A stretch of 64,000 bases of DNA from Methylophilaceae bacterium LSUCC0401 (GTDB lineage: Bacteria; Pseudomonadota; Gammaproteobacteria; Burkholderiales; Methylophilaceae). Under the pieces are notes generated by a model. The model did not search any database and was not told the origin of the DNA. It was given only the letters and a program-made list of their open reading frames with translations. Position numbers and translations under genes: made by a program. Position 1 is the stretch's first letter, and every line of letters begins with the position of its first letter. The DNA lies in contig CP103442.1 in NCBI GenBank assembly GCA_024919035.1, positions 1 to 64,000 of the forward strand. The letters are read 5' to 3'. This document shows positions 1 to 64,000 of this stretch, in pieces.

Positions 1-1344
1 ATGCAGTCTGAAGAGATTTGGGAGATTATACAATCTCATTTAAGAAAAAAACTAACCCCGCAACAATTTAAGACTTGGGCGAATCCATTGCTTTTATCTG
101 AAAATGAACAATCATTGGAAATCGTCGCACCCAATCATTTTATTAAACAATGGATTAGTGAGCGGTTCGCTAAAGACATTGAAGCTCTTGCAAAAGAACA
201 TAAGTATTTAAAGCCAATTACCTTTGAAACTAATAACAAAAAACTTGCTAAACGACCTGAAAAAAAAGAAATACAAAAAGAAGATATTATTTCTACAAAC
301 ATCAATGTTGGAAATATTAGTAAATCCACTGGATTAAATAAAAATTTAAATTTTGAAAATTTTGTTACCGGCCGCGCAAATCAACTAGCAACAGCAGCTG
401 CAAAACAAGTCTCCGAAAAACCAGGTGAATCTTATAACCCTTTGTTTATTTACGGTGGTGTAGGTTTGGGAAAAACCCACTTACTTCAATCTATAGGAAA
501 TAAAGTTAAAGCCGATAATAAAGATCTTAAAATTAAATATTTACACGCTGAAAAATATGTCACAGATGTTGTAAAGGCATATGAGGGTAAGACATTCGAT
601 CAATTTAAAAAAAATTATCATTCTCTTGATTTGTTATTAATTGACGATATTCAATTTATCGGGAAAAAAAACAGGACACAAGAAGAGTTTTTTTATGCAT
701 TTAACACACTTATTGAAAACAAAAAGCAAATTATCATAACGTGTGACAGTTATCCCAAGGAAATACAAGGAGTAGATGAAAGGCTTAGAACAAGATTTAG
801 TTGGGGCCTCACAGTTGCGATTGAACCTCCAGAGTTAGAGATGCGTGTTGCGATTCTTTTAAAAAAAGCAAGTCTATCAAAGATTAACCTCCCAGAAGAT
901 GTCGCGTTTTTTATTGCAAAACAAATAAGATCTAATGTAAGAGAGTTAGAGGGTGCGTTAAATCGAATTATAGCGCTATCCAATTTTACTAAACATCCGA
1001 TAGATTTGAATTTAGCAAAAGAAGCTTTAAAAGACTTGATTGCTGTTAGGGGTCGACAAGTGACCATTGAAAATATTCAAAAAACAGTTGCTGATTATTA
1101 TAAAATTAAGATATCTGATATGGTTGGGAAAAAAAGATCTAGAAACTTTTCTAAACCAAGGCAAATTGCTATGACTTTAACAAGAGAGTTAACTAACTTA
1201 AGTTATCCTGAGATTGGTAATTACTTTGGGGGTCGTCATCACACAACAGTTATGCATGCGTGTGAAGAAATTGAGGAGCAAAGATTAACTAATCAATCAC
1301 TGGGCCAAGATTTGGGATTTTTAACTCAAGTTTTAAGAGGATAA
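1..1344 (+). CDS. dnaA: Chromosomal replication initiator protein DnaA
   Basis: DnaA binds DnaA boxes at oriC and opens the duplex using ATP. At 447 aa the length is normal for the family. Domain I is at the N-terminus, followed by a short lysine-rich linker (about 80-110). The AAA+ core has Walker A GGVGLGKT at 152-159 and Walker B LLLIDD at 211-216. The C-terminal helix-turn-helix carries the signature [12 protein letters not shown], which reads DnaA boxes. The ATG is base 1 of the window, so promoter and RBS cannot be seen. A cluster of DnaA boxes follows directly, then dnaN and gyrB, the classical origin neighbourhood. Confidence 0.99.
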
Positions 1345-1552
1345 AGTTGTTGATAAAGTGTGAAATTTTTGTGGATAAGTAATAAGTTTTCAAATTGGTA
1401 ATTTTTGTTCACAATTTATCCACAACAAAGGCAATAGATATCCGCAGATTTATAAACTTTTAAGCCCACATAGTTACAACGATTACAATGTTCTTCACAA
1501 TTTTTTACTGTATTATTATTACTATTAATTTTATAAATAACTTTAAATAAAT
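1345..1552. other. oriC: Candidate chromosomal replication origin (oriC) with DnaA boxes
   Basis: The dnaA-dnaN spacer holds two perfect DnaA boxes: TTATCCACA at 1416-1424 (plus) and its complement TGTGGATAA at 1370-1378 (minus). Three one-mismatch boxes are also present: TGTTGATAA 1348-1356 (minus), TTGTTCACA 1405-1413 (plus) and TTCTTCACA 1491-1499 (plus). An almost pure A/T tract at about 1500-1550 could be the unwinding element. The boxes also lie where they could control dnaN. Five boxes in 150 bp next to dnaA fit an origin. A second box cluster could exist beyond the window's left edge. Confidence 0.7.
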
Positions 1553-5047
<3,495 letters not shown>

Positions 5048-5048
<1 letters not shown>

Positions 5049-5947
5049 TGACCCTCAGTGAGCTTAAATTTATTGTTGCTGTAGCCAAAGAAAAAAATTT
5101 CAGAAGAGCGGCTGATAAGTGTTTTGTTAGTCAACCCGCCCTTAGTTTAGCAATAAAAAAATTAGAAGATGAGTTAAATGTTTCTTTATTTGAAAGAAGC
5201 CGAACTGAAGTCAAAATTACACCATTGGGACAAAAAGTTGTTGATCAGGCAATAGTTGTTTTAGATGAGGCTGCCAAAATTAAAGATATATCAAATTCTG
5301 GTCAAGAGCAGCTAAAGTCCCCATTAAAAATTGGTTTAATTTACTCTGTAGCTCCTTATTTGCTGCCTCTCATTATTCCTATTCTAAGAACAAAAACACC
5401 CGACATGCCTTTAGATGTAGAAGAAAATATAACAAAAAATCTAGAACAATCATTAAAAAGCGGGGTAATCGAGGCTGCTATTATTGCATTACCTTTCAAT
5501 ATTCCAGGTGTTGAATGTATTCCTTTATATGATGAAGAATTCAATGTTGTTGTTCCATCAAACCATCCATGGTCAAAGAAAAAAGATATAAGCGCTAACG
5601 ACTTATCAAATCAAAAAGTTTTACTTTTAAATAATGAACATTGCTTCAGCAAACAAGTAATGGATGCATGTCCAGAATTATCTAAAAGAAGTGAAGTGCT
5701 TCAGGGTAATTCTTTAGAAACGATCAGAAATATGGTGGCTTCAAACTTAGGTATTTCAGTCTTACCTAAAACAGCAACCGCTATTAACTATAACAATCCT
5801 CTTGTAAAAGTAATTCCATTCCAAAAACCAATTCCATTTAGAAGGATAGCGATTGCTTATCGAAAAAGCACAGTAAGAATGGAAGCAATTGAAAGCTTTG
5901 TGATAGCATTAAAAGAGATTAAAACAAACAATATAAAAGTATTTTAA
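5048..5947 (+). CDS. oxyR: Peroxide-sensing LysR-type regulator OxyR
   Basis: OxyR senses hydrogen peroxide through a reversible disulfide and activates peroxide-defence genes. The protein has the N-terminal LysR helix-turn-helix (FRRAADKCFVSQPALSLAIK) and a substrate-binding-type C-terminal domain. The sensing motif EHCFSKQVMDAC is present. Two starts are possible: TTG 5045 or ATG 5048. With the ATG, the cysteines fall at 199 and 208, the same numbers as in Escherichia coli OxyR, so I chose it; length is then 299 aa. The ATG shares one base with the gyrB TGA, so oxyR is probably read from the gyrB transcript. Confidence 0.9.
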
Positions 5948-5981
5948 AATTATTAGTTGGTAATTATTAGGAGACTTAAGT

Positions 5982-7052
5982 TTGATTGTAGGGGTTCTTA
6001 AAGAAAGACATCATGGTGAAAAGCGAATTGCTGTTTCACCCGAAATAATTAAAAAATTTGTTAGTAAAAATATAAACGTTTTTATTGAAAGCAACCTCGG
6101 CCTTGATGCTGATTTTAATAATGAGGAGCTCACACAAGCAGGTGCACAATTAAAAGATATCAAGGATATTTGTTCCTCAGCAGACATTTTATTATGTGTT
6201 AACCTTCCATCCCATGAAATTCTAGAAAGACTCCAAAAAACTATTCTAGTAGGAAATTTTGGCATAACAACACAGGAAATTAATTCAAGCAATCTTCAAA
6301 TTTTTGATTTATCTAAGCTACCCAGAACAACCCGTGCACAAAGTATGGATGTTTTATCATCACAGGCAAATATTGCTGGGTATAAATCAGTTTTGATTGC
6401 TTTAGAACACTATCAAAGATTTATGCCGATGTTGATGACAGCAGCGGGAACTGTTAAACCAGCAAAAGTTATAATATTGGGCGTAGGTGTTGCTGGTCTT
6501 CAAGCTATCGCCACTGCAAAAAGACTAGGAGCTGTTGTAGAGGCATCAGATGTGAGACCCTCAGTAAAAGATCAGGTGGAGTCATTAGGCGGTAAATATA
6601 TTGAGGTTCCTTATGAAAATGAGGATGAAAAAAATATAGCCGAGGGTAAAGGAGGTTATGCACAATCGATGCCTCAGTCTTGGCTAGATAGACAAAAATT
6701 AATTGTCAGTGAAGCAATAAAAAAAGCCGATATTGTAATTACTACAGCTTTAATTCCTGGAAAATCCCCACCTTTACTTATTGACGAAGCAACTGTTCAC
6801 ACAATGAAACCAGGATCAGTCATTGTTGATATCGCGGGCGGTAATTGTGAGCTTACTAAGGTAAATGAAATATATAAGACAAAACACACAACCATTATTG
6901 GGTATACAAATTTGCCGTCTATGTTGGCCCATGATGCTTCAATTTTATATGCAAAAAATGTTTTTAATTTTATTGAATTAATTATCAATGAAAATAAAGA
7001 AATAAATATTAATTTGGAAGATGAATTAATTGAAGCCTGCTTAATTAAATAA
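5982..7052 (+). CDS. pntAA: Proton-translocating NAD(P) transhydrogenase subunit alpha, part 1 (NAD-binding domain)
   Basis: This is domain I of the membrane transhydrogenase, which uses the proton gradient to move hydride from NADH to NADP+. The 356 aa protein begins [18 protein letters not shown], typical of the alanine dehydrogenase/PntA fold. Its nucleotide-binding loop is [18 protein letters not shown], followed by ASDVRP. The start is TTG 5982 with AGGAGA about eight bases upstream. The alpha subunit is split, as in Rhodospirillum: the membrane part is the next gene, 11 bases on. In a methylotroph this supplies NADPH for biosynthesis. Confidence 0.95.
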
Positions 7053-7063
7053 AAGGAAAATAT

Positions 7064-7363
7064 ATGGAAGAAATTTTAACGGTTCAAAATATAACCATTT
7101 TTGTTTTGGCAGTGTTTGTAGGATTCCATGTAGTCTGGAATGTTACACCAGCGCTTCATACGCCTCTTATGTCGGTGACAAACGCAATATCTGGAATTGT
7201 AATTGTTGGAGCAATTCTTCAGGTTGTAGAGATTGACGGAAATATATTCTCATTAAGCAGCATTTTGGGGACCATTTCTATATTTTTCGCATCGATAAAT
7301 ATCTTTGGAGGTTTTATGGTGACTCAAAGAATGCTCGATATGTTTAAAAAGAAAAGCAAATAA
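7064..7363 (+). CDS. pntAB: NAD(P) transhydrogenase subunit alpha, part 2 (membrane domain)
   Basis: This 99 aa protein is the membrane part of the split alpha subunit and builds the proton channel with PntB. It shows three hydrophobic helices (about 10-30, 35-58 and 62-85), the conserved segment [18 protein letters not shown] and a lysine-rich cytoplasmic tail. AAAGGAAAA precedes the ATG. The stop directly abuts the ATG of pntB, so the three genes form a tight operon. Confidence 0.94.
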
Positions 7364-8731
7364 ATGAATACTCTTAACCTATCATGTTATTTAGTGGCGG
7401 CCATTTTGATCATATTGGCTTTACGTGGCTTATCTTCCCCAGTTACATCAAGAAGAGGCAATTATTTTGGCATGTTAGGTATGGCAATTGCGATCATAAC
7501 AACCTTTGTCATGAATCAAGCGTTTGTATTTTGGTTAATTGGTGTTGCAATTATTCTGGGTGGGCTAATTGGCTTGATTGTTGCTAAAAAAGTTCATATG
7601 ACAAAAATGCCTGAGCTTGTTGCATTAATGCATTCATTTGTGGGGCTTGCAGCTATGCTCATTGCGTTTGCATCAATTTTTAATCTTTCAAATGAACACT
7701 CAACCACTCAAAGGGTGGAGTTGTTTCTTGGATCTTTCATTGGCGCAATAACATTTACAGCGTCTTTAGTTGCTTTTGGAAAGTTATCAGGAAAGTTTGC
7801 ATCAAAAACTATAATATTTAAAGGACAGCATCTTCTAAATTTAGTTATATTTGTTGCAATGCTTATTTTTGGAATGATCTTTTTTGTGTATGAAAGTCAT
7901 GTGGCATTTATATTGATGAATTGCTGTGCTTTGATTCTTGGCATCACTCTTATTGTTCCAATTGGGGGGGCAGATATGCCTGTTGTTGTGTCAATGTTAA
8001 ACAGCTACTCGGGTTGGGCCGCTGCCGGTATCGGCTTTACTTTGAATAATTCTGTTTTAATCATTGCTGGAGCTTGTGTAGGATCTTCAGGCGCAATACT
8101 TTCTTATATTATGTGTAAGTCCATGAATCGTTCAATCGTATCAGTGTTGCTAGGTGGGTTTGGTTCTGAAGTAGTGCAAGATGATCTTGGAGCAGAAAAA
8201 AAATCCCACAAAACAGGATCTGCTGCAGATGTTGCATATTTGATGAGCTCATCTGATAATATTATTATTATTCCAGGATATGGATTAGCTGTGGCGAGAG
8301 CTCAGCATGCGCTCCAAGAATTAACTCATAAGCTTATTGAAAAAAATATTAATGTCCGTTATGCCATTCATCCAGTTGCTGGAAGAATGCCGGGGCACAT
8401 GAATGTTTTACTAGCTGAGGCGGATGTTCCATATGATCAAGTGTTTGAGATGGATGATATTAATAATGATTTTTCTGAAACTGATCTTGTATTTGTTATT
8501 GGCGCAAATGATGTAATTAATCCAGCAGCAAAAAAACCAGGAAGTGCAATATTTGGAATGCCGATCCTTGAAGCGCAAAAAGCAAAAACAATTATTATTA
8601 ATAAGAGAACAATGGGGGTGGGTTACGCTGGATTAGATAATGAATTATTTTATGATGATAAAACAATGATGTTTTTAGGCGATGCAAAAGTATGTGTTGA
8701 GGATCTGATTAAAGCGATCGATGATTTGTAA
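7364..8731 (+). CDS. pntB: NAD(P) transhydrogenase subunit beta
   Basis: PntB carries the rest of the membrane channel (domain II) and the NADP(H)-binding domain III. The 455 aa length is normal. The N-terminal half has about eight to nine hydrophobic helices; the C-terminal half has IIIPGYGLAVARAQHALQEL, the GRMPGHMNVLLAEADVPYD segment and VIGANDVINPAAK, all hallmarks of domain III. It follows pntAB with no spacer. No terminator is evident after the stop; a small orphan ORF follows. Confidence 0.96.
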   Translation: MNTLNLSCYLVAAILIILALRGLSSPVTSRRGNYFGMLGMAIAIITTFVMNQAFVFWLIGVAIILGGLIGLIVAKKVHMTKMPELVALMHSFVGLAAMLIAFASIFNLSNEHSTTQRVELFLGSFIGAITFTASLVAFGKLSGKFASKTIIFKGQHLLNLVIFVAMLIFGMIFFVYESHVAFILMNCCALILGITLIVPIGGADMPVVVSMLNSYSGWAAAGIGFTLNNSVLIIAGACVGSSGAILSYIMCKSMNRSIVSVLLGGFGSEVVQDDLGAEKKSHKTGSAADVAYLMSSSDNIIIIPGYGLAVARAQHALQELTHKLIEKNINVRYAIHPVAGRMPGHMNVLLAEADVPYDQVFEMDDINNDFSETDLVFVIGANDVINPAAKKPGSAIFGMPILEAQKAKTIIINKRTMGVGYAGLDNELFYDDKTMMFLGDAKVCVEDLIKAIDDL

Positions 8732-8751
8732 TTATTCAGTATAATCAAACT

Positions 8752-8943
8752 ATGGACATTACACTACTATCGCTTATTTTATTATTGTCTTTTATCGTTG
8801 CCTTATCATCCATAATTTATGCTTTTAAACATTTGGACGAAACAAGAAAAGGTGACATAAAAAATTCAATTCAAAACAAACAGAATATAAAATACGATTC
8901 AAAATTTTTAAAATCAGTAAAGGGTCTTGATTTAAATCTTTAA
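8752..8943 (+). CDS. Hypothetical small single-pass membrane protein
   Basis: A 63 aa ORF 20 bases after pntB. One hydrophobic helix (about 3-25, LLSLILLLSFIVALSSIIYA) is followed by a charged, lysine-rich tail, so the C-terminus would be cytoplasmic. I recognise no family. No convincing Shine-Dalgarno sequence precedes the ATG. The stop ends at 8943, directly against the end of the convergent 30-codon oxidase gene, so the whole interval is coding if both are real. The long membrane helix argues for a real gene. Confidence 0.45.
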   Translation: MDITLLSLILLLSFIVALSSIIYAFKHLDETRKGDIKNSIQNKQNIKYDSKFLKSVKGLDLNL

Positions 8944-9036
8944 TTATTTGATAAGTAATTTGATTAAATAACCGAGACAAGCTAAAAAAGAAACCGATAA
9001 AAACCAAATTAATATGAAATAAAAAACTTTTTTCAT
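8944..9036 (-). CDS. DUF2474-like small third subunit of cytochrome bd-type oxidase
   Basis: A 30-codon ORF whose ATG follows the cydB stop with no gap (TAA-ATG). It reads MKKVFYFILIW then FLSVSFLACLGYLIKLLIK. It is a single transmembrane helix with a positive N-terminus and the IW..SV......GYLI.L pattern that I associate with DUF2474 proteins encoded after cydAB of the cyanide-insensitive type. By analogy with CydX it probably stabilises the oxidase in the inner membrane. It is easily missed because of its length. The family call is from memory of the motif; position and start are seen directly. Confidence 0.7.
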   Translation of the reverse strand: MKKVFYFILIWFLSVSFLACLGYLIKLLIK

Positions 9037-10035
9037 TTAATGATAGTTTTCATTGTTTTGAGTTTTACCTCTAAAAATCCAATATGTAAAAGAAGTATAA
9101 CCAATAATAATGGGTAAAAATATTACAACACCTACCAATAAAAATTTTAAACTTTTTTCTGGAGCAGCAGCTTGCCATATATCTAGTGACGGCGGAACAA
9201 TATTAGGAAATATGCTGATCATTAACCCGATAAAAGATAACAGAAAAAGAAAAATGCTCCATAAAAAAGGTTGTAAATCATGATTTTTATATAAGCTTCT
9301 AAAACACATAATGGACCCAATGAAAACTAAAAGAGGGACAGGAAGAACATATAATATTCTTGGAAAACTAAACCATTTATCAAAGTACTCAGGGTGTAAA
9401 TAAGGCGTCCATAGGCTCACAATTATAATCATGACTAAAGTCGTAATAAAAAAACGTCGAGCTAATATCTGCATATTACGTTTGGTTCTATTTTCTGTTT
9501 TATAGATCAACCAGGTGGAACCCAGCAGGCCATAACCAATAACTACAGCTAAGCCAGTTAAAATTGAGAAAGGGCTGAGCCAATCCCACCACATGCCACT
9601 ATAAGCTCGATCTGCATACGGAACGCCTTGAATAAAAGCTCCTAGCGCCACACCTTGAAAAAAAGATGCAGTATATGATCCAATTATAAAAGCTTGGTCC
9701 CAGATATTTTTTTGTTGCTTATTTTTCCATCTAAATTCAAAAGCTACGCCTCTTAAAATAAGACCAATCAGCATTGCAGTTAATGGAGCGTACAGAGCAG
9801 GAAGAACAATGCTATATGCTAGTGGAAAGGCTGCAAATAATCCACCACCACCCAAAATTAACCACGTCTCATTTCCATCCCAGATTGGGGCAACGCTATT
9901 CATAGCTAAATCACGCTCCCATTTTGATTTAATAAAGGGATAATTAATACCTATTCCTAAATCAAACCCATCTAAAATAACGTAAGCAAATATTGCAAAC
10001 GATAAAATTATCGCCCAGATTAATTCAATACTCAT
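9037..10035 (-). CDS. cydB: Cytochrome bd-type quinol oxidase subunit II
   Basis: CydB pairs with CydA in the terminal quinol oxidase that reduces oxygen to water. The 332 aa protein has the CydB N-terminus (WAIILSFAIFAYVILDGFDLGIG), the conserved WDGNETWLILGGGGLFAAFP segment and eight to nine membrane helices. Its start overlaps the cydA stop by one base (TAATG), so the two are translationally coupled. The companion CydA is short, pointing to the cyanide-insensitive (CIO) branch. The enzyme would give high-affinity respiration under low oxygen or when the cytochrome c branch is blocked. Confidence 0.96.
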   Translation of the reverse strand: MSIELIWAIILSFAIFAYVILDGFDLGIGINYPFIKSKWERDLAMNSVAPIWDGNETWLILGGGGLFAAFPLAYSIVLPALYAPLTAMLIGLILRGVAFEFRWKNKQQKNIWDQAFIIGSYTASFFQGVALGAFIQGVPYADRAYSGMWWDWLSPFSILTGLAVVIGYGLLGSTWLIYKTENRTKRNMQILARRFFITTLVMIIIVSLWTPYLHPEYFDKWFSFPRILYVLPVPLLVFIGSIMCFRSLYKNHDLQPFLWSIFLFLLSFIGLMISIFPNIVPPSLDIWQAAAPEKSLKFLLVGVVIFLPIIIGYTSFTYWIFRGKTQNNENYH

Positions 10036-11408
10036 TATGCTTTATCAAAAAATTTCATTGAAACACCTAAAGACCCGACTTTTTTTGGGATACCTTTATC
10101 ACTTGCTGGATCAATTTTGAATTGTCTAAAAATATAGATTGTCCCAGCACCGAAGACAATAAAATAAGTGATTATAAAAATAATGAGTGATAAACCAACG
10201 GCTGGAGCATCAATTGGAGAAACAGAATCAGCGGTTTTTAGTAAACCATATACTGTGAATGGTTGACGGCCTACTTCAGTGGTGATCCAGCCAGCAATAA
10301 CAGCAATAAAACCTGCCGGACCCATGAATAAAATTATTTTGTGAAATATTGAGCTTGTATAAAGACTATTTTTGAATCGGAGATATAGGCTCCAAAAACC
10401 AACTATAATCATCAACATTCCAATTCCTACCATAATTCGAAATGACCAAAATATAATTTCAGCTTTAGGGATTTCATCTTTAGGAAAATCTTTTAATCCT
10501 TTTATTTCAGCTTCGCTGTTATGTTTTAATATTAAGCTTCCGAGTTTTGGGATTTCTATGATCGAATTTATACTCATGTTTGTATCATCAGGTATACCAA
10601 AAAGAATTAGCGGAGCCCCTTTATGAGTTTCATAATGTCCCTCCATCGCGGCAATTTTTGCGGGTTGATATTCCATTGTGTTTAATCCATGCATATCACC
10701 AGCAATTAACTGTAAAGGAGCAACAACGGATGCCATCCACATAGCCATCGATAACATAGTTTTTGCACATAAATTAGTTTTATTTTTCAAAAGATGCCAT
10801 GCCCCAACCCCTCCAACAACAAATGCTGTTGTTAAATATGCAGCCATTAACATATGAATTAATCTATATGGAAAAGATGGATTAAAAATAATTTCAAACC
10901 AGTTTTCAGGCACGAATTGTCCAACGTCATTAATGCTATAACCAGCAGGAGTATGCATCCAGCTATTAACAGATAAGATCCAAAATGCTGAAAAGAAAGT
11001 TCCAAAAGCCACCATAAGGGTTGCAAAAAAGTGTAGCTTTTTGCCTACTTTATTCATACCAAATAACATAATACCCAAAAAACCTGCCTCAAGGAAAAAG
11101 GCAGATAAGACTTCATAACCCATTAATGGTCCAAGAATAGGACCTGTTTTATCTGAGAAAACTGACCAGTTGGTACCAAACTGGTAGCTCATAACAATAC
11201 CTGAAACAACCCCCATACCAAAAGCAATCGCGAAGATTTTTAACCAGTAGTTAAATAATTTTAAATAGCGGGTTTCCTTTTTCCATAACCACAGACCTTC
11301 CAACACTGCGAGGTAAGAGGCAAGTCCAATGGTAAATGCTGGAAAAATAATATGAAAACTTACTACGAAGGCAAATTGAAATCTGGCTAATATAAGGGGA
11401 TCAAACAT
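10035..11408 (-). CDS. cydA: Cytochrome bd-type quinol oxidase subunit I
   Basis: CydA holds hemes b558, b595 and d and the quinol site. Visible marks are the N-terminal heme histidine region (FVVSFHIIFPAFTIG), GMGVVSGIVMSYQFGTNW, and the GRQPFTVYG motif near the C-terminus. At 457 aa it is shorter than E. coli CydA (522 aa), so the Q-loop is of the short type typical of cyanide-insensitive oxidases. It starts an operon with cydB and the 30-codon gene. A 57 bp stretch without G or C lies just upstream (11427-11483) and may contain the promoter. Confidence 0.95.
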   Translation of the reverse strand: MFDPLILARFQFAFVVSFHIIFPAFTIGLASYLAVLEGLWLWKKETRYLKLFNYWLKIFAIAFGMGVVSGIVMSYQFGTNWSVFSDKTGPILGPLMGYEVLSAFFLEAGFLGIMLFGMNKVGKKLHFFATLMVAFGTFFSAFWILSVNSWMHTPAGYSINDVGQFVPENWFEIIFNPSFPYRLIHMLMAAYLTTAFVVGGVGAWHLLKNKTNLCAKTMLSMAMWMASVVAPLQLIAGDMHGLNTMEYQPAKIAAMEGHYETHKGAPLILFGIPDDTNMSINSIIEIPKLGSLILKHNSEAEIKGLKDFPKDEIPKAEIIFWSFRIMVGIGMLMIIVGFWSLYLRFKNSLYTSSIFHKIILFMGPAGFIAVIAGWITTEVGRQPFTVYGLLKTADSVSPIDAPAVGLSLIIFIITYFIVFGAGTIYIFRQFKIDPASDKGIPKKVGSLGVSMKFFDKA

Positions 11409-11485
11409 ATCAGTATTATATAGTAGAAAATTAATATTATTTTAATATATTATATATAATTATATTTTATAAAAATATATAATGT

Positions 11486-12256
11486 TTACATTGTATTCCG
11501 CTTTTTATGAGGGGCATTTTTGGCTAAAAAATCCCAAACAATATTTGGTAATATGTGCATAATCCTTCCTAATAAAGCCATTTGCCAAGGAAAAATTACA
11601 TGTCTTTTATTTTTACTTATAAATTTAATTATTTTTTTAGCCGCCATATCTGTATCTAAAATAAATGGCATGTAATAACTATTAACGTCCGTCATTGGCG
11701 ACTTAATATAACCAGGTGAAATGGTTGTTACTTTCACATTGTTTTTTAATAATTCAACACGAATACTTTCCATATAATTAATTAATGCAGCTTTAGATGC
11801 ACTATAAGCTCCTGCGCCAGGAAGGCCTCTAATGCCTGCAACGGAGGCTATAGCTACTAAATGACCGCTTTTCTGTTTCATAAAAGAAGATACAAATGGA
11901 TGGAAAGTATTAACGACTCCATGAAAATTAATCTTAAATATTTTTTCTATTACTTCAATATCGTCTTTATTCTGCAAAAGCGAGCCCGAACTTACGCCAG
12001 CATTGGCTATCACAATATCTGGCAAACCGTATTCAGATAAAAAAATTTGAGCAGCAGTTTCAATTGAATTAAAATCAGAAACATCAGCTACGATAGGAAG
12101 ACTTTTGCAGCCAAGTTGCTTATGTAATTTAGATAATTTTGTTTTGTTTCTGCCAATTAAACCAATTACATTATCGCGATTTAATAAACTGTATTGTCGA
12201 GCAATTTCAGCACCGATTCCTGAGGATGCCCCAGTAATAAAAATTTTTAAAGGCAC
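11486..12256 (-). CDS. Short-chain dehydrogenase/reductase (SDR) of unknown substrate
   Basis: A 256 aa classical SDR. The cofactor-binding glycine motif TGASSGIG is at 8-15, NAG at 85-87, the catalytic serine at about 138, and YSASK with Y151 and K155. It therefore has a complete active site for NAD(P)-dependent oxidoreduction. The C-terminus has a hydrophobic stretch (WQMALLGRIMHILPNIVWDFL) that could associate with the membrane. The start is a GTG that overlaps the dsbA stop by one base, so it is coupled to dsbA. The substrate cannot be told from sequence. Confidence 0.9.
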   Translation of the reverse strand: MPLKIFITGASSGIGAEIARQYSLLNRDNVIGLIGRNKTKLSKLHKQLGCKSLPIVADVSDFNSIETAAQIFLSEYGLPDIVIANAGVSSGSLLQNKDDIEVIEKIFKINFHGVVNTFHPFVSSFMKQKSGHLVAIASVAGIRGLPGAGAYSASKAALINYMESIRVELLKNNVKVTTISPGYIKSPMTDVNSYYMPFILDTDMAAKKIIKFISKNKRHVIFPWQMALLGRIMHILPNIVWDFLAKNAPHKKRNTM

Positions 12257-12888
12257 TATTTTTTCTTAAGATCTTTTCGGATATTTTCAATAATGAACTC
12301 AGTAATCTCAATCGCATTTTGCGGACCACCAGCCATTGTTGATGATGTTAGGTAGGAGCCATTAATAATTAGTGTTGGTACTCCAGTAGCGCCTGCACTT
12401 CGAAACATTTGGTTCGCCTTTTTCAATTTAGCCTCCATGGAGAAAGATTTAAATGCGCTTTTCACTTTATCAGTATCAAGTTTTGCATTAGTTGCTATCC
12501 ATTGTATGGCAGCAGATTCATCACTAGGATTAAGCGTTTTATCTTTATGAATGGCATCAAAAAGTTTTCCGTGAAAATCATCTACAATGCCTAATGACTC
12601 CATTGCGTAATATGTTCTTGCCATTGGAATCCAATCTCTTCTTGGAACTGCAGGGACTCTTTTAAAAACAACATCTTTGGGTAAGTTCGCTTTCCATTTG
12701 TTGATAGCAGGTTCAAATTGGAAGCAATGAATACATCCATACCAAAACATTTCAACAACCTCAATCTTATCTAACGACTCGTTTTCAATCTTTTCGTTTG
12801 TCGGTTTAAAATTTACGTTCAGCTGTGGATCAACAGCACTGACTAGATTAGATATTAAGATTAAACATAAGAAAACAAATTTTTTCAT
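12256..12888 (-). CDS. dsbA: Periplasmic thiol:disulfide oxidoreductase DsbA
   Basis: DsbA introduces disulfides into exported proteins. The 210 aa protein has a signal peptide (about residues 1-18, ending VSA), a thioredoxin fold with an inserted helical domain, the active site C52-I-H-C55 and the cis-proline loop GVPT. In the gene string argS-SPOR-dsbA-SDR all genes are on the minus strand with short gaps. Periplasmic disulfides are relevant for the many exported proteins in the window. The CIHC dipeptide differs from E. coli CPHC; Ile replaces Pro, and its effect on redox potential is unknown here. Confidence 0.94.
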   Translation of the reverse strand: MKKFVFLCLILISNLVSAVDPQLNVNFKPTNEKIENESLDKIEVVEMFWYGCIHCFQFEPAINKWKANLPKDVVFKRVPAVPRRDWIPMARTYYAMESLGIVDDFHGKLFDAIHKDKTLNPSDESAAIQWIATNAKLDTDKVKSAFKSFSMEAKLKKANQMFRSAGATGVPTLIINGSYLTSSTMAGGPQNAIEITEFIIENIRKDLKKK

Positions 12889-12908
12889 GACGGCCCTTTT
12901 TTTGATTG

Positions 12909-13466
12909 TTAGTCTTTAGGTTTGGTTAATTTAATTAAGTTCGCTTTAAATCCTTCTTTTATAAGTTTTTCGCGAACTTGTTTTGCCTCTTCCATTTCTG
13001 CATATGGACCAACACTAACGCGATGGAAGGTATCCTCGCCAATTCGAGCAGACATAATTACTGACTCATAGCTCATGAGTGCTAATTTTGCCTTTAAGTT
13101 ATCTGCTTGTGATTCTTCAGAAAATGCTCCTACTTGAAGATAGTATTGAATCGCTCGCTCATTTTCAGGAGCACCAGTTGAAGTTGAGTTTTTACTATAT
13201 GTGTCCTGGTTCTCGGGGAGGTTTTCATAGAAATCAAATGAAGCATCCTCATCAATTGCAATTACATCCTCATCCCCAAAAGAAGAATTTATTTCGATAC
13301 AGGCACCTTCGGTATCTTTAAGCACAAAAGGGGATTTTCCGCTCGTAATAAAAAGAGTTACCCCAATAGACAATAATATTCCTAAAAGAACACCAATAAA
13401 AAGACCATTAGTGAATAGAGCTTGAGTCTGATTAATTTCCTTTTTGGTTCGATAGTCTTGAGCCAT
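12909..13466 (-). CDS. SPOR-domain membrane protein (FtsN-like)
   Basis: A bitopic inner-membrane protein of 185 aa. A short basic cytoplasmic tail is followed by one helix (about 19-41, LFIGVLLGILLSIGVTLFI), an acidic linker and a C-terminal SPOR domain (about 108-182, starting YYLQVGAFSEESQADNLKAK). SPOR domains bind glycan strands stripped of stem peptides at the septum. The layout is that of FtsN, and betaproteobacteria usually encode such a protein between argS and dsbA as here. The linker is short, so I do not assign ftsN firmly. Confidence 0.88.
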   Translation of the reverse strand: MAQDYRTKKEINQTQALFTNGLFIGVLLGILLSIGVTLFITSGKSPFVLKDTEGACIEINSSFGDEDVIAIDEDASFDFYENLPENQDTYSKNSTSTGAPENERAIQYYLQVGAFSEESQADNLKAKLALMSYESVIMSARIGEDTFHRVSVGPYAEMEEAKQVREKLIKEGFKANLIKLTKPKD

Positions 13467-13481
13467 AATATTTCCTTAAAA

Positions 13482-15140
13482 TTACATTTTTTCGGGTGCG
13501 GATATGCCTAATAAAGATAATCCGTTTTGTATCACAATAGCTATAGCCGTTATTAGAGTAATCCTTGATTTTTTAAGATTAGCATCATCAATTAAAAATT
13601 TACTCTCATTATAATAGCTATGAAAATCACTTGCTAAATCTTTTAGATATGTTGCTAAATAATGCGGTGATTTTTCTGTGGCAGCCAGTAAAACAATGTC
13701 AGGAAATTCTATAATCTTTTTTATTAATTGCAATTCATTTTTAGTTGTTAGTCGCTCAATATCTTGAACGGAGATATTTTGAGCACTTTGCTTCGCTTGA
13801 CTAAGAACAGCACATATCCGTGCATGAGCATATTGAATATAATAAACTGGATTTTCATTGCTGTTAGACTTTGCAAGATCAATATCAAAAACTAACTGTG
13901 AGTCGGCTTTTCTTGAAATTAAAAAATAACGAGTGGCATCACATCCAACCTCACTTATAAGATCACTTAAGGTAACATAACTTCCAGCTCGTTTAGAAAT
14001 TTTAACCTCTTCATTATTTTTGGTTACGGTCACCATTTGATGAAGAACGTATTCAGGCCAGTCTTTTGGAATTCCTATATTTAAAGCTTGCAGACCAGCT
14101 CTTACACGAGTGATCGTGCTATGGTGATCTGCTCCTTGCTCATTTATCACCCTAATAAATCCTCTTTCCCATTTATTTTTATGATAAACAACATCGGGCA
14201 CAAAATAAGTATAAGAGCCATCCGACTTTTGCATTACACGATCTTTGTCATCACCAAATTCGGTAGTTTTTAGCCACAATGCATTATCTTTTTCAAATGT
14301 ATAGTTATTGTTTTTAATATTTTGAACAACAGATTTAATCTGGTCATTTTCATAAAATGAAGATTCAAGCGTGAAAACATCAAAGGTAGTTCTAAAATTT
14401 GCTAAATCTTGATTTTGCTCATTTCGTAAGAAAGCAATGCTAAATTCTTTGATATTTTTGAGATCATCAATATCACCGGAAGCTTTATAAATTTTTCCGT
14501 CAACAGTAATTGAATGTTTTTGGGTATAAGATTCGGCAATGTCAACAATATAATCCCCACGATATCCATCTTCAGGAAAATCAGCGTCATTAGGACTTAT
14601 ATTTTTTAGTCTAGCCTGAACAGAAAGCGCAAGATTATTAATTTGTGCACCGGCGTCGTTGTAATAAAATTCTTTTGTGACACGCCATCCATTTGCAGAA
14701 AATATTCTCGCTAAACAATCTCCTATTGCAGCCCCTCTTCCATGTCCAATATGAAGGGGGCCTGTTGGATTCGCAGAAACAAACTCAATTTGTAATGATT
14801 GCTGACCTCCAGAGTCATTATGACCATAACATTCTCTTTTAGAAAAAATCTCATTTAGTTGGGCCACACGGCCCTCTGAACTCAGAAAGAAATTAATGAA
14901 ACCCGGTCCTGCTATTTCAAGTTGAGAAAATAGAGAATGTGACCCAATAAATTTGACAAATTGATCAGCAATCTCTCTAGGTTTTTGTCTCAATTGTTTT
15001 GATAATTTTAAAGCAATGTTGGTTGAAAAATCACCATGATCAAGAGCCTTAGGACGATCAATTTCAATATCTTGATTATCAATAATGACGTCAAAATTTT
15101 CACAGGTTTTTTTGATTAAATCTGATATTAATTTTTTCAC
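13482..15140 (-). CDS. argS: Arginine--tRNA ligase
   Basis: Class I aminoacyl-tRNA synthetase that charges tRNA-Arg. From the GTG at 15140 the protein is 552 aa. HIGH appears exactly (PLHIGHGRG, residues 130-133) and the KMSKS counterpart is KISKRAGSYVTL. The N-terminal Add-1 domain motif HGDFSTNIALKLSK and a C-terminal anticodon-binding domain are present. The frame stays open 22 codons further to an ATG at 15206, but that stretch (cysteine- and tyrosine-rich) does not look like an ArgS N-terminus and would reach into the priA control region, so I prefer the GTG. Confidence 0.95.
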   Translation of the reverse strand: MKKLISDLIKKTCENFDVIIDNQDIEIDRPKALDHGDFSTNIALKLSKQLRQKPREIADQFVKFIGSHSLFSQLEIAGPGFINFFLSSEGRVAQLNEIFSKRECYGHNDSGGQQSLQIEFVSANPTGPLHIGHGRGAAIGDCLARIFSANGWRVTKEFYYNDAGAQINNLALSVQARLKNISPNDADFPEDGYRGDYIVDIAESYTQKHSITVDGKIYKASGDIDDLKNIKEFSIAFLRNEQNQDLANFRTTFDVFTLESSFYENDQIKSVVQNIKNNNYTFEKDNALWLKTTEFGDDKDRVMQKSDGSYTYFVPDVVYHKNKWERGFIRVINEQGADHHSTITRVRAGLQALNIGIPKDWPEYVLHQMVTVTKNNEEVKISKRAGSYVTLSDLISEVGCDATRYFLISRKADSQLVFDIDLAKSNSNENPVYYIQYAHARICAVLSQAKQSAQNISVQDIERLTTKNELQLIKKIIEFPDIVLLAATEKSPHYLATYLKDLASDFHSYYNESKFLIDDANLKKSRITLITAIAIVIQNGLSLLGISAPEKM

Positions 15141-15246
15141 AAGGTTACAATGTAAACAAAAATAGTATTCTACCCTAGAGACATGAGATAGATAAAACAA
15201 CTTCAAAGGATATAAAATAAAAAATATTATAAAAGTCGCAATTGAT

Positions 15247-17391
15247 GTGCCTGTTGATGATTTATTTGATTATTTTTGTCAGGATCAAGTATCAATTGGA
15301 CAGTATGTTGTTGTTCCATTTGGTAATCGTAAATTGGTTGGAGTGGTTGTTGCTATTAATCAAAAGCCATCTATTGATTTTAAAAAAATTAAAGCGGTTA
15401 TAAGAGTTGATAATGAAGTTTTGTTTGATGAGCACTTATTTAAATTATTTCGTTTCGCAGCAAACTACTATCAATATCCAATTGGGCAAACAATTCATAC
15501 AGCATTACCAACAAGATTAAAAAGAGATCAAAATAAAGCAAAGAAAAAAGCTTATACATACAGTGCGACACCTTTGTTGACCCCAGAATATATCGAAAAT
15601 ATACCACCTAGAAAAAAGAAATTAAAGTTGATTGCTGAGACTTTAATGAAAAAAAATTTAAATGATATGGAGATTAAAAAATTACTTAATACGCCTCAAA
15701 TAATTATTAGAGAATTATTAGAAAAAAGTTTAATTAAGGCTTCAGAGATCGAGCCAGCAATTAATAGAAGAAATTCAATTTCAATTGAGCTGAATGAAGA
15801 TCAACAAAGCGCGGTAAATGAAATTTTGTCCAAGCAGAGTTTTCACCCATTTTTGATTTTTGGAATAACTGGCAGCGGAAAAACAGAAGTCTATATGAAA
15901 TTAATTGATTCTTATTTAAAAAATAAAGGGCAAGTCTTGGTCATGGTCCCTGAAATTAATTTAACACCTCAATTAGAAAAAAGATTTGAAAAGCGTTTTC
16001 CGGAAAATAAAATAATTTCATTGCATAGCCATTTAACAGACAGTGATCGTTTGGAAAATTGGCGCGCAGCAAAATCAGGCCAAGCACAAATCATAATCGG
16101 AACTCGTCTTTCTGTGTTTACACCATTTAAAAATTTACGTGGAATTATTATTGATGAAGAACATGATGGATCATATAAACAACAAGACAATTTGAGATAC
16201 CATGCTCGTGACGTTGCAATGATGCGAGCAAAATTATTAAATATTCCATTTATTCTCGGCAGTGCAACTCCATCTTTAGAAAGCTGGGCCCTTGTAAAGT
16301 TAAAAAAACTACATCTGTTAAAATTAACTTCGAGAGCATTTCAAGATGCCACATTACCTGTTGTACGTCTTATCCAAAAAAGTAATAAATTAACAGATAA
16401 TTATTTGAGTGAACCCTTGCTGAATTCAATCCAAGACAGATTGAGTAAAAAACAGCAATCAATCATTTTTATCAATCGAAGAGGTTATGCGCCTGTCTTA
16501 TTTTGTCCATCTTGTTCATCCAATGTGCAATGTCCAAAATGTAGTACTTCGTTAGTTGTGCATAATAAAATTAAAAAATTACGCTGCCATCATTGTGATT
16601 ATCAAAGGTTAATTGATGATTCTTGCGCTCAGTGTGGAAATCTAGATTTAATGACCTTGGGGAGTGGCACTCAAAGAATCGAAGAAATTTTATCTAACAG
16701 TTTTCCTGAAGCGAAAATACAGCGTGTTGATCGCGATACTATGAGATCAAAAAATAAACTGGATAAACTATACCAAGACATGATCCAAGGGAATATTGAT
16801 ATTTTAGTCGGCACTCAAATGCTATCTAAAGGCCATGATTTTGCAAACGTTACTTTGGTTGGCATAGTGGATGCGGATCATGCATTATTCAGTCATGACT
16901 TCAGAGCCTCTGAAAAGTTTTTTTCTCAACTGGTTCAGGTATCTGGAAGATCAGGTCGACATAAAGTTCAAGGAGAAGTAATTATTGATACAAATTTTGG
17001 AAAACACCCCATCTACTCATATGTCCAAAAACAGGATTACGAATTATTTGCTGATATGGAATTAAATTTACGAAAAGAATTAAATTTTCCTCCCTTTTTT
17101 TCGCATGCTGTCTTAAAAATGGAAAGTAAAAGTTTAGGACTATTAGAAAATTTCAGCAATTTTGCCTACGAGTTAGCAAATCAATTAAAAATCTCAGACG
17201 TAAAAATTAACCCCCCCACTCGACCCTACATTGAGAAAGTAAATTTAATGGAGCGTGCCCATATGTTTTTTGAATCGAAAAGCCGGATTCAATTGAACAA
17301 ATTACTTTTTTTATTGAGGCAAAATTTAATGCAAAATAAACTGGCTAAAAAACTTAAATGGTTAGTGGATGTGGATCCGATTGAATTTTAA
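15247..17391 (+). CDS. priA: Primosomal replication protein N' (PriA helicase)
   Basis: PriA reloads the replisome at stalled forks. Helicase motifs are GITGSGKT (206-213 from GTG 15247) and DEEH (303-306). A zinc-binding module with eight cysteines follows (CPSC, CPKC, CHHC, CAQC). At 714 aa it is near normal length. The coordinate given uses the first standard start, GTG 15247. However, the in-frame codons just upstream encode IIKVAIDVPVDDLFDYF, the normal PriA N-terminal strand. Translation therefore probably begins upstream at a rare codon (ATA 15217, well spaced from AAAGGA at 15205-15210, or ATT 15226). Confidence 0.95.
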   Translation: MPVDDLFDYFCQDQVSIGQYVVVPFGNRKLVGVVVAINQKPSIDFKKIKAVIRVDNEVLFDEHLFKLFRFAANYYQYPIGQTIHTALPTRLKRDQNKAKKKAYTYSATPLLTPEYIENIPPRKKKLKLIAETLMKKNLNDMEIKKLLNTPQIIIRELLEKSLIKASEIEPAINRRNSISIELNEDQQSAVNEILSKQSFHPFLIFGITGSGKTEVYMKLIDSYLKNKGQVLVMVPEINLTPQLEKRFEKRFPENKIISLHSHLTDSDRLENWRAAKSGQAQIIIGTRLSVFTPFKNLRGIIIDEEHDGSYKQQDNLRYHARDVAMMRAKLLNIPFILGSATPSLESWALVKLKKLHLLKLTSRAFQDATLPVVRLIQKSNKLTDNYLSEPLLNSIQDRLSKKQQSIIFINRRGYAPVLFCPSCSSNVQCPKCSTSLVVHNKIKKLRCHHCDYQRLIDDSCAQCGNLDLMTLGSGTQRIEEILSNSFPEAKIQRVDRDTMRSKNKLDKLYQDMIQGNIDILVGTQMLSKGHDFANVTLVGIVDADHALFSHDFRASEKFFSQLVQVSGRSGRHKVQGEVIIDTNFGKHPIYSYVQKQDYELFADMELNLRKELNFPPFFSHAVLKMESKSLGLLENFSNFAYELANQLKISDVKINPPTRPYIEKVNLMERAHMFFESKSRIQLNKLLFLLRQNLMQNKLAKKLKWLVDVDPIEF

Positions 17392-17396
17392 TAATA

Positions 17397-17420
17397 AGGG
17401 GTTGCGATAAAACAACCCCT
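17397..17420. terminator. Hairpin between priA and the convergent small lipoprotein gene
   Basis: AGGGGTTG (17397-17404) and CAACCCCT (17413-17420) form an 8 bp perfect stem with an 8-base loop, six bases after the priA stop. The hairpin sits between convergent genes, as expected of a shared terminator. The following bases are not a clear T-run on either strand, so termination strength is doubtful. Confidence 0.5.
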
Positions 17421-17428
17421 ATAAAACA

Positions 17429-17597
17429 TTACTCAGCTGCTTGTTCAGCAGGTGCTTCATCAGCCGCTGCTTCATCAGCAGGTGCTTCATCTGTCATAGG
17501 AGGAACTTCAGCATCAGCTGTATCAGTTGAAGCATTGTCTCCACAAGCAGTTAAAAACAAGCCAAACATTAGGGCAAGCAAAAATTTATTAAGCATT
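17429..17597 (-). pseudogene. Small acidic alanine-rich lipoprotein, frame broken at a homopolymer
   Basis: A GGAG box is well spaced from an ATG at 17597 that reads MLNKFF and then runs out of frame. One base shift at the six-T run (minus strand; 17580-17585) gives MLNKFLLALMFGLFLTAC, a perfect lipoprotein signal with lipobox LTAC, followed by a tail rich in Ala, Glu, Asp and Pro with repeats of DEAPA, ending at the TAA at 17429. The intact product would be about 55 aa. Options are an assembly error, a true frameshift, phase variation, or slippage that restores frame. A TTG at 17581 could start the lipoprotein frame but lacks the usual basic N-terminus. Similar small lipoproteins lie in many proteobacteria; no function is implied. 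Confidence 0.6.
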
Positions 17598-17709
17598 AAA
17601 ATCTCCGAAAAGGGTTATTAAAATAAAGCAAGCTATCCTATCATTTGGTAATAAACAATTCAAATATTTTGTGAAGATTGAATCAAAAAAACGATGTTAT
17701 TATAAAAAT

Positions 17710-18555
17710 ATGCAACAAAATCATCCAAAAATTTTAACCTTTGCCGCATCAGATCCTACAGGAGGGGCTGGAATACAAGCGGACATCATGACACAAACGA
17801 GCTTAGGATGTTTTCCCTTATCTGTTATTACAGCCTTGACTGTTCAAGATACGCAGGGCGTTAAATCATTAGAGCCTGTTAGTGCAACATTAGTTAACCA
17901 TCAAGCAAGAGCATTGCTTGATGAAACAAAAATAGATGTTATTAAGTGTGGGGTATTAGGAGATGTTGAAAATATTAAAGTAATAGCAAAAATTATTAGT
18001 GACTATCCGAACATTCCTGTTGTAATAGACCCAATTATTGCTTCTGGAAGAGGAGATAGGTTAATCACAGACGAGGGGCTGGAAATGATGATTCGTTTAC
18101 TTTTCCCTGTTGCAGAGATAATCATTCCCAATATCAATGAAGCCTCATTGATTATTACAAAAAACTTATTTGAGGAAATAAAAGAGGATCAGTTCTTTAT
18201 TGGAAAATCTTTATTAGAGTTTGGCCCAAAAAATATTTTGCTTACCGCAGCAGATCATGATTTAACCTCACCAAAAGTGAAAAATATCTTGTTTAATCAT
18301 TCAGGATCAACCGTTACATTTGAATATCAAAGACTTTTATTAAAGTATCATGGATCGGGATGTACTTTATCTTCATCAATTGCTGCTTACATTGCAATGG
18401 GTATGACGACTGAGGGAGCTGTGGCGGAAGCTCAAGATTTTACATGGCAAACATTAAGGTATGGATTAAAAAATGGGAGGGGTCAATTAATCCCCAATCG
18501 TTTTTATTGGATGACAAATGATCCTGAGGAAGATAATGAACCCAAGCATCATTAA
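17710..18555 (+). CDS. thiD: Hydroxymethylpyrimidine/phosphomethylpyrimidine kinase
   Basis: ThiD phosphorylates HMP and HMP-phosphate in thiamine synthesis. The ribokinase-fold signatures are ILTFAASDPTGGAGIQADI at the N-terminus and YHGSGCTLSSSIAAYIAMG near the C-terminus (anion hole and catalytic region). I chose ATG 17710 because family members start a few residues before this motif; the frame is open to a GTG at 17671 with no family match in the extra 13 codons. The protein is then 281 aa. thiE overlaps its end by 20 bases and hemL follows. Confidence 0.93.
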   Translation: MQQNHPKILTFAASDPTGGAGIQADIMTQTSLGCFPLSVITALTVQDTQGVKSLEPVSATLVNHQARALLDETKIDVIKCGVLGDVENIKVIAKIISDYPNIPVVIDPIIASGRGDRLITDEGLEMMIRLLFPVAEIIIPNINEASLIITKNLFEEIKEDQFFIGKSLLEFGPKNILLTAADHDLTSPKVKNILFNHSGSTVTFEYQRLLLKYHGSGCTLSSSIAAYIAMGMTTEGAVAEAQDFTWQTLRYGLKNGRGQLIPNRFYWMTNDPEEDNEPKHH

Positions 18556-19168
18556 AGGCATATATGCCATTACACCGGATTGGATGAATACAGATCTGCT
18601 AATCAAAAAAACAGAAGAGGTTTTAACTGCAGGCGTTGATGTTATTCAATATAGAAATAAAATTGCGACGCATGATCTAAAGTTATCCCAAGCAAAAGAG
18701 ATAAAAGCATTATGTAATAACCATAAAACGCCACTGATCATAAACGATGATGTTGATTTATGCCGTATTTTAAATGCAGATGGAATACATTTAGGCGAAA
18801 ATGACTGCACAATTGATGAAGTTAGAAATAAGTTAGGAGATCAAGTGATCGTTGGAATTTCGTGTTATAGCAATTTATCCCGAGTACAAAAAATGTTAGC
18901 AACAGATTGTAATTATATTGCTGTTGGAGCATGTTTCCCCACCACGACAAAGCCTGATGCTCCACATGCATCAAAAAGCTTCATAACTGATGTACTTAAA
19001 ATAACTACAAAACCTGTTGTTGCTATTGGGGGGATTAATTTAGATAATTGTGAATCGTTATTAAAGTTAGGGATCAATTCGGTGGCAATGATCAATTCAA
19101 TTTTTTATGCCGAGGATGTAAAACATACAATTAATCAATTTCGAACGCTTGCGAGTAAATATGACTAA
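18536..19168 (+). CDS. thiE: Thiamine-phosphate synthase
   Basis: ThiE joins HMP pyrophosphate and thiazole phosphate into thiamine phosphate. The 210 aa protein has the TIM-barrel motifs [13 protein letters not shown] (pyrophosphate-binding), [17 protein letters not shown] and VAIGGIN. ATG 18536 is chosen because GAGGA (18526-18530) precedes it with five bases spacing. The frame extends to 18518 without an RBS. The start lies inside thiD, and hemL begins inside its end, so the three genes are translated as a coupled unit. Confidence 0.94.
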
Positions 19169-20438
19169 AAACCTAGATTTATTTAAACAGTCACAAGAAT
19201 ATATTCCAGGTGGAGTAAATTCTCCTGTGCGAGCCTTTGGGTCTGTGGGCGGCACTCCCATATTCTTTAAGAAAGGAAAAGGGTCTAAGTTATGGGATGA
19301 AGAGGGGAAGGAGTACATTGATTACATTAACTCATGGGGGCCTATGATACTGGGGCATGCTCATCCCGAAGTCATTCATGCTGTTCAAGAGGTTTCTCAA
19401 GAAAGCCTCTCATTTGGTGCACCAACCGCACGTGAACTGGAAATGGCGAGGGAAATTGTTAAAATTATTCCATCAATTGAACAAGTTCGATTGGTCAGTT
19501 CGGGGACCGAGGCAACCATGAGCGCAATACGTTTAGCCCGAGGATTCACAGGAAGAGACAAAATTGTTAAATTTGAAGGTTGTTACCATGGTCACGCAGA
19601 TTCATTATTAGTCAAGGCAGGTTCAGGAGCTCTTACTTTCGGACAGCCGAGTTCAGCAGGCGTGCCAGTCGATACTGCAAAACATACTTTAACTCTTAGC
19701 TATAACAATACAAAAGAACTTGAAGAATTATTTCTGAGTCAAGGAAATGAAATTGCTTGCGTCATTCTTGAACCGGTTGTTGGGAACATGAATTTAATTG
19801 TTCCTTCAGAAGAGTTTTTAACAACACTTCGCTCAATAACAGAAAAATATGGGGCATTACTAATTTTTGACGAAGTAATGACTGGCTTTAGAGTTTCTTT
19901 AGGGGGCGCGCAAGAATTATTTGGCATAATACCTGACCTAACAACCCTTGGAAAAGTCATTGGTGGTGGACTTCCAGTTGGCGCCTTTGGTGGTCGAAAA
20001 GATATTATGCAAAAACTTGCCCCGCTCGGCCCTGTTTATCAAGCTGGAACTTTGTCCGGCAATCCTGTAGCAGTTGCCGCGGGTTTAAAAACACTTGAAT
20101 TGATCCAAGCAGAACATTTTTTTGAAAAACTAACCGCCCAAACTAAAAAATTAACAGATGGATTAACTCAAGCAGCTCTTGATAGCGGCATTGATTTTTG
20201 TGCTAGAAATGTTGGCGGGATGTTCGGGTTGTATTTTAGTAAAGCTCCACCAAATTCATTTTCAGATGTGATGTCATCAGACCGTGAGATGTTTAACAAA
20301 TTTTTTCATCACATGTTAGGTTTAGGAATTTATTTCGGGCCCTCTGCTTTTGAGGCAGGATTTGTCTCGGCGGCTCATTCAGATTCTGACATCGAATTCA
20401 CGATTGATTGTGCAAAAAAAGCATTTAAAAACATTTAA
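19161..20438 (+). CDS. hemL: Glutamate-1-semialdehyde 2,1-aminomutase
   Basis: HemL makes 5-aminolevulinate in the C5 heme pathway, using PLP. The protein (425 aa from ATG 19161) has [15 protein letters not shown] at the N-terminus, the cofactor region [27 protein letters not shown], and the PLP lysine in [17 protein letters not shown]. It overlaps thiE by eight bases. The thiD-thiE-hemL string is common in methylotrophic betaproteobacteria; hemE for a later heme step lies 6 kb downstream. Confidence 0.96.
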
Positions 20439-20466
20439 TTTTTGAATTATAAATCGCCCTTCAGCA

Positions 20467-20495
20467 TTGAATTTACTGGATAAAACCAGTATTAT
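20467..20495 (+). promoter_or_regulatory. Sigma-70-type promoter of gltB with a dyad in its spacer
   Basis: TTGAAT (20467-20472) and TATTAT (20490-20495) are separated by 17 bp, a good -35/-10 pair about 37 bases upstream of gltB. Inside lies TACTGG-ATAAAA-CCAGTA (20474-20491), a perfect 6+6 bp inverted repeat with a 6 bp spacer that overlaps the first bases of the -10. A protein bound there would block or reshape the promoter. The regulator is unknown. Confidence 0.5.
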
Positions 20496-20531
20496 TAACA
20501 GTTCCGCTTAACGAAACAATAAAGATTATTT

Positions 20532-23500
20532 ATGGCAGAAACAACAAACATTCAAAAACAAGGACTTTATAACCCGGCAAATGAACATGATGCATGTGGC
20601 GTTGGATTTGTTGCTAACATTCATGGAAAGAAAAGTCATGAAATCGTTGAACAAGGGTTGACGATTCTTGATAATTTAACGCACCGAGGAGCCACTGGAT
20701 ATGATCCAAAATTAGGAGATGGTGCAGGCCTCTTAAGTCAAATTCCTCACGAGTTTTTTGTTTCTGAAGCGCAAAAAAATGATTTCGTTTTGCCTGAAGT
20801 CGGTCACTACGGCATCGGTATGATTTTTTTCCCTCAAGATGATTCCCTAAGACAAAATTTTAAAAGTCTCATTGAAAGAATAATTGTTGAAGAAGAGCAG
20901 GTATTCATTGGCTGGAGAGATGTTCCTGTCAACAATCAAAATATTGCAGATGCTGCAAAAGAAGTTGAGCCAGTCATACAACAAGTTTTCATCAAAAGAA
21001 ATATCGAGTGCGATACACAGTCTGCTTTTGAAAGAAAATTATTTGTTATTCGCAAACGTATTGAAATTGAAATATCTAAGCTTAATAAGAATGATCCCGC
21101 AAAATTTTATATTCCTTCATTGTCATCAAAAACTATTGTCTATAAAGGCATGTTGCTTGCGGCTGAAGTGGGTGTTTATTTTAAAGATCTAAAAGATGAG
21201 AAGTTTATATCGGCAATTGCACTTGTGCACCAACGTTTTTCCACAAATACCTTCCCATCTTGGGATCTTGCTCACCCGTTCAGAATGATTGCTCACAATG
21301 GTGAAATAAATACCATGCAAGGAAATGTTAACTGGATGCATGCCAGACACGAAACAATGAAGTCAATGTTACTTGGAGATGATCTCGAGAAACTTTGGCC
21401 GCTCATTGAAGATGGCCAATCTGATTCAGCCTGTTTTGACAACTGTCTGGAATTACTTGTGGCTGGTGGATACAGTCTTCCGCATGCAATGATGATGTTA
21501 ATTCCGGAAGCTTGGTCCGGCAATCCTTTAATGGATAAAGAGCGAAAAGCTTTTTATGAATACCATGCAGCATTAATGGAGCCCTGGGATGGACCAGCAG
21601 CTGTCGCTTTTACGGATGGACAGATGATAGGCGCTACACTCGATCGAAATGGATTAAGACCTGCAAGATATCTTATGACGGATGATGGCGTGGTAATGAT
21701 GGCATCAGAAATGGGCGTGTTAACTTTTCCTGAAGAAAAGATAGTTAAAAAATGGCGCCTCGAGCCTGGAAAAATGTTGTTAATCGATACTGAGGCAGGC
21801 AGAGTAATCGATGATCAAGAAGTAAAAAAATTACTTTCAACTGCAAAGCCTTATGAAAAATGGATAAACGATTCACGTTTCTTTTTAGGCGATTTAAAAA
21901 ATGTTGAGATAAAAACAACTCTAAATCAACCAATTCTAGATATTCAGCAAAATTTTGGTTACACCCAAGAAGACCTGAAATTTATTCTTCAACCAATGTT
22001 TGAATCGGGACAAGAGGCATCCGGCTCTATGGGGAATGATGCAGCCTTACCGGTTCTTTCTAATAAAGCTAAATCTTTTTATAATTACTTTAAACAACTT
22101 TTTGCTCAAGTAACCAACCCACCAATAGATCCCATTCGAGAAGAAATTGTAATGTCATTGGTCACATTTATTGGACCGAAGCCAAATCTTTTAGGAATTG
22201 AAGAAACGAATCCACCATGGAGATTAGAGGCTGGTCAGCCAATTCTGAGTCTTCAAGAATTGGAGCAATTGAAATCCATTGATCAATTAACAGATGGACA
22301 CTTTAAGTCAAAAGTCATCGACATTACTTATGAAGTAAATTCTCAGGACAGTGCTGAAAAAAGAATGAAAACAGCATTGGATAATATTTGTGCCGAGGCG
22401 AATCAAGCAATTCGTGATGGCTTTAATATATTAATTTTATCTGATCGAAATATTTCTAGAGATCGAATTGCAATACCCGCGTTACTCGCATCTTCTGCAA
22501 CTCATGCATTTTTAGTACATGAAGGTAATCGAACAAAAACTGGACTTGTGGTTGATACCGGATCAGCAAGAGAAGTTCATCACTTTGCGTTATTGGGGGG
22601 GTATGGCGCAGAAGCGATTTGTCCATGGTTGGTTTATGAAACCATGAAAGAGATTAGTGATGACACTGATAAAGCTCAAAGCAATTTTATTAAAGCTATT
22701 GGCAAAGGGCTTTATAAAGTTATGTCAAAAATGGGTATTTCAACCTTTCAGTCTTACTGTGGTGCGCAGATATTTGAAGCTATTGGTTTAAATTCCAAAT
22801 TTATCCAAGATTATTTTACTGGGACAACTACTAACATTGAAGGCATTGGTCTTTCACAAGTTGCCATCGAAGCTGAAAAATTACATAGTGATGCTTTTGG
22901 TAATGACCCCATCTTAATGAACGCTCTTGATGCTGGTGGAGATTATGCTTTCAGAATTCGTGGTGAACAACACATGTGGAATCCTGATTCGATTGCAAAA
23001 CTTCAACATGCAACCCGTAAACAAGATTTTAAAACCTATAAAGAATATGCTGAGCTCATAAATAATCAGGCTAAGCGATACATGACTTTAAGGGGTTTAT
23101 TTAAGTTTAATTCGAATAATAAAGCAATTAATATTGACGAGGTTGAACCAGCTACAGAAATTGTAAAAAGATTTGCTACTGGAGCGATGTCTTTAGGGTC
23201 AATTTCAACAGAAGCTCACACCACATTGGCAATTGCAATGAATCGAATTGGTGGAAAATCAAATACAGGTGAAGGCGGAGAAGATAAAAAAAGATTTATT
23301 CCACTCACCCAAGATTCAACTTTGGCAGACTATCTTGGAAAAGAATTAATCGAATCAAACATAGATCTTAAAAAAGGGGACTCCCTTCGATCCAAAATTA
23401 AGCAAGTTGCCTCTGGTCGTTTTGGAGTGACAGCTGAATATTTGGCAGCTGCAGATCAAATACAAATTAAAATGGCACAAGGCGCAAAACCTGGTGAAGG

Positions 23501-25157
23501 TGGACAGTTGCCAGGTCATAAGGTAAGCCCATATATTGCTCAATTAAGATTTTCGGTTCCAGGTGTTGGATTAATATCTCCTCCACCCCATCACGATATT
23601 TATTCAATAGAGGATTTAGCTCAATTGATTCATGATTTGAAAAATGCTAATCCTAAAGCAGATATTTCTGTCAAGTTAGTATCAGAGACTGGTGTTGGAA
23701 CGGTTGCGGCAGGTGTTGCCAAAGCTAAATCAGATCACATTGTGATTGCAGGGCATGATGGAGGAACAGGGGCTTCACCTATTTCATCAATTAAACACGC
23801 CGGAACACCATGGGAACTCGGATTAGCTGAAACTCAACAGACATTAGTTTTAAATAAACTTCGCAGCCGAGTGGTGCTTCAAGTTGATGGCCAGATGAAA
23901 ACAGGACGTGACGTTATCATTGGTGCATTATTAGGTGCAGATGAGTTTGGTTTTGCCACTGCACCTTTAGTTGTCGAAGGTTGTATCATGATGAGAAAAT
24001 GTCATTTAAATACATGCCCCGTCGGTGTTGCAACTCAGGATCCTGAATTAAGAAAAAGATTTACAGGTCAACCAGAGCATGTGGTGAATTACTTTTTCTT
24101 TGTTGCAGAAGAAGTCCGTGAAATCATGGCAGAGCTTGGAATAAAGAAATTCAATGATCTAATTGGACGCTCAGATTTATTAGACATGCAATCAGGGATT
24201 GATCATTGGAAGATTAATGGACTAGATTTTACGAAAATTTTCCATAGACCAAAACTGGCAGATGAAGTTGGAACTTTCCATCAAGAAAAGCAAGATCATG
24301 GTTTAGAGAAAGCGTTGGATCATGAGTTAATCAAACAAGCAAAACATGCAATTGAGACAAGATCATCTTGTGAAATACATACACCCATTAGTAATATTAA
24401 TAGGACTGCTGGAACACTGCTATCTCATGAAATTGCAAAAAGATATGGAAATGATGGACTACCAAATGATTCAATAAGAGTTAACTTGACTGGAACAGCC
24501 GGTCAAAGTTTTGGAGCTTTTTTAGCTAAAGGGATAACATTTAATCTCATAGGCGAAGGTAATGATTATGTTGGAAAAGGTTTATGTGGAGGAAAAATCA
24601 TAATCCAACCTCCTGCTGGTTTTAACGCAAAAGCGAGTGAAAATATTATTGTGGGTAACACTGTCATGTATGGTGCTACCTCTGGTGAAACATATTTTAG
24701 TGGCGTTGCCGGTGAGCGATTCTGTGTTCGTAATTCAGGAGCAAGTGCAGTAGTGGAAGGTGTTGGAAATCATGGATGTGAGTACATGACCGGAGGGACC
24801 GTAGTTGTTTTAGGCCAAACAGGGCAAAATTTTGCAGCCGGCATGTCGGGAGGCGTAGCTTATGTTTACGATGTAAAACAGTTATTTAAGCCTAATTGTA
24901 ATTTATCAATGGTTACTCTTGAACCGGTTGTAAAATCAGAATCACAAGAAGAGCAAGCAAGGCATTTGAATAAGACAGATGAGATCATCTTAAGGGAATT
25001 AATTCAAGCTCACTTTGATAATACACAAAGTGAAGTTGCTAAGATGATTCTCGATAATTGGAATGATTCATTGAATCATTTTGTTAAAGTTATGCCTATT
25101 GAATATAAAAGAGCTCTGAATGAGTTAAGTGAAACACGGAAGAAGGAAACTGCATAA
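20532..25157 (+). CDS. gltB: Glutamate synthase (NADPH) large subunit
   Basis: GltB is the large subunit of GOGAT, which makes two glutamates from glutamine and 2-oxoglutarate. It is 1541 aa. A 21-residue propeptide precedes C22 (HDACGVGF), the N-terminal nucleophile of the glutaminase domain. The central and FMN-binding synthase domains follow ([25 protein letters not shown]). The 3Fe-4S cluster cysteines are C1151, C1157 and C1162 ([12 protein letters not shown]). The C-terminal GXGXG beta-helix domain is present. With the Amt-GlnK operon at 53-55 kb it forms the ammonium assimilation route. gltD overlaps its stop by one base. Confidence 0.98.
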
Positions 25158-26584
25158 TGGGAAAAGCCACAGGTTTTATTGAGTTTAATCGTTTATCTGA
25201 GCAAAATATTCCTCCGCATGAGCGAGTAAAAAACTATAAAGAATTTGTATTACATCTTTCTGATGAAGAGGCAAAAATACAAGGTGCTCGTTGTATGGAT
25301 TGCGGAATACCCTTTTGCAATAATGGCTGCCCAGTAAATAATATTATTCCAGATTGGAATGACTTGGTTTATAGACAAAATTGGGCAGAGGCAATTAAAG
25401 TTCTCCATTCAACAAATAATTTTCCAGAGTTTACTGGACGTATTTGTCCTGCACCCTGCGAAGCAGCCTGTACGCTTAATATTAATTCTGATGCGGTGGG
25501 GATAAAGTCGATTGAGCATGCAATTATAGATAAAGCATGGGAACTCGGTTTAGTAAAACCTGAAATTCCATCAGTAAAAACTGGAAAAAGAATAGCTATC
25601 GTTGGCTCAGGCCCAGCAGGTATGGCAGCAGCACAGCAATTGGCAAGAGTTGGGCACGATGTTGATTTGCTTGAAAAAAATGATCGTATCGGTGGATTAC
25701 TCAGATACGGTATTCCAGATTTTAAAATGGAAAAAACGCATATTGATAGAAGAATGGATCAAATGCAGGCTGAAGGTGTAAATTTTAAAACAAACCAAAA
25801 TGTAGGCGTTGATATAAATCCCGATGATTTAATTAATGATTATGATGCAGTCATTCTATCTGGTGGAGCTGAGTGGCCAAGAGATCTTCCTGTTCCAGGG
25901 AGAGATTTGAAAGGTGTTCATTTTGCAATGGATTTTCTTCCCTCACAGAATAAAGTTGTGGCCGGCGATAAAGTTGAAGAGCAGATCTTAGCCACAGATA
26001 AACATGTCATTGTTATCGGAGGCGGTGATACCGGTTCTGATTGTGTAGGTACCTCAAATCGCCATGGAGCTAAATCAGTTACTCAATTTGAATTGATGCC
26101 ACAGCCACCGGAAAAAGAAAATAAAGCCATGGTATGGCCATATTGGCCTCTTAAATTAAGAACATCAAGCTCACACGAAGAGGGATGTCAGCGTGATTGG
26201 TCGGTTGCAACCAAAGAGTTAATAGGTGAAAATGGCGTGGTTAAGGAATTAGTGGCGAGCCGCGTCGAGTGGAAAGACGGAAAAATGGCAGAAGTCGCAA
26301 ACTCAGAATTTAAAATCAAAGCAGATCTTGTTTTGCTAGCCATGGGTTTTGTAGGACCACAACAAAATCTTTTGGAAAAATTTGGAATTGAAAAAGATGA
26401 GCGAGGAAATGCAAAAGCAGAAACTGAAGGAGATAAAGCTTATTTTACTTCACGTAATAAAGTTTTCGCCGCTGGCGATATGCGCAGGGGACAGTCTTTA
26501 GTTGTTTGGGCAATAAGAGAGGGCAGACAATGTGCGCGTGCTGTTGATGAGTTTTTAATGGGTAGCTCTATCCTCCCAAGATAA
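25157..26584 (+). CDS. gltD: Glutamate synthase (NADPH) small subunit
   Basis: GltD feeds electrons from NADPH through FAD and 4Fe-4S clusters to GltB. The 475 aa protein has N-terminal cluster cysteines C46, C49, C54 and C58, and C97, C101 and C105. The FAD loop is GSGPAG (150-155) and the NADPH loop GGGDTGSD (288-295). The C-terminal [20 protein letters not shown] is the typical FAD closure. The ATG overlaps the gltB stop (TAATG). hemE follows five bases after the stop. Confidence 0.97.
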
Positions 26585-26589
26585 TATCA

Positions 26590-27645
26590 ATGAAAATTAT
26601 GAATGATTCATTCCTCAAAACGTTGAGGCTGGAGAAAACTCCATACACTCCAGTTTGGATTATGAGACAGGCAGGCCGTTATCTTCCAGAATACCAACAA
26701 ACCCGAAAAAATGCAGGATCATTTATGGATCTTTGCCGTAATAAAAATTTTGCTACAGAAGTAACCCTCCAACCTCTTGATAGATATCCATTGTTAGATG
26801 CATCAATCCTTTTTTCAGATATCTTAACTATTCCAGATGCAATGGGGCTGGGGTTAAATTTTATCCATGGTGAAGGTCCAATTTTTGATAAGCCTTTGCA
26901 AAATGAACAAGCAGTTCAAGCTCTTGATATTCCTTCAATGGATAAGTTGTCATATGTATTTGATGCAGTAAAATCCATTAAAAATGCACTGAATGGAAGA
27001 GTACCCTTAATAGGGTTTTCTGGAAGTCCTTGGACATTAGCGACCTATATGGTCGAAGGCCAAGGAGGCTCAGATTTTTTAAAGATAAAAAAAATGGCTT
27101 ATGAAAGACAAGATTTAATTCATCATATATTAAAAATTAACGCAGAAAGTGTAACTCAATATTTAACTGAGCAAATTAAATCGGGCGTTGACGCTGTAAT
27201 GATCTTTGATTCATGGGGAGGGGCATTAAGTCATCATGAATACAGCGAATTATCTTTAAATTATATGAAAGTAATCCTCGATAATTTAGATATTTTGGGC
27301 TATGAACATATACCTAAAATTATTTTTACTAAAGGGGGAGGTCAATGGATTGATCAACAAATTATTGCCCGACCCGATGCCATAGGCCTGGACTGGCAGA
27401 CTAGTTTAAAAAAAGCACGCGAAATAACGAATGATAAAATTGCCTTACAAGGAAATATGGATCCCGCAATTTTGTTAGGCTCAGATAAAAAAATTGAAGA
27501 AGAAGTTAAAAAAGTCCTCGATGATTATGGTCGCGGTGAAGGACATATTTTTAATCTAGGCCATGGCATAACTCAATTTACTGACCCTGATAAGGTAGAT
27601 TTAATGTTACAAACCATCAGAGAATACAGTCAACAGTATCATTAG
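26590..27645 (+). CDS. hemE: Uroporphyrinogen decarboxylase
   Basis: HemE decarboxylates uroporphyrinogen III to coproporphyrinogen III in heme synthesis. The 351 aa protein has the N-terminal signature [15 protein letters not shown], the second family motif [17 protein letters not shown], and [10 protein letters not shown] near the end. Two ATGs are possible, 26590 and 26599; neither has a clear RBS, and the second gives the more usual MNDSFL start. The order gltB-gltD-hemE is typical of betaproteobacteria. Its end overlaps the convergent actP-like gene by four bases. Confidence 0.96.
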
Positions 27646-29204
27646 TGCCCTTTGCCTTGTTCGATTCCTTTGCCTGAAATTGATCGATAAAATTGATCAT
27701 TAAATTTTGCCCTTTCTTTTTTTGCTTGAGGGGATTTATCAGCTAAGGAAATTAAAATGACAAAGATAAAAGTTGTGCTCATAGAAAATAAAGCAGGATA
27801 TTTATAGGGAAATATAGCTGTCGGAAATTGAAATACGTCAACCCAAACAACGGGACTTAGAATAACTAAGGCAATGGTTGTTACAAGGCCAATAATTCCA
27901 CCGTAAAAAGCACCATGGGTCGTTAACTTTTTCCAATACATGGATAAAAAAATAATAGGAAAATTTGTACTGGCCGCAATAGCAAATGCTAAACCCACCA
28001 TAAAAGCGATATTTTGATTTTCAAAAATAATGCCAAGTCCAATGGCAATGACCCCAAGAAAAACTGAGGCTATTCTTGAGACATTCAATTCTTTTTTTTC
28101 ATCTTTGTTATTCGGCTGTATGACATTAGAGAAAATGTCATGAGAGATTGCGGAGGCTCCAGCTAAAGTGAGGCCAGATACTACTGCAAGAATTGTTGCA
28201 AAAGCAACTGCAGAAATAAATCCCAGAAGTATATCTCCACCGACTGCATGAGCAAGATGAATGGCTGCCATATTATTATTTCCTAATAGGTCGCCATCTG
28301 CATTAAGATAGACTGGATTTGTGCTGACAAGTATTATTGCTCCAAAGCCGATGATAAATGTAAGAATATAGAAGTAACCAATAAAACCGGTTGCAAAGGC
28401 AACAGATCTTCTTGCTTGAATGGAATCTTTAACGGTAAAGAATCGCATTAATATATGGGGTAGTCCGGCAGTTCCAAACATGAGAGCCAATCCAAGTGAA
28501 ATCGCCGATACGGGATCTTTGATTAAAGCTCCTGGAGCAGTTATTTGTTCAGAAAGGCGATGGTAATTAATGGCCGTATCAAAAAAAATATTTAAGTTGA
28601 AATTATATTTCCACATCACTAAAACTGAAATTAAAGTTGCCCCAAATAATAAAAGAATAGCTTTAATAATTTGTACCCAGGTCGTGGCAATCATCCCACC
28701 AAATGTAACGTATAAAATCATTAGGACGCCAACAATATAAACAGCCACATGATAAGGTAAGTTAAATAAGATTTGAATTAATTTGCCTGCTCCAACCATT
28801 TGTGCGATCAGGTATAAAACTACAGTGGCCAATGAGCCAAAGGCAGACAGGATGCGGATAGGTTTTTGTTTTAACCGATAAGAGGCCACATCCGCAAATG
28901 TATATTTCCCTAAATTTCTCAATGGCTCAGCAATGATGAGAAGCACAATAGGCCAACCCACTAGGAAACCAATTGAATAAATTAATCCATCAAAACCAGA
29001 GGCAAAAACTAATCCAGATATACCTAAGAATGAGGCCGCAGACATAAAGTCACCGGATATTGCTAATCCATTTTGAAAACCTGTAATATTCCCACCAGCC
29101 GTATAAAAAGAGTCTCTGTTGCGAATTTGTTTGGCAGCCCAGTAGGTGATGTATAGGGTTAATAGAACAAAACAAAAAAACATTGAAACAGCAATAATAT
29201 TCAT
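27642..29204 (-). CDS. actP: Sodium:solute symporter, ActP-like (acetate/monocarboxylate)
   Basis: A 520 aa inner-membrane carrier with about 13 hydrophobic helices, of the SSS family. Segments such as [34 protein letters not shown], the Q-rich [15 protein letters not shown] and the [15 protein letters not shown] loop match the ActP (YjcG) branch, which takes up acetate and related short acids. The gene before it encodes a DUF485 (YjcH) partner, the standard ActP companion. In a presumed C1 specialist the substrate could be another small monocarboxylate, so the symbol describes the family rather than a proven substrate. Confidence 0.85.
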
Positions 29205-29207
29205 GAC

Positions 29208-29465
29208 TTATATTCTTTTCACAATAGGCTCTATTAATTTATTTGATAAATAAACGTATACCAATGTGACGAGAAAGATTAAAAAAATAAGAAAGAAACC
29301 ATAGGCAATTCCATAAGAAATTGATGAATCAAATATCTTCTGACTTAACCAGTTTGGATAATAAGCAATAAGTAAAATGAAAGAAAAGTATGAACAAATG
29401 ATTATGAATAAAAGTGGGTAAATGATAATTTTTTTTAAGTTGATGAGCTTTTCATAATCTTTCAT
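29208..29465 (-). CDS. DUF485 (YjcH-type) membrane protein
   Basis: An 85 aa protein from ATG 29465 (ATG 29471 is also possible). It has two hydrophobic helices (about 12-34 and 50-75) joined by a loop, the DUF485 plan. It lies three bases upstream of the ActP-like gene and is probably cotranscribed. The YjcH family is nearly always encoded with ActP-type symporters, and its role in transport is unresolved. The sequence has drifted from the E. coli form; the assignment rests on topology, length and context. Confidence 0.75.
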   Translation of the reverse strand: MKDYEKLINLKKIIIYPLLFIIICSYFSFILLIAYYPNWLSQKIFDSSISYGIAYGFFLIFLIFLVTLVYVYLSNKLIEPIVKRI

Positions 29466-29501
29466 AAACATCAATATATCATTATTAATATCAAAGATGG
29501 A

Positions 29502-30347
29502 TTAAGGAAAAATATCAATCAAACAATCGATTTGATTATTTATGTACTGCTGAATATAAGACAGCTCCTCTAAATCTAGTCTTTGGATATCTACTTCACT
29601 TTTTTGATAAGACGGTCTTGCAAGGCTATAAATGTGAATGCCTTTCAGGTTATTTGAAAATGGGTTTATAAAATTAATATAATCATCTAAAAATTTATTA
29701 GACGGGATAGAACCATCGATTTTCAAGAAACAACTTTGGACCACAGTTGAGACATGCCGAATACACAAATCTAAATTATTATGAATTTGCTTCATAGAAG
29801 GATTAATCTGATTAATTTGTTTCATAGCTAATGTATTTCCTGCATCAACTTTAAACCATACCTCACCGTTATATTTACTAATCGTTTTAATTGCATCAAG
29901 ATTTTTATGAATAAAGCTACCATTAGTGATTAATCGGATCGGTATCTTATTAACTAGGTGAAATTCTTTTAAGAGTTTAATTGATCTATCAACAGCATCA
30001 GCAAATTCCTTAGCTGCTGTAGGTTCGCCATTCCCTGAAAAAGCAATATCAGCGAAAGATGTATTTGGTGGACCATTTTCTTCGATAAAAGAAGTATGAT
30101 TTATTTTAAAAAGCCATTGACGTAATTCATCCTCTAACAAGTTTAAGTCAATTGGTTCTGGATTACCTCTGGTTAAGTTAGGGATCTCGCAATAAATACA
30201 TTGCCAATTGCATGCGTTATTAGTGTTTAAGTTGATTCCAAGAGACAATCCCCCAGCTCTCCTTGATAGAACCGGATAAATATATTTCGATTCAAAAATA
30301 TCACGATCATGATTTTCTGTGTGTAGCTTAAAAGTTTTTTTATCCAT
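29502..30347 (-). CDS. Radical SAM protein of unknown function
   Basis: A 281 aa protein with the radical SAM cluster motif C46-x3-C50-x2-C53 (ACNWQCIYCEIP), which holds the 4Fe-4S cluster that cleaves S-adenosylmethionine. GNGEPT matches the glycine-rich SAM-binding strand. The sequence resembles the COG0731/wyosine-like group rather than MoaA or PqqE: there is no C-terminal cysteine-rich extension of the SPASM type. It sits alone between cytochrome b561 and the symporter pair. Substrate unknown. Confidence 0.8.
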   Translation of the reverse strand: MDKKTFKLHTENHDRDIFESKYIYPVLSRRAGGLSLGINLNTNNACNWQCIYCEIPNLTRGNPEPIDLNLLEDELRQWLFKINHTSFIEENGPPNTSFADIAFSGNGEPTAAKEFADAVDRSIKLLKEFHLVNKIPIRLITNGSFIHKNLDAIKTISKYNGEVWFKVDAGNTLAMKQINQINPSMKQIHNNLDLCIRHVSTVVQSCFLKIDGSIPSNKFLDDYINFINPFSNNLKGIHIYSLARPSYQKSEVDIQRLDLEELSYIQQYINNQIDCLIDIFP

Positions 30348-30435
30348 TAACTAGAGTTAAAGCAACATTTAAATTAGTGAAAATTAAATAATACTTCATA
30401 TGGATTGGTATGAAGTGATTAGGAAAATTTTAGAT

Positions 30436-31074
30436 CTATTTTTTAAACCACATCCTTTTTAAAACGCCATCCTTATTCATAAAGGTATGTTTGAGCGCTC
30501 CAGCAAAATGCAGAATAAATACCAACAAAAGAATTTGTCCAAAAATTTCATGAAATTCTTTAAATAATTCTCTTAGCGTTTCATTGTCCATGCCGGGAAG
30601 AAAAGGAATGCCAAACCAATGAACACCATATTTGCTCCCGATAGACATGATGATTCCGGTTAATGGAATTAAGAACATTAGGAGGTAAAGTGTATGATGA
30701 GCTGCTGTCGCCAACCTAACTTCAAATGGGGTCATGGTTGCCAACATTTTTGGTGGTTTATTTTTGATTCTCCAATATATTCGAAATAATACTAAAAAGA
30801 AGATGGTGACCCCAATAGACTTATGTAAATTGAAGTAAAAAGTTCTTACAGAAATTTCTTTTGCAGTGTCAATGGTAATTAGACCTAAGTTAAACAGATC
30901 AAAACTACTCACTTTTGGCCCAGCTTTTGGTAATTCGTGCATATACCAACCTAAAATAAACATAAAGATTATGGCAACTGCAATAATCCAATGTAGAGCG
31001 ATTGCTACATTAGTGTAACGATCTTTTTTTGGACCAAAATAATTATTCTTTGATTTAACCATAAGACAAATCAT
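30436..31074 (-). CDS. Cytochrome b561-family membrane protein
   Basis: A 212 aa four-helix membrane cytochrome of the bacterial b561 type (CybB-like). Helices start with ALHWIIAVAIIFMFILGWYM, whose histidine is a likely heme ligand; further histidines lie in FNLHKSIGV, AAHHTLYLL and VFILHFAGALKH, as expected for two b hemes. Such proteins pass electrons between quinone and periplasmic partners. The start may be ATG 31074 or 31062. It is divergent from the metallohydrolase gene with only 28 bases between, so they may share a control region. Confidence 0.86.
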   Translation of the reverse strand: MICLMVKSKNNYFGPKKDRYTNVAIALHWIIAVAIIFMFILGWYMHELPKAGPKVSSFDLFNLGLITIDTAKEISVRTFYFNLHKSIGVTIFFLVLFRIYWRIKNKPPKMLATMTPFEVRLATAAHHTLYLLMFLIPLTGIIMSIGSKYGVHWFGIPFLPGMDNETLRELFKEFHEIFGQILLLVFILHFAGALKHTFMNKDGVLKRMWFKK

Positions 31075-31102
31075 ATAGATCTTATATAAAAATTACAACA
31101 TA

Positions 31103-32014
31103 ATGGTGTTAATGAGATTACTTGCCACTTCAGTATTTTTTTTACTCTTTTATATATCGAATGCAATTGCTTTTGTGCAAGAAATATCACCCGGAGTATT
31201 TGTCCATATTGGCAAACACCTAGATGTAGATGAAGGCTATGACGGCGATATCTGTAATATTGGTTTTATCGTCGGTGATGATGCCATTGCTGTCATTGAT
31301 ACGGGGGGGAATTATTTAGTAGGCAATCAATTAAGGCAATATATTGCTGAAAATTTTAAACAGCCAATTAAATATGTGATTAACACCCATGCACATCTGG
31401 ATCATGTTTATGGAAATATTTCTTTTGATGAAGCAGAGATATATGGACATGAAAACTTACCTAAAGCCATGAAGCTTAGAGCAAATATTTATGACAGATT
31501 AAACGAAAAGTATCTAGGAAAAATTGCCAGTAGCAGCCCGCTTGTTGTGGCAACAAAATTTGTAGAAATTGGACAGGATGTTAATCTTGATTTAGGTAAT
31601 CGAATGATTACTTTAAGTGCTTATCTGGTAGCGCATACCGAAGCTGATCTAACCGTATATGATCAGAAAACTCAGGTTTTATGGTCAGGAGATCTTGTTT
31701 TTAAAGAGAGAACCCCAGTCATTGATGGAAATATTCATGGGTTTATTAAAGCTCTGCAATCAATAAATGAGTTACAAATTTCTCAAATTGTGCCTGGTCA
31801 TGGGATACCTTCATCTAAAGAATATGCAACACAACCTATGTTAGATTATCTCTCAACACTCAGAGATGATATTCGTCAATATATTAATGAAGGTCAAAGT
31901 TTAGAATATGCATTAGAGCATGCGGCAAAATCAGAAAAAGAAAAGTGGTTATTATTTGATATTCAAAATAAGAGAAATGTAAATCAGGTATATCCGATGA
32001 TGGAATGGGAATAA
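31103..32014 (+). CDS. Metallo-beta-lactamase fold hydrolase, quinoprotein-relay (SoxH-like) type
   Basis: A 303 aa protein with a signal peptide (about 1-23, VFFLLFYISNAIAF) and the MBL metal motif H96-A-H98-L-D100-H101. Later ligands are H178 (VAHTEADL), the DLVF aspartate and GHGIPSS. The sequence fits the secreted zinc metallohydrolases that occur beside PQQ-dependent dehydrogenases and SoxH. No dehydrogenase is encoded next to it, but a pqqA lies 17 kb away and a cytochrome b561 is divergently encoded. Role is inferred from family context only. Confidence 0.78.
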   Translation: MVLMRLLATSVFFLLFYISNAIAFVQEISPGVFVHIGKHLDVDEGYDGDICNIGFIVGDDAIAVIDTGGNYLVGNQLRQYIAENFKQPIKYVINTHAHLDHVYGNISFDEAEIYGHENLPKAMKLRANIYDRLNEKYLGKIASSSPLVVATKFVEIGQDVNLDLGNRMITLSAYLVAHTEADLTVYDQKTQVLWSGDLVFKERTPVIDGNIHGFIKALQSINELQISQIVPGHGIPSSKEYATQPMLDYLSTLRDDIRQYINEGQSLEYALEHAAKSEKEKWLLFDIQNKRNVNQVYPMMEWE

Positions 32015-32028
32015 TAAATTATTCCCAT
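32005..32028 (+). terminator. Hairpin at the end of the metallohydrolase gene
   Basis: ATGGGAATAA (32005-32014) and TTATTCCCAT (32019-32028) form a perfect 10 bp stem with a TAAA loop, and the left arm contains the metallohydrolase stop codon. The doxX-like gene converges from the right. There is no immediate T-run, so factor-independent termination is plausible rather than certain. Confidence 0.45.
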
Positions 32029-32042
32029 AATATCTTAAAGAC

Positions 32043-32450
32043 TTATTTTTTCCCCATTTTTTGATCTAGCCCACATCCTGTGTTCTCTGGATGAGCCCCA
32101 ACCAATAATAGTCCACCAGTGATTGCTATATACAATAAACTCATAATAAGCACAGGCTGGCCCTGCATTGCGTTCATAAAGTAGACCGCCGCCCAAAGAA
32201 AAGAATAAGCTGCTAGGATGTATGCAGCAATCCGAGTTTTAAAGCCTAATATCAAAGCAAGGCCACCAAGAAATTGAACAAGAATGCTCAGTGGAGCCAT
32301 TATTCCAGGGAGGCCTCGTGCACCCAACATGTCTTGGTACATTCCATAACCTCCCGGAGTAGAAATAATATTATTAAGAATAAATAAGATGGAGATAAAA
32401 AATATTTGCGCTAATAAAATTCGCGCTATAAGTCCGATATGTTTTGTCAT
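32043..32450 (-). CDS. DoxX family membrane protein
   Basis: A 135 aa protein with four hydrophobic helices and the DoxX-type pattern GLIARILLAQIFFISILFI and LAPLSILVQFLGGLALILGF-like segments. DoxX proteins are linked to quinone or thiol redox systems but most have no assigned role. The C-terminus carries a single cysteine (ENTGCGLDQK). It converges with the metallohydrolase gene and diverges from the GNAT gene (52 bp spacer). I give no functional assignment beyond the family. Confidence 0.82.
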   Translation of the reverse strand: MTKHIGLIARILLAQIFFISILFILNNIISTPGGYGMYQDMLGARGLPGIMAPLSILVQFLGGLALILGFKTRIAAYILAAYSFLWAAVYFMNAMQGQPVLIMSLLYIAITGGLLLVGAHPENTGCGLDQKMGKK

Positions 32451-32502
32451 AAAATTTCCTAAATGTTTAATTTTTTAAGATGATGCCCTTAAAATTAAAA
32501 CT

Positions 32503-32940
32503 ATGCAAGTAAGCCAATTAGATTTTCAAATCCTTTCGTGGAAAAAAAACCTCAATGAAATAAAAAAAATCCGCACGGTTGTTTTTTTACAAGAACAACA
32601 CATTCCAAAAGAATTAGAATGGGATGAGTATGATAAGTCAGCTTTACATTTCGGTTTATTTGATAAATCTTGTTTAGTTGCTTATGCGCGGTCCATAGAA
32701 AATAATGTGTATTGGATTGGACGGATGGCCGTTCAAAAAGAATACAGAAATATAAGTATCGGATCTCGTTTATTACAATTGGTCATTGCTTTTCTTCAAG
32801 ATATTAATTTTCAAAAAGATATATTTGTATCAGCTCAGGTTCAAGCAATTCATTTTTATGAAAAAAATAATTTTAGTGTTAGAGGAAAGACATATTTAGA
32901 TGCAGGTATTGTGCATACGGATATGATTTTAAGGCGATAG
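32503..32940 (+). CDS. GNAT-family N-acetyltransferase (ElaA-like)
   Basis: A 145 aa single-domain GNAT protein. The acetyl-CoA-binding strand-loop-helix is IGRMAVQKEYRNISIGSRLLQLV (motif A: V..EYR....G..LL), followed by AQVQAIHFYEKNNF (motif B). The N-terminal part, IRTVVFLQEQHIPKELEWDE, resembles the ElaA/YjcF-like group. The substrate is unknown. Its end overlaps the convergent mutY by 12 bases. Confidence 0.85.
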   Translation: MQVSQLDFQILSWKKNLNEIKKIRTVVFLQEQHIPKELEWDEYDKSALHFGLFDKSCLVAYARSIENNVYWIGRMAVQKEYRNISIGSRLLQLVIAFLQDINFQKDIFVSAQVQAIHFYEKNNFSVRGKTYLDAGIVHTDMILRR

Positions 32941-33936
32941 CTCAATTAATAATTTTTTGATTGGTGCAGGTAATCCTATATCTTGTATATCTTGCCAATT
33001 AATCCATAATCCTTTTAATTTAATTTCAGGTTTAGCTAAAGCTTTAATAAAGGTATATTCAAAAACTAATTTATAGTGAGAAAACACAGATTGCCTGTGA
33101 CCATATTTAATAATTTGTTTATTTTTTAATTTTATTTCTTCATTGGGGGGAAGCCATAATCCATTCCATACCCCCGATCTATTTTTAACTAAAAATACTT
33201 GCTTCTGATACTCATAGATATAAAAATGTGTTTTTTTTATCTCATTTTTTTTAACAGGATTTTTTTTTGGAATCTGAGTGGTGAGTCCATTAACATATGC
33301 AACACAAGTTTGTGTTATTGGACAAATATTACATATTGGTCTCTTAGGAATACAAAGAGTCGCACCAAAATCCATAATGGCTTGGGTATAAATATCAATA
33401 TTTTTTTTGGGTAAGTTCTTTTCACTGAGTAACCATAATTTCTTTTCTGTTCGTGAATTATTTATAGGTGTTGTTATTCCATAAACACGAGAGAGTACCC
33501 TTTTGACATTTCCATCAAGAATGGGGTAGGGTTTATTGAAGCAAAAAGCTAGAATTGCACCGGCTGTTGATCTTCCAATTCCAGGCAGTCTAATCATATC
33601 TTGGAAATTATCTGGAAAATGACCGCTGTTTTCCTTCATGATCATGATTGAGGCAGCATGCAGATTTCTAGCTCGTGAATAAAAGCCTAAACCACTCCAC
33701 ATACTTAAAACATCATCTTCGCTTGCTTCAGCCAACGCTTTAATGGTTTTGAATTTGGTGATAAATTTTTGATAGTATGAAATGACTGTGACGACCTGGG
33801 TTTGTTGTAGCATAATTTCTGAAACCCAAACATGATAGGGGTCTTTTGACTTTTGCCACGGAAGATCATGGCGTCCAAATTTTTTGTGCCATTTAATAAT
33901 TGAAACATTGAAGGCAGGCTTTTTTAGAACTTCCAC
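32929..33936 (-). CDS. mutY: Adenine DNA glycosylase MutY
   Basis: MutY removes adenine paired with 8-oxoguanine. The 335 aa protein has DLPWQKSKDPYHVWVSEIML with the catalytic glutamate, LQQTQV, the helix-hairpin-helix LPGIGRSTAGAI followed by the conserved Asp (PILDGNVKRV), and the 4Fe-4S cluster C-x6-C-x2-C-x5-C (CIPKRPICNICPITQTC). A C-terminal NUDIX-like domain (FLVKNRSGVWNGLWLPP) recognises oxoG. It lies downstream of uppP on the same strand with a three-base gap. Confidence 0.95.
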   Translation of the reverse strand: MEVLKKPAFNVSIIKWHKKFGRHDLPWQKSKDPYHVWVSEIMLQQTQVVTVISYYQKFITKFKTIKALAEASEDDVLSMWSGLGFYSRARNLHAASIMIMKENSGHFPDNFQDMIRLPGIGRSTAGAILAFCFNKPYPILDGNVKRVLSRVYGITTPINNSRTEKKLWLLSEKNLPKKNIDIYTQAIMDFGATLCIPKRPICNICPITQTCVAYVNGLTTQIPKKNPVKKNEIKKTHFYIYEYQKQVFLVKNRSGVWNGLWLPPNEEIKLKNKQIIKYGHRQSVFSHYKLVFEYTFIKALAKPEIKLKGLWINWQDIQDIGLPAPIKKLLIELSP

Positions 33937-33939
33937 TGT

Positions 33940-34734
33940 TTAATAAAATAATATTAAAAATAAAATACCAATAAAAATTCGATAATAAGCAAAAATTTTA
34001 AAATCATTGGTTGCTACGAAGCGAATTAAAAACCGAATAACAATCAGTGCAGAATAAAACGATGTTACAAAACCAATAAGAAAGAAAAGCGCATCGTCGC
34101 TAGATAAAGAATCAAAGTTTTTAAATAGATCGTAAAAAGATGCTGCGAAGATAATTGGAATGGCCAGAAAAAAAGAAAATTCTGTCGCTGATTTTCGGTC
34201 TAAATTAAGTAACATCCCACCCATGATCGTTGCACCCGACCTTGAAACTCCGGGTATGAGAGCAAAACATTGAAATAGACCTATGCCTAAAGCGGTTGAA
34301 AATGAAATTTGTTCAATACTTTTATGGCGTCTCTTTTTCAGAGAATTTTCAATAACAAGTATTAGCAGACCGCCTAAAATAAGGGCAAAGCTGACGCTCA
34401 TGGGATTAAATAAATATCTCTTGATGCTGTCATGAAATAACAAACCCATAAAAGCAGCAGGAAGAAAAGCTAGGAATAAATTGATAAAAAAGTGTTTAGA
34501 CGATCTTTGTTTGATGGAGATAACTTTTTGAGATAACAAATTTCTATATTCATACACAATAGCCAAAATAGCTCCAAGTTGAATAAAAATTTCAAAGACA
34601 TGAATGTTCGAATAGTTAGCATCCAATAAATAAGCTCCAATGATCAAATGACCAGTGGAGCTTATGGGTAAAAACTCAGTTAAGCCTTCAATGACTCCTA
34701 AAATAAAGGCATGAATTAAAAAAAGTAAAGTCAT
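33940..34734 (-). CDS. uppP: Undecaprenyl-diphosphatase
   Basis: UppP (BacA) dephosphorylates undecaprenyl pyrophosphate, recycling the lipid carrier for peptidoglycan and surface glycans. The 264 aa protein has seven to eight hydrophobic helices, the first motif EGLTEFLPISSTGHLII and the second PGVSRSGATIMGGML. The gene lies between thiC and mutY, same strand, eight bases after thiC, so thiC riboswitch control could extend to it. Confidence 0.95.
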   Translation of the reverse strand: MTLLFLIHAFILGVIEGLTEFLPISSTGHLIIGAYLLDANYSNIHVFEIFIQLGAILAIVYEYRNLLSQKVISIKQRSSKHFFINLFLAFLPAAFMGLLFHDSIKRYLFNPMSVSFALILGGLLILVIENSLKKRRHKSIEQISFSTALGIGLFQCFALIPGVSRSGATIMGGMLLNLDRKSATEFSFFLAIPIIFAASFYDLFKNFDSLSSDDALFFLIGFVTSFYSALIVIRFLIRFVATNDFKIFAYYRIFIGILFLILFY

Positions 34735-34741
34735 CTAAAGG

Positions 34742-36745
<2,004 letters not shown>

Positions 36746-36758
36746 CAAATTTAATTCC

Positions 36759-36788
36759 ATTGTACATAAATTTATGAATTTACGTAAA
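36759..36788 (-). promoter_or_regulatory. Predicted promoter of the thiC leader
   Basis: On the minus strand TTTACG (36788-36783) and TACAAT (36764-36759) are 18 bp apart. The -10 matches the consensus in five of six positions. Transcription would begin at about 36752, just before the riboswitch aptamer, which supports the call. Confidence 0.45.
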
Positions 36789-36872
36789 CCAATAACATCT
36801 TAGGGACAGGCAATATCAGTTATAATTCGTTGAGATTAGTTAGTAAATTAAACAAAACTTAAAAGGTCAAAA

Positions 36873-37526
36873 TTGGGTATCGAAAAAAATAGATTTAATA
36901 TGATTGAGCAACAAATAAGAACGTGGAATGTGCTCGATGAAAAAATTCTTAATCTTTTTAGAATAAATTTACGTGAAAATTATGTCCCTGATGCATATCA
37001 AGCGCTAGCCTTTGCAGATATTGAAATTCCAATTGGATCAAGTGCATCGATGCTTCCCCCAAAACTAGAGGCTAAAATTTTAGAAGAATTGAAACCCAAA
37101 AAAAATATGCTCGCCCTTCATGTTGGCACAGGCTCGGGTTTTTTTTCTGCTTTACTTGCTTCTCAGGTAAAAAAAGTGATTACCATAGATATTCAGCCAA
37201 AACTTTTAGCCGACGCAAAAAAACGACATCTTGAAAACAATATTAAAAATATAGAGTATGTGTGTGCCAATGGATTTAATGGGTACTATGAAAAAACACC
37301 CTATGATCTTATTATTTATACCGCATCTCATATTCATGAACCGCCTGGAATTAGGGAGCAGTTGAACGTTGGTGGAAAATTATTTTTATTTGAAGGGAAT
37401 CAGGCCATTCAATATGGTAAATTGATTACCAGAATGACAGACTCTGAATTTAAAATAAAAAATCTTTTTGAGGCCGTTGTGCCCTCTTTGGTTGAGTCAT
37501 GGGAGCCAAGCAAATTTATATTTTAA
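36873..37526 (+). CDS. Protein-L-isoaspartate O-methyltransferase family protein
   Basis: A 217 aa SAM-dependent methyltransferase of the PCMT fold. The N-terminus (RFNMIEQQIRTWNVLD) and the SAM loop LHVGTGSGFFSALLA are typical of the betaproteobacterial pcm homologue encoded beside tolC. The start is TTG 36873 with AAAAGG six bases upstream. tolC begins inside its last 28 bases. These homologues often lack proof of isoaspartyl repair, so I keep the family name. It is divergent from thiC. Confidence 0.85.
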   Translation: MGIEKNRFNMIEQQIRTWNVLDEKILNLFRINLRENYVPDAYQALAFADIEIPIGSSASMLPPKLEAKILEELKPKKNMLALHVGTGSGFFSALLASQVKKVITIDIQPKLLADAKKRHLENNIKNIEYVCANGFNGYYEKTPYDLIIYTASHIHEPPGIREQLNVGGKLFLFEGNQAIQYGKLITRMTDSEFKIKNLFEAVVPSLVESWEPSKFIF

Positions 37527-38896
37527 AATTTAGATTGCCCCTTTTTTTTATTGTTAGCTTGCTTTTCTTTTTTCAAGTAAAAGCTGATGATAAAGATTTA
37601 TTTGAGCTTTATTTAGAAGCTTTACAAAATGACCCTGTGTTATCTTCAGAGCGATATCAGAATGAGGCGGTGAAAGAATTAATTAATCAAGGCCGATCAC
37701 TTTTTTTACCATCCGTTTCTGCATTAGCCAATTATGATGATCGCAATCAGGCCCGAAAATTTTTAAATACAGATTCATCTTTAAGCAATAGCAGCAGTCT
37801 TTTTACGCGAGGAACCAAAGCCGATTATGATGCCTATGGGTATAGCGTAGTGATAAGACAACCCCTATTTAATTACTCAGCTTATTCAACTTATAAACAA
37901 ATATTAGCGCAAACGAGCTTATCTGATAAAAAATTTCATTTGGTGCAACAAGATTTAATGATGAGGATCTCAGAGTTATATTTTGATGCGCTGCTGGCGA
38001 AAGATAAAGTCGAACTTATTCAAAGCCAGAGATTGGCTATTCAAGAGCAATTAAAAGAAGCGGAAACAAAATTTAATGCTGGACTCATCTCAATAACCGA
38101 TATCAACGAGGCCAAAACGAAAAATGATCTAATGGAAGTGGATCTTTTGAATGCCGTTAAAGATTTAAAAATTAAAAAAAGAGAAATTCAGTCCATCACG
38201 GGAAATTTACCAGGAAGGCTGAAGCCATTGATGAGCTCTATTGCCTTTGAAAAAATGGATAACTTAGCCGAAGAGTGGATCGATATTGCCCTACAAAATA
38301 GCACAGCCATTTTAATTAAAGATGCTGAGGTGGAAATTGCAAAAAAAGAAATTGATGTGAGAAAGGGCGAGCATTACCCAACAATTGATGCCCTGGCATC
38401 GAGACGAAGAACTTGGGATAAAGATGGCTATGCTTTTGGATTAAGAAGCTATTCAGATACCATTGGAGTGGAAGTGAATATTCCTATTTTTTCAGGGGGA
38501 CTAACTAGCTCAAAAGTGAGGGAGGCTCAACTTTTAAAAGATAAAACTGTTCAAGAGTCAGAAGCCATTAGGCGACAAGTTGAACTTCAAGTAAGAGAAG
38601 CATATTTAAACCTTCAAACAAATTTATCTGAAATAGAGGCTTATCAGCAAGCTTTAAAATCATCCGAGCTTCAATTAAAATCAACAGAGATTGGATTTCG
38701 AGAGGGTTTGCGAAATAGTGTTGAAGTCCTTAATGCTCAACAAATGCTATTTTCAGCCAAGTACGATTTATTAGCATCGCGATATAATTATTTAAGAAAT
38801 CTGTTAAACTTAAAACACACTGTGGGAACACTTTCTATTCAGGATATTGAAGAAATAAATAAATATTTAGTAATCAATCAAAACAATGAAAGCTGA
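37499..38896 (+). CDS. tolC: TolC family outer membrane efflux protein
   Basis: A 465 aa outer-membrane channel for efflux pumps and type I secretion. It has a signal peptide (hydrophobic LPLFFIVSLLFFFQ, cleavage near VKA), then two OEP repeats, with the TolC-type start DLFELYLEALQNDPVLSSER and later YLNLQTNLSEIEAYQQALKS. ATG 37499 overlaps the preceding gene by 28 bases. Later starts would remove the basic residues before the hydrophobic core, so the overlap is probably real. No inner-membrane or periplasmic pump partner lies in the window. Confidence 0.92.
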   Translation: MGAKQIYILKFRLPLFFIVSLLFFFQVKADDKDLFELYLEALQNDPVLSSERYQNEAVKELINQGRSLFLPSVSALANYDDRNQARKFLNTDSSLSNSSSLFTRGTKADYDAYGYSVVIRQPLFNYSAYSTYKQILAQTSLSDKKFHLVQQDLMMRISELYFDALLAKDKVELIQSQRLAIQEQLKEAETKFNAGLISITDINEAKTKNDLMEVDLLNAVKDLKIKKREIQSITGNLPGRLKPLMSSIAFEKMDNLAEEWIDIALQNSTAILIKDAEVEIAKKEIDVRKGEHYPTIDALASRRRTWDKDGYAFGLRSYSDTIGVEVNIPIFSGGLTSSKVREAQLLKDKTVQESEAIRRQVELQVREAYLNLQTNLSEIEAYQQALKSSELQLKSTEIGFREGLRNSVEVLNAQQMLFSAKYDLLASRYNYLRNLLNLKHTVGTLSIQDIEEINKYLVINQNNES

Positions 38897-39440
38897 AATT
38901 CAAAGAAGCCAACTCGTTATCATTGACATGCAAGATAAACTTGCAGGAGCAATGCCCAAAGAGGTGGTTAATAAAATGATCCAACGCTGTGAATTAATTG
39001 CCACCTTAGCTAAAATTGAAGAGATTCCGGTGTTGGTCACAGAGCAATATCCAAAAGGGTTAGGTAAAACATTGTCGAGCATGATTCCTTTCCTTACCCA
39101 TGCAACTTTTATCGAAAAAACAACCTTTTCATGTGCAGATGACCCTAAATTTAATTCGAAATTAATTGAAACGCGTGATCAAGTGATTTTGGCGGGGATG
39201 GAGTCACATATCTGTATTTTGCAAACAGCCTTAGATTTAATTCAAAAGGGTAAAAAGGTTTATATCTTAGAAGATGCTATTTCATCTCGTAATATCTTAA
39301 ATAAACAAAATGCGATTTTCAGGATGCGTGATGCAGGCTGTATATTGACAAATGTCGAGTCCATTGTCTTTGAGTGGCTCAAGAATTCTGAGAATCAAAG
39401 CTTTAAAACCATAGCGCCTTTAATCAAAAATATTTGCTAA
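38886..39440 (+). CDS. Isochorismatase-family cysteine hydrolase
   Basis: A 184 aa isochorismatase-fold enzyme with the catalytic triad D14, K78 and C110 (VIIDMQDK, FIEKTTFSC, AGMESHICILQTALDL). This group (YcaC-like) cleaves amide-type bonds in various small molecules; the substrate is not predictable here. Its start overlaps the tolC stop by 11 bases and its end overlaps the convergent waaA by 17, so it shares the pcm-tolC transcript. Confidence 0.87.
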   Translation: MKAEIQRSQLVIIDMQDKLAGAMPKEVVNKMIQRCELIATLAKIEEIPVLVTEQYPKGLGKTLSSMIPFLTHATFIEKTTFSCADDPKFNSKLIETRDQVILAGMESHICILQTALDLIQKGKKVYILEDAISSRNILNKQNAIFRMRDAGCILTNVESIVFEWLKNSENQSFKTIAPLIKNIC

Positions 39441-40677
39441 TTAACTTTATTAGCTTATCTTCGTCTTTTTGATTTTCTTTTAAAAAAACGTTTATATTTG
39501 CTTTAATTTCAGTGTTATATTTTTTTTCAAAGAATTTTTTAATCGCCTCACTGATTTGTTCTGGTTTAATCTGTACAAATACTTTATCTTTTAGACCACT
39601 GTTAATAATTGATTTAAAGTTAAAAATGGATGGACCAACAAAGACCGGTTTTTTGAGTAAAATACTTTCAATAGGACTATGAGAACCATAATCTTTAAAA
39701 CTCCCGCCGATGAATACCAGATCACTTAGGCCAATATATTTATAAACCTCACCCATGGTATCCCCAATAACTACCGGTACGGAGACCTTTCTTTTCAAAC
39801 GAGAACTCATGGCATTAAAAGAGTAACCTTTTTTCTGAATAATATTTTTCACTTCCTTGAATCGTTGTGGATGGCGTGGAACTATTATTAACGCATAGTC
39901 TTTATGATTTAGAAAATTTTTCATCGCATCTAAAAAAAGATCTTCCTCTCCATGCCTGGAGCTGATCAAGGAGATAATTTTTTTATTGTTTAAACCTAGT
40001 TGATTTAGTAAAAGGGTTTTTTCTAATTTTGTAATTGCTGGGACCTGTTGGTTAAATTTTAAATTTTTATAAACAAACACCTCTTTATTTGTGAGCTGAT
40101 TGAAGTTTTGCTGATCCGCCACAGATTGGGCAATAATTAAATTAAATCTGTTTAAGACTTCCTGAGAAAAAGATTTAAATCGAAGATATTTACCCAAAGA
40201 TTTATCAGATAATCGAGCATTAATTAAAAGCGCTGGAATATTTCTTTTATTTAATGCTTGTAACATCCCAGGCCAAATTTCAGTTTCTAAAAAGATAGCC
40301 ACTTTAGGAGAAAAATAGTTTAAAAAGTACTGATTAAAAAACCAACTATCCAAGCATAAATAAGCTCGATGAATTCGATTAGAATTCATAAGTTTGACAT
40401 TTCTTCCGGTGGGAGTTGTATGAGTAATTAAAAAATCATAGTTTTTATACAAGGGAACAATTTTTTTCAGTAAGCTGTCAATTGCTTTTGTCTCACCAAC
40501 CGAGACACAGTGAAACCAAATTATTTTTTTATGCTTAATTCCTTTCAATTGATAAATGCCAAAACGCTCAAAAAGAAATTTGAAGTAATCCGGTTGCTTT
40601 AACCCCCTGATGGCAAACTTGATGGGCGCCAGGATAATAAGAGCATGAATAATGATCTGATAAATTAAAAATTTCAT
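39424..40677 (-). CDS. waaA: 3-deoxy-D-manno-octulosonic acid transferase
   Basis: WaaA (KdtA) adds Kdo to lipid IVA in the LPS core. The 417 aa GT30-family protein has an N-terminal membrane anchor, WFHCVSVGETKAIDSLL, the ETEIWPGMLQALNKRNIPALLINARLS region, the nucleotide-sugar site PRHPQRFKEV and VFIGGSFKDYGSHSPIES near the end. It is convergent with the isochorismatase gene. Its promoter would be in the 230 bp shared with nrdJ. Confidence 0.95.
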   Translation of the reverse strand: MKFLIYQIIIHALIILAPIKFAIRGLKQPDYFKFLFERFGIYQLKGIKHKKIIWFHCVSVGETKAIDSLLKKIVPLYKNYDFLITHTTPTGRNVKLMNSNRIHRAYLCLDSWFFNQYFLNYFSPKVAIFLETEIWPGMLQALNKRNIPALLINARLSDKSLGKYLRFKSFSQEVLNRFNLIIAQSVADQQNFNQLTNKEVFVYKNLKFNQQVPAITKLEKTLLLNQLGLNNKKIISLISSRHGEEDLFLDAMKNFLNHKDYALIIVPRHPQRFKEVKNIIQKKGYSFNAMSSRLKRKVSVPVVIGDTMGEVYKYIGLSDLVFIGGSFKDYGSHSPIESILLKKPVFVGPSIFNFKSIINSGLKDKVFVQIKPEQISEAIKKFFEKKYNTEIKANINVFLKENQKDEDKLIKLISKYF

Positions 40678-40777
40678 ATATTTTTCTATTTTACCTTTAA
40701 ATTTTTTTTTTGATTCTGAAGTGTTTGATTTATATGAAAATTATCGAAATTGCACTAATATTGACCAAAAATAAGTG

Positions 40778-40833
40778 TTGACCAACCACAATTAGCTGAT
40801 AAAATCTTGATCATAAACCACAACATCTTGTGG
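40778..40833 (+). promoter_or_regulatory. nrdJ promoter with paired NrdR-like boxes
   Basis: TTGACC (40778-40783) and TAAAAT (40800-40805) are 16 bp apart. A strong near-palindrome CCACAACATCTTGTGG (40818-40833) matches the NrdR consensus acaCwAtATaTwGtgt in about 12 of 16 positions. A second weaker match, CCACAATTAGCTGATA, is at 40786-40801 inside the promoter; the box centres are 32 bp apart, the spacing typical of NrdR pairs. NrdR represses ribonucleotide reductase genes in response to ATP/dATP. No nrdR gene is in the window. Confidence 0.6.
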
Positions 40834-40907
40834 TTTTAATTAATTTAAAGAATTGCTACAATTTCCAATAGCAAATTCGATAAAACTATAAATTTCAGGG
40901 GAAATTC

Positions 40908-43067
40908 ATGCTAGAGGCTGTACATTCAAAAAATTCCGATCAAGAGGATGCAAAATCTAAGATAGAAATGCAATCTGTTTCCATTGATATTTGGGATAAA
41001 AAATATCGATTGAAATCAAAAGATGGTAATTTTGTGGATCAAACAATTGAAGACACCTATGAGCGTGTAGCCGAAGCCTTGGCTGATGTTGAACCTAAAG
41101 ATAAAAAAACTTGGAAAGAAAAATTTTCTTGGGCACTTAGACATGGGGCAATACCTGCGGGAAGAATTACATCAAATGCGGGTGCAAAAGAACATAAACC
41201 AGCAACCAGTACCATAAACTGTACCGTCTCCGGAGCAGTTCAAGACAGCATGACAGATATTTTAGATAAGGTTCATGAGGCTGGGCTCACGCTGAAGGCG
41301 GGATGTGGCATCGGTTATGAATTTTCAACGTTACGTCCAAAAGGAGCTTTTGTTGCAGGTGCAGGCGCCTATACAAGCGGCCCTCTATCGTTCATGGATA
41401 TCTATGATCGTATGTGTTTCACAGTTTCAAGTGCCGGGGGAAGACGCGGAGCTCAAATGGCTACGTTTGATATTTCTCATCCTGATGTCACTGACTTCAT
41501 AAAGGCAAAAAGAGAAGATGGTCGCCTCAGGCAATTTAATTTGTCCTGTTTGATTACCAAAGAATTTATGGAAGCTGTGAAGTCTGACGGTAACTGGAAG
41601 CTAGCATTTCCTGTGACTGAAAAAGAGGCTAAACAAGATAATTTAGATTTAAATGATCCTGAAAAAACGGTATGGAGAAACTGGCCGGTTAAAGATAAAT
41701 ACCTCACTAAAGAATCTGGTAAAGATGCTGGAAAAGTCGCCTGTAAAGTGTATTCAGTGATCAAAGCTAAGCGTCTCTGGGATGTCATCATGTCCTCTAC
41801 GTATGATTATGCAGAGCCTGGTTTTATTCTTATCGATCGTGTGAACGAGATGAATAATAATTGGTTTTGTGAAAACATTAGAGCCACCAACCCTTGCGGT
41901 GAACAGCCGCTCCCAGAATACGGTGCATGTCTATTGGGGTCTATTAATTTGACAATGTTTGTAAAGAACCCTTTCACAGATGAGGCTTTTTTTGACTGGG
42001 AAGAATACAAAAAAGTTGTTGGAATATTTACTCGAATGCTTGATAACGTTGTCGAAATCAATGGACTACCCCTCGGAAAGCAAAGGGATGAAATTACTCG
42101 AAAAAGACGTCATGGCATGGGATATTTAGGACTGGGTTCAACATTAACAATGATGAAAATTAAATATGGAGATCCTGCATCAATTAAATTTACTGATGAA
42201 GTAACTCGGGTTTTAGCTGAAGAGGGTTGGAAAGTAGGTATCGAGCTTGCCAAAGAAAAAGGCTCCGCACCGATCATGGATGAGTTATTTGAAATAACTG
42301 AGGAAATGTTACAAATGCGTCCTGAAATGAAGTCTGATGGGATTAAGGTGGGTGACAAAGTAGCTGGTAAAGTTCTTTTAGGAAAATATAGTAAATATAT
42401 GCAGCAGTTTCCTCAAGACCTGAGAGATCAGATTGCAGAAAGCGGTGTTCGATTTAGTCATCATAGCTCAATCGCTCCGACAGGAACGATATCCTTATCT
42501 TTAGCCAACAATGCTAGTAATGGTATTGAGCCCTCTTTTGCTCATCACTACAGTCGAAATGTGATCCGTGAAGGAAAAAAATCTAAAGAAAAAGTCGATG
42601 TTTTTTCTTACGAACTTTTAGCCTACAGGACTTTAATTAATTCCAAGGCAATGCCTTTTTCGGATAAGGATGATGAAAAGTTACCAGAGTATTTTATTGA
42701 CTCGTCAACCATCAAAACTAAAAATCACGTTGATATTCAGGCAGCTGCTCAAAAATGGATTGATAGCTCAATATCGAAAACCATCAATGTACCAACAGAT
42801 TATGACTTTGAAGAATTTAAAGAAATATACATGTACGCGTATGACAAAGGTTTGAAAGGATGCACCACATTTAGATTTAACCCTGAAGCTTTTCAAGGTG
42901 TTTTAGTGACGGAAAAAGATCTTGAAAACACAACTTATCAATTTACGTTAGATGATGGTTCAACTATCGAATTGAAAGGGAACGAAGAGGTTGAGTATGA
43001 TGGTGAGACGCATACCGCTGCAAATCTATATGATGCACTCAAAGAGGGATACTACGGAAAGTTCTAG
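40908..43067 (+). CDS. nrdJ: Adenosylcobalamin-dependent ribonucleotide reductase, large subunit (class II)
   Basis: This class II enzyme reduces ribonucleotides to deoxyribonucleotides using a B12-derived radical and needs no oxygen. The 719 aa protein has C105 (INCTVSGAV; redox-active site), and the radical-site motif NPCGE at 328-332 with C330 and E332, followed by LPEYGACLLGSINL. APTGTISL forms the phosphate site. It is the split form; a TSCPD-domain partner follows after nine bases. GGGGAA precedes the ATG. The gene implies cobalamin dependence. Confidence 0.95.
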   Translation: MLEAVHSKNSDQEDAKSKIEMQSVSIDIWDKKYRLKSKDGNFVDQTIEDTYERVAEALADVEPKDKKTWKEKFSWALRHGAIPAGRITSNAGAKEHKPATSTINCTVSGAVQDSMTDILDKVHEAGLTLKAGCGIGYEFSTLRPKGAFVAGAGAYTSGPLSFMDIYDRMCFTVSSAGGRRGAQMATFDISHPDVTDFIKAKREDGRLRQFNLSCLITKEFMEAVKSDGNWKLAFPVTEKEAKQDNLDLNDPEKTVWRNWPVKDKYLTKESGKDAGKVACKVYSVIKAKRLWDVIMSSTYDYAEPGFILIDRVNEMNNNWFCENIRATNPCGEQPLPEYGACLLGSINLTMFVKNPFTDEAFFDWEEYKKVVGIFTRMLDNVVEINGLPLGKQRDEITRKRRHGMGYLGLGSTLTMMKIKYGDPASIKFTDEVTRVLAEEGWKVGIELAKEKGSAPIMDELFEITEEMLQMRPEMKSDGIKVGDKVAGKVLLGKYSKYMQQFPQDLRDQIAESGVRFSHHSSIAPTGTISLSLANNASNGIEPSFAHHYSRNVIREGKKSKEKVDVFSYELLAYRTLINSKAMPFSDKDDEKLPEYFIDSSTIKTKNHVDIQAAAQKWIDSSISKTINVPTDYDFEEFKEIYMYAYDKGLKGCTTFRFNPEAFQGVLVTEKDLENTTYQFTLDDGSTIELKGNEEVEYDGETHTAANLYDALKEGYYGKF

Positions 43068-43076
43068 GGAAAAATT

Positions 43077-43742
43077 ATGGCAAAAAAAATTGAAAAGAAA
43101 ATTGTTGGGTATTCAGTAGTAGACAAAAATATAAAAGAACAACCCAAAGCTGAAATTGTACAAATTGGTGAACCTTTAGAGCGGCCAGACCATATCCGAG
43201 GAACGACCTATAAAGTCAAAACTCCAGTGACTGAGCATGCCTTGTACATAACCATCAATGACGTAGTGATGAATGAGGGGACGGATCAAGAATACTCGCG
43301 CCCTTTTGAAATTTTTATCAATTCAAAAAATATGGATCATTTTCAATGGATTGTTGGTTTGACCCGAGTTATGTCTGCAGTCTTTAGAAAAGGGGGCGAT
43401 GTGACTTTTCTTCTTGAAGAACTTCAAAGTGTGTTTGATCCGAATGGCGGCTATTATAAAAAAGGTGGAAAATACGTACCAAGCCTTGTCGCTGAAATTG
43501 GTGAAGTTTTAGAAAAACACCTAATAGATATTGGCATGCTCAAATCTAAAGAATTAGATGAACATCAAAAAAAATTAGTGGAAGAAAAGAAAAAAGAATA
43601 CCTTGAAAAAAATCAGGATCAGCTTGATGATTCTGGATTTCCAAAAGACAGTCAGTTATGTGGCAAGTGTCAAACAAAAGCAGCAATTCTGATGGACGGC
43701 TGTTTAACTTGCCTCAATTGTGGTGAAAGTAAGTGCGGCTAA
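43077..43742 (+). CDS. TSCPD-domain subunit of class II ribonucleotide reductase (NrdJb)
   Basis: A 221 aa protein that in unsplit enzymes is the C-terminal part of NrdJ. The TSCPD-type domain spans about 40-150 (YKVKTPVTEHALYITINDVV, GLTRVMSAVFRKGGD). The C-terminus has CGKC, CLTCLNC and a final C, a zinc-ribbon-like tail that likely re-reduces the active site. It follows nrdJ by nine bases and is cotranscribed. Confidence 0.9.
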   Translation: MAKKIEKKIVGYSVVDKNIKEQPKAEIVQIGEPLERPDHIRGTTYKVKTPVTEHALYITINDVVMNEGTDQEYSRPFEIFINSKNMDHFQWIVGLTRVMSAVFRKGGDVTFLLEELQSVFDPNGGYYKKGGKYVPSLVAEIGEVLEKHLIDIGMLKSKELDEHQKKLVEEKKKEYLEKNQDQLDDSGFPKDSQLCGKCQTKAAILMDGCLTCLNCGESKCG

Positions 43743-43803
43743 TCTTGAACTAACTTTATATAAAGTCATCTGAACACATTAATGATTGTTTGAATGATTT
43801 TTT

Positions 43804-44790
43804 ATGAAAAAGCTCATCTTATTTTTTTTATTATTTCCATTTATTAGCTCAGCTAAAGGTTTGTCACAAGAGCTAACGTTCAACTTAAATCGATCCATTG
43901 TCAAAGTACATGCAGCAAACCAGGCTGGAAATCATGGCGTCGGTTCCGGCGTAGTGATAGCAAAAGACCATGTGGTCACCAATTGCCATGTGATCGCAAA
44001 CGCAACCGGTATTCATATAACCAAATATGGAACAAGTTACCCACCAGAAGAGTTAATTGCCGATTGGTACCATGATATCTGTATCTTAACTTTTAAATAT
44101 TTAGATTTAGATCCCGTTCAACTTGGGTCATCGAATAATGTCGATTATGCAACCGATGTTGTTGCTAAAAGCTATGGGGGAAATGCAACAAGACCAGTGA
44201 CCTCGGTGGGAAAAGTCCGAGATATATTTGATTTTAAGGGAAAAAAAATTATTCAATCATCAACCTGGTTTTCATTGGGTGCAAGTGGTGGCGGTTTATT
44301 TGACATTGAGGGACGCCTTTTGGGAATCACGACATTCAAAACACCGGGACATGGAGCTCTATACTATTCAATTCCAGTTGAAGTGGTTAAAGATCTTTTG
44401 GAAAAAGGTCAAAGGGTTAAAGTTACTACTCAAGCTTTGGCACCATTTTGGGATGAGCCACCTGAACAGCTTCCTTTTTTTATGAGAATAGTAAAACCCT
44501 TATTCGATGAAAACTGGAGTGAGTTGAATAAGCTCTCACAAGAGTGGGTATCAAAAGAAAATGCGTTGGAGGCAAATTATTATCTAGCTAAAAGCTTCTA
44601 TCATTTAAACCAGAAAGATGAAGCAAAAAAATTATTAATGAAAGTTATTGATCAAAAAAATAAACACTCGATGGCGCATCAGCTCCTATCAAAGATCTAC
44701 CAGGACGAGGGAAATCAGGTAGAATCCGAGTATCATGCAAATTTGTTTATGGAATTAGATAGTGAAATACAAGAGTTTAATAAAAATTAA
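43804..44790 (+). CDS. Exported trypsin-like serine protease with C-terminal repeat region
   Basis: A 328 aa protein with a signal peptide (about 1-17, ending SSA) and a trypsin-like domain. The triad is H62 (VVTNCHVIAN), D91 (WYHDICIL) and S161 (SLGASGGGLF). It has no PDZ domain, unlike DegP. After about residue 215 it is helical, with TPR-like features (ALEANYYLAKSFYHLNQKDE, then AHQLLSKIYQDEGNQVES). The end overlaps the next, lipoprotein gene by 29 bases, so the two probably act together at the envelope. Substrate unknown. Confidence 0.85.
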   Translation: MKKLILFFLLFPFISSAKGLSQELTFNLNRSIVKVHAANQAGNHGVGSGVVIAKDHVVTNCHVIANATGIHITKYGTSYPPEELIADWYHDICILTFKYLDLDPVQLGSSNNVDYATDVVAKSYGGNATRPVTSVGKVRDIFDFKGKKIIQSSTWFSLGASGGGLFDIEGRLLGITTFKTPGHGALYYSIPVEVVKDLLEKGQRVKVTTQALAPFWDEPPEQLPFFMRIVKPLFDENWSELNKLSQEWVSKENALEANYYLAKSFYHLNQKDEAKKLLMKVIDQKNKHSMAHQLLSKIYQDEGNQVESEYHANLFMELDSEIQEFNKN

Positions 44791-45148
44791 TGCTTACATG
44801 ATTTTAGTTTTTATTCAAGGCTGTTCTTACCTAGATACTGAAAAAATTGGACGAGTCCTCTCGACGGATTACTATGAGTTAGATACAACGCCTAAAGATG
44901 CTGAGCGTTATCAATGTGATCTAAATAAACAATTCTTTTTAAAAGACATAAACTCCGAAAAACAGAAAAAAGATAAATGGATTATTTTTAAAAATAAAGA
45001 ATATCGTTTAATTCAAACTGATCCAGGGATATATGAAAACGAATTAATTACATTAGTTGTAGATAATTTGACGGCTAATATTAAGCCCAAAAAACCAGAA
45101 CTTGAAGAGTTTTCTTTTTCAAACTGTAACCTAGCTACTTTAAAATAG
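44762..45148 (+). CDS. Hypothetical lipoprotein
   Basis: A 128 aa ORF beginning with GTG 44762 inside the protease gene. The N-terminus has lysines followed by a hydrophobic core and a lipobox-like IQGC (C21), so it is a probable lipoprotein. Two more cysteines (C53 and C122) lie in the mature part. I recognise no domain. Coupling to the protease suggests a substrate, partner or inhibitor, which is only inference. Confidence 0.6.
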   Translation: MKYKSLIKINAYMILVFIQGCSYLDTEKIGRVLSTDYYELDTTPKDAERYQCDLNKQFFLKDINSEKQKKDKWIIFKNKEYRLIQTDPGIYENELITLVVDNLTANIKPKKPELEEFSFSNCNLATLK

Positions 45149-45216
45149 TACTCTTGATAAGAACCACAACATAGAGTAACTTAATAGTAATTTTGTTATT
45201 TCGTGAAGGATCAGTC

Positions 45217-45417
45217 GTGGATAATAAATACGGTCTAGGAAGCTCCAAAGTTGCAAATGAAATTAATAAAAAACACAAAGATACCGCATGTAAATTTTGT
45301 GATCACAAACAGCTGAGATTTTGTCCAACCATGGAAGATCATCAATGTGAAAAATGTAATCGATGGCAAAATGATTTGCCTGACAATTACGCCACAGGGC
45401 GAAGCTCAGATTATTAA
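45217..45417 (+). CDS. Small zinc-ribbon-like protein
   Basis: A 66 aa protein from GTG 45217, chosen because AAGGA (45206-45210) lies six bases upstream; the frame opens to 45193. It has paired cysteine motifs CKFC and CEKC, with another C between (RFCPTMEDHQCEKC), which resembles a one-zinc ribbon. The termini look disordered. I do not recognise a named family. It sits eight bases upstream of the dienelactone hydrolase gene and likely shares its transcript. Confidence 0.65.
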   Translation: MDNKYGLGSSKVANEINKKHKDTACKFCDHKQLRFCPTMEDHQCEKCNRWQNDLPDNYATGRSSDY

Positions 45418-45425
45418 GGAAATGT

Positions 45426-46163
45426 ATGTTAATTAAATCAGATTTTGTCGATCTTAAAACGCCCACTGGTGAAATGCGAACTTATATTCATCAGCCTGTT
45501 GTAGAAGGTAAATATCCAACCATTCTTTTTTACTCAGAAATTTTTCAACAAACGGGACCGATATTACGGGCAGCACAAATTGTGGCCAGTCATGGGTATA
45601 ACGTTCTTGTTCCCGAAGTATTCCATGAGCTGAATCCAATTGGTACCGTGCTGGGCTATGATGATGCCGGTCGAGAAAAAGGAAATGCGGATAAATCCGC
45701 TAAAGATGTTCAGTCCTATGACACTGATAATCAGGCGATGATTGATTGGGCAAAACAACAAAGTTGGCATAATGGAAATTTTGGCGCTATGGGCTATTGC
45801 ATTGGGGGTCACTTAGCTTTCCGTGCAGCGCTAAATCCAAATATTAAAGCGACAGCTTGTTTTTATGCGACCGACTTACATACTCAAATTATCCCCAATC
45901 AACCGGGTCAACACAGCATGGATAGGCTGGCAGATATTAAAGGCGAGCTCTTGATGATTTGGGGGAAACAAGATAACCATGTCCCACCGGTAGCCCTATC
46001 AGAAATTCGTCAAAAACTATTAGCGACAGAGATAACATTTGAGTGGCATGAGTTTAACGCCCAACATGCATTCATGAGGGATGAGGGCGATCGATATGAT
46101 GCTGAATTAGCGGCTTTATGTTACCAAATGACGTATCGATTTTTTTCTCGCAACTTTAGATAG
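45426..46163 (+). CDS. Dienelactone hydrolase family protein
   Basis: A 245 aa alpha/beta hydrolase. The nucleophile is C125 in GYCIGGH; the acid is the Asp of WGKQDNHVPP and the base the His of FNAQHAFMRDEG, making a Cys-Asp-His triad as in dienelactone hydrolases. There is no sign of a chlorocatechol cluster, so this is probably a general carboxymethylenebutenolidase-like enzyme with unknown substrate. Located just before thiS-thiG. Confidence 0.88.
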   Translation: MLIKSDFVDLKTPTGEMRTYIHQPVVEGKYPTILFYSEIFQQTGPILRAAQIVASHGYNVLVPEVFHELNPIGTVLGYDDAGREKGNADKSAKDVQSYDTDNQAMIDWAKQQSWHNGNFGAMGYCIGGHLAFRAALNPNIKATACFYATDLHTQIIPNQPGQHSMDRLADIKGELLMIWGKQDNHVPPVALSEIRQKLLATEITFEWHEFNAQHAFMRDEGDRYDAELAALCYQMTYRFFSRNFR

Positions 46164-46180
46164 TTTTTAAGAATATTAAT

Positions 46181-46384
46181 ATGAAAATTTTTATTAATGG
46201 TGAAATGAAGTCATATGATCAAAATAATTTAACGGTTTTTGATTTGATTGTGGAAGCAGGTATTGAAAATAAAAAATATGCGATTGAATGTAATGGTCAT
46301 ATTGTTCCAAAGAGTGAAATTAAAGAGCAATATGTGAAAGAGGGAGATAAATTTGAAATTGTGGGAGCAGTCGGTGGCGGTTAA
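46181..46384 (+). CDS. thiS: Sulfur carrier protein ThiS
   Basis: A 67 aa ubiquitin-like protein that carries sulfur as a C-terminal thiocarboxylate for the thiazole of thiamine. The beta-grasp start [12 protein letters not shown] and the Gly-rich end EIVGAVGGG are diagnostic. The usual terminus is GG; here three glycines precede the stop. thiG starts inside its last 11 bases. ThiF and the glycine or tyrosine oxidising enzyme are not in the window. Confidence 0.94.
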
Positions 46385-47168
46385 TCAAAATGATGCACTA
46401 ACAATTGGATCAAGATCTTTTAAATCGAGATTGCTTGTAGGGACTGGAAAATACAAAGACTTTAATGAGACTAGACAGGCCATCGTTGAATCAGGGGCAG
46501 AAATTGTGACTGTGGCAATAAGAAGAACAAACATTGGCCAAGATGCAAATGAACCGAGCTTGCTTGATTTCCTGCCACCATCGGAATTTACTTATTTGCC
46601 CAACACAGCCGGCTGCTTTAATGCAGATGACTCTGTTCGAACGTTAAGATTGGCTCGAGAATTATTAGATGGCCATAACTTAGTCAAGCTTGAAGTGCTG
46701 GGAGACAAGGAAACTTTATATCCGAATGTGATTGAAACAGTGGAAGCAGCGAAAACGCTAGTTAAAGATGGATTTGAGGTTATGGTGTATACATCAGATG
46801 ATCCCATCGTCGCGAAAATGTTAGAGGATGTTGGCTGTGTAGCCATTATGCCCCTAGCCTCCTTAATAGGTTCTGGGATGGGCATATTAAATCCATGGAA
46901 TCTGGACATCATCATAAAAAATTCATCTGTTCCAGTGATTGTAGATGCTGGAGTCGGAACTGCATCAGACGCAGCCATTGCCATGGAGCTTGGGTGTGAT
47001 GGCGTCTTAATGAACACGGCTATCGCAGAGGCGCAAAAGCCGGTGATGATGGCGGGTGCCATGAAAAAAGCCATAGAGGCTGGACGTGAAGCATATCTGT
47101 CTGGAAGAATGAATAAAAAACTATATCAAGCATCCCCAAGCTCACCGACCTCAGGACTAATTAAATAA
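46374..47168 (+). CDS. thiG: Thiazole synthase
   Basis: ThiG makes the thiazole phosphate of thiamine from DXP, ThiS-thiocarboxylate and dehydroglycine. From GTG 46374 it is 264 aa. Motifs are [27 protein letters not shown] with the Schiff-base lysine, [15 protein letters not shown], and [15 protein letters not shown]. The GTG has GGGAG six bases upstream, so I prefer it to TTG 46353 further upstream. It overlaps thiS by 11 bases. Confidence 0.95.
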
Positions 47169-47169
47169 T

Positions 47170-47553
47170 ATGGATGATGAGTTAATCAAAAAAATTGCCA
47201 TCAGTATCGAAACTGAATATGTTCCATCCCACTCTTCCGATGAGGACAATAAATATTTTTTTGCTTATGCGGTAACAATAAAAAATCAATCAGCCATTAA
47301 TGTCCAGCTTTTATCTCGGCATTGGAAGATTGTAAATTCCAATGGAGCGGAGAAAAGTATTGAAGGTATCGGAGTCGTCGGCGAGCAACCAATCATCTAC
47401 TCAGGGGAGGATTACACTTATACGAGTGCAACAGAAATTGATACTCCTGTGGGCCATATGTATGGGGTCTACTCCATGGAAACTGAATACGGAGAAAGGT
47501 TTGATGCAGAAATTCCAAAGTTTCATTTAATCATGCCAAGGAATTTACATTGA
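47170..47553 (+). CDS. apaG: ApaG protein
   Basis: A 127 aa protein of the ApaG/DUF525 family (fibronectin-like fold). Signatures are YFFAYAVTIKNQS, LLSRHWKIVNSNG, GVVGEQPIIYSGEDYTYTS and HMYGVYSMETEYGE. Its biochemical role is unclear; it has been linked to cobalt/magnesium phenotypes and to diadenosine tetraphosphate metabolism. It follows thiG by one base and overlaps mltA by four. Confidence 0.92.
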   Translation: MDDELIKKIAISIETEYVPSHSSDEDNKYFFAYAVTIKNQSAINVQLLSRHWKIVNSNGAEKSIEGIGVVGEQPIIYSGEDYTYTSATEIDTPVGHMYGVYSMETEYGERFDAEIPKFHLIMPRNLH

Positions 47554-48809
47554 AAAAAATTTGGCTTGGTTTATTTTGTTTGACTCTTTTTTTATTGGTG
47601 GGCTGTGCCCCCAATAAAATGAATATGGAAGATTGCAAGTGTGAAGATCAACCAGAAGCAAAAACTAAAATAGAAGAAAAAACCCAAGAATGTAATGTTG
47701 TTGAAGTTAAAGAAATTGATAAGGATAATGAAAACTTTATACCCTATAGCCAGCTTCGCGAGTCTGGGTGGTATGAAGTAGAGTTTATTCTAAATCAAGA
47801 CGATCTCTCGGCAGCATGGCCTGCATGGATAAATAGTTGCACAACACTGATTCATCAAAAACCCTGGAAAAAAGCATGTAGCGCAGCTAATTCATTGGGG
47901 TCAGCGTCAAGCGAAGAGATTCAAAATTATCTGAAAACACACTTTACCCTTTATAAGTCATGGAAGGATGATGGAGCTGATACGGGTTTAATAACTGGAT
48001 ATTATCAACCGATCCTCAAAGGGAGTCGGACGCCTTCTAAAAAATATTCAACACCCATCTACAAAACCCCTGTTGATTTGATCACCGTAGACCTATCTGA
48101 ACTTTATCCTGAAATGAAGTTTAAAAGACTTCGGGGCAAAGTTGAGGGAAATAAATTATTACCTTATTTCTCTCGAGAAGAGATTTCATCAAATGAGAAC
48201 TTATTGAAGGGCAATGAATTATTTTGGGTGGATAATGCTGTAGAGGCTTTCTTTCTTGAGATTCAAGGTTCGGGAATTATTGAGTTAGAAGACGGAAGTA
48301 AAATTCCAATTGGTTATGCAGATCAAAACGGTCACCCCTATCGATCTATGGGAAGAGCCCTAATTAATGCTGGAGAACTAACAAAAGACACAGCATCAAT
48401 GCAAAGTATTAAAGCATGGGCTAATAAAAATAAGAAAAAATTAAAAGCTTTCTTAGATAAAAATCCAAGCTTTGTTTTTTTTAGGGAGCTGGAGAGTGGT
48501 TTAGCTGGACCAATTGGTGCTCAAGGGGTTCCTATTATCGCTGAGAGATCCATTGCCATTGATCGTAAATATATTCCCATGGGAGCTCCGGTATTGTTGG
48601 CAACCACTTTTCCCAATTCAACAAATACTTTAAATCGTCTGGTCATTGCCCAAGATACCGGGGGGGCCATTCGAGGACCCATAAGAGCAGATTATTATTG
48701 GGGATCTGGTCCTGAAGCTGGAGCAAAAGCGGGAGCCATGAAACAACAAGGAAATATCTGGGTATTACTCCCTAAAGAATTTAAATTGAATAAAAAAAAG
48801 GAGCAGTAA
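47550..48809 (+). CDS. mltA: Membrane-bound lytic murein transglycosylase A
   Basis: MltA cleaves peptidoglycan to 1,6-anhydromuropeptides. The 419 aa lipoprotein has the signal MKKIWLGLFCLTLFLLVGC with lipobox cysteine at 19. The MltA domain contains LITGYYQPILKGSR, FFLEIQGSG, MGRALINAG and the C-terminal 3D domain with the catalytic aspartate in VIAQDTGGAI and GPIRADYYWG. It starts within the apaG stop. A strong bidirectional terminator overlaps the end. Confidence 0.95.
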   Translation: MKKIWLGLFCLTLFLLVGCAPNKMNMEDCKCEDQPEAKTKIEEKTQECNVVEVKEIDKDNENFIPYSQLRESGWYEVEFILNQDDLSAAWPAWINSCTTLIHQKPWKKACSAANSLGSASSEEIQNYLKTHFTLYKSWKDDGADTGLITGYYQPILKGSRTPSKKYSTPIYKTPVDLITVDLSELYPEMKFKRLRGKVEGNKLLPYFSREEISSNENLLKGNELFWVDNAVEAFFLEIQGSGIIELEDGSKIPIGYADQNGHPYRSMGRALINAGELTKDTASMQSIKAWANKNKKKLKAFLDKNPSFVFFRELESGLAGPIGAQGVPIIAERSIAIDRKYIPMGAPVLLATTFPNSTNTLNRLVIAQDTGGAIRGPIRADYYWGSGPEAGAKAGAMKQQGNIWVLLPKEFKLNKKKEQ

Positions 48810-48822
48810 GCTCCTTTTTTTT
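48792..48822. terminator. Bidirectional intrinsic terminator between mltA and pqqA
   Basis: A(8)GGAGC at 48792-48804, loop AGTAA, then GCTCCT(8) at 48810-48822, a perfect 13 bp arm on each side. Read from either strand the GC core is followed by a run of eight T. It ends mltA (plus) and pqqA (minus), which converge. Confidence 0.85.
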
Positions 48823-48835
48823 AAGTAAACAATAA

Positions 48836-48907
48836 TTACTTATTGCATACGTACATTGTTACTTCAAAACCGAAACGCATTTCAGTTGCAGCAGGTGTTG
48901 TCCACAT
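48836..48907 (-). CDS. pqqA: Pyrroloquinoline quinone precursor peptide PqqA
   Basis: PqqA is the ribosomal precursor whose Glu and Tyr become PQQ, the cofactor of methanol dehydrogenase. The 23-residue peptide starts MWTTPAATEMRF and ends GFEVTMYVCNK. The conserved E-V-T-M-Y core (Glu15, Tyr19) is complete. AGGAGA lies seven bases before the ATG, a strong RBS. It is too short for usual gene finders. No pqqB, C, D or E is in the window. The bidirectional terminator follows directly, so it is a monocistronic transcript. Confidence 0.9.
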   Translation of the reverse strand: MWTTPAATEMRFGFEVTMYVCNK

Positions 48908-49011
48908 AATGAGATCTCCTTTCGTATAAATTCTGCCTAAGCAGTACACATACTCTACTTAAATAAATGATTATCCTGATATTGAAATCGATGAATTAAA
49001 CCTCATGATTT

Positions 49012-51207
49012 TCATGATAGTTTTTTTAATATTTTTTTTCGTAAACGTTTGCTGTTAACAAATACATCATATTTTACCAATTGAAGTTTAGTAAAAAAGC
49101 TGGGTTTTTTATTATTTAGGGCAAAATAATGTTTTAAAAAAATATTTCGTATTTCCCAATCAAATTTATTGAGGAGGCGAACAACGTCTTTCATGCGTTG
49201 GGTTTTTCGAGTTTTATAATTTAAACTGCTGTTGAAGTTTTTAACACGACCCGTATCAATTAACTCAAAATGAAAATTATTGTTCTCAATCAACATGAGG
49301 ATATTTCCAGCAGAAAGATCATTAAAAAATACACCGCGACTATGCATCTTATTGATAAATTCAGCACATTGCTCAAAAATTTGCCTCATGGTAAAACCTT
49401 TAAAAATGACATCATTTTTAAAATGCAAAGCAAGGTCATTAAAACTATAACCTTCCTTGTATAAAGAAATATAATAATTTTCTAATGAGGAAGGATCATG
49501 CTTCTTGTTGAATACGGCAATGGGTTTGGCAGCATTAATCCCCTTGGATAACAGTATATGAGTTCCATTCCAAGCTCTTAAGGATTTATTCGGACGATTC
49601 CTATCTAAAAATCTCTTGTGCCTATAAATAGACATTGGTTTTTTAATGACCACCTTTCCGAAATTTGGAATATCCTTGATCCACACCGCATTTCTTGATT
49701 TACGTAAGGATTGATCTTTATCTGGAGGTAAAAGAGTATCAGGATGACAGTATTTTAAAATTAATTTGTAAGTTTCAATATCTTTTGCCTGGGTAATACC
49801 AGACCAGTATTCATCGTGCAGAAAATAAAATTTTTCTTTACTTTGTTCTACAAATGCATGGGGATAAATAAATGGTTTTTGTATTAGACTGGGCCGTGAT
49901 TCCTTTGGCCAAAATAAATAAATAGGATCATCATTAATCGATGTAGGTTGATTTATATTATTTCCATACTTATCTTTTGATATCGCTGTATTGAGTTGAT
50001 TGATATGATAGAACTTTTGAATATCAGCAATGTAATTATTTTGCGTCCAAGCTATATGAAATGTTTCTGTATCGGATTCAAATTCTAAAATTTGAATCGC
50101 CGGGTTGTCTGAGTAACTTTTAATAAATGTTGATCCAGGAACAGTTTGATTAAAAAATTGCAGAGCCCTAAAAGATTGGGTGATGTGATAATTTGACACA
50201 TACCCTTTAGCCTCAGGATAAAAGGTTACTTGTTCAATTTGTGGGTACTCAGGCTCGTTGAGCCCATTATGAATTAATCCCTCTCGATGACAGATCAGGG
50301 CACCCCAGAAGGCTTTCTCAAAATTTCCTTTGGCTGCTAGCATAACAAAGTATCGTGTTATGTATTTTGCACGTTGTTGCTCAGGCTGGTCTTTTAATCT
50401 GCCAATACGCTTTATACTCCAAAAAGAGCAGGGCGATATTATGCCCTTGATATTAAATTCTTGAGCCAAAAATTTATAAACAGCTGATTTTTTATACAGG
50501 TCAAATTTAAAACATTGAGGAAATTTTCTTATAAAAACACGAGGATCATAAGGTTCAGGCTGGATAGTTCTCTCAGCAAACATATTGTTTGATAGTAAAT
50601 CTGGAAGTTGATGCTTTGATTGTAAACTTTTTAAAATTCCAAAATTAACAAAGGGCTCAAAGTCGGTCACATTGGGACCCATGATTTTTCGATTTTTAAT
50701 TCGACATACATTAAATGCAACACTCCAGAGTTTATAAAATCCCTGATAAGAAATTCGGGTCCATGATTGTCGATTGATTGTGCTACCAATTTCAACCATG
50801 AATTTGATTTCTTTAAATTCATTAAGCAGTTTCTCTACAAAATTTTTCCAAACCAAAATACCATGTTCTGTGGTGATCGAGCTTGCATCTTTGATTGGAG
50901 GGCTGATATTTATAATAAGGTTGCCATCAAAATCTTTTAATTTTTTTAATAAGCGTGATTTGTGATTGTTAAAATCAGTGTAAGTGAAATAGATTCTTAA
51001 ATTTTTAACACCTAACTCATGAATGCGATCAAAAATATAGTCATCTGTTTCTAATTCATCATTGCTGGCAATATTGATGCCAATAAAATCTTCAGGCACC
51101 CGATGAGAGCGGTTTGGTAACTCTTGATGCTTGATGCCTGAGTTGAAATAAAAAAATAAGTATTCGGCTAAGTATTTTAAATTCACTAAAGTGTCATTCA
51201 TTTTCAT
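49012..51207 (-). CDS. Glycosidase-like domain fused to LPS-kinase-like (InaA/WaaP family) domain
   Basis: A 731 aa protein with two parts. Residues about 30-350 resemble a glycosidase TIM barrel (FIGINIASNDEL, HELGVKNLRIYFTY, LIINISPP, KFMVEIGSTINRQSW), but the usual acid/base NE dyad after the EIG strand is replaced by ST, so it may be inactive or divergent. Residues about 500-731 are an LPS kinase-like domain: ATP lysine about K522 (VVIKKP), RAWNGTHILLSKGI, catalytic H622-x7-D630-x4-N635 (FFNDLSAGNILM) and D651 (LIDTG). It begins within the stop of the LTA-synthase-like gene. It is probably cytoplasmic, since no signal peptide is seen. Confidence 0.7.
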   Translation of the reverse strand: MKMNDTLVNLKYLAEYLFFYFNSGIKHQELPNRSHRVPEDFIGINIASNDELETDDYIFDRIHELGVKNLRIYFTYTDFNNHKSRLLKKLKDFDGNLIINISPPIKDASSITTEHGILVWKNFVEKLLNEFKEIKFMVEIGSTINRQSWTRISYQGFYKLWSVAFNVCRIKNRKIMGPNVTDFEPFVNFGILKSLQSKHQLPDLLSNNMFAERTIQPEPYDPRVFIRKFPQCFKFDLYKKSAVYKFLAQEFNIKGIISPCSFWSIKRIGRLKDQPEQQRAKYITRYFVMLAAKGNFEKAFWGALICHREGLIHNGLNEPEYPQIEQVTFYPEAKGYVSNYHITQSFRALQFFNQTVPGSTFIKSYSDNPAIQILEFESDTETFHIAWTQNNYIADIQKFYHINQLNTAISKDKYGNNINQPTSINDDPIYLFWPKESRPSLIQKPFIYPHAFVEQSKEKFYFLHDEYWSGITQAKDIETYKLILKYCHPDTLLPPDKDQSLRKSRNAVWIKDIPNFGKVVIKKPMSIYRHKRFLDRNRPNKSLRAWNGTHILLSKGINAAKPIAVFNKKHDPSSLENYYISLYKEGYSFNDLALHFKNDVIFKGFTMRQIFEQCAEFINKMHSRGVFFNDLSAGNILMLIENNNFHFELIDTGRVKNFNSSLNYKTRKTQRMKDVVRLLNKFDWEIRNIFLKHYFALNNKKPSFFTKLQLVKYDVFVNSKRLRKKILKKLS

Positions 51208-53108
51208 TGTGGGGGTAATTTATATAAACGTTCACTGTATAAAATGCTGGGCAATATGGCATATGCTAATGGCCTCTCAATACTTTCTGAGGTATTTTTA
51301 TTTTCAATAATTTCATAGGTATCAAAGTTATATTTGCCGTAAAACACTTGTTGATTAGGCTGTAAAACATATAACCGCTCTTTTTCCATCCATGCAAAGT
51401 TGTCATAATATTGCATCATTGCCCGACCTTGATAATTATTATCGATTTGGCTCATGTCTTGACCGATCATGGGATGATATCCTTGAATTCCAGCCAGCGA
51501 TAAGAGGGTGACGGGTAAGTCAATTTGACTGGTAATCTGATTGAGCACTTGAGGTTTAATTCCCCCGCCAACAATTAAGCCAGGAATGTGGAAATTTTTA
51601 ATGGGGATTAAATGATCCCCTCTGACCCTGATGTCATGATCAGCGACGATCAGAAAAATTGTATCCTGCCAATAGTCTGATTGTTTGGCTTTGTGAATAA
51701 ACTCACCCAAGGCATGGTCGGCATACTTAACCGCATTTTTTTCTGTTGCCTGCGGCTCTTCATAAAGCTGGATAACATTTTCAGGAAATTCAAAGGGAGC
51801 ATGATTTGAAGAGGTGAAGACTAAGCTAAAAAATGGCTGGCCTTCTTTATGATATTGACTGAATTGTTGATGGGCTTTTTGATATAAGTCTTGATCTGAT
51901 GCGCCCCAGCTTCCTTTAAATATAGGATTCTCAAAATCTTTTTGTTCGATGATCGTTTTAAAACCATTCCCGGTAAAAAAATTTCTCATATTATCAAAAT
52001 GAGCTTCGCCTCCATAAATAAAACTGGTTGCATAATCTTTTTTTTCGAGCAACGATGCGAGAGTAAAGAAATTGGTTTGTGATAATGGCAGCTTGACAGT
52101 GCTCTGAGCCGGTGTGGGTGGAAAGCCTGAAACAACAGCCTCAATTCCCCTCACTGATCGTGTTCCCGTAGCATAAAGTTGATTAAACCAAATACCCTCA
52201 TGTTTTAATTGTTCAAGATTGGGGGTGACCGGCGCTCCTCCAAGGGACTCAACAAAGGTCGCACCCAGACTTTCTTGAAGAAGTATCACAATATTTTTCG
52301 GTTTCCCCTTATAGCTTGGATTAAGAATTTTTTTAGTGGGGAACTCTGCCGGTCCGGTTTGACCTGTTAATTCAAAGATCTTTTCTTTTTCCATCTTGCC
52401 ATAAATCTTTGCCGCTGATGCTTCATGCTTCATGCTATAGGCTGCATAGAGGACGGTGTAGGGAGAGTTGAGTACTAGAGAATTGACCATGGCATTTTCG
52501 GTGAGAGCAAACATTGCTGGATTAGCAGGGCGATGTCCCAATGAGGAGCGGATGGTGATTAACATTATTAATAGGATGAGGGGCCATAAATAGAAGTGGG
52601 TGGGTTTATATTGAGGTGTATATTTTTTAGTAAAAATTTTAAAAATAAAATAACTCATAAAGCTCACAAATAAAACTACTCCGATGACGTCAACTGTAAA
52701 ACCTTTGAACAGCATTTTAAAAACTTCACGCGGATATTTAAGGTATTCAATGAATAAGATATTTGGACGGGTATTGTACTCATGAATAAAGGTGATTGAA
52801 CAAGCTTCAATAATTACCAAGAGGATGAAACTGATCACAATCCAATATTGCGTGAAATTTTGATAAAAAGAAGATAAGTTTTTATGAATTAGATTGGCCG
52901 GAAATAGCAGCATGGGAATGAGTAACATGAAACCCAGCTGCATCAAGTCCACCCTCACCCCTTGAAGAAAAATATTCATGAGTTGATCGGTGGCAAGCAC
53001 AGCATCAATTTGCCAAAGAATAAGCATGAGCCTGGATAGCGAGAAAAAAATTAACCCCAGGAAATAAGCTTTTATAAAAACTTGATAGGGATTGTGATTG
53101 CGTAACAT
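51204..53108 (-). CDS. LTA synthase-family membrane phosphotransferase
   Basis: A 634 aa protein with five N-terminal membrane helices and a periplasmic sulfatase-fold domain (from about 250). Motifs are VILLQESLGATFVESLGG, LYATGTRSVRGIEAV with the candidate nucleophile threonine, FSLVFTSSNHAPFEFP and LIVADHDIRVRGDHLIPI. These match the LtaS/OpgB family that transfers phosphoglycerol from phosphatidylglycerol or similar groups. The target here is unknown: LPS, periplasmic glucan or other glycan. The downstream kinase-fusion gene overlaps its stop by four bases (ATGA). Confidence 0.85.
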   Translation of the reverse strand: MLRNHNPYQVFIKAYFLGLIFFSLSRLMLILWQIDAVLATDQLMNIFLQGVRVDLMQLGFMLLIPMLLFPANLIHKNLSSFYQNFTQYWIVISFILLVIIEACSITFIHEYNTRPNILFIEYLKYPREVFKMLFKGFTVDVIGVVLFVSFMSYFIFKIFTKKYTPQYKPTHFYLWPLILLIMLITIRSSLGHRPANPAMFALTENAMVNSLVLNSPYTVLYAAYSMKHEASAAKIYGKMEKEKIFELTGQTGPAEFPTKKILNPSYKGKPKNIVILLQESLGATFVESLGGAPVTPNLEQLKHEGIWFNQLYATGTRSVRGIEAVVSGFPPTPAQSTVKLPLSQTNFFTLASLLEKKDYATSFIYGGEAHFDNMRNFFTGNGFKTIIEQKDFENPIFKGSWGASDQDLYQKAHQQFSQYHKEGQPFFSLVFTSSNHAPFEFPENVIQLYEEPQATEKNAVKYADHALGEFIHKAKQSDYWQDTIFLIVADHDIRVRGDHLIPIKNFHIPGLIVGGGIKPQVLNQITSQIDLPVTLLSLAGIQGYHPMIGQDMSQIDNNYQGRAMMQYYDNFAWMEKERLYVLQPNQQVFYGKYNFDTYEIIENKNTSESIERPLAYAILPSILYSERLYKLPPQ

Positions 53109-53163
53109 TTAAATTAAATATTCATATAGTTTTATCGAATTATACTTAACTTTAAAAGGAACA

Positions 53164-53196
53164 ATAAAAAAAGGGTGTATTTTCATACACCCTTTT
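53164..53196 (-). terminator. Intrinsic terminator after amt
   Basis: GGGTGTA (53173-53179) and TACACCC (53186-53192) with flanking A/T pairs form a stem with a 6-base loop. On the minus strand it is followed by seven T. It ends the porin-glnK-amt operon before the next gene on the same strand. Confidence 0.8.
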
Positions 53197-53236
53197 ATGG
53201 ATCACTAAGACTACTTTTATAGAGAGGAGAAGTATC

Positions 53237-54643
53237 TTAGTTGCGGTAAGCAGTTTCTCCATGTGATGAGGTATCAAGACCAGACACTTCATCTTCTTCA
53301 GAAACTCGTAGACCAATAACAGCATCGACGATTTTGAAAAGGATGTAGCTGATCACACCACACCAAACAATGGTAAAGAGAACTGATTTGGTTTGAACCC
53401 ATAACTGACTCATCATGGTAAATCCTTCATCGTAGCCAACGCCACCGAATTGAGGAGCCATAAAGATTGCTAGGCCAATCGCGCCAATAATTCCAGCGAC
53501 ACCATGGATCCCGAATACATCGAGGGAGTCATCGTAACCAAACGCATTTTTAAGTGAGCTACAAGCCCAGAAGCTAATGATACTGGCGATGAAGCCAAGG
53601 ACAATTGCACCTACAGGACCAAGAACAGCACATGCTGGGGTAATAGCAACCAATCCAGCAATCGCTCCTGATGCGCCACCTAACATAGACGGCTTACCTT
53701 TAGCTGCCCACTCGATTGCCAACCAACCTAAAACTGCAGCTGCTGTAGCGGCTTGTGTGTTAATCATTACCAGACCAGCTGTTCCATCTGCAGCTAATTC
53801 ACTACCTACGTTAAAGCCGAACCAGCCTGCCCAGAGCAGTGATGCACCAATCATAGTCATGGGTAAGTTGTGAGGAGCCATAGCTACTTTACCAAGTCCA
53901 ACACGTTTACCAATAACGATCGCACCAACAAGAGCAGCAATCCCTGCATTAATATGAACCACTGTACCGCCGGCAAAGTCAACTGCACCCCACTCACCGA
54001 TCATGCCACCGCCCCACACCATGTGGCATATTGGTAGGTACACTAAGGTTAACCATAAAGGCATAAATAGCAGTAAGGCTGAAAATTTAATTCGTTCAGC
54101 GAATGCACCTACAATAAGTGCCGGTGTTAATGCGGCAAAGGTAAGCTGGAAAGTCACGAATACAAATTCAGGAATCGTGTCAGATAAGGAATCAGCTGTA
54201 ATGCCATTTAAGAAAACAGACCCTAATCCACCAATATAGGCATTCCAATCGCCGCCATCTCCAAACGCTAAACTGTAGCCATAAAATACCCATAGCACAG
54301 ACATGAGTGAGAAGGTCACAAACACTTGCATGAGCACGGATAACATATTCTTGGCTCTAACTAAGCCACCATAGAATAAAGCTAACCCTGGAATCGCCAT
54401 GACAATTACTAAAATGGTCGCGACAATCATCCATGCCGTGTCTCCGGTATCGAGAGTTGCTTCTTCAGCAGCTTCCTCTGCAGCCACTGCATCAGCATCC
54501 GTTGCACCATCGTCCATCTCAGCCACAAGATAAGAATTGTCAGTGAAGTTACTTAAGGCATCAGCCATGCTGATATTTGTGAAACCCATTAGGAATAAGC
54601 TGATAAGTCCAACCACACCTAATTTAGATAATATTTTTTTCAT
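53237..54643 (-). CDS. amt: Ammonium transporter
   Basis: Amt takes up ammonium. From ATG 54643 it is 468 aa, with AAGGAGA five bases upstream (the frame is open to 54679 but without an RBS). An N-terminal signal-like segment and an acidic, Ala-rich stretch (DDGATDADAVAAEEAAEE) precede eleven helices. Landmarks are ALFYGGLVRAKNMLSVLMQ, DFAGGTVVHINAG, and GIHGVAGIIGA near the end with the pore histidine. Cotranscribed with glnK, which regulates it by binding. Confidence 0.96.
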   Translation of the reverse strand: MKKILSKLGVVGLISLFLMGFTNISMADALSNFTDNSYLVAEMDDGATDADAVAAEEAAEEATLDTGDTAWMIVATILVIVMAIPGLALFYGGLVRAKNMLSVLMQVFVTFSLMSVLWVFYGYSLAFGDGGDWNAYIGGLGSVFLNGITADSLSDTIPEFVFVTFQLTFAALTPALIVGAFAERIKFSALLLFMPLWLTLVYLPICHMVWGGGMIGEWGAVDFAGGTVVHINAGIAALVGAIVIGKRVGLGKVAMAPHNLPMTMIGASLLWAGWFGFNVGSELAADGTAGLVMINTQAATAAAVLGWLAIEWAAKGKPSMLGGASGAIAGLVAITPACAVLGPVGAIVLGFIASIISFWACSSLKNAFGYDDSLDVFGIHGVAGIIGAIGLAIFMAPQFGGVGYDEGFTMMSQLWVQTKSVLFTIVWCGVISYILFKIVDAVIGLRVSEEDEVSGLDTSSHGETAYRN

Positions 54644-54653
54644 ACTGATCTCC

Positions 54654-55858
<1,205 letters not shown>

Positions 55859-55930
55859 AAAATATTCTCCTAAATATTTTGTTTAAAAATATAGTGATCC
55901 GTTTAAAACATCACGTACGTATTATCATTA

Positions 55931-55948
55931 ATGCAATAACCGTGCCAA
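55931..55948 (-). promoter_or_regulatory. Sigma-54 (RpoN) promoter of porin-glnK-amt
   Basis: Minus strand TTGGCACGGTTATTGCAT matches the sigma-54 consensus (TGGCACG-N4-TTGCA) perfectly in the -24 and -12 elements. GG is at 55946/55945 and GC at 55934/55933, at the required spacing. Transcription would start at about 55921, some 62 bases before the porin ATG. A nitrogen-limitation activator such as NtrC is expected; I found no clear NtrC site upstream. Confidence 0.85.
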
Positions 55949-56065
55949 CTTTCTTTAAAGCATCTAATTAAGTTATTATTTTGGGGAATAACAATGTTAA
56001 TTTCTGCCTTATGTAAAGTAAAAAAGTCTGTTAAAATCAGTACTTTACGAGCTAATATTAAACTT

Positions 56066-56296
56066 ATGGAAAATAAATTTCAAATGATTTCTGAAAAGAT
56101 TCGAGAATTATTAAAAAATTCACCAATAGAGGACATTGAAGCCACCATTAATGCACTCATAAAGAGCAAATGCACCGAATTGGGGCTTGTTTCTCGAGAG
56201 GAATTTGACGTGCAAACAGAAGTGTTGAGAAAAACACGTGAGAAATTAGAGGCCGTCGAACAAGAATTGGCCAAGTACGAAACTAAAACTAAATAA
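56066..56296 (+). CDS. ubiK: Ubiquinone biosynthesis accessory factor UbiK
   Basis: UbiK (YqiC, BMFP domain) is a coiled-coil accessory factor of ubiquinone synthesis. From ATG 56066 it is 76 aa; the frame is open to 55994 but that stretch is not family-like. The C-terminal half, LGLVSREEFDVQTEVLRKTR, is diagnostic, followed by EKLEAVEQELAKYE. It lies between the nitrogen operon, divergent, and metH. Confidence 0.92.
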   Translation: MENKFQMISEKIRELLKNSPIEDIEATINALIKSKCTELGLVSREEFDVQTEVLRKTREKLEAVEQELAKYETKTK

Positions 56297-56340
56297 TCTC
56301 CTCATATCACAACCTGATCATCTTATAATTAATAGAATTT

Positions 56341-59300
56341 ATGGATCCATTTAAAAATACAGAAGCCTATTTAAAAGCAGAGCTTGGCAAAAGAATCCTG
56401 ATCATGGATGGCGCCATGGGCACCATGATTCAACAGCAAAAATTTACTGAGGATGATTATCGCGGGTCTCGATTTAAAGATTTTTCAGCACCAAAAGGTG
56501 AGCGTGAACTGTTCCTTAAGGGTAACAATGAATTACTTTCCATCACCCAACCCCATGTGATTCAAAAAATTCATGAGGATTATCTGGCCGCCGGCGCCGA
56601 TATTATAGAGACCAATACCTTTGGGGCAAATAGTATTGCTCAGGATGATTATTTCATGACCGAGCTGGTCAAAGAGATGAATACCGAGTCGGTCAAATTA
56701 GCGAAAGCCGCTGCGCAAAAATTTTCCACAGAAGATAAGCCCCGATTTGTGGCGGGTGCCATAGGCCCCACCCCAAAAACAGCATCTATCTCTCCTGATG
56801 TCAATGATCCCGGGGCGAGAAATGTTAATTTTGATCAGTTATGCAGCTCTTATGCGGAACAGGCAGAGGTGCTTATCGATGCAGGAGCCGATATTATTCT
56901 GATTGAAACAGTTTTTGATACGCTGAACTGTAAAGCGGCTATTTTTGCGGTGCAATCCGTTTTTGAAAAAAAACAAACCACCCTGCCGATCATGATATCG
57001 GGAACGGTGACAGATGCCTCAGGAAGAATCTTGTCAGGACAAACAGTCACCGCATTTTGGAACTCAATTCGTCATGCAAAGCCACTGACCATTGGATTAA
57101 ATTGTGCGCTGGGAGCTGCTCTGATGAGGCCCTATGCAGAGGAGTTATCAAACATTGCAGATACCTTTGTCTGCATCTATCCCAACGCAGGCCTCCCAAA
57201 TCCAATGTCGGATACGGGGTTTGACGAGAAACCTCATGACACCTCAAGTTTATTAAAAGAGTTTGCTGAGAGTGGCTTCGTGAATGTCGCCGGCGGTTGT
57301 TGTGGGACTACCCCAGAACATATTGCTGCCATTGCAGAAAGTTTAAAGGCTTGTCAACCGAGGACTGTTCCAGAAATTGACCGCAAGATGCGCCTATCCG
57401 GACTTGAGCCCATGGTCATTGGCGATTCGGAATTATTTATTAATGTGGGTGAGAGAACTAATGTTACCGGATCAAGAGCTTTCGCTAAATTGATTATTGA
57501 TGAACAATATGAAGAGGCTGTGAGTGTGGCTAGGCAGCAGGTGGAAAACGGTGCACAGATTATCGACATCAATATGGACGAAGGCATGCTGGATGCTGAA
57601 AAAGCCATGGTCAAATTTTTAAACCTCATTGCCTCTGAGCCGGATATTTCTCGAGTGCCGATTATGATTGACTCCTCCAAATGGTCTGTGATCGAGGCTG
57701 GGCTGAAATGTATTCAGGGAAAGCCGATTGTAAATTCTATTTCTTTAAAAGAAGGTGAAGCCTTATTCATTCATCAGGCCAACTTATGTCTGCGGTATGG
57801 TGCGGCGGTGATTGTGATGGCATTTGATGAGCAAGGACAAGCCGATACCTATCAGAGAAAAATTGAGATCTGTGAGCGAGCCTACAAAATTTTAAGGGAT
57901 GAAGTGGGCTTCCCCGTGGAAGACATTATTTTTGATCCAAATATTTTTGCAATCGCAACCGGGATTCCCGAGCATAACAATTATGCCGTGGACTTTATTA
58001 ACGCAACCAAGTGGATCAAAGAAAACTTGCCGCATGCAAAAATTTCAGGCGGTGTTTCCAATGTGAGTTTTAGTTTTCGGGGCAATGAAGCGGCGCGCGA
58101 AGCCATTCATACGGTCTTCCTCAATCACGCGGTTAAAAATGGCATGACCATGGGCATTGTCAATGCTGGCATGATTGGCGTCATTGATGACCTGTCGGAA
58201 GAATTAAAAACAATAGTCGAAGATGTGGTTTTAAACCGTAAACCCGATGCCACTGACCGAATGATTGATATTGCCGGATCACTCCAGGGTAAGAAAAAAG
58301 AAAAAGAGACGGACGAGTGGCGCGGCGATGAACATAACCCGGTGTCCGTTGAAAAGAAAATTGAGTATGCCTTAATTCATGGCATCACCAATTTTATTGA
58401 AGAGGATACCGAAGAGGCACGAATTCAAGTGGCTAACCAGGGAGGAAGGCCCATCAATGTCATTGAAGGCCCTCTAATGGATGGCATGAATGTGGTTGGA
58501 GATTTATTTGCGGAGGGCAAAATGTTTTTGCCCCAGGTGGTTAAATCGGCACGCGTGATGAAGCAGGCCGTTGCCCATTTAATTCCCTACATTGAAAAAG
58601 AAAAAGAAGCGGAAGAAGCCAGAACCGGTAAAAAATCTAAACCCAAGGGAAAAATGCTCATTGCGACCGTCAAAGGTGATGTGCACGATATCGGGAAGAA
58701 TATTGTGTCGGTCGTCCTCCAATGTAATAACTTTGAGGTAGTCAATATGGGCGTGATGGTGCCTTGTGCTGAAATATTAAACAAGGCAAAAGAAGAAAAT
58801 GTTGACATCATTGGTTTGTCAGGACTGATTACCCCCTCATTAGAGGAGATGGCACATGTGGCCAGTGAGATGCAACGTGATCCTTATTTTAGGTCGGTAA
58901 AGATGCCATTACTCATTGGGGGCGCAACCACATCTCGTGCTCATACTGCTGTGAAAATATCCCCGAATTATGAGGGACCGGTGGTTCATGTTGCCGATGC
59001 GTCTCGTTCGGTTTCAGTGATGCAATCTTTATTGTCGCCTGAAACAAAAAATGAATACATTGAAAAGCTGAAGAGCGATTATGACAATGTGCGTAAATTA
59101 CATAGCCAGAAAAAAGGACCAGAATATATTCCCCTTGCGGATGCCAGAAAAAATAAATTATCTTTATCTTTTAATCCAGTGAAGCCTAAATTTATCGGCA
59201 GACGCACATTTAAAAATTTAAATTTAGGCGATCTCGCTGAATTTATTGATTGGACTCCATTTTTTAAAACATGGGATTTGGCAGGACACTTCCCCAAAAT

Positions 59301-60090
59301 TCTTGAGGATAAAGTAGTTGGTGACACCGCAACTCAACTGTTTGCGGATGCACAGGCTATGCTCAATAAAATTATCAATGATCGAAAATTAAAGGCACAT
59401 GCGGTTGTTGGATTTTGTAAGGCATCCTCTGTCAATGACGATATTGAGATACTCAATGAAAATAATGAACCTCTATTTACTTTTCATACGTTGAGGCAGC
59501 AAACCAAAAAACCTGTGATTAATAATGAAGCTAAACCCAATTTATCCCTGAGTGATTTTATCGCACCCAAAGAGTCAGGAATTGATGATTACATCGGAAT
59601 GTTTGCAGTGACTGCCGGGGACGGTGGAGATTTTTATCTTAAACAGTTTGAAGATAATAAAGATGACTATGGTTCGATCATGTTTAAAGCACTGATGGAT
59701 CGATTAGCAGAGGCCTGTGCGGAATATATGCACCAAAGAGTGCGTAAAGATTTATGGGGCTATGCGCAACAAGAAAACCTATCCAATGAAGATTTAGTTC
59801 AAGAAAAATATATGGGAATTCGACCTGCCCCTGGCTATCCAGCCTGTCCAGAACATTCAATAAAAGAGGAGATCTTTTCCTTTTTACAGACAGATGAAAT
59901 TGGGATGAGTCTCACTGAAAGCTATGCAATGATCCCTGCATCATCCATTTCAGGCTTTTATTTTGCTCATCCGGATTCAACCTATTTTAGTGTTGATAAA
60001 ATTGATCTTGATCAAGTAGAAGATTTTGCCAAGAGAACTCAGGTGAGCTTAGATCAAGCTCGACGTTTGCTTGCGACTCATATAAAGTAA
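56341..60090 (+). CDS. metH: Cobalamin-dependent methionine synthase
   Basis: MetH methylates homocysteine from methyltetrahydrofolate through B12. The 1249 aa protein has all four modules. The homocysteine domain has zinc cysteines C255 (GLNCALGA), C320 and C321 (GGCCGTT). The pterin domain contains [16 protein letters not shown]. The B12 domain has DVHDIG with H782 (axial ligand) at 780-785. The AdoMet reactivation domain has [12 protein letters not shown] from residue 1161. No B12 riboswitch is seen in the 44 bp leader. Confidence 0.98.
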
Positions 60091-60094
60091 TTTT

Positions 60095-61444
60095 ATGCAT
60101 ATTCATGTTTTAGGCATCTGCGGAACATTCATGGCAGGACTGGCTGCCTTGGCTACTGAATTGGGGCATAAAGTCACTGGATGTGATCAAAATGTTTATC
60201 CTCCAATGTCAACTTTTCTTGATTCTTTAGGCATTAGCGTCATGGAGGGCTATGATGAATCTCAATTGAGTTTAAAGCCTGATCTCTTTATCATTGGCAA
60301 TGTCGTCTCTCGTGGAAATAGCTTAATGGAGGCTATTCTCAATCAGAATCATTATTTTCAATCTGGGCCAGAGTGGCTTTACCAAAATATCCTAAAAGAT
60401 AAATGGGTCATTGCGGTATCGGGCACGCACGGAAAAACAACGACTTCATCCATGATCAATTGGATACTCCGAGATAACAACATCGATTGTGGTTATCTCA
60501 TTGGGGGGATACCAGGTAATTTTAAAAGAAGCAGTCAGCTCTCACAAAGCGATTCTCCATTTTTTGTGATTGAAGCCGATGAATACGATACGGCTTTTTT
60601 TGATAAGCGCTCAAAGTTTGTTCATTACCACCCAAAAACTTTAGTTATTAACAATATAGAGTTTGATCATGCAGATATTTTTCAAGATCTAAAACATATC
60701 CAGAAACACTTTCATCAACTGATAAGAATCGTTCCGAAAGTAGGAAAGATTCTAATTAATGATCAGGATAAAAATATAAAACAAACCTTGTCCATGGGGA
60801 TATGGTCAGAATTAGAAAATTTTAATTCAGAACAATCTTTACATATTAAAAAAAGTGGAAATGGTCAGCTCTATTACAAGAATCAAAATATTGGCGAACT
60901 CAGTAAAAATTTAGTGGGTGAGCATAATAAATTAAATGCTTTAGCTGCGATATCAGCTGTAAAACATGTGGGTATTAGTGAAGACAAAGCACTGATTTCG
61001 TTAGCAGGATTTAAGAATACTGCCCGTCGTTTAGAATTAATTTATCAATCAAAGTCGTTAAAAATTTATGATGACTTTGCGCATCATCCCACGGCAATAG
61101 AGTTCATAGTTAAAACCTTTCAGGAGGAATTTAACAAAGAAAAGACTCTGTTCATAGTTGATCCAAGGTCCAATACAATGAAAAGAGGGGACTTAAAAGA
61201 ACATTTGCGCAGTGTTTTATCAAAGATGGAATCATTTATGCTCTATTCAAAAGACCTACATTGGGATGCAGATGAATTTATGCGTAACTTAAACCAGGGG
61301 TTTGTATCTGACCAGGTGAGTCATATCATGGAAAAAATCAAACAGGTTTATCCACAATATAATAATATTGTCTTTGTCAGTAATGGAAGTTTTGATGGAT
61401 TACAAAAAAAAGTGATTCATTATTTGGAAAATGATCAACGATAA
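60095..61444 (+). CDS. mpl: UDP-N-acetylmuramate:L-alanyl-gamma-D-glutamyl-meso-diaminopimelate ligase
   Basis: Mpl reuses the murein tripeptide by attaching it to UDP-MurNAc. The 449 aa Mur ligase family protein has HVLGICGTFMAGLAALA at the start, the ATP loop GTHGKTT (110-116), IEADEYDTAFFDKRSKF and LAAISAVKHVG in the central domain, and YDDFAHHPTAIEF near the end, which all point to Mpl rather than MurC. It follows metH by four bases and overlaps tonB by 14. Confidence 0.94.
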   Translation: MHIHVLGICGTFMAGLAALATELGHKVTGCDQNVYPPMSTFLDSLGISVMEGYDESQLSLKPDLFIIGNVVSRGNSLMEAILNQNHYFQSGPEWLYQNILKDKWVIAVSGTHGKTTTSSMINWILRDNNIDCGYLIGGIPGNFKRSSQLSQSDSPFFVIEADEYDTAFFDKRSKFVHYHPKTLVINNIEFDHADIFQDLKHIQKHFHQLIRIVPKVGKILINDQDKNIKQTLSMGIWSELENFNSEQSLHIKKSGNGQLYYKNQNIGELSKNLVGEHNKLNALAAISAVKHVGISEDKALISLAGFKNTARRLELIYQSKSLKIYDDFAHHPTAIEFIVKTFQEEFNKEKTLFIVDPRSNTMKRGDLKEHLRSVLSKMESFMLYSKDLHWDADEFMRNLNQGFVSDQVSHIMEKIKQVYPQYNNIVFVSNGSFDGLQKKVIHYLENDQR

Positions 61445-62177
61445 AAATCATTATCTTTTCTTATTTGTGGCCTTATCATTATGTATTCATATTGTTGTTT
61501 TATATTTCTTTAATCACAAAACAAAAATAATGATCACTAATGATGAATTAATTGTAAACATTATTCAAATTCAACAAAAACTAGAAGACCAAGCTACAGA
61601 AACATCGCCAAAAAAGGAAATTATTCCTCAAGCCATCGAAAAAATTAAAAAAGATCAAAAAAAATTTAAAGAAAAAATAATACAAGAAATCATTAAAGAA
61701 AAAGAATCAGATCAGGAAATAAAACCAATTGAAGAAATAGAAAAACCAAAACAAATCAGTATCGATTCCGATTTCATACAATCCAAAATATCTGACTTGA
61801 TTTCGGATAAGGTGATTCAACAAAGAACGAGAGTTATTTCAAGCCAAACAAAAGAAAGAGACTATCAGTCCTATTTTCAATCCTGGAAAAATAAGGTAGA
61901 AAAAATTGGTGCTTTAAATTATCCAAAAGCAGCCAGGAGTGGCATTAATGAAACGTTGATTATGACTGTCACTTTAAATCAATCGGGGGAGGTGATTAAT
62001 ATTCAAATGAATAAGTCATCAGGGGTGAAGGACCTAGACGATGCAGCAGAAAATATAGTGAGGCTCGGATCGCCCTATGCGCCTTTTCCAGAATCTTTTA
62101 AAGAAAAACTCGATACATTGCAGATTCGAAGGGTGTGGAGATTTTCGAATAGTCTAGGAGATACCAGTGACAGATAA
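61431..62177 (+). CDS. tonB: TonB-family energy transducer
   Basis: A 248 aa protein that spans the inner membrane once (about 8-25, FLFVALSLCIHIVVLYFF), has a long Glu/Lys/Ile-rich linker (about 45-120) and a C-terminal TonB domain (NYPKAARSGINETLIMTVTL, then KDLDDAAENIVRLGSPYAPFP). It would energise outer membrane receptors such as cobalamin or iron transporters. ExbB and ExbD are not in the window. The linker is Lys/Glu-rich rather than proline-rich, which is unusual. Confidence 0.85.
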   Translation: MINDKNHYLFLFVALSLCIHIVVLYFFNHKTKIMITNDELIVNIIQIQQKLEDQATETSPKKEIIPQAIEKIKKDQKKFKEKIIQEIIKEKESDQEIKPIEEIEKPKQISIDSDFIQSKISDLISDKVIQQRTRVISSQTKERDYQSYFQSWKNKVEKIGALNYPKAARSGINETLIMTVTLNQSGEVINIQMNKSSGVKDLDDAAENIVRLGSPYAPFPESFKEKLDTLQIRRVWRFSNSLGDTSDR

Positions 62178-62481
62178 TTATTATAAATATCATGTTTTCA
62201 TTTGTTTAAATCAAAGAGAAGATGGTTCCCAATGCTGTTCTCAATTTAATTCAGAAAAAATATTTGAATATATGAAACAGAAGATTAAAAAATTAAACTT
62301 GAGGGGAAAGGGATTAGTGCGAATTAATCGGTCAGGATGTTTAGATCGATGCGCTTCAGGGCCTTTGCTGGTAATTTATCCGGATGCTGTGTGGTATAAC
62401 TTTATTGATGAAAGCGATATTGATGAGATTATTGAATCTCACATTATGAATCAAAAGCTTGTTCAGCGTCTTGTTGTTTAA
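62167..62481 (+). CDS. Thioredoxin-like [2Fe-2S] ferredoxin
   Basis: A 104 aa protein starting at GTG 62167 inside the tonB end. It has cysteines in CLNQREDGSQCC and SGCLDRCASGP, the pattern of the thioredoxin-like [2Fe-2S] ferredoxins (Cp2Fe type), with the phosphate-loop-like GLVRINRSGC segment. Electron carrier of unknown partner. It overlaps the convergent HIT gene by 38 bases. Confidence 0.85.
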   Translation: MTDNYYKYHVFICLNQREDGSQCCSQFNSEKIFEYMKQKIKKLNLRGKGLVRINRSGCLDRCASGPLLVIYPDAVWYNFIDESDIDEIIESHIMNQKLVQRLVV

Positions 62482-62884
62482 TCATGCTTGCCAGTTGATG
62501 CTTCAAGTTTGAAATTTCCTCTTGTGTATTTTCGAATCGATTATTTCTGGCTGGGTTAGACCAAATACTGTCTGGAAAAAAATTATCTTGTTTATACCGA
62601 GAAACAATATGCCAATGTACATGAGGAGTCATATTACCAAGTGATGCAATATTAATTTTATCGGGGTGAAAAATGTTAACTAAACTAATTTCAATAATAT
62701 GCAACAGTATATACATTTGCTGTCTGATACTTTCGGAAAGTTGATGAATTTCTGACACATGCTCCAAAAGCTCGAGTCGGAGGTACCCCTTGATATTTTG
62801 GTCAGTAACGAGCACGATACGAAAATTATGACCACTCCAGAGAATAGGCAAAGTTGGAACTTTACACAAACTACAATCAGACAA
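62444..62884 (-). CDS. HIT-family nucleotide hydrolase-like protein
   Basis: A 146 aa protein of the histidine triad superfamily. The HIT motif is H88-V-H90-W-H92-I-V, with the conserved NMTPHVHWHIVSRY region. The N-terminus has two cysteines (CSLC) that may bind zinc. Members hydrolyse or transfer nucleotides; the substrate is unknown. It overlaps nadA by eight bases, so it is coupled to it. Confidence 0.87.
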   Translation of the reverse strand: MSDCSLCKVPTLPILWSGHNFRIVLVTDQNIKGYLRLELLEHVSEIHQLSESIRQQMYILLHIIEISLVNIFHPDKINIASLGNMTPHVHWHIVSRYKQDNFFPDSIWSNPARNNRFENTQEEISNLKHQLASMIKQQDAEQAFDS

Positions 62885-63974
62885 CAGTTAACATCCTATC
62901 GAGTGCAACTTTTGCAGACTGAGCAATTGTTGGCGGTACAACAATTTCATTCACAATTTTATGGTTCACAAGATTGTCTAATACCCATGAAAGATGTTGG
63001 GGATCAATTCTAGCCATGGTCGAACATTCACAAATAATATGCGACATAAATTTCACCATCTTGTCTTCTTTAATCATTTCGTTAGCAAGTCGATTGACGA
63101 GATTTAATTCAGTACCCACCAGCCATTTGGTTCCTGGCTCAGCTTTTTTAATGGTATTGAGAATAAATTCAGTGGATCCCACCAGATCTGAATTTAGACA
63201 AACTTCAAAAGGTGACTCAGGGTGAGATATTACAAAACCCCCGGGATATTCTTCTCTAAATTTTTTGATGTGCTCTAATCGAAACATCTGATGAACTGCA
63301 CAATGACCCTTCCAAAGAAGTATTTTAGATTGTTCAATTTGCTCTTTTGATAATCCTCCTGAGGGCAGGTCTGGATCCCATACAACCATCTGTTCAAGTT
63401 TGATTCCCATTTTATGACCGGTCCACCGACCTAAGTTCTGGTCCGGAAAAAATAAAACCTTTTCTTTTTGCTTGAAGGCCCATTCTAAAATTTTAGGCGC
63501 ATTGGTGGATGTACACACAATGCCATCGTGATCACCGCAAAAGGCTTTTAGATCAGCAGCCGAATTAATATAGGTAATGGGGGTAATCTGTTGGTCAAAA
63601 TTTAAGACTTTATTTAATTCTCGATATGATCTTTTAACTTTTTGTAGGTCAGCCATATCAGCCATTTGACATCCTGCTGATAAATCAGGAAGAATAGTCA
63701 CTTGGTCTTTTCGTGACAGAATATTAGAAACCTCCGCCATAAAATGAACACCTAAAAAAATGATGTATTTGGCCTCTAACTCCTGTGTGTATTGAGCAAG
63801 TTTTAAAGAATCTCCAGTAAAGTCAGCATGCCGATAGACGGATTCATTTTGATAATGATGACCGAGGATGACAAGGTCATCTTTCAGTTTCTTTTTTGCA
63901 TCAATGATCTTTTGTTGACAGAGGTCTTCTTGCAATTGATGAAATTGTTCAAATTTAATTACGGATTCATTCAT
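62877..63974 (-). CDS. nadA: Quinolinate synthase A
   Basis: NadA condenses iminoaspartate and DHAP into quinolinate for NAD synthesis. The 365 aa protein has GHHYQNESVYRHADFTGDS, and C102 (SAGCQMADM), C225 (WKGHCAVHQ) and C317 (CECSTMARI) as likely 4Fe-4S ligands. The start is ATG 63974; the window ends 26 bases upstream, so its promoter is only partly visible. The HIT gene follows on the same strand. Confidence 0.95.
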   Translation of the reverse strand: MNESVIKFEQFHQLQEDLCQQKIIDAKKKLKDDLVILGHHYQNESVYRHADFTGDSLKLAQYTQELEAKYIIFLGVHFMAEVSNILSRKDQVTILPDLSAGCQMADMADLQKVKRSYRELNKVLNFDQQITPITYINSAADLKAFCGDHDGIVCTSTNAPKILEWAFKQKEKVLFFPDQNLGRWTGHKMGIKLEQMVVWDPDLPSGGLSKEQIEQSKILLWKGHCAVHQMFRLEHIKKFREEYPGGFVISHPESPFEVCLNSDLVGSTEFILNTIKKAEPGTKWLVGTELNLVNRLANEMIKEDKMVKFMSHIICECSTMARIDPQHLSWVLDNLVNHKIVNEIVVPPTIAQSAKVALDRMLTVV

Positions 63975-64000
63975 ATAATTTTTTAAATTTAATTAGTGCT

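Follow-up and report, generated by a model that had tools for sequence, protein, structure and literature searches.

A putative pseudo-glycosidase barrel fused to a WaaP-type kinase, with a membrane transferase partner, as a candidate system for modifying the LPS core in Methylophilaceae

PslG of P. aeruginosa, a GH39-like endoglycosidase with known structures (5BX9, 4ZN2 and 9G17, the last with a bound pentasaccharide), requires the two glutamates E165 and E276 for its catalysis (PMC9075953). The WaaP/RfaP heptose(I) kinase (6DFL) and the Kdo kinase KdkA are built on a kinase fold with a characteristic Lys/Asp/Asn/Asp set and carry the Pfam domain PF06293. A hydrophobic N-terminus and a PF00884 domain are common to VP1736 of Vibrio parahaemolyticus (3LXQ), which is labelled uncharacterised, and to the phosphoglycerol transferases LtaS, LtaP and OpgB. 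The folds, the kinase residue set and the Pfam domains of these proteins recur in the gene pair described here. A glycosidase fold may also serve without cutting: Klotho, which has a GH1 fold, is a pseudo-glycosidase used as a binding module in an animal receptor. It resembles the protein reported below in having a glycosidase fold without the full catalytic pair, but belongs to another GH family, is part of an animal receptor and has no kinase domain. To our knowledge, no LPS-core kinase is on record whose substrate module has a glycosidase fold, and our literature search for the fusion architecture or for VP1736 found nothing. The fusion is a new architecture of known parts.

The source genome is complete and consists of a single contig of 1.31 Mb, and the window analysed comprises its bases 1-64000. 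Judged by size, gene content and relatives, it is Methylophilaceae-like and probably of the OM43 type. The gene pair and its flanking genes are listed in Table 1. A sequence-only reading had observed that the ATG of the gene for the 731 aa protein overlaps the stop of the gene for the 634 aa protein by four bases; both ORFs and the ATGA overlap, which place the two genes in one operon, were found exactly so.

Table 1. Positions in the window of the gene pair, its domains and key residues, and its flanking genes
Feature	Position	Strand	Basis
731 aa GH39-fold/LPS-kinase fusion	49012..51207	-	ORF, AlphaFold2 model, full-length homologues
634 aa membrane protein, sulfatase-fold (LtaS/OpgB-like) transferase	51204..53108	-	PF00884, matches to 3LXQ and LtaP, hydropathy
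ATGA overlap, stop of 634 aa gene and start of 731 aa gene	51204..51207	-	sequence
GH39/PslG-type (beta/alpha)8 barrel and beta-sandwich, residues 27-434	49906..51129	-	VIA-align, Foldseek
S142-T143, position of the acid/base Asn-Glu dyad, end of strand 4	50779..50784	-	alignment counts and predicted strand 4
C260, position of the nucleophile Glu, end of strand 7 (PslG E276)	50428..50430	-	HMM register, PslG-like L087, alignment counts
Kdo/WaaP-type kinase domain, residues ~500-720 (K522, D630, N635, D651)	49048..49710	-	PF06293, matches to 6dfl
MltA-like gene facing the pair, left edge of the variable cassette	47550..48809	+	same order in relatives
amtB, ammonium transporter, right edge of the variable cassette	53237..54679	-	pair cleanly absent between MltA-like gene and amtB in congeners

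No Pfam match was obtained for the N-terminal part of the 731 aa protein, and searching Pfam with the barrels of 33 homologues gave nothing meaningful. The AlphaFold2 model of the protein has a pLDDT of 89.6, with a pTM of 0.89 at full length and of 0.91 for the barrel alone. By VIA-align, the barrel part of the model was superimposed on the GH39 structure 5JVK with a Z of 30.7 (353 residues, 3.1 A), and its residues 29-434 on residues 33-442 of PslG (5bx9), which is nearly the whole of PslG, with a Z of 28.4; Foldseek matched the barrel to the GH39/PslG fold at 8e-15. Both elements of the GH39 fold, the (beta/alpha)8 barrel and the C-terminal beta-sandwich, are seen in residues 29-434 of the model, as they are in PslG. 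The TIM-barrel-like part suspected from the letters of the sequence was thus given a confident GH39/PslG fold by structure prediction, and it is close to settled, on the strength of the model, that residues 27-434 form a GH39/PslG barrel and beta-sandwich joined to a WaaP-type kinase. As barrels took up the VIA-align lists, Foldseek and HMM comparisons were used to assess the kinase part.

An active GH39 enzyme is expected to have the acid/base Asn-Glu at the end of strand 4 and the nucleophile Glu at the end of strand 7, and neither was found in the barrel. Predicted strand 4 (residues 137-140) is followed by G141-S142-T143-I144-N145 where glycosidases have W-N-E-P-N, a register set only by the predicted structure and the motif. 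At the acid/base position T143 is invariant in 35 of 35 homologues and Glu is absent, while residue 142 varies among S, N, A, T and M. When the stretch from strand 2 to strand 5 was used alone as a profile against solved structures, no glycosidase was retrieved. For strand 7, HMM alignment brought the Glu of PslG onto residue 260, which is C in this protein and, by alignment counts, V, C, A, S, I, N or Y in the homologues, never Glu. The PslG-like sequence L087, in which the motif WATEWGW is intact, falls in the same register at residue 260; the hhalign comparison with a single PslG-like sequence covered the strand 7-8 part only, at a probability of 5% and an E of 0.007, and was used for the register alone. 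With one PslG-like sequence added by MAFFT, or in pairwise alignments of it, the strand-4 motif came to stand in the wrong place in many rows, and these alignments were discarded. The replacement of the glycosidase NE dyad by ST, as suspected by the sequence-only reading, agrees with the place of residues 142-143 just past predicted strand 4, but the loss goes further and includes the strand-7 Glu. Because both catalytic glutamates appear to be gone, with strand 4 placed from the predicted structure and the motif, the barrel is better called a putative pseudo-glycosidase than a glycosidase. Unlike PslG, the fusion has the equivalents of E165 and E276 replaced, has a kinase attached and adjoins no exopolysaccharide cluster in the loci read.

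The loops on the pocket side are the most conserved part of the barrel and are still under selection. Twenty of the 41 invariant barrel residues lie among the 64 positions that immediately follow barrel strands (p 1e-5), and none among those that immediately precede them; the dN/dS values are 0.06-0.13 (barrel) and 0.07-0.12 (kinase). Several of the invariant residues are acidic, namely E139, E212 and E218 in all homologues and D182 and E184 in all fusions, and D182, E184, E212 and E218 are situated at or near the ends of strands 5-6. Such residues leave room for a putative non-classical catalytic role of the barrel. In the genus g43 (1.3 Mb genomes), a 399 aa protein consisting of the barrel only is encoded between amtB and the MltA-like gene. 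Its D182 and E184 are changed to Ser, and R146 and W149 are gone. As g43 keeps this barrel in the absence of the kinase and the transferase, with a dN/dS of 0.04-0.07 indicating strong purifying selection, the function of the barrel seems to be separable from that of the kinase.

In the C-terminal part, PF06293 (Kdo/WaaP) was matched at residues 542-657 with an E of 1.4e-6 and 28.4 bits, above the Pfam cut-off of 21.3. With a C-terminal profile built from 33 homologues, the best solved match was the RfaP/WaaP heptose kinase 6DFL (3.9e-7), to which Foldseek also matched the kinase part of the model (2.3e-7). K522, D630, N635 and D651, recognised from the sequence alone as a complete kinase core, are invariant in all 33 full-length homologues aligned, in keeping with that recognition. 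Unlike RfaP and KdkA themselves, the fusion carries the N-terminal GH39-fold module and stays far below their NCBIfam equivalog cut-offs (RfaP, 13.9 bits against 170; KdkA, 25.7 against 142). We presume that it acts in the cytoplasm, as PslG does, because the kinase depends on ATP and the 731 aa protein showed neither an export signal nor a membrane span. The source genome encodes three further kinases of the Kdo/WaaP family, and the fusion is the fourth and lowest-scoring one. Two of the others are in an LPS-core locus elsewhere in the genome, which contains a heptosyltransferase, a GT2-kinase fusion, a second kinase and a carbamoyltransferase; the third is at 444 kb.

Hydropathy shows about five hydrophobic segments within residues 10-191 of the 634 aa protein, which also has a PF00884 sulfatase domain at residues 271-541 (E 1.3e-46); this match bears out the sulfatase-fold domain read from the sequence. 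The protein thus shows the transmembrane N-terminus and PF00884 expected of OpgB and LtaS, and the transferase domain is presumed to be periplasmic. Over residues 192-629, the whole soluble domain, it is similar to VP1736 (3LXQ) with an E of 8e-146, whereas LtaP (4uop, 1e-24) and LtaS are more distant; it differs from OpgB and LtaS in lying far below their NCBIfam equivalog cut-offs, the best score being 79 bits against 572. The transferase is not special to this pair but belongs to a wider family that includes VP1736.

The fusion was detected at full length, or close to it, in 84 of the 187 Methylophilaceae genomes. Outside this family it was present in four genomes of two other families in a class sample (Gammaproteobacteria, n=369), and a phylum sample (n=299) yielded only G282, which was already known; none was found elsewhere in the sample of the same order, and no relative was found in viral contigs. 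A partner orthologue (at least 49% identity) accompanies the fusion in 80 of the 84 genomes, and a partner without the fusion was found in none of the 187. Three of the four genomes with the fusion alone are incomplete, while the remaining one, G209, is not. The two genes are apart from each other in three genera and non-adjacent in 10 of the 80 genomes, for example in G069, where they are about 265 kb apart on a single contig. Outside the family, G282, G212 and G573 have the fusion without the partner, and G370 has both on different contigs. The Fisher value of 1e-48 for co-occurrence takes no account of shared ancestry and must not be read as the probability of independent events, and much of the co-occurrence is inherited. 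As the 84 of 187 genomes and the dN/dS values of barrel and kinase show, the pair and both domains are conserved far beyond chance. That the two genes are a unit, as the overlap had suggested, is consistent with this overlap and with their shared retention; the pairing is not obligate, however, since the fusion does without the transferase in G209, G282, G212 and G573.

The neighbourhoods in relatives point in part to the LPS core. In G032 (locus L049) the fusion has grpE on one side and waaC on the other, with waaG-like and WaaP-like genes further on, and in G573 and G212 (L056 and L057) it lies within about 2-5 kb of waaC, hldE, gmhA-like and WaaP-family genes, so that two genera, from two families, have the fusion in an LPS-core locus with waaC close by. 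Elsewhere the pair is often beside lipid-remodelling genes, those for an lplT-like MFS protein and an aas-like acyltransferase-ligase. Some of these neighbours were named from Pfam matches and the rest by sequence recognition.

We give a probability of about 0.5 to the following reading: a pseudo-glycosidase barrel steers a WaaP-like LPS-core kinase, and in the periplasm the partner attaches a phospho-group. The 731 aa protein would be a cytoplasmic, probably membrane-associated LPS-core kinase, in which the barrel, having lost glycosidase chemistry, may act as a sugar-recognition module that holds or selects nascent lipid A-core or a related lipid-linked glycan, and the WaaP-like kinase would phosphorylate a core sugar of the glycan so held. 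The translationally coupled 634 aa inner-membrane enzyme, of the LtaS/OpgB superfamily, would later transfer a phospho-headgroup, possibly phosphoglycerol or phosphoethanolamine taken from a phospholipid, to the same surface glycan in the periplasm. A two-part surface-glycan phosphorylation system had been imagined from the sequence, and it gains support from structure prediction, homologue neighbourhoods and co-occurrence; phosphoglycerol as the transferred group, the LPS core as the acceptor and sugar binding by the barrel are what we infer. Several points count against the proposal, among them the strand-4 register and the invariant acidic residues described above, the fusions that lack the partner, the inherited share of the co-occurrence and the loss of the pair as one block. 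Because three other Kdo/WaaP-family kinases are encoded in the genome, the core phosphates may already be provided for, and the barrel and kinase are not inseparable, as the g43 barrel without kinase or partner demonstrates. As to origin, we tentatively suggest, at slightly less than even odds, that a PslG-type glycosidase became a non-cutting recognition module fused to an LPS-core kinase, and that the barrel by itself also has a function.

Other explanations were considered, each of which we regard as improbable. The barrel might be an active hydrolase or transglycosidase with relocated catalytic residues, which would trim or build the glycan before the kinase phosphorylates it. PslG is itself a hydrolase that works inside the cell, with an activity of importance to Psl production (PMC9075953), and the strongly conserved pocket face with D182, E184, E212 and E218 invariant in the fusions would suit such an enzyme; yet both classical Glu positions are non-acidic in every aligned homologue, and the g43 barrel is under strong purifying selection in spite of having lost D182, E184, R146 and W149, which makes this explanation unlikely. 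It is likewise doubtful that the kinase acts on a capsule, an exopolysaccharide or a lipid-linked precursor instead of the LPS core, with the barrel descending from the exopolysaccharide pathway. The close relationship of the barrel to PslG of the Psl pathway would fit, as would the position of the pair outside the LPS-core locus in most Methylophilaceae, but the kinase is closest to an LPS heptose kinase, core genes are its neighbours in two genera of two families, and none of the loci read showed a cluster for polysaccharide synthesis adjacent to the pair.

The pair could also consist of two independent envelope genes that have in common only an operon and a site prone to deletion. In several congeners it is absent, cleanly and as a single block, from the interval between mltA and amtB or lplT, which would fit this view, and G209 and three genomes outside the family have the fusion alone. 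Independence is nonetheless hard to reconcile with the finding that the partner never occurs without the fusion in the 187 genomes, even where the two are non-adjacent, and we consider it to have little probability.

If the reading of a barrel-steered LPS-core kinase with a periplasmic partner is right, the fusion would provide a bacterial pseudo-glycosidase with a clear, testable role, and would explain a conserved gene that so far has no known function in this family of abundant methylotrophs. It would also offer a candidate role, that of the periplasmic partner, for the uncharacterised VP1736/3LXQ transferase family. Since the pair is present in some members of one streamlined genus and cleanly absent from others, its patchy presence may mark a variable surface chemistry, for instance against phage, although this is only a suggestion.

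The two-gene cassette encoding the fusion and the transferase is missing with exact edges in several congeners (L088-L095), where the next gene after mltA is already amtB (lplT in the genome G174); therefore, the cassette varies among close relatives. The family-wide comparison showed that a second family of the transferase, about 31% identical, is common across Methylophilaceae and is also found in genomes without the fusion.

At the syntenic position of the fusion, the genus g43 (loci L051-L053) harbours a stand-alone 399 aa relative of the barrel, and both the kinase and the transferase are absent. The motif of this protein has diverged further (IEIEMTSFT where the fusion has VEIGSTINR), and its dN/dS values of 0.04-0.07 indicate purifying selection.

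Positions of the cassette and of related or neighbouring genes
Feature	Locus	Position
Fusion/transferase cassette	window	48809-53237
GT2 glycosyltransferase-Kdo/WaaP kinase fusion	L083 (G000:C1, ~319-321 kb)	9097-10794
Sulfotransferase-family gene (PF03567)	L056 (G573)	8091-8684
lplT-like and aas-like genes	L058	13458-17049

The genome encoding the 731 aa fusion carries a further kinase fusion, with a GT2 domain, adjoined by another kinase, a carbamoyltransferase and heptosyltransferases. The sulfotransferase-family gene of G573 lies immediately upstream of the fusion. In many relatives, genes for an lplT-like MFS protein and an aas-like acyltransferase-ligase adjoin the pair (L058 and similar loci), which suggests that the pair is linked to phospholipid remodelling.
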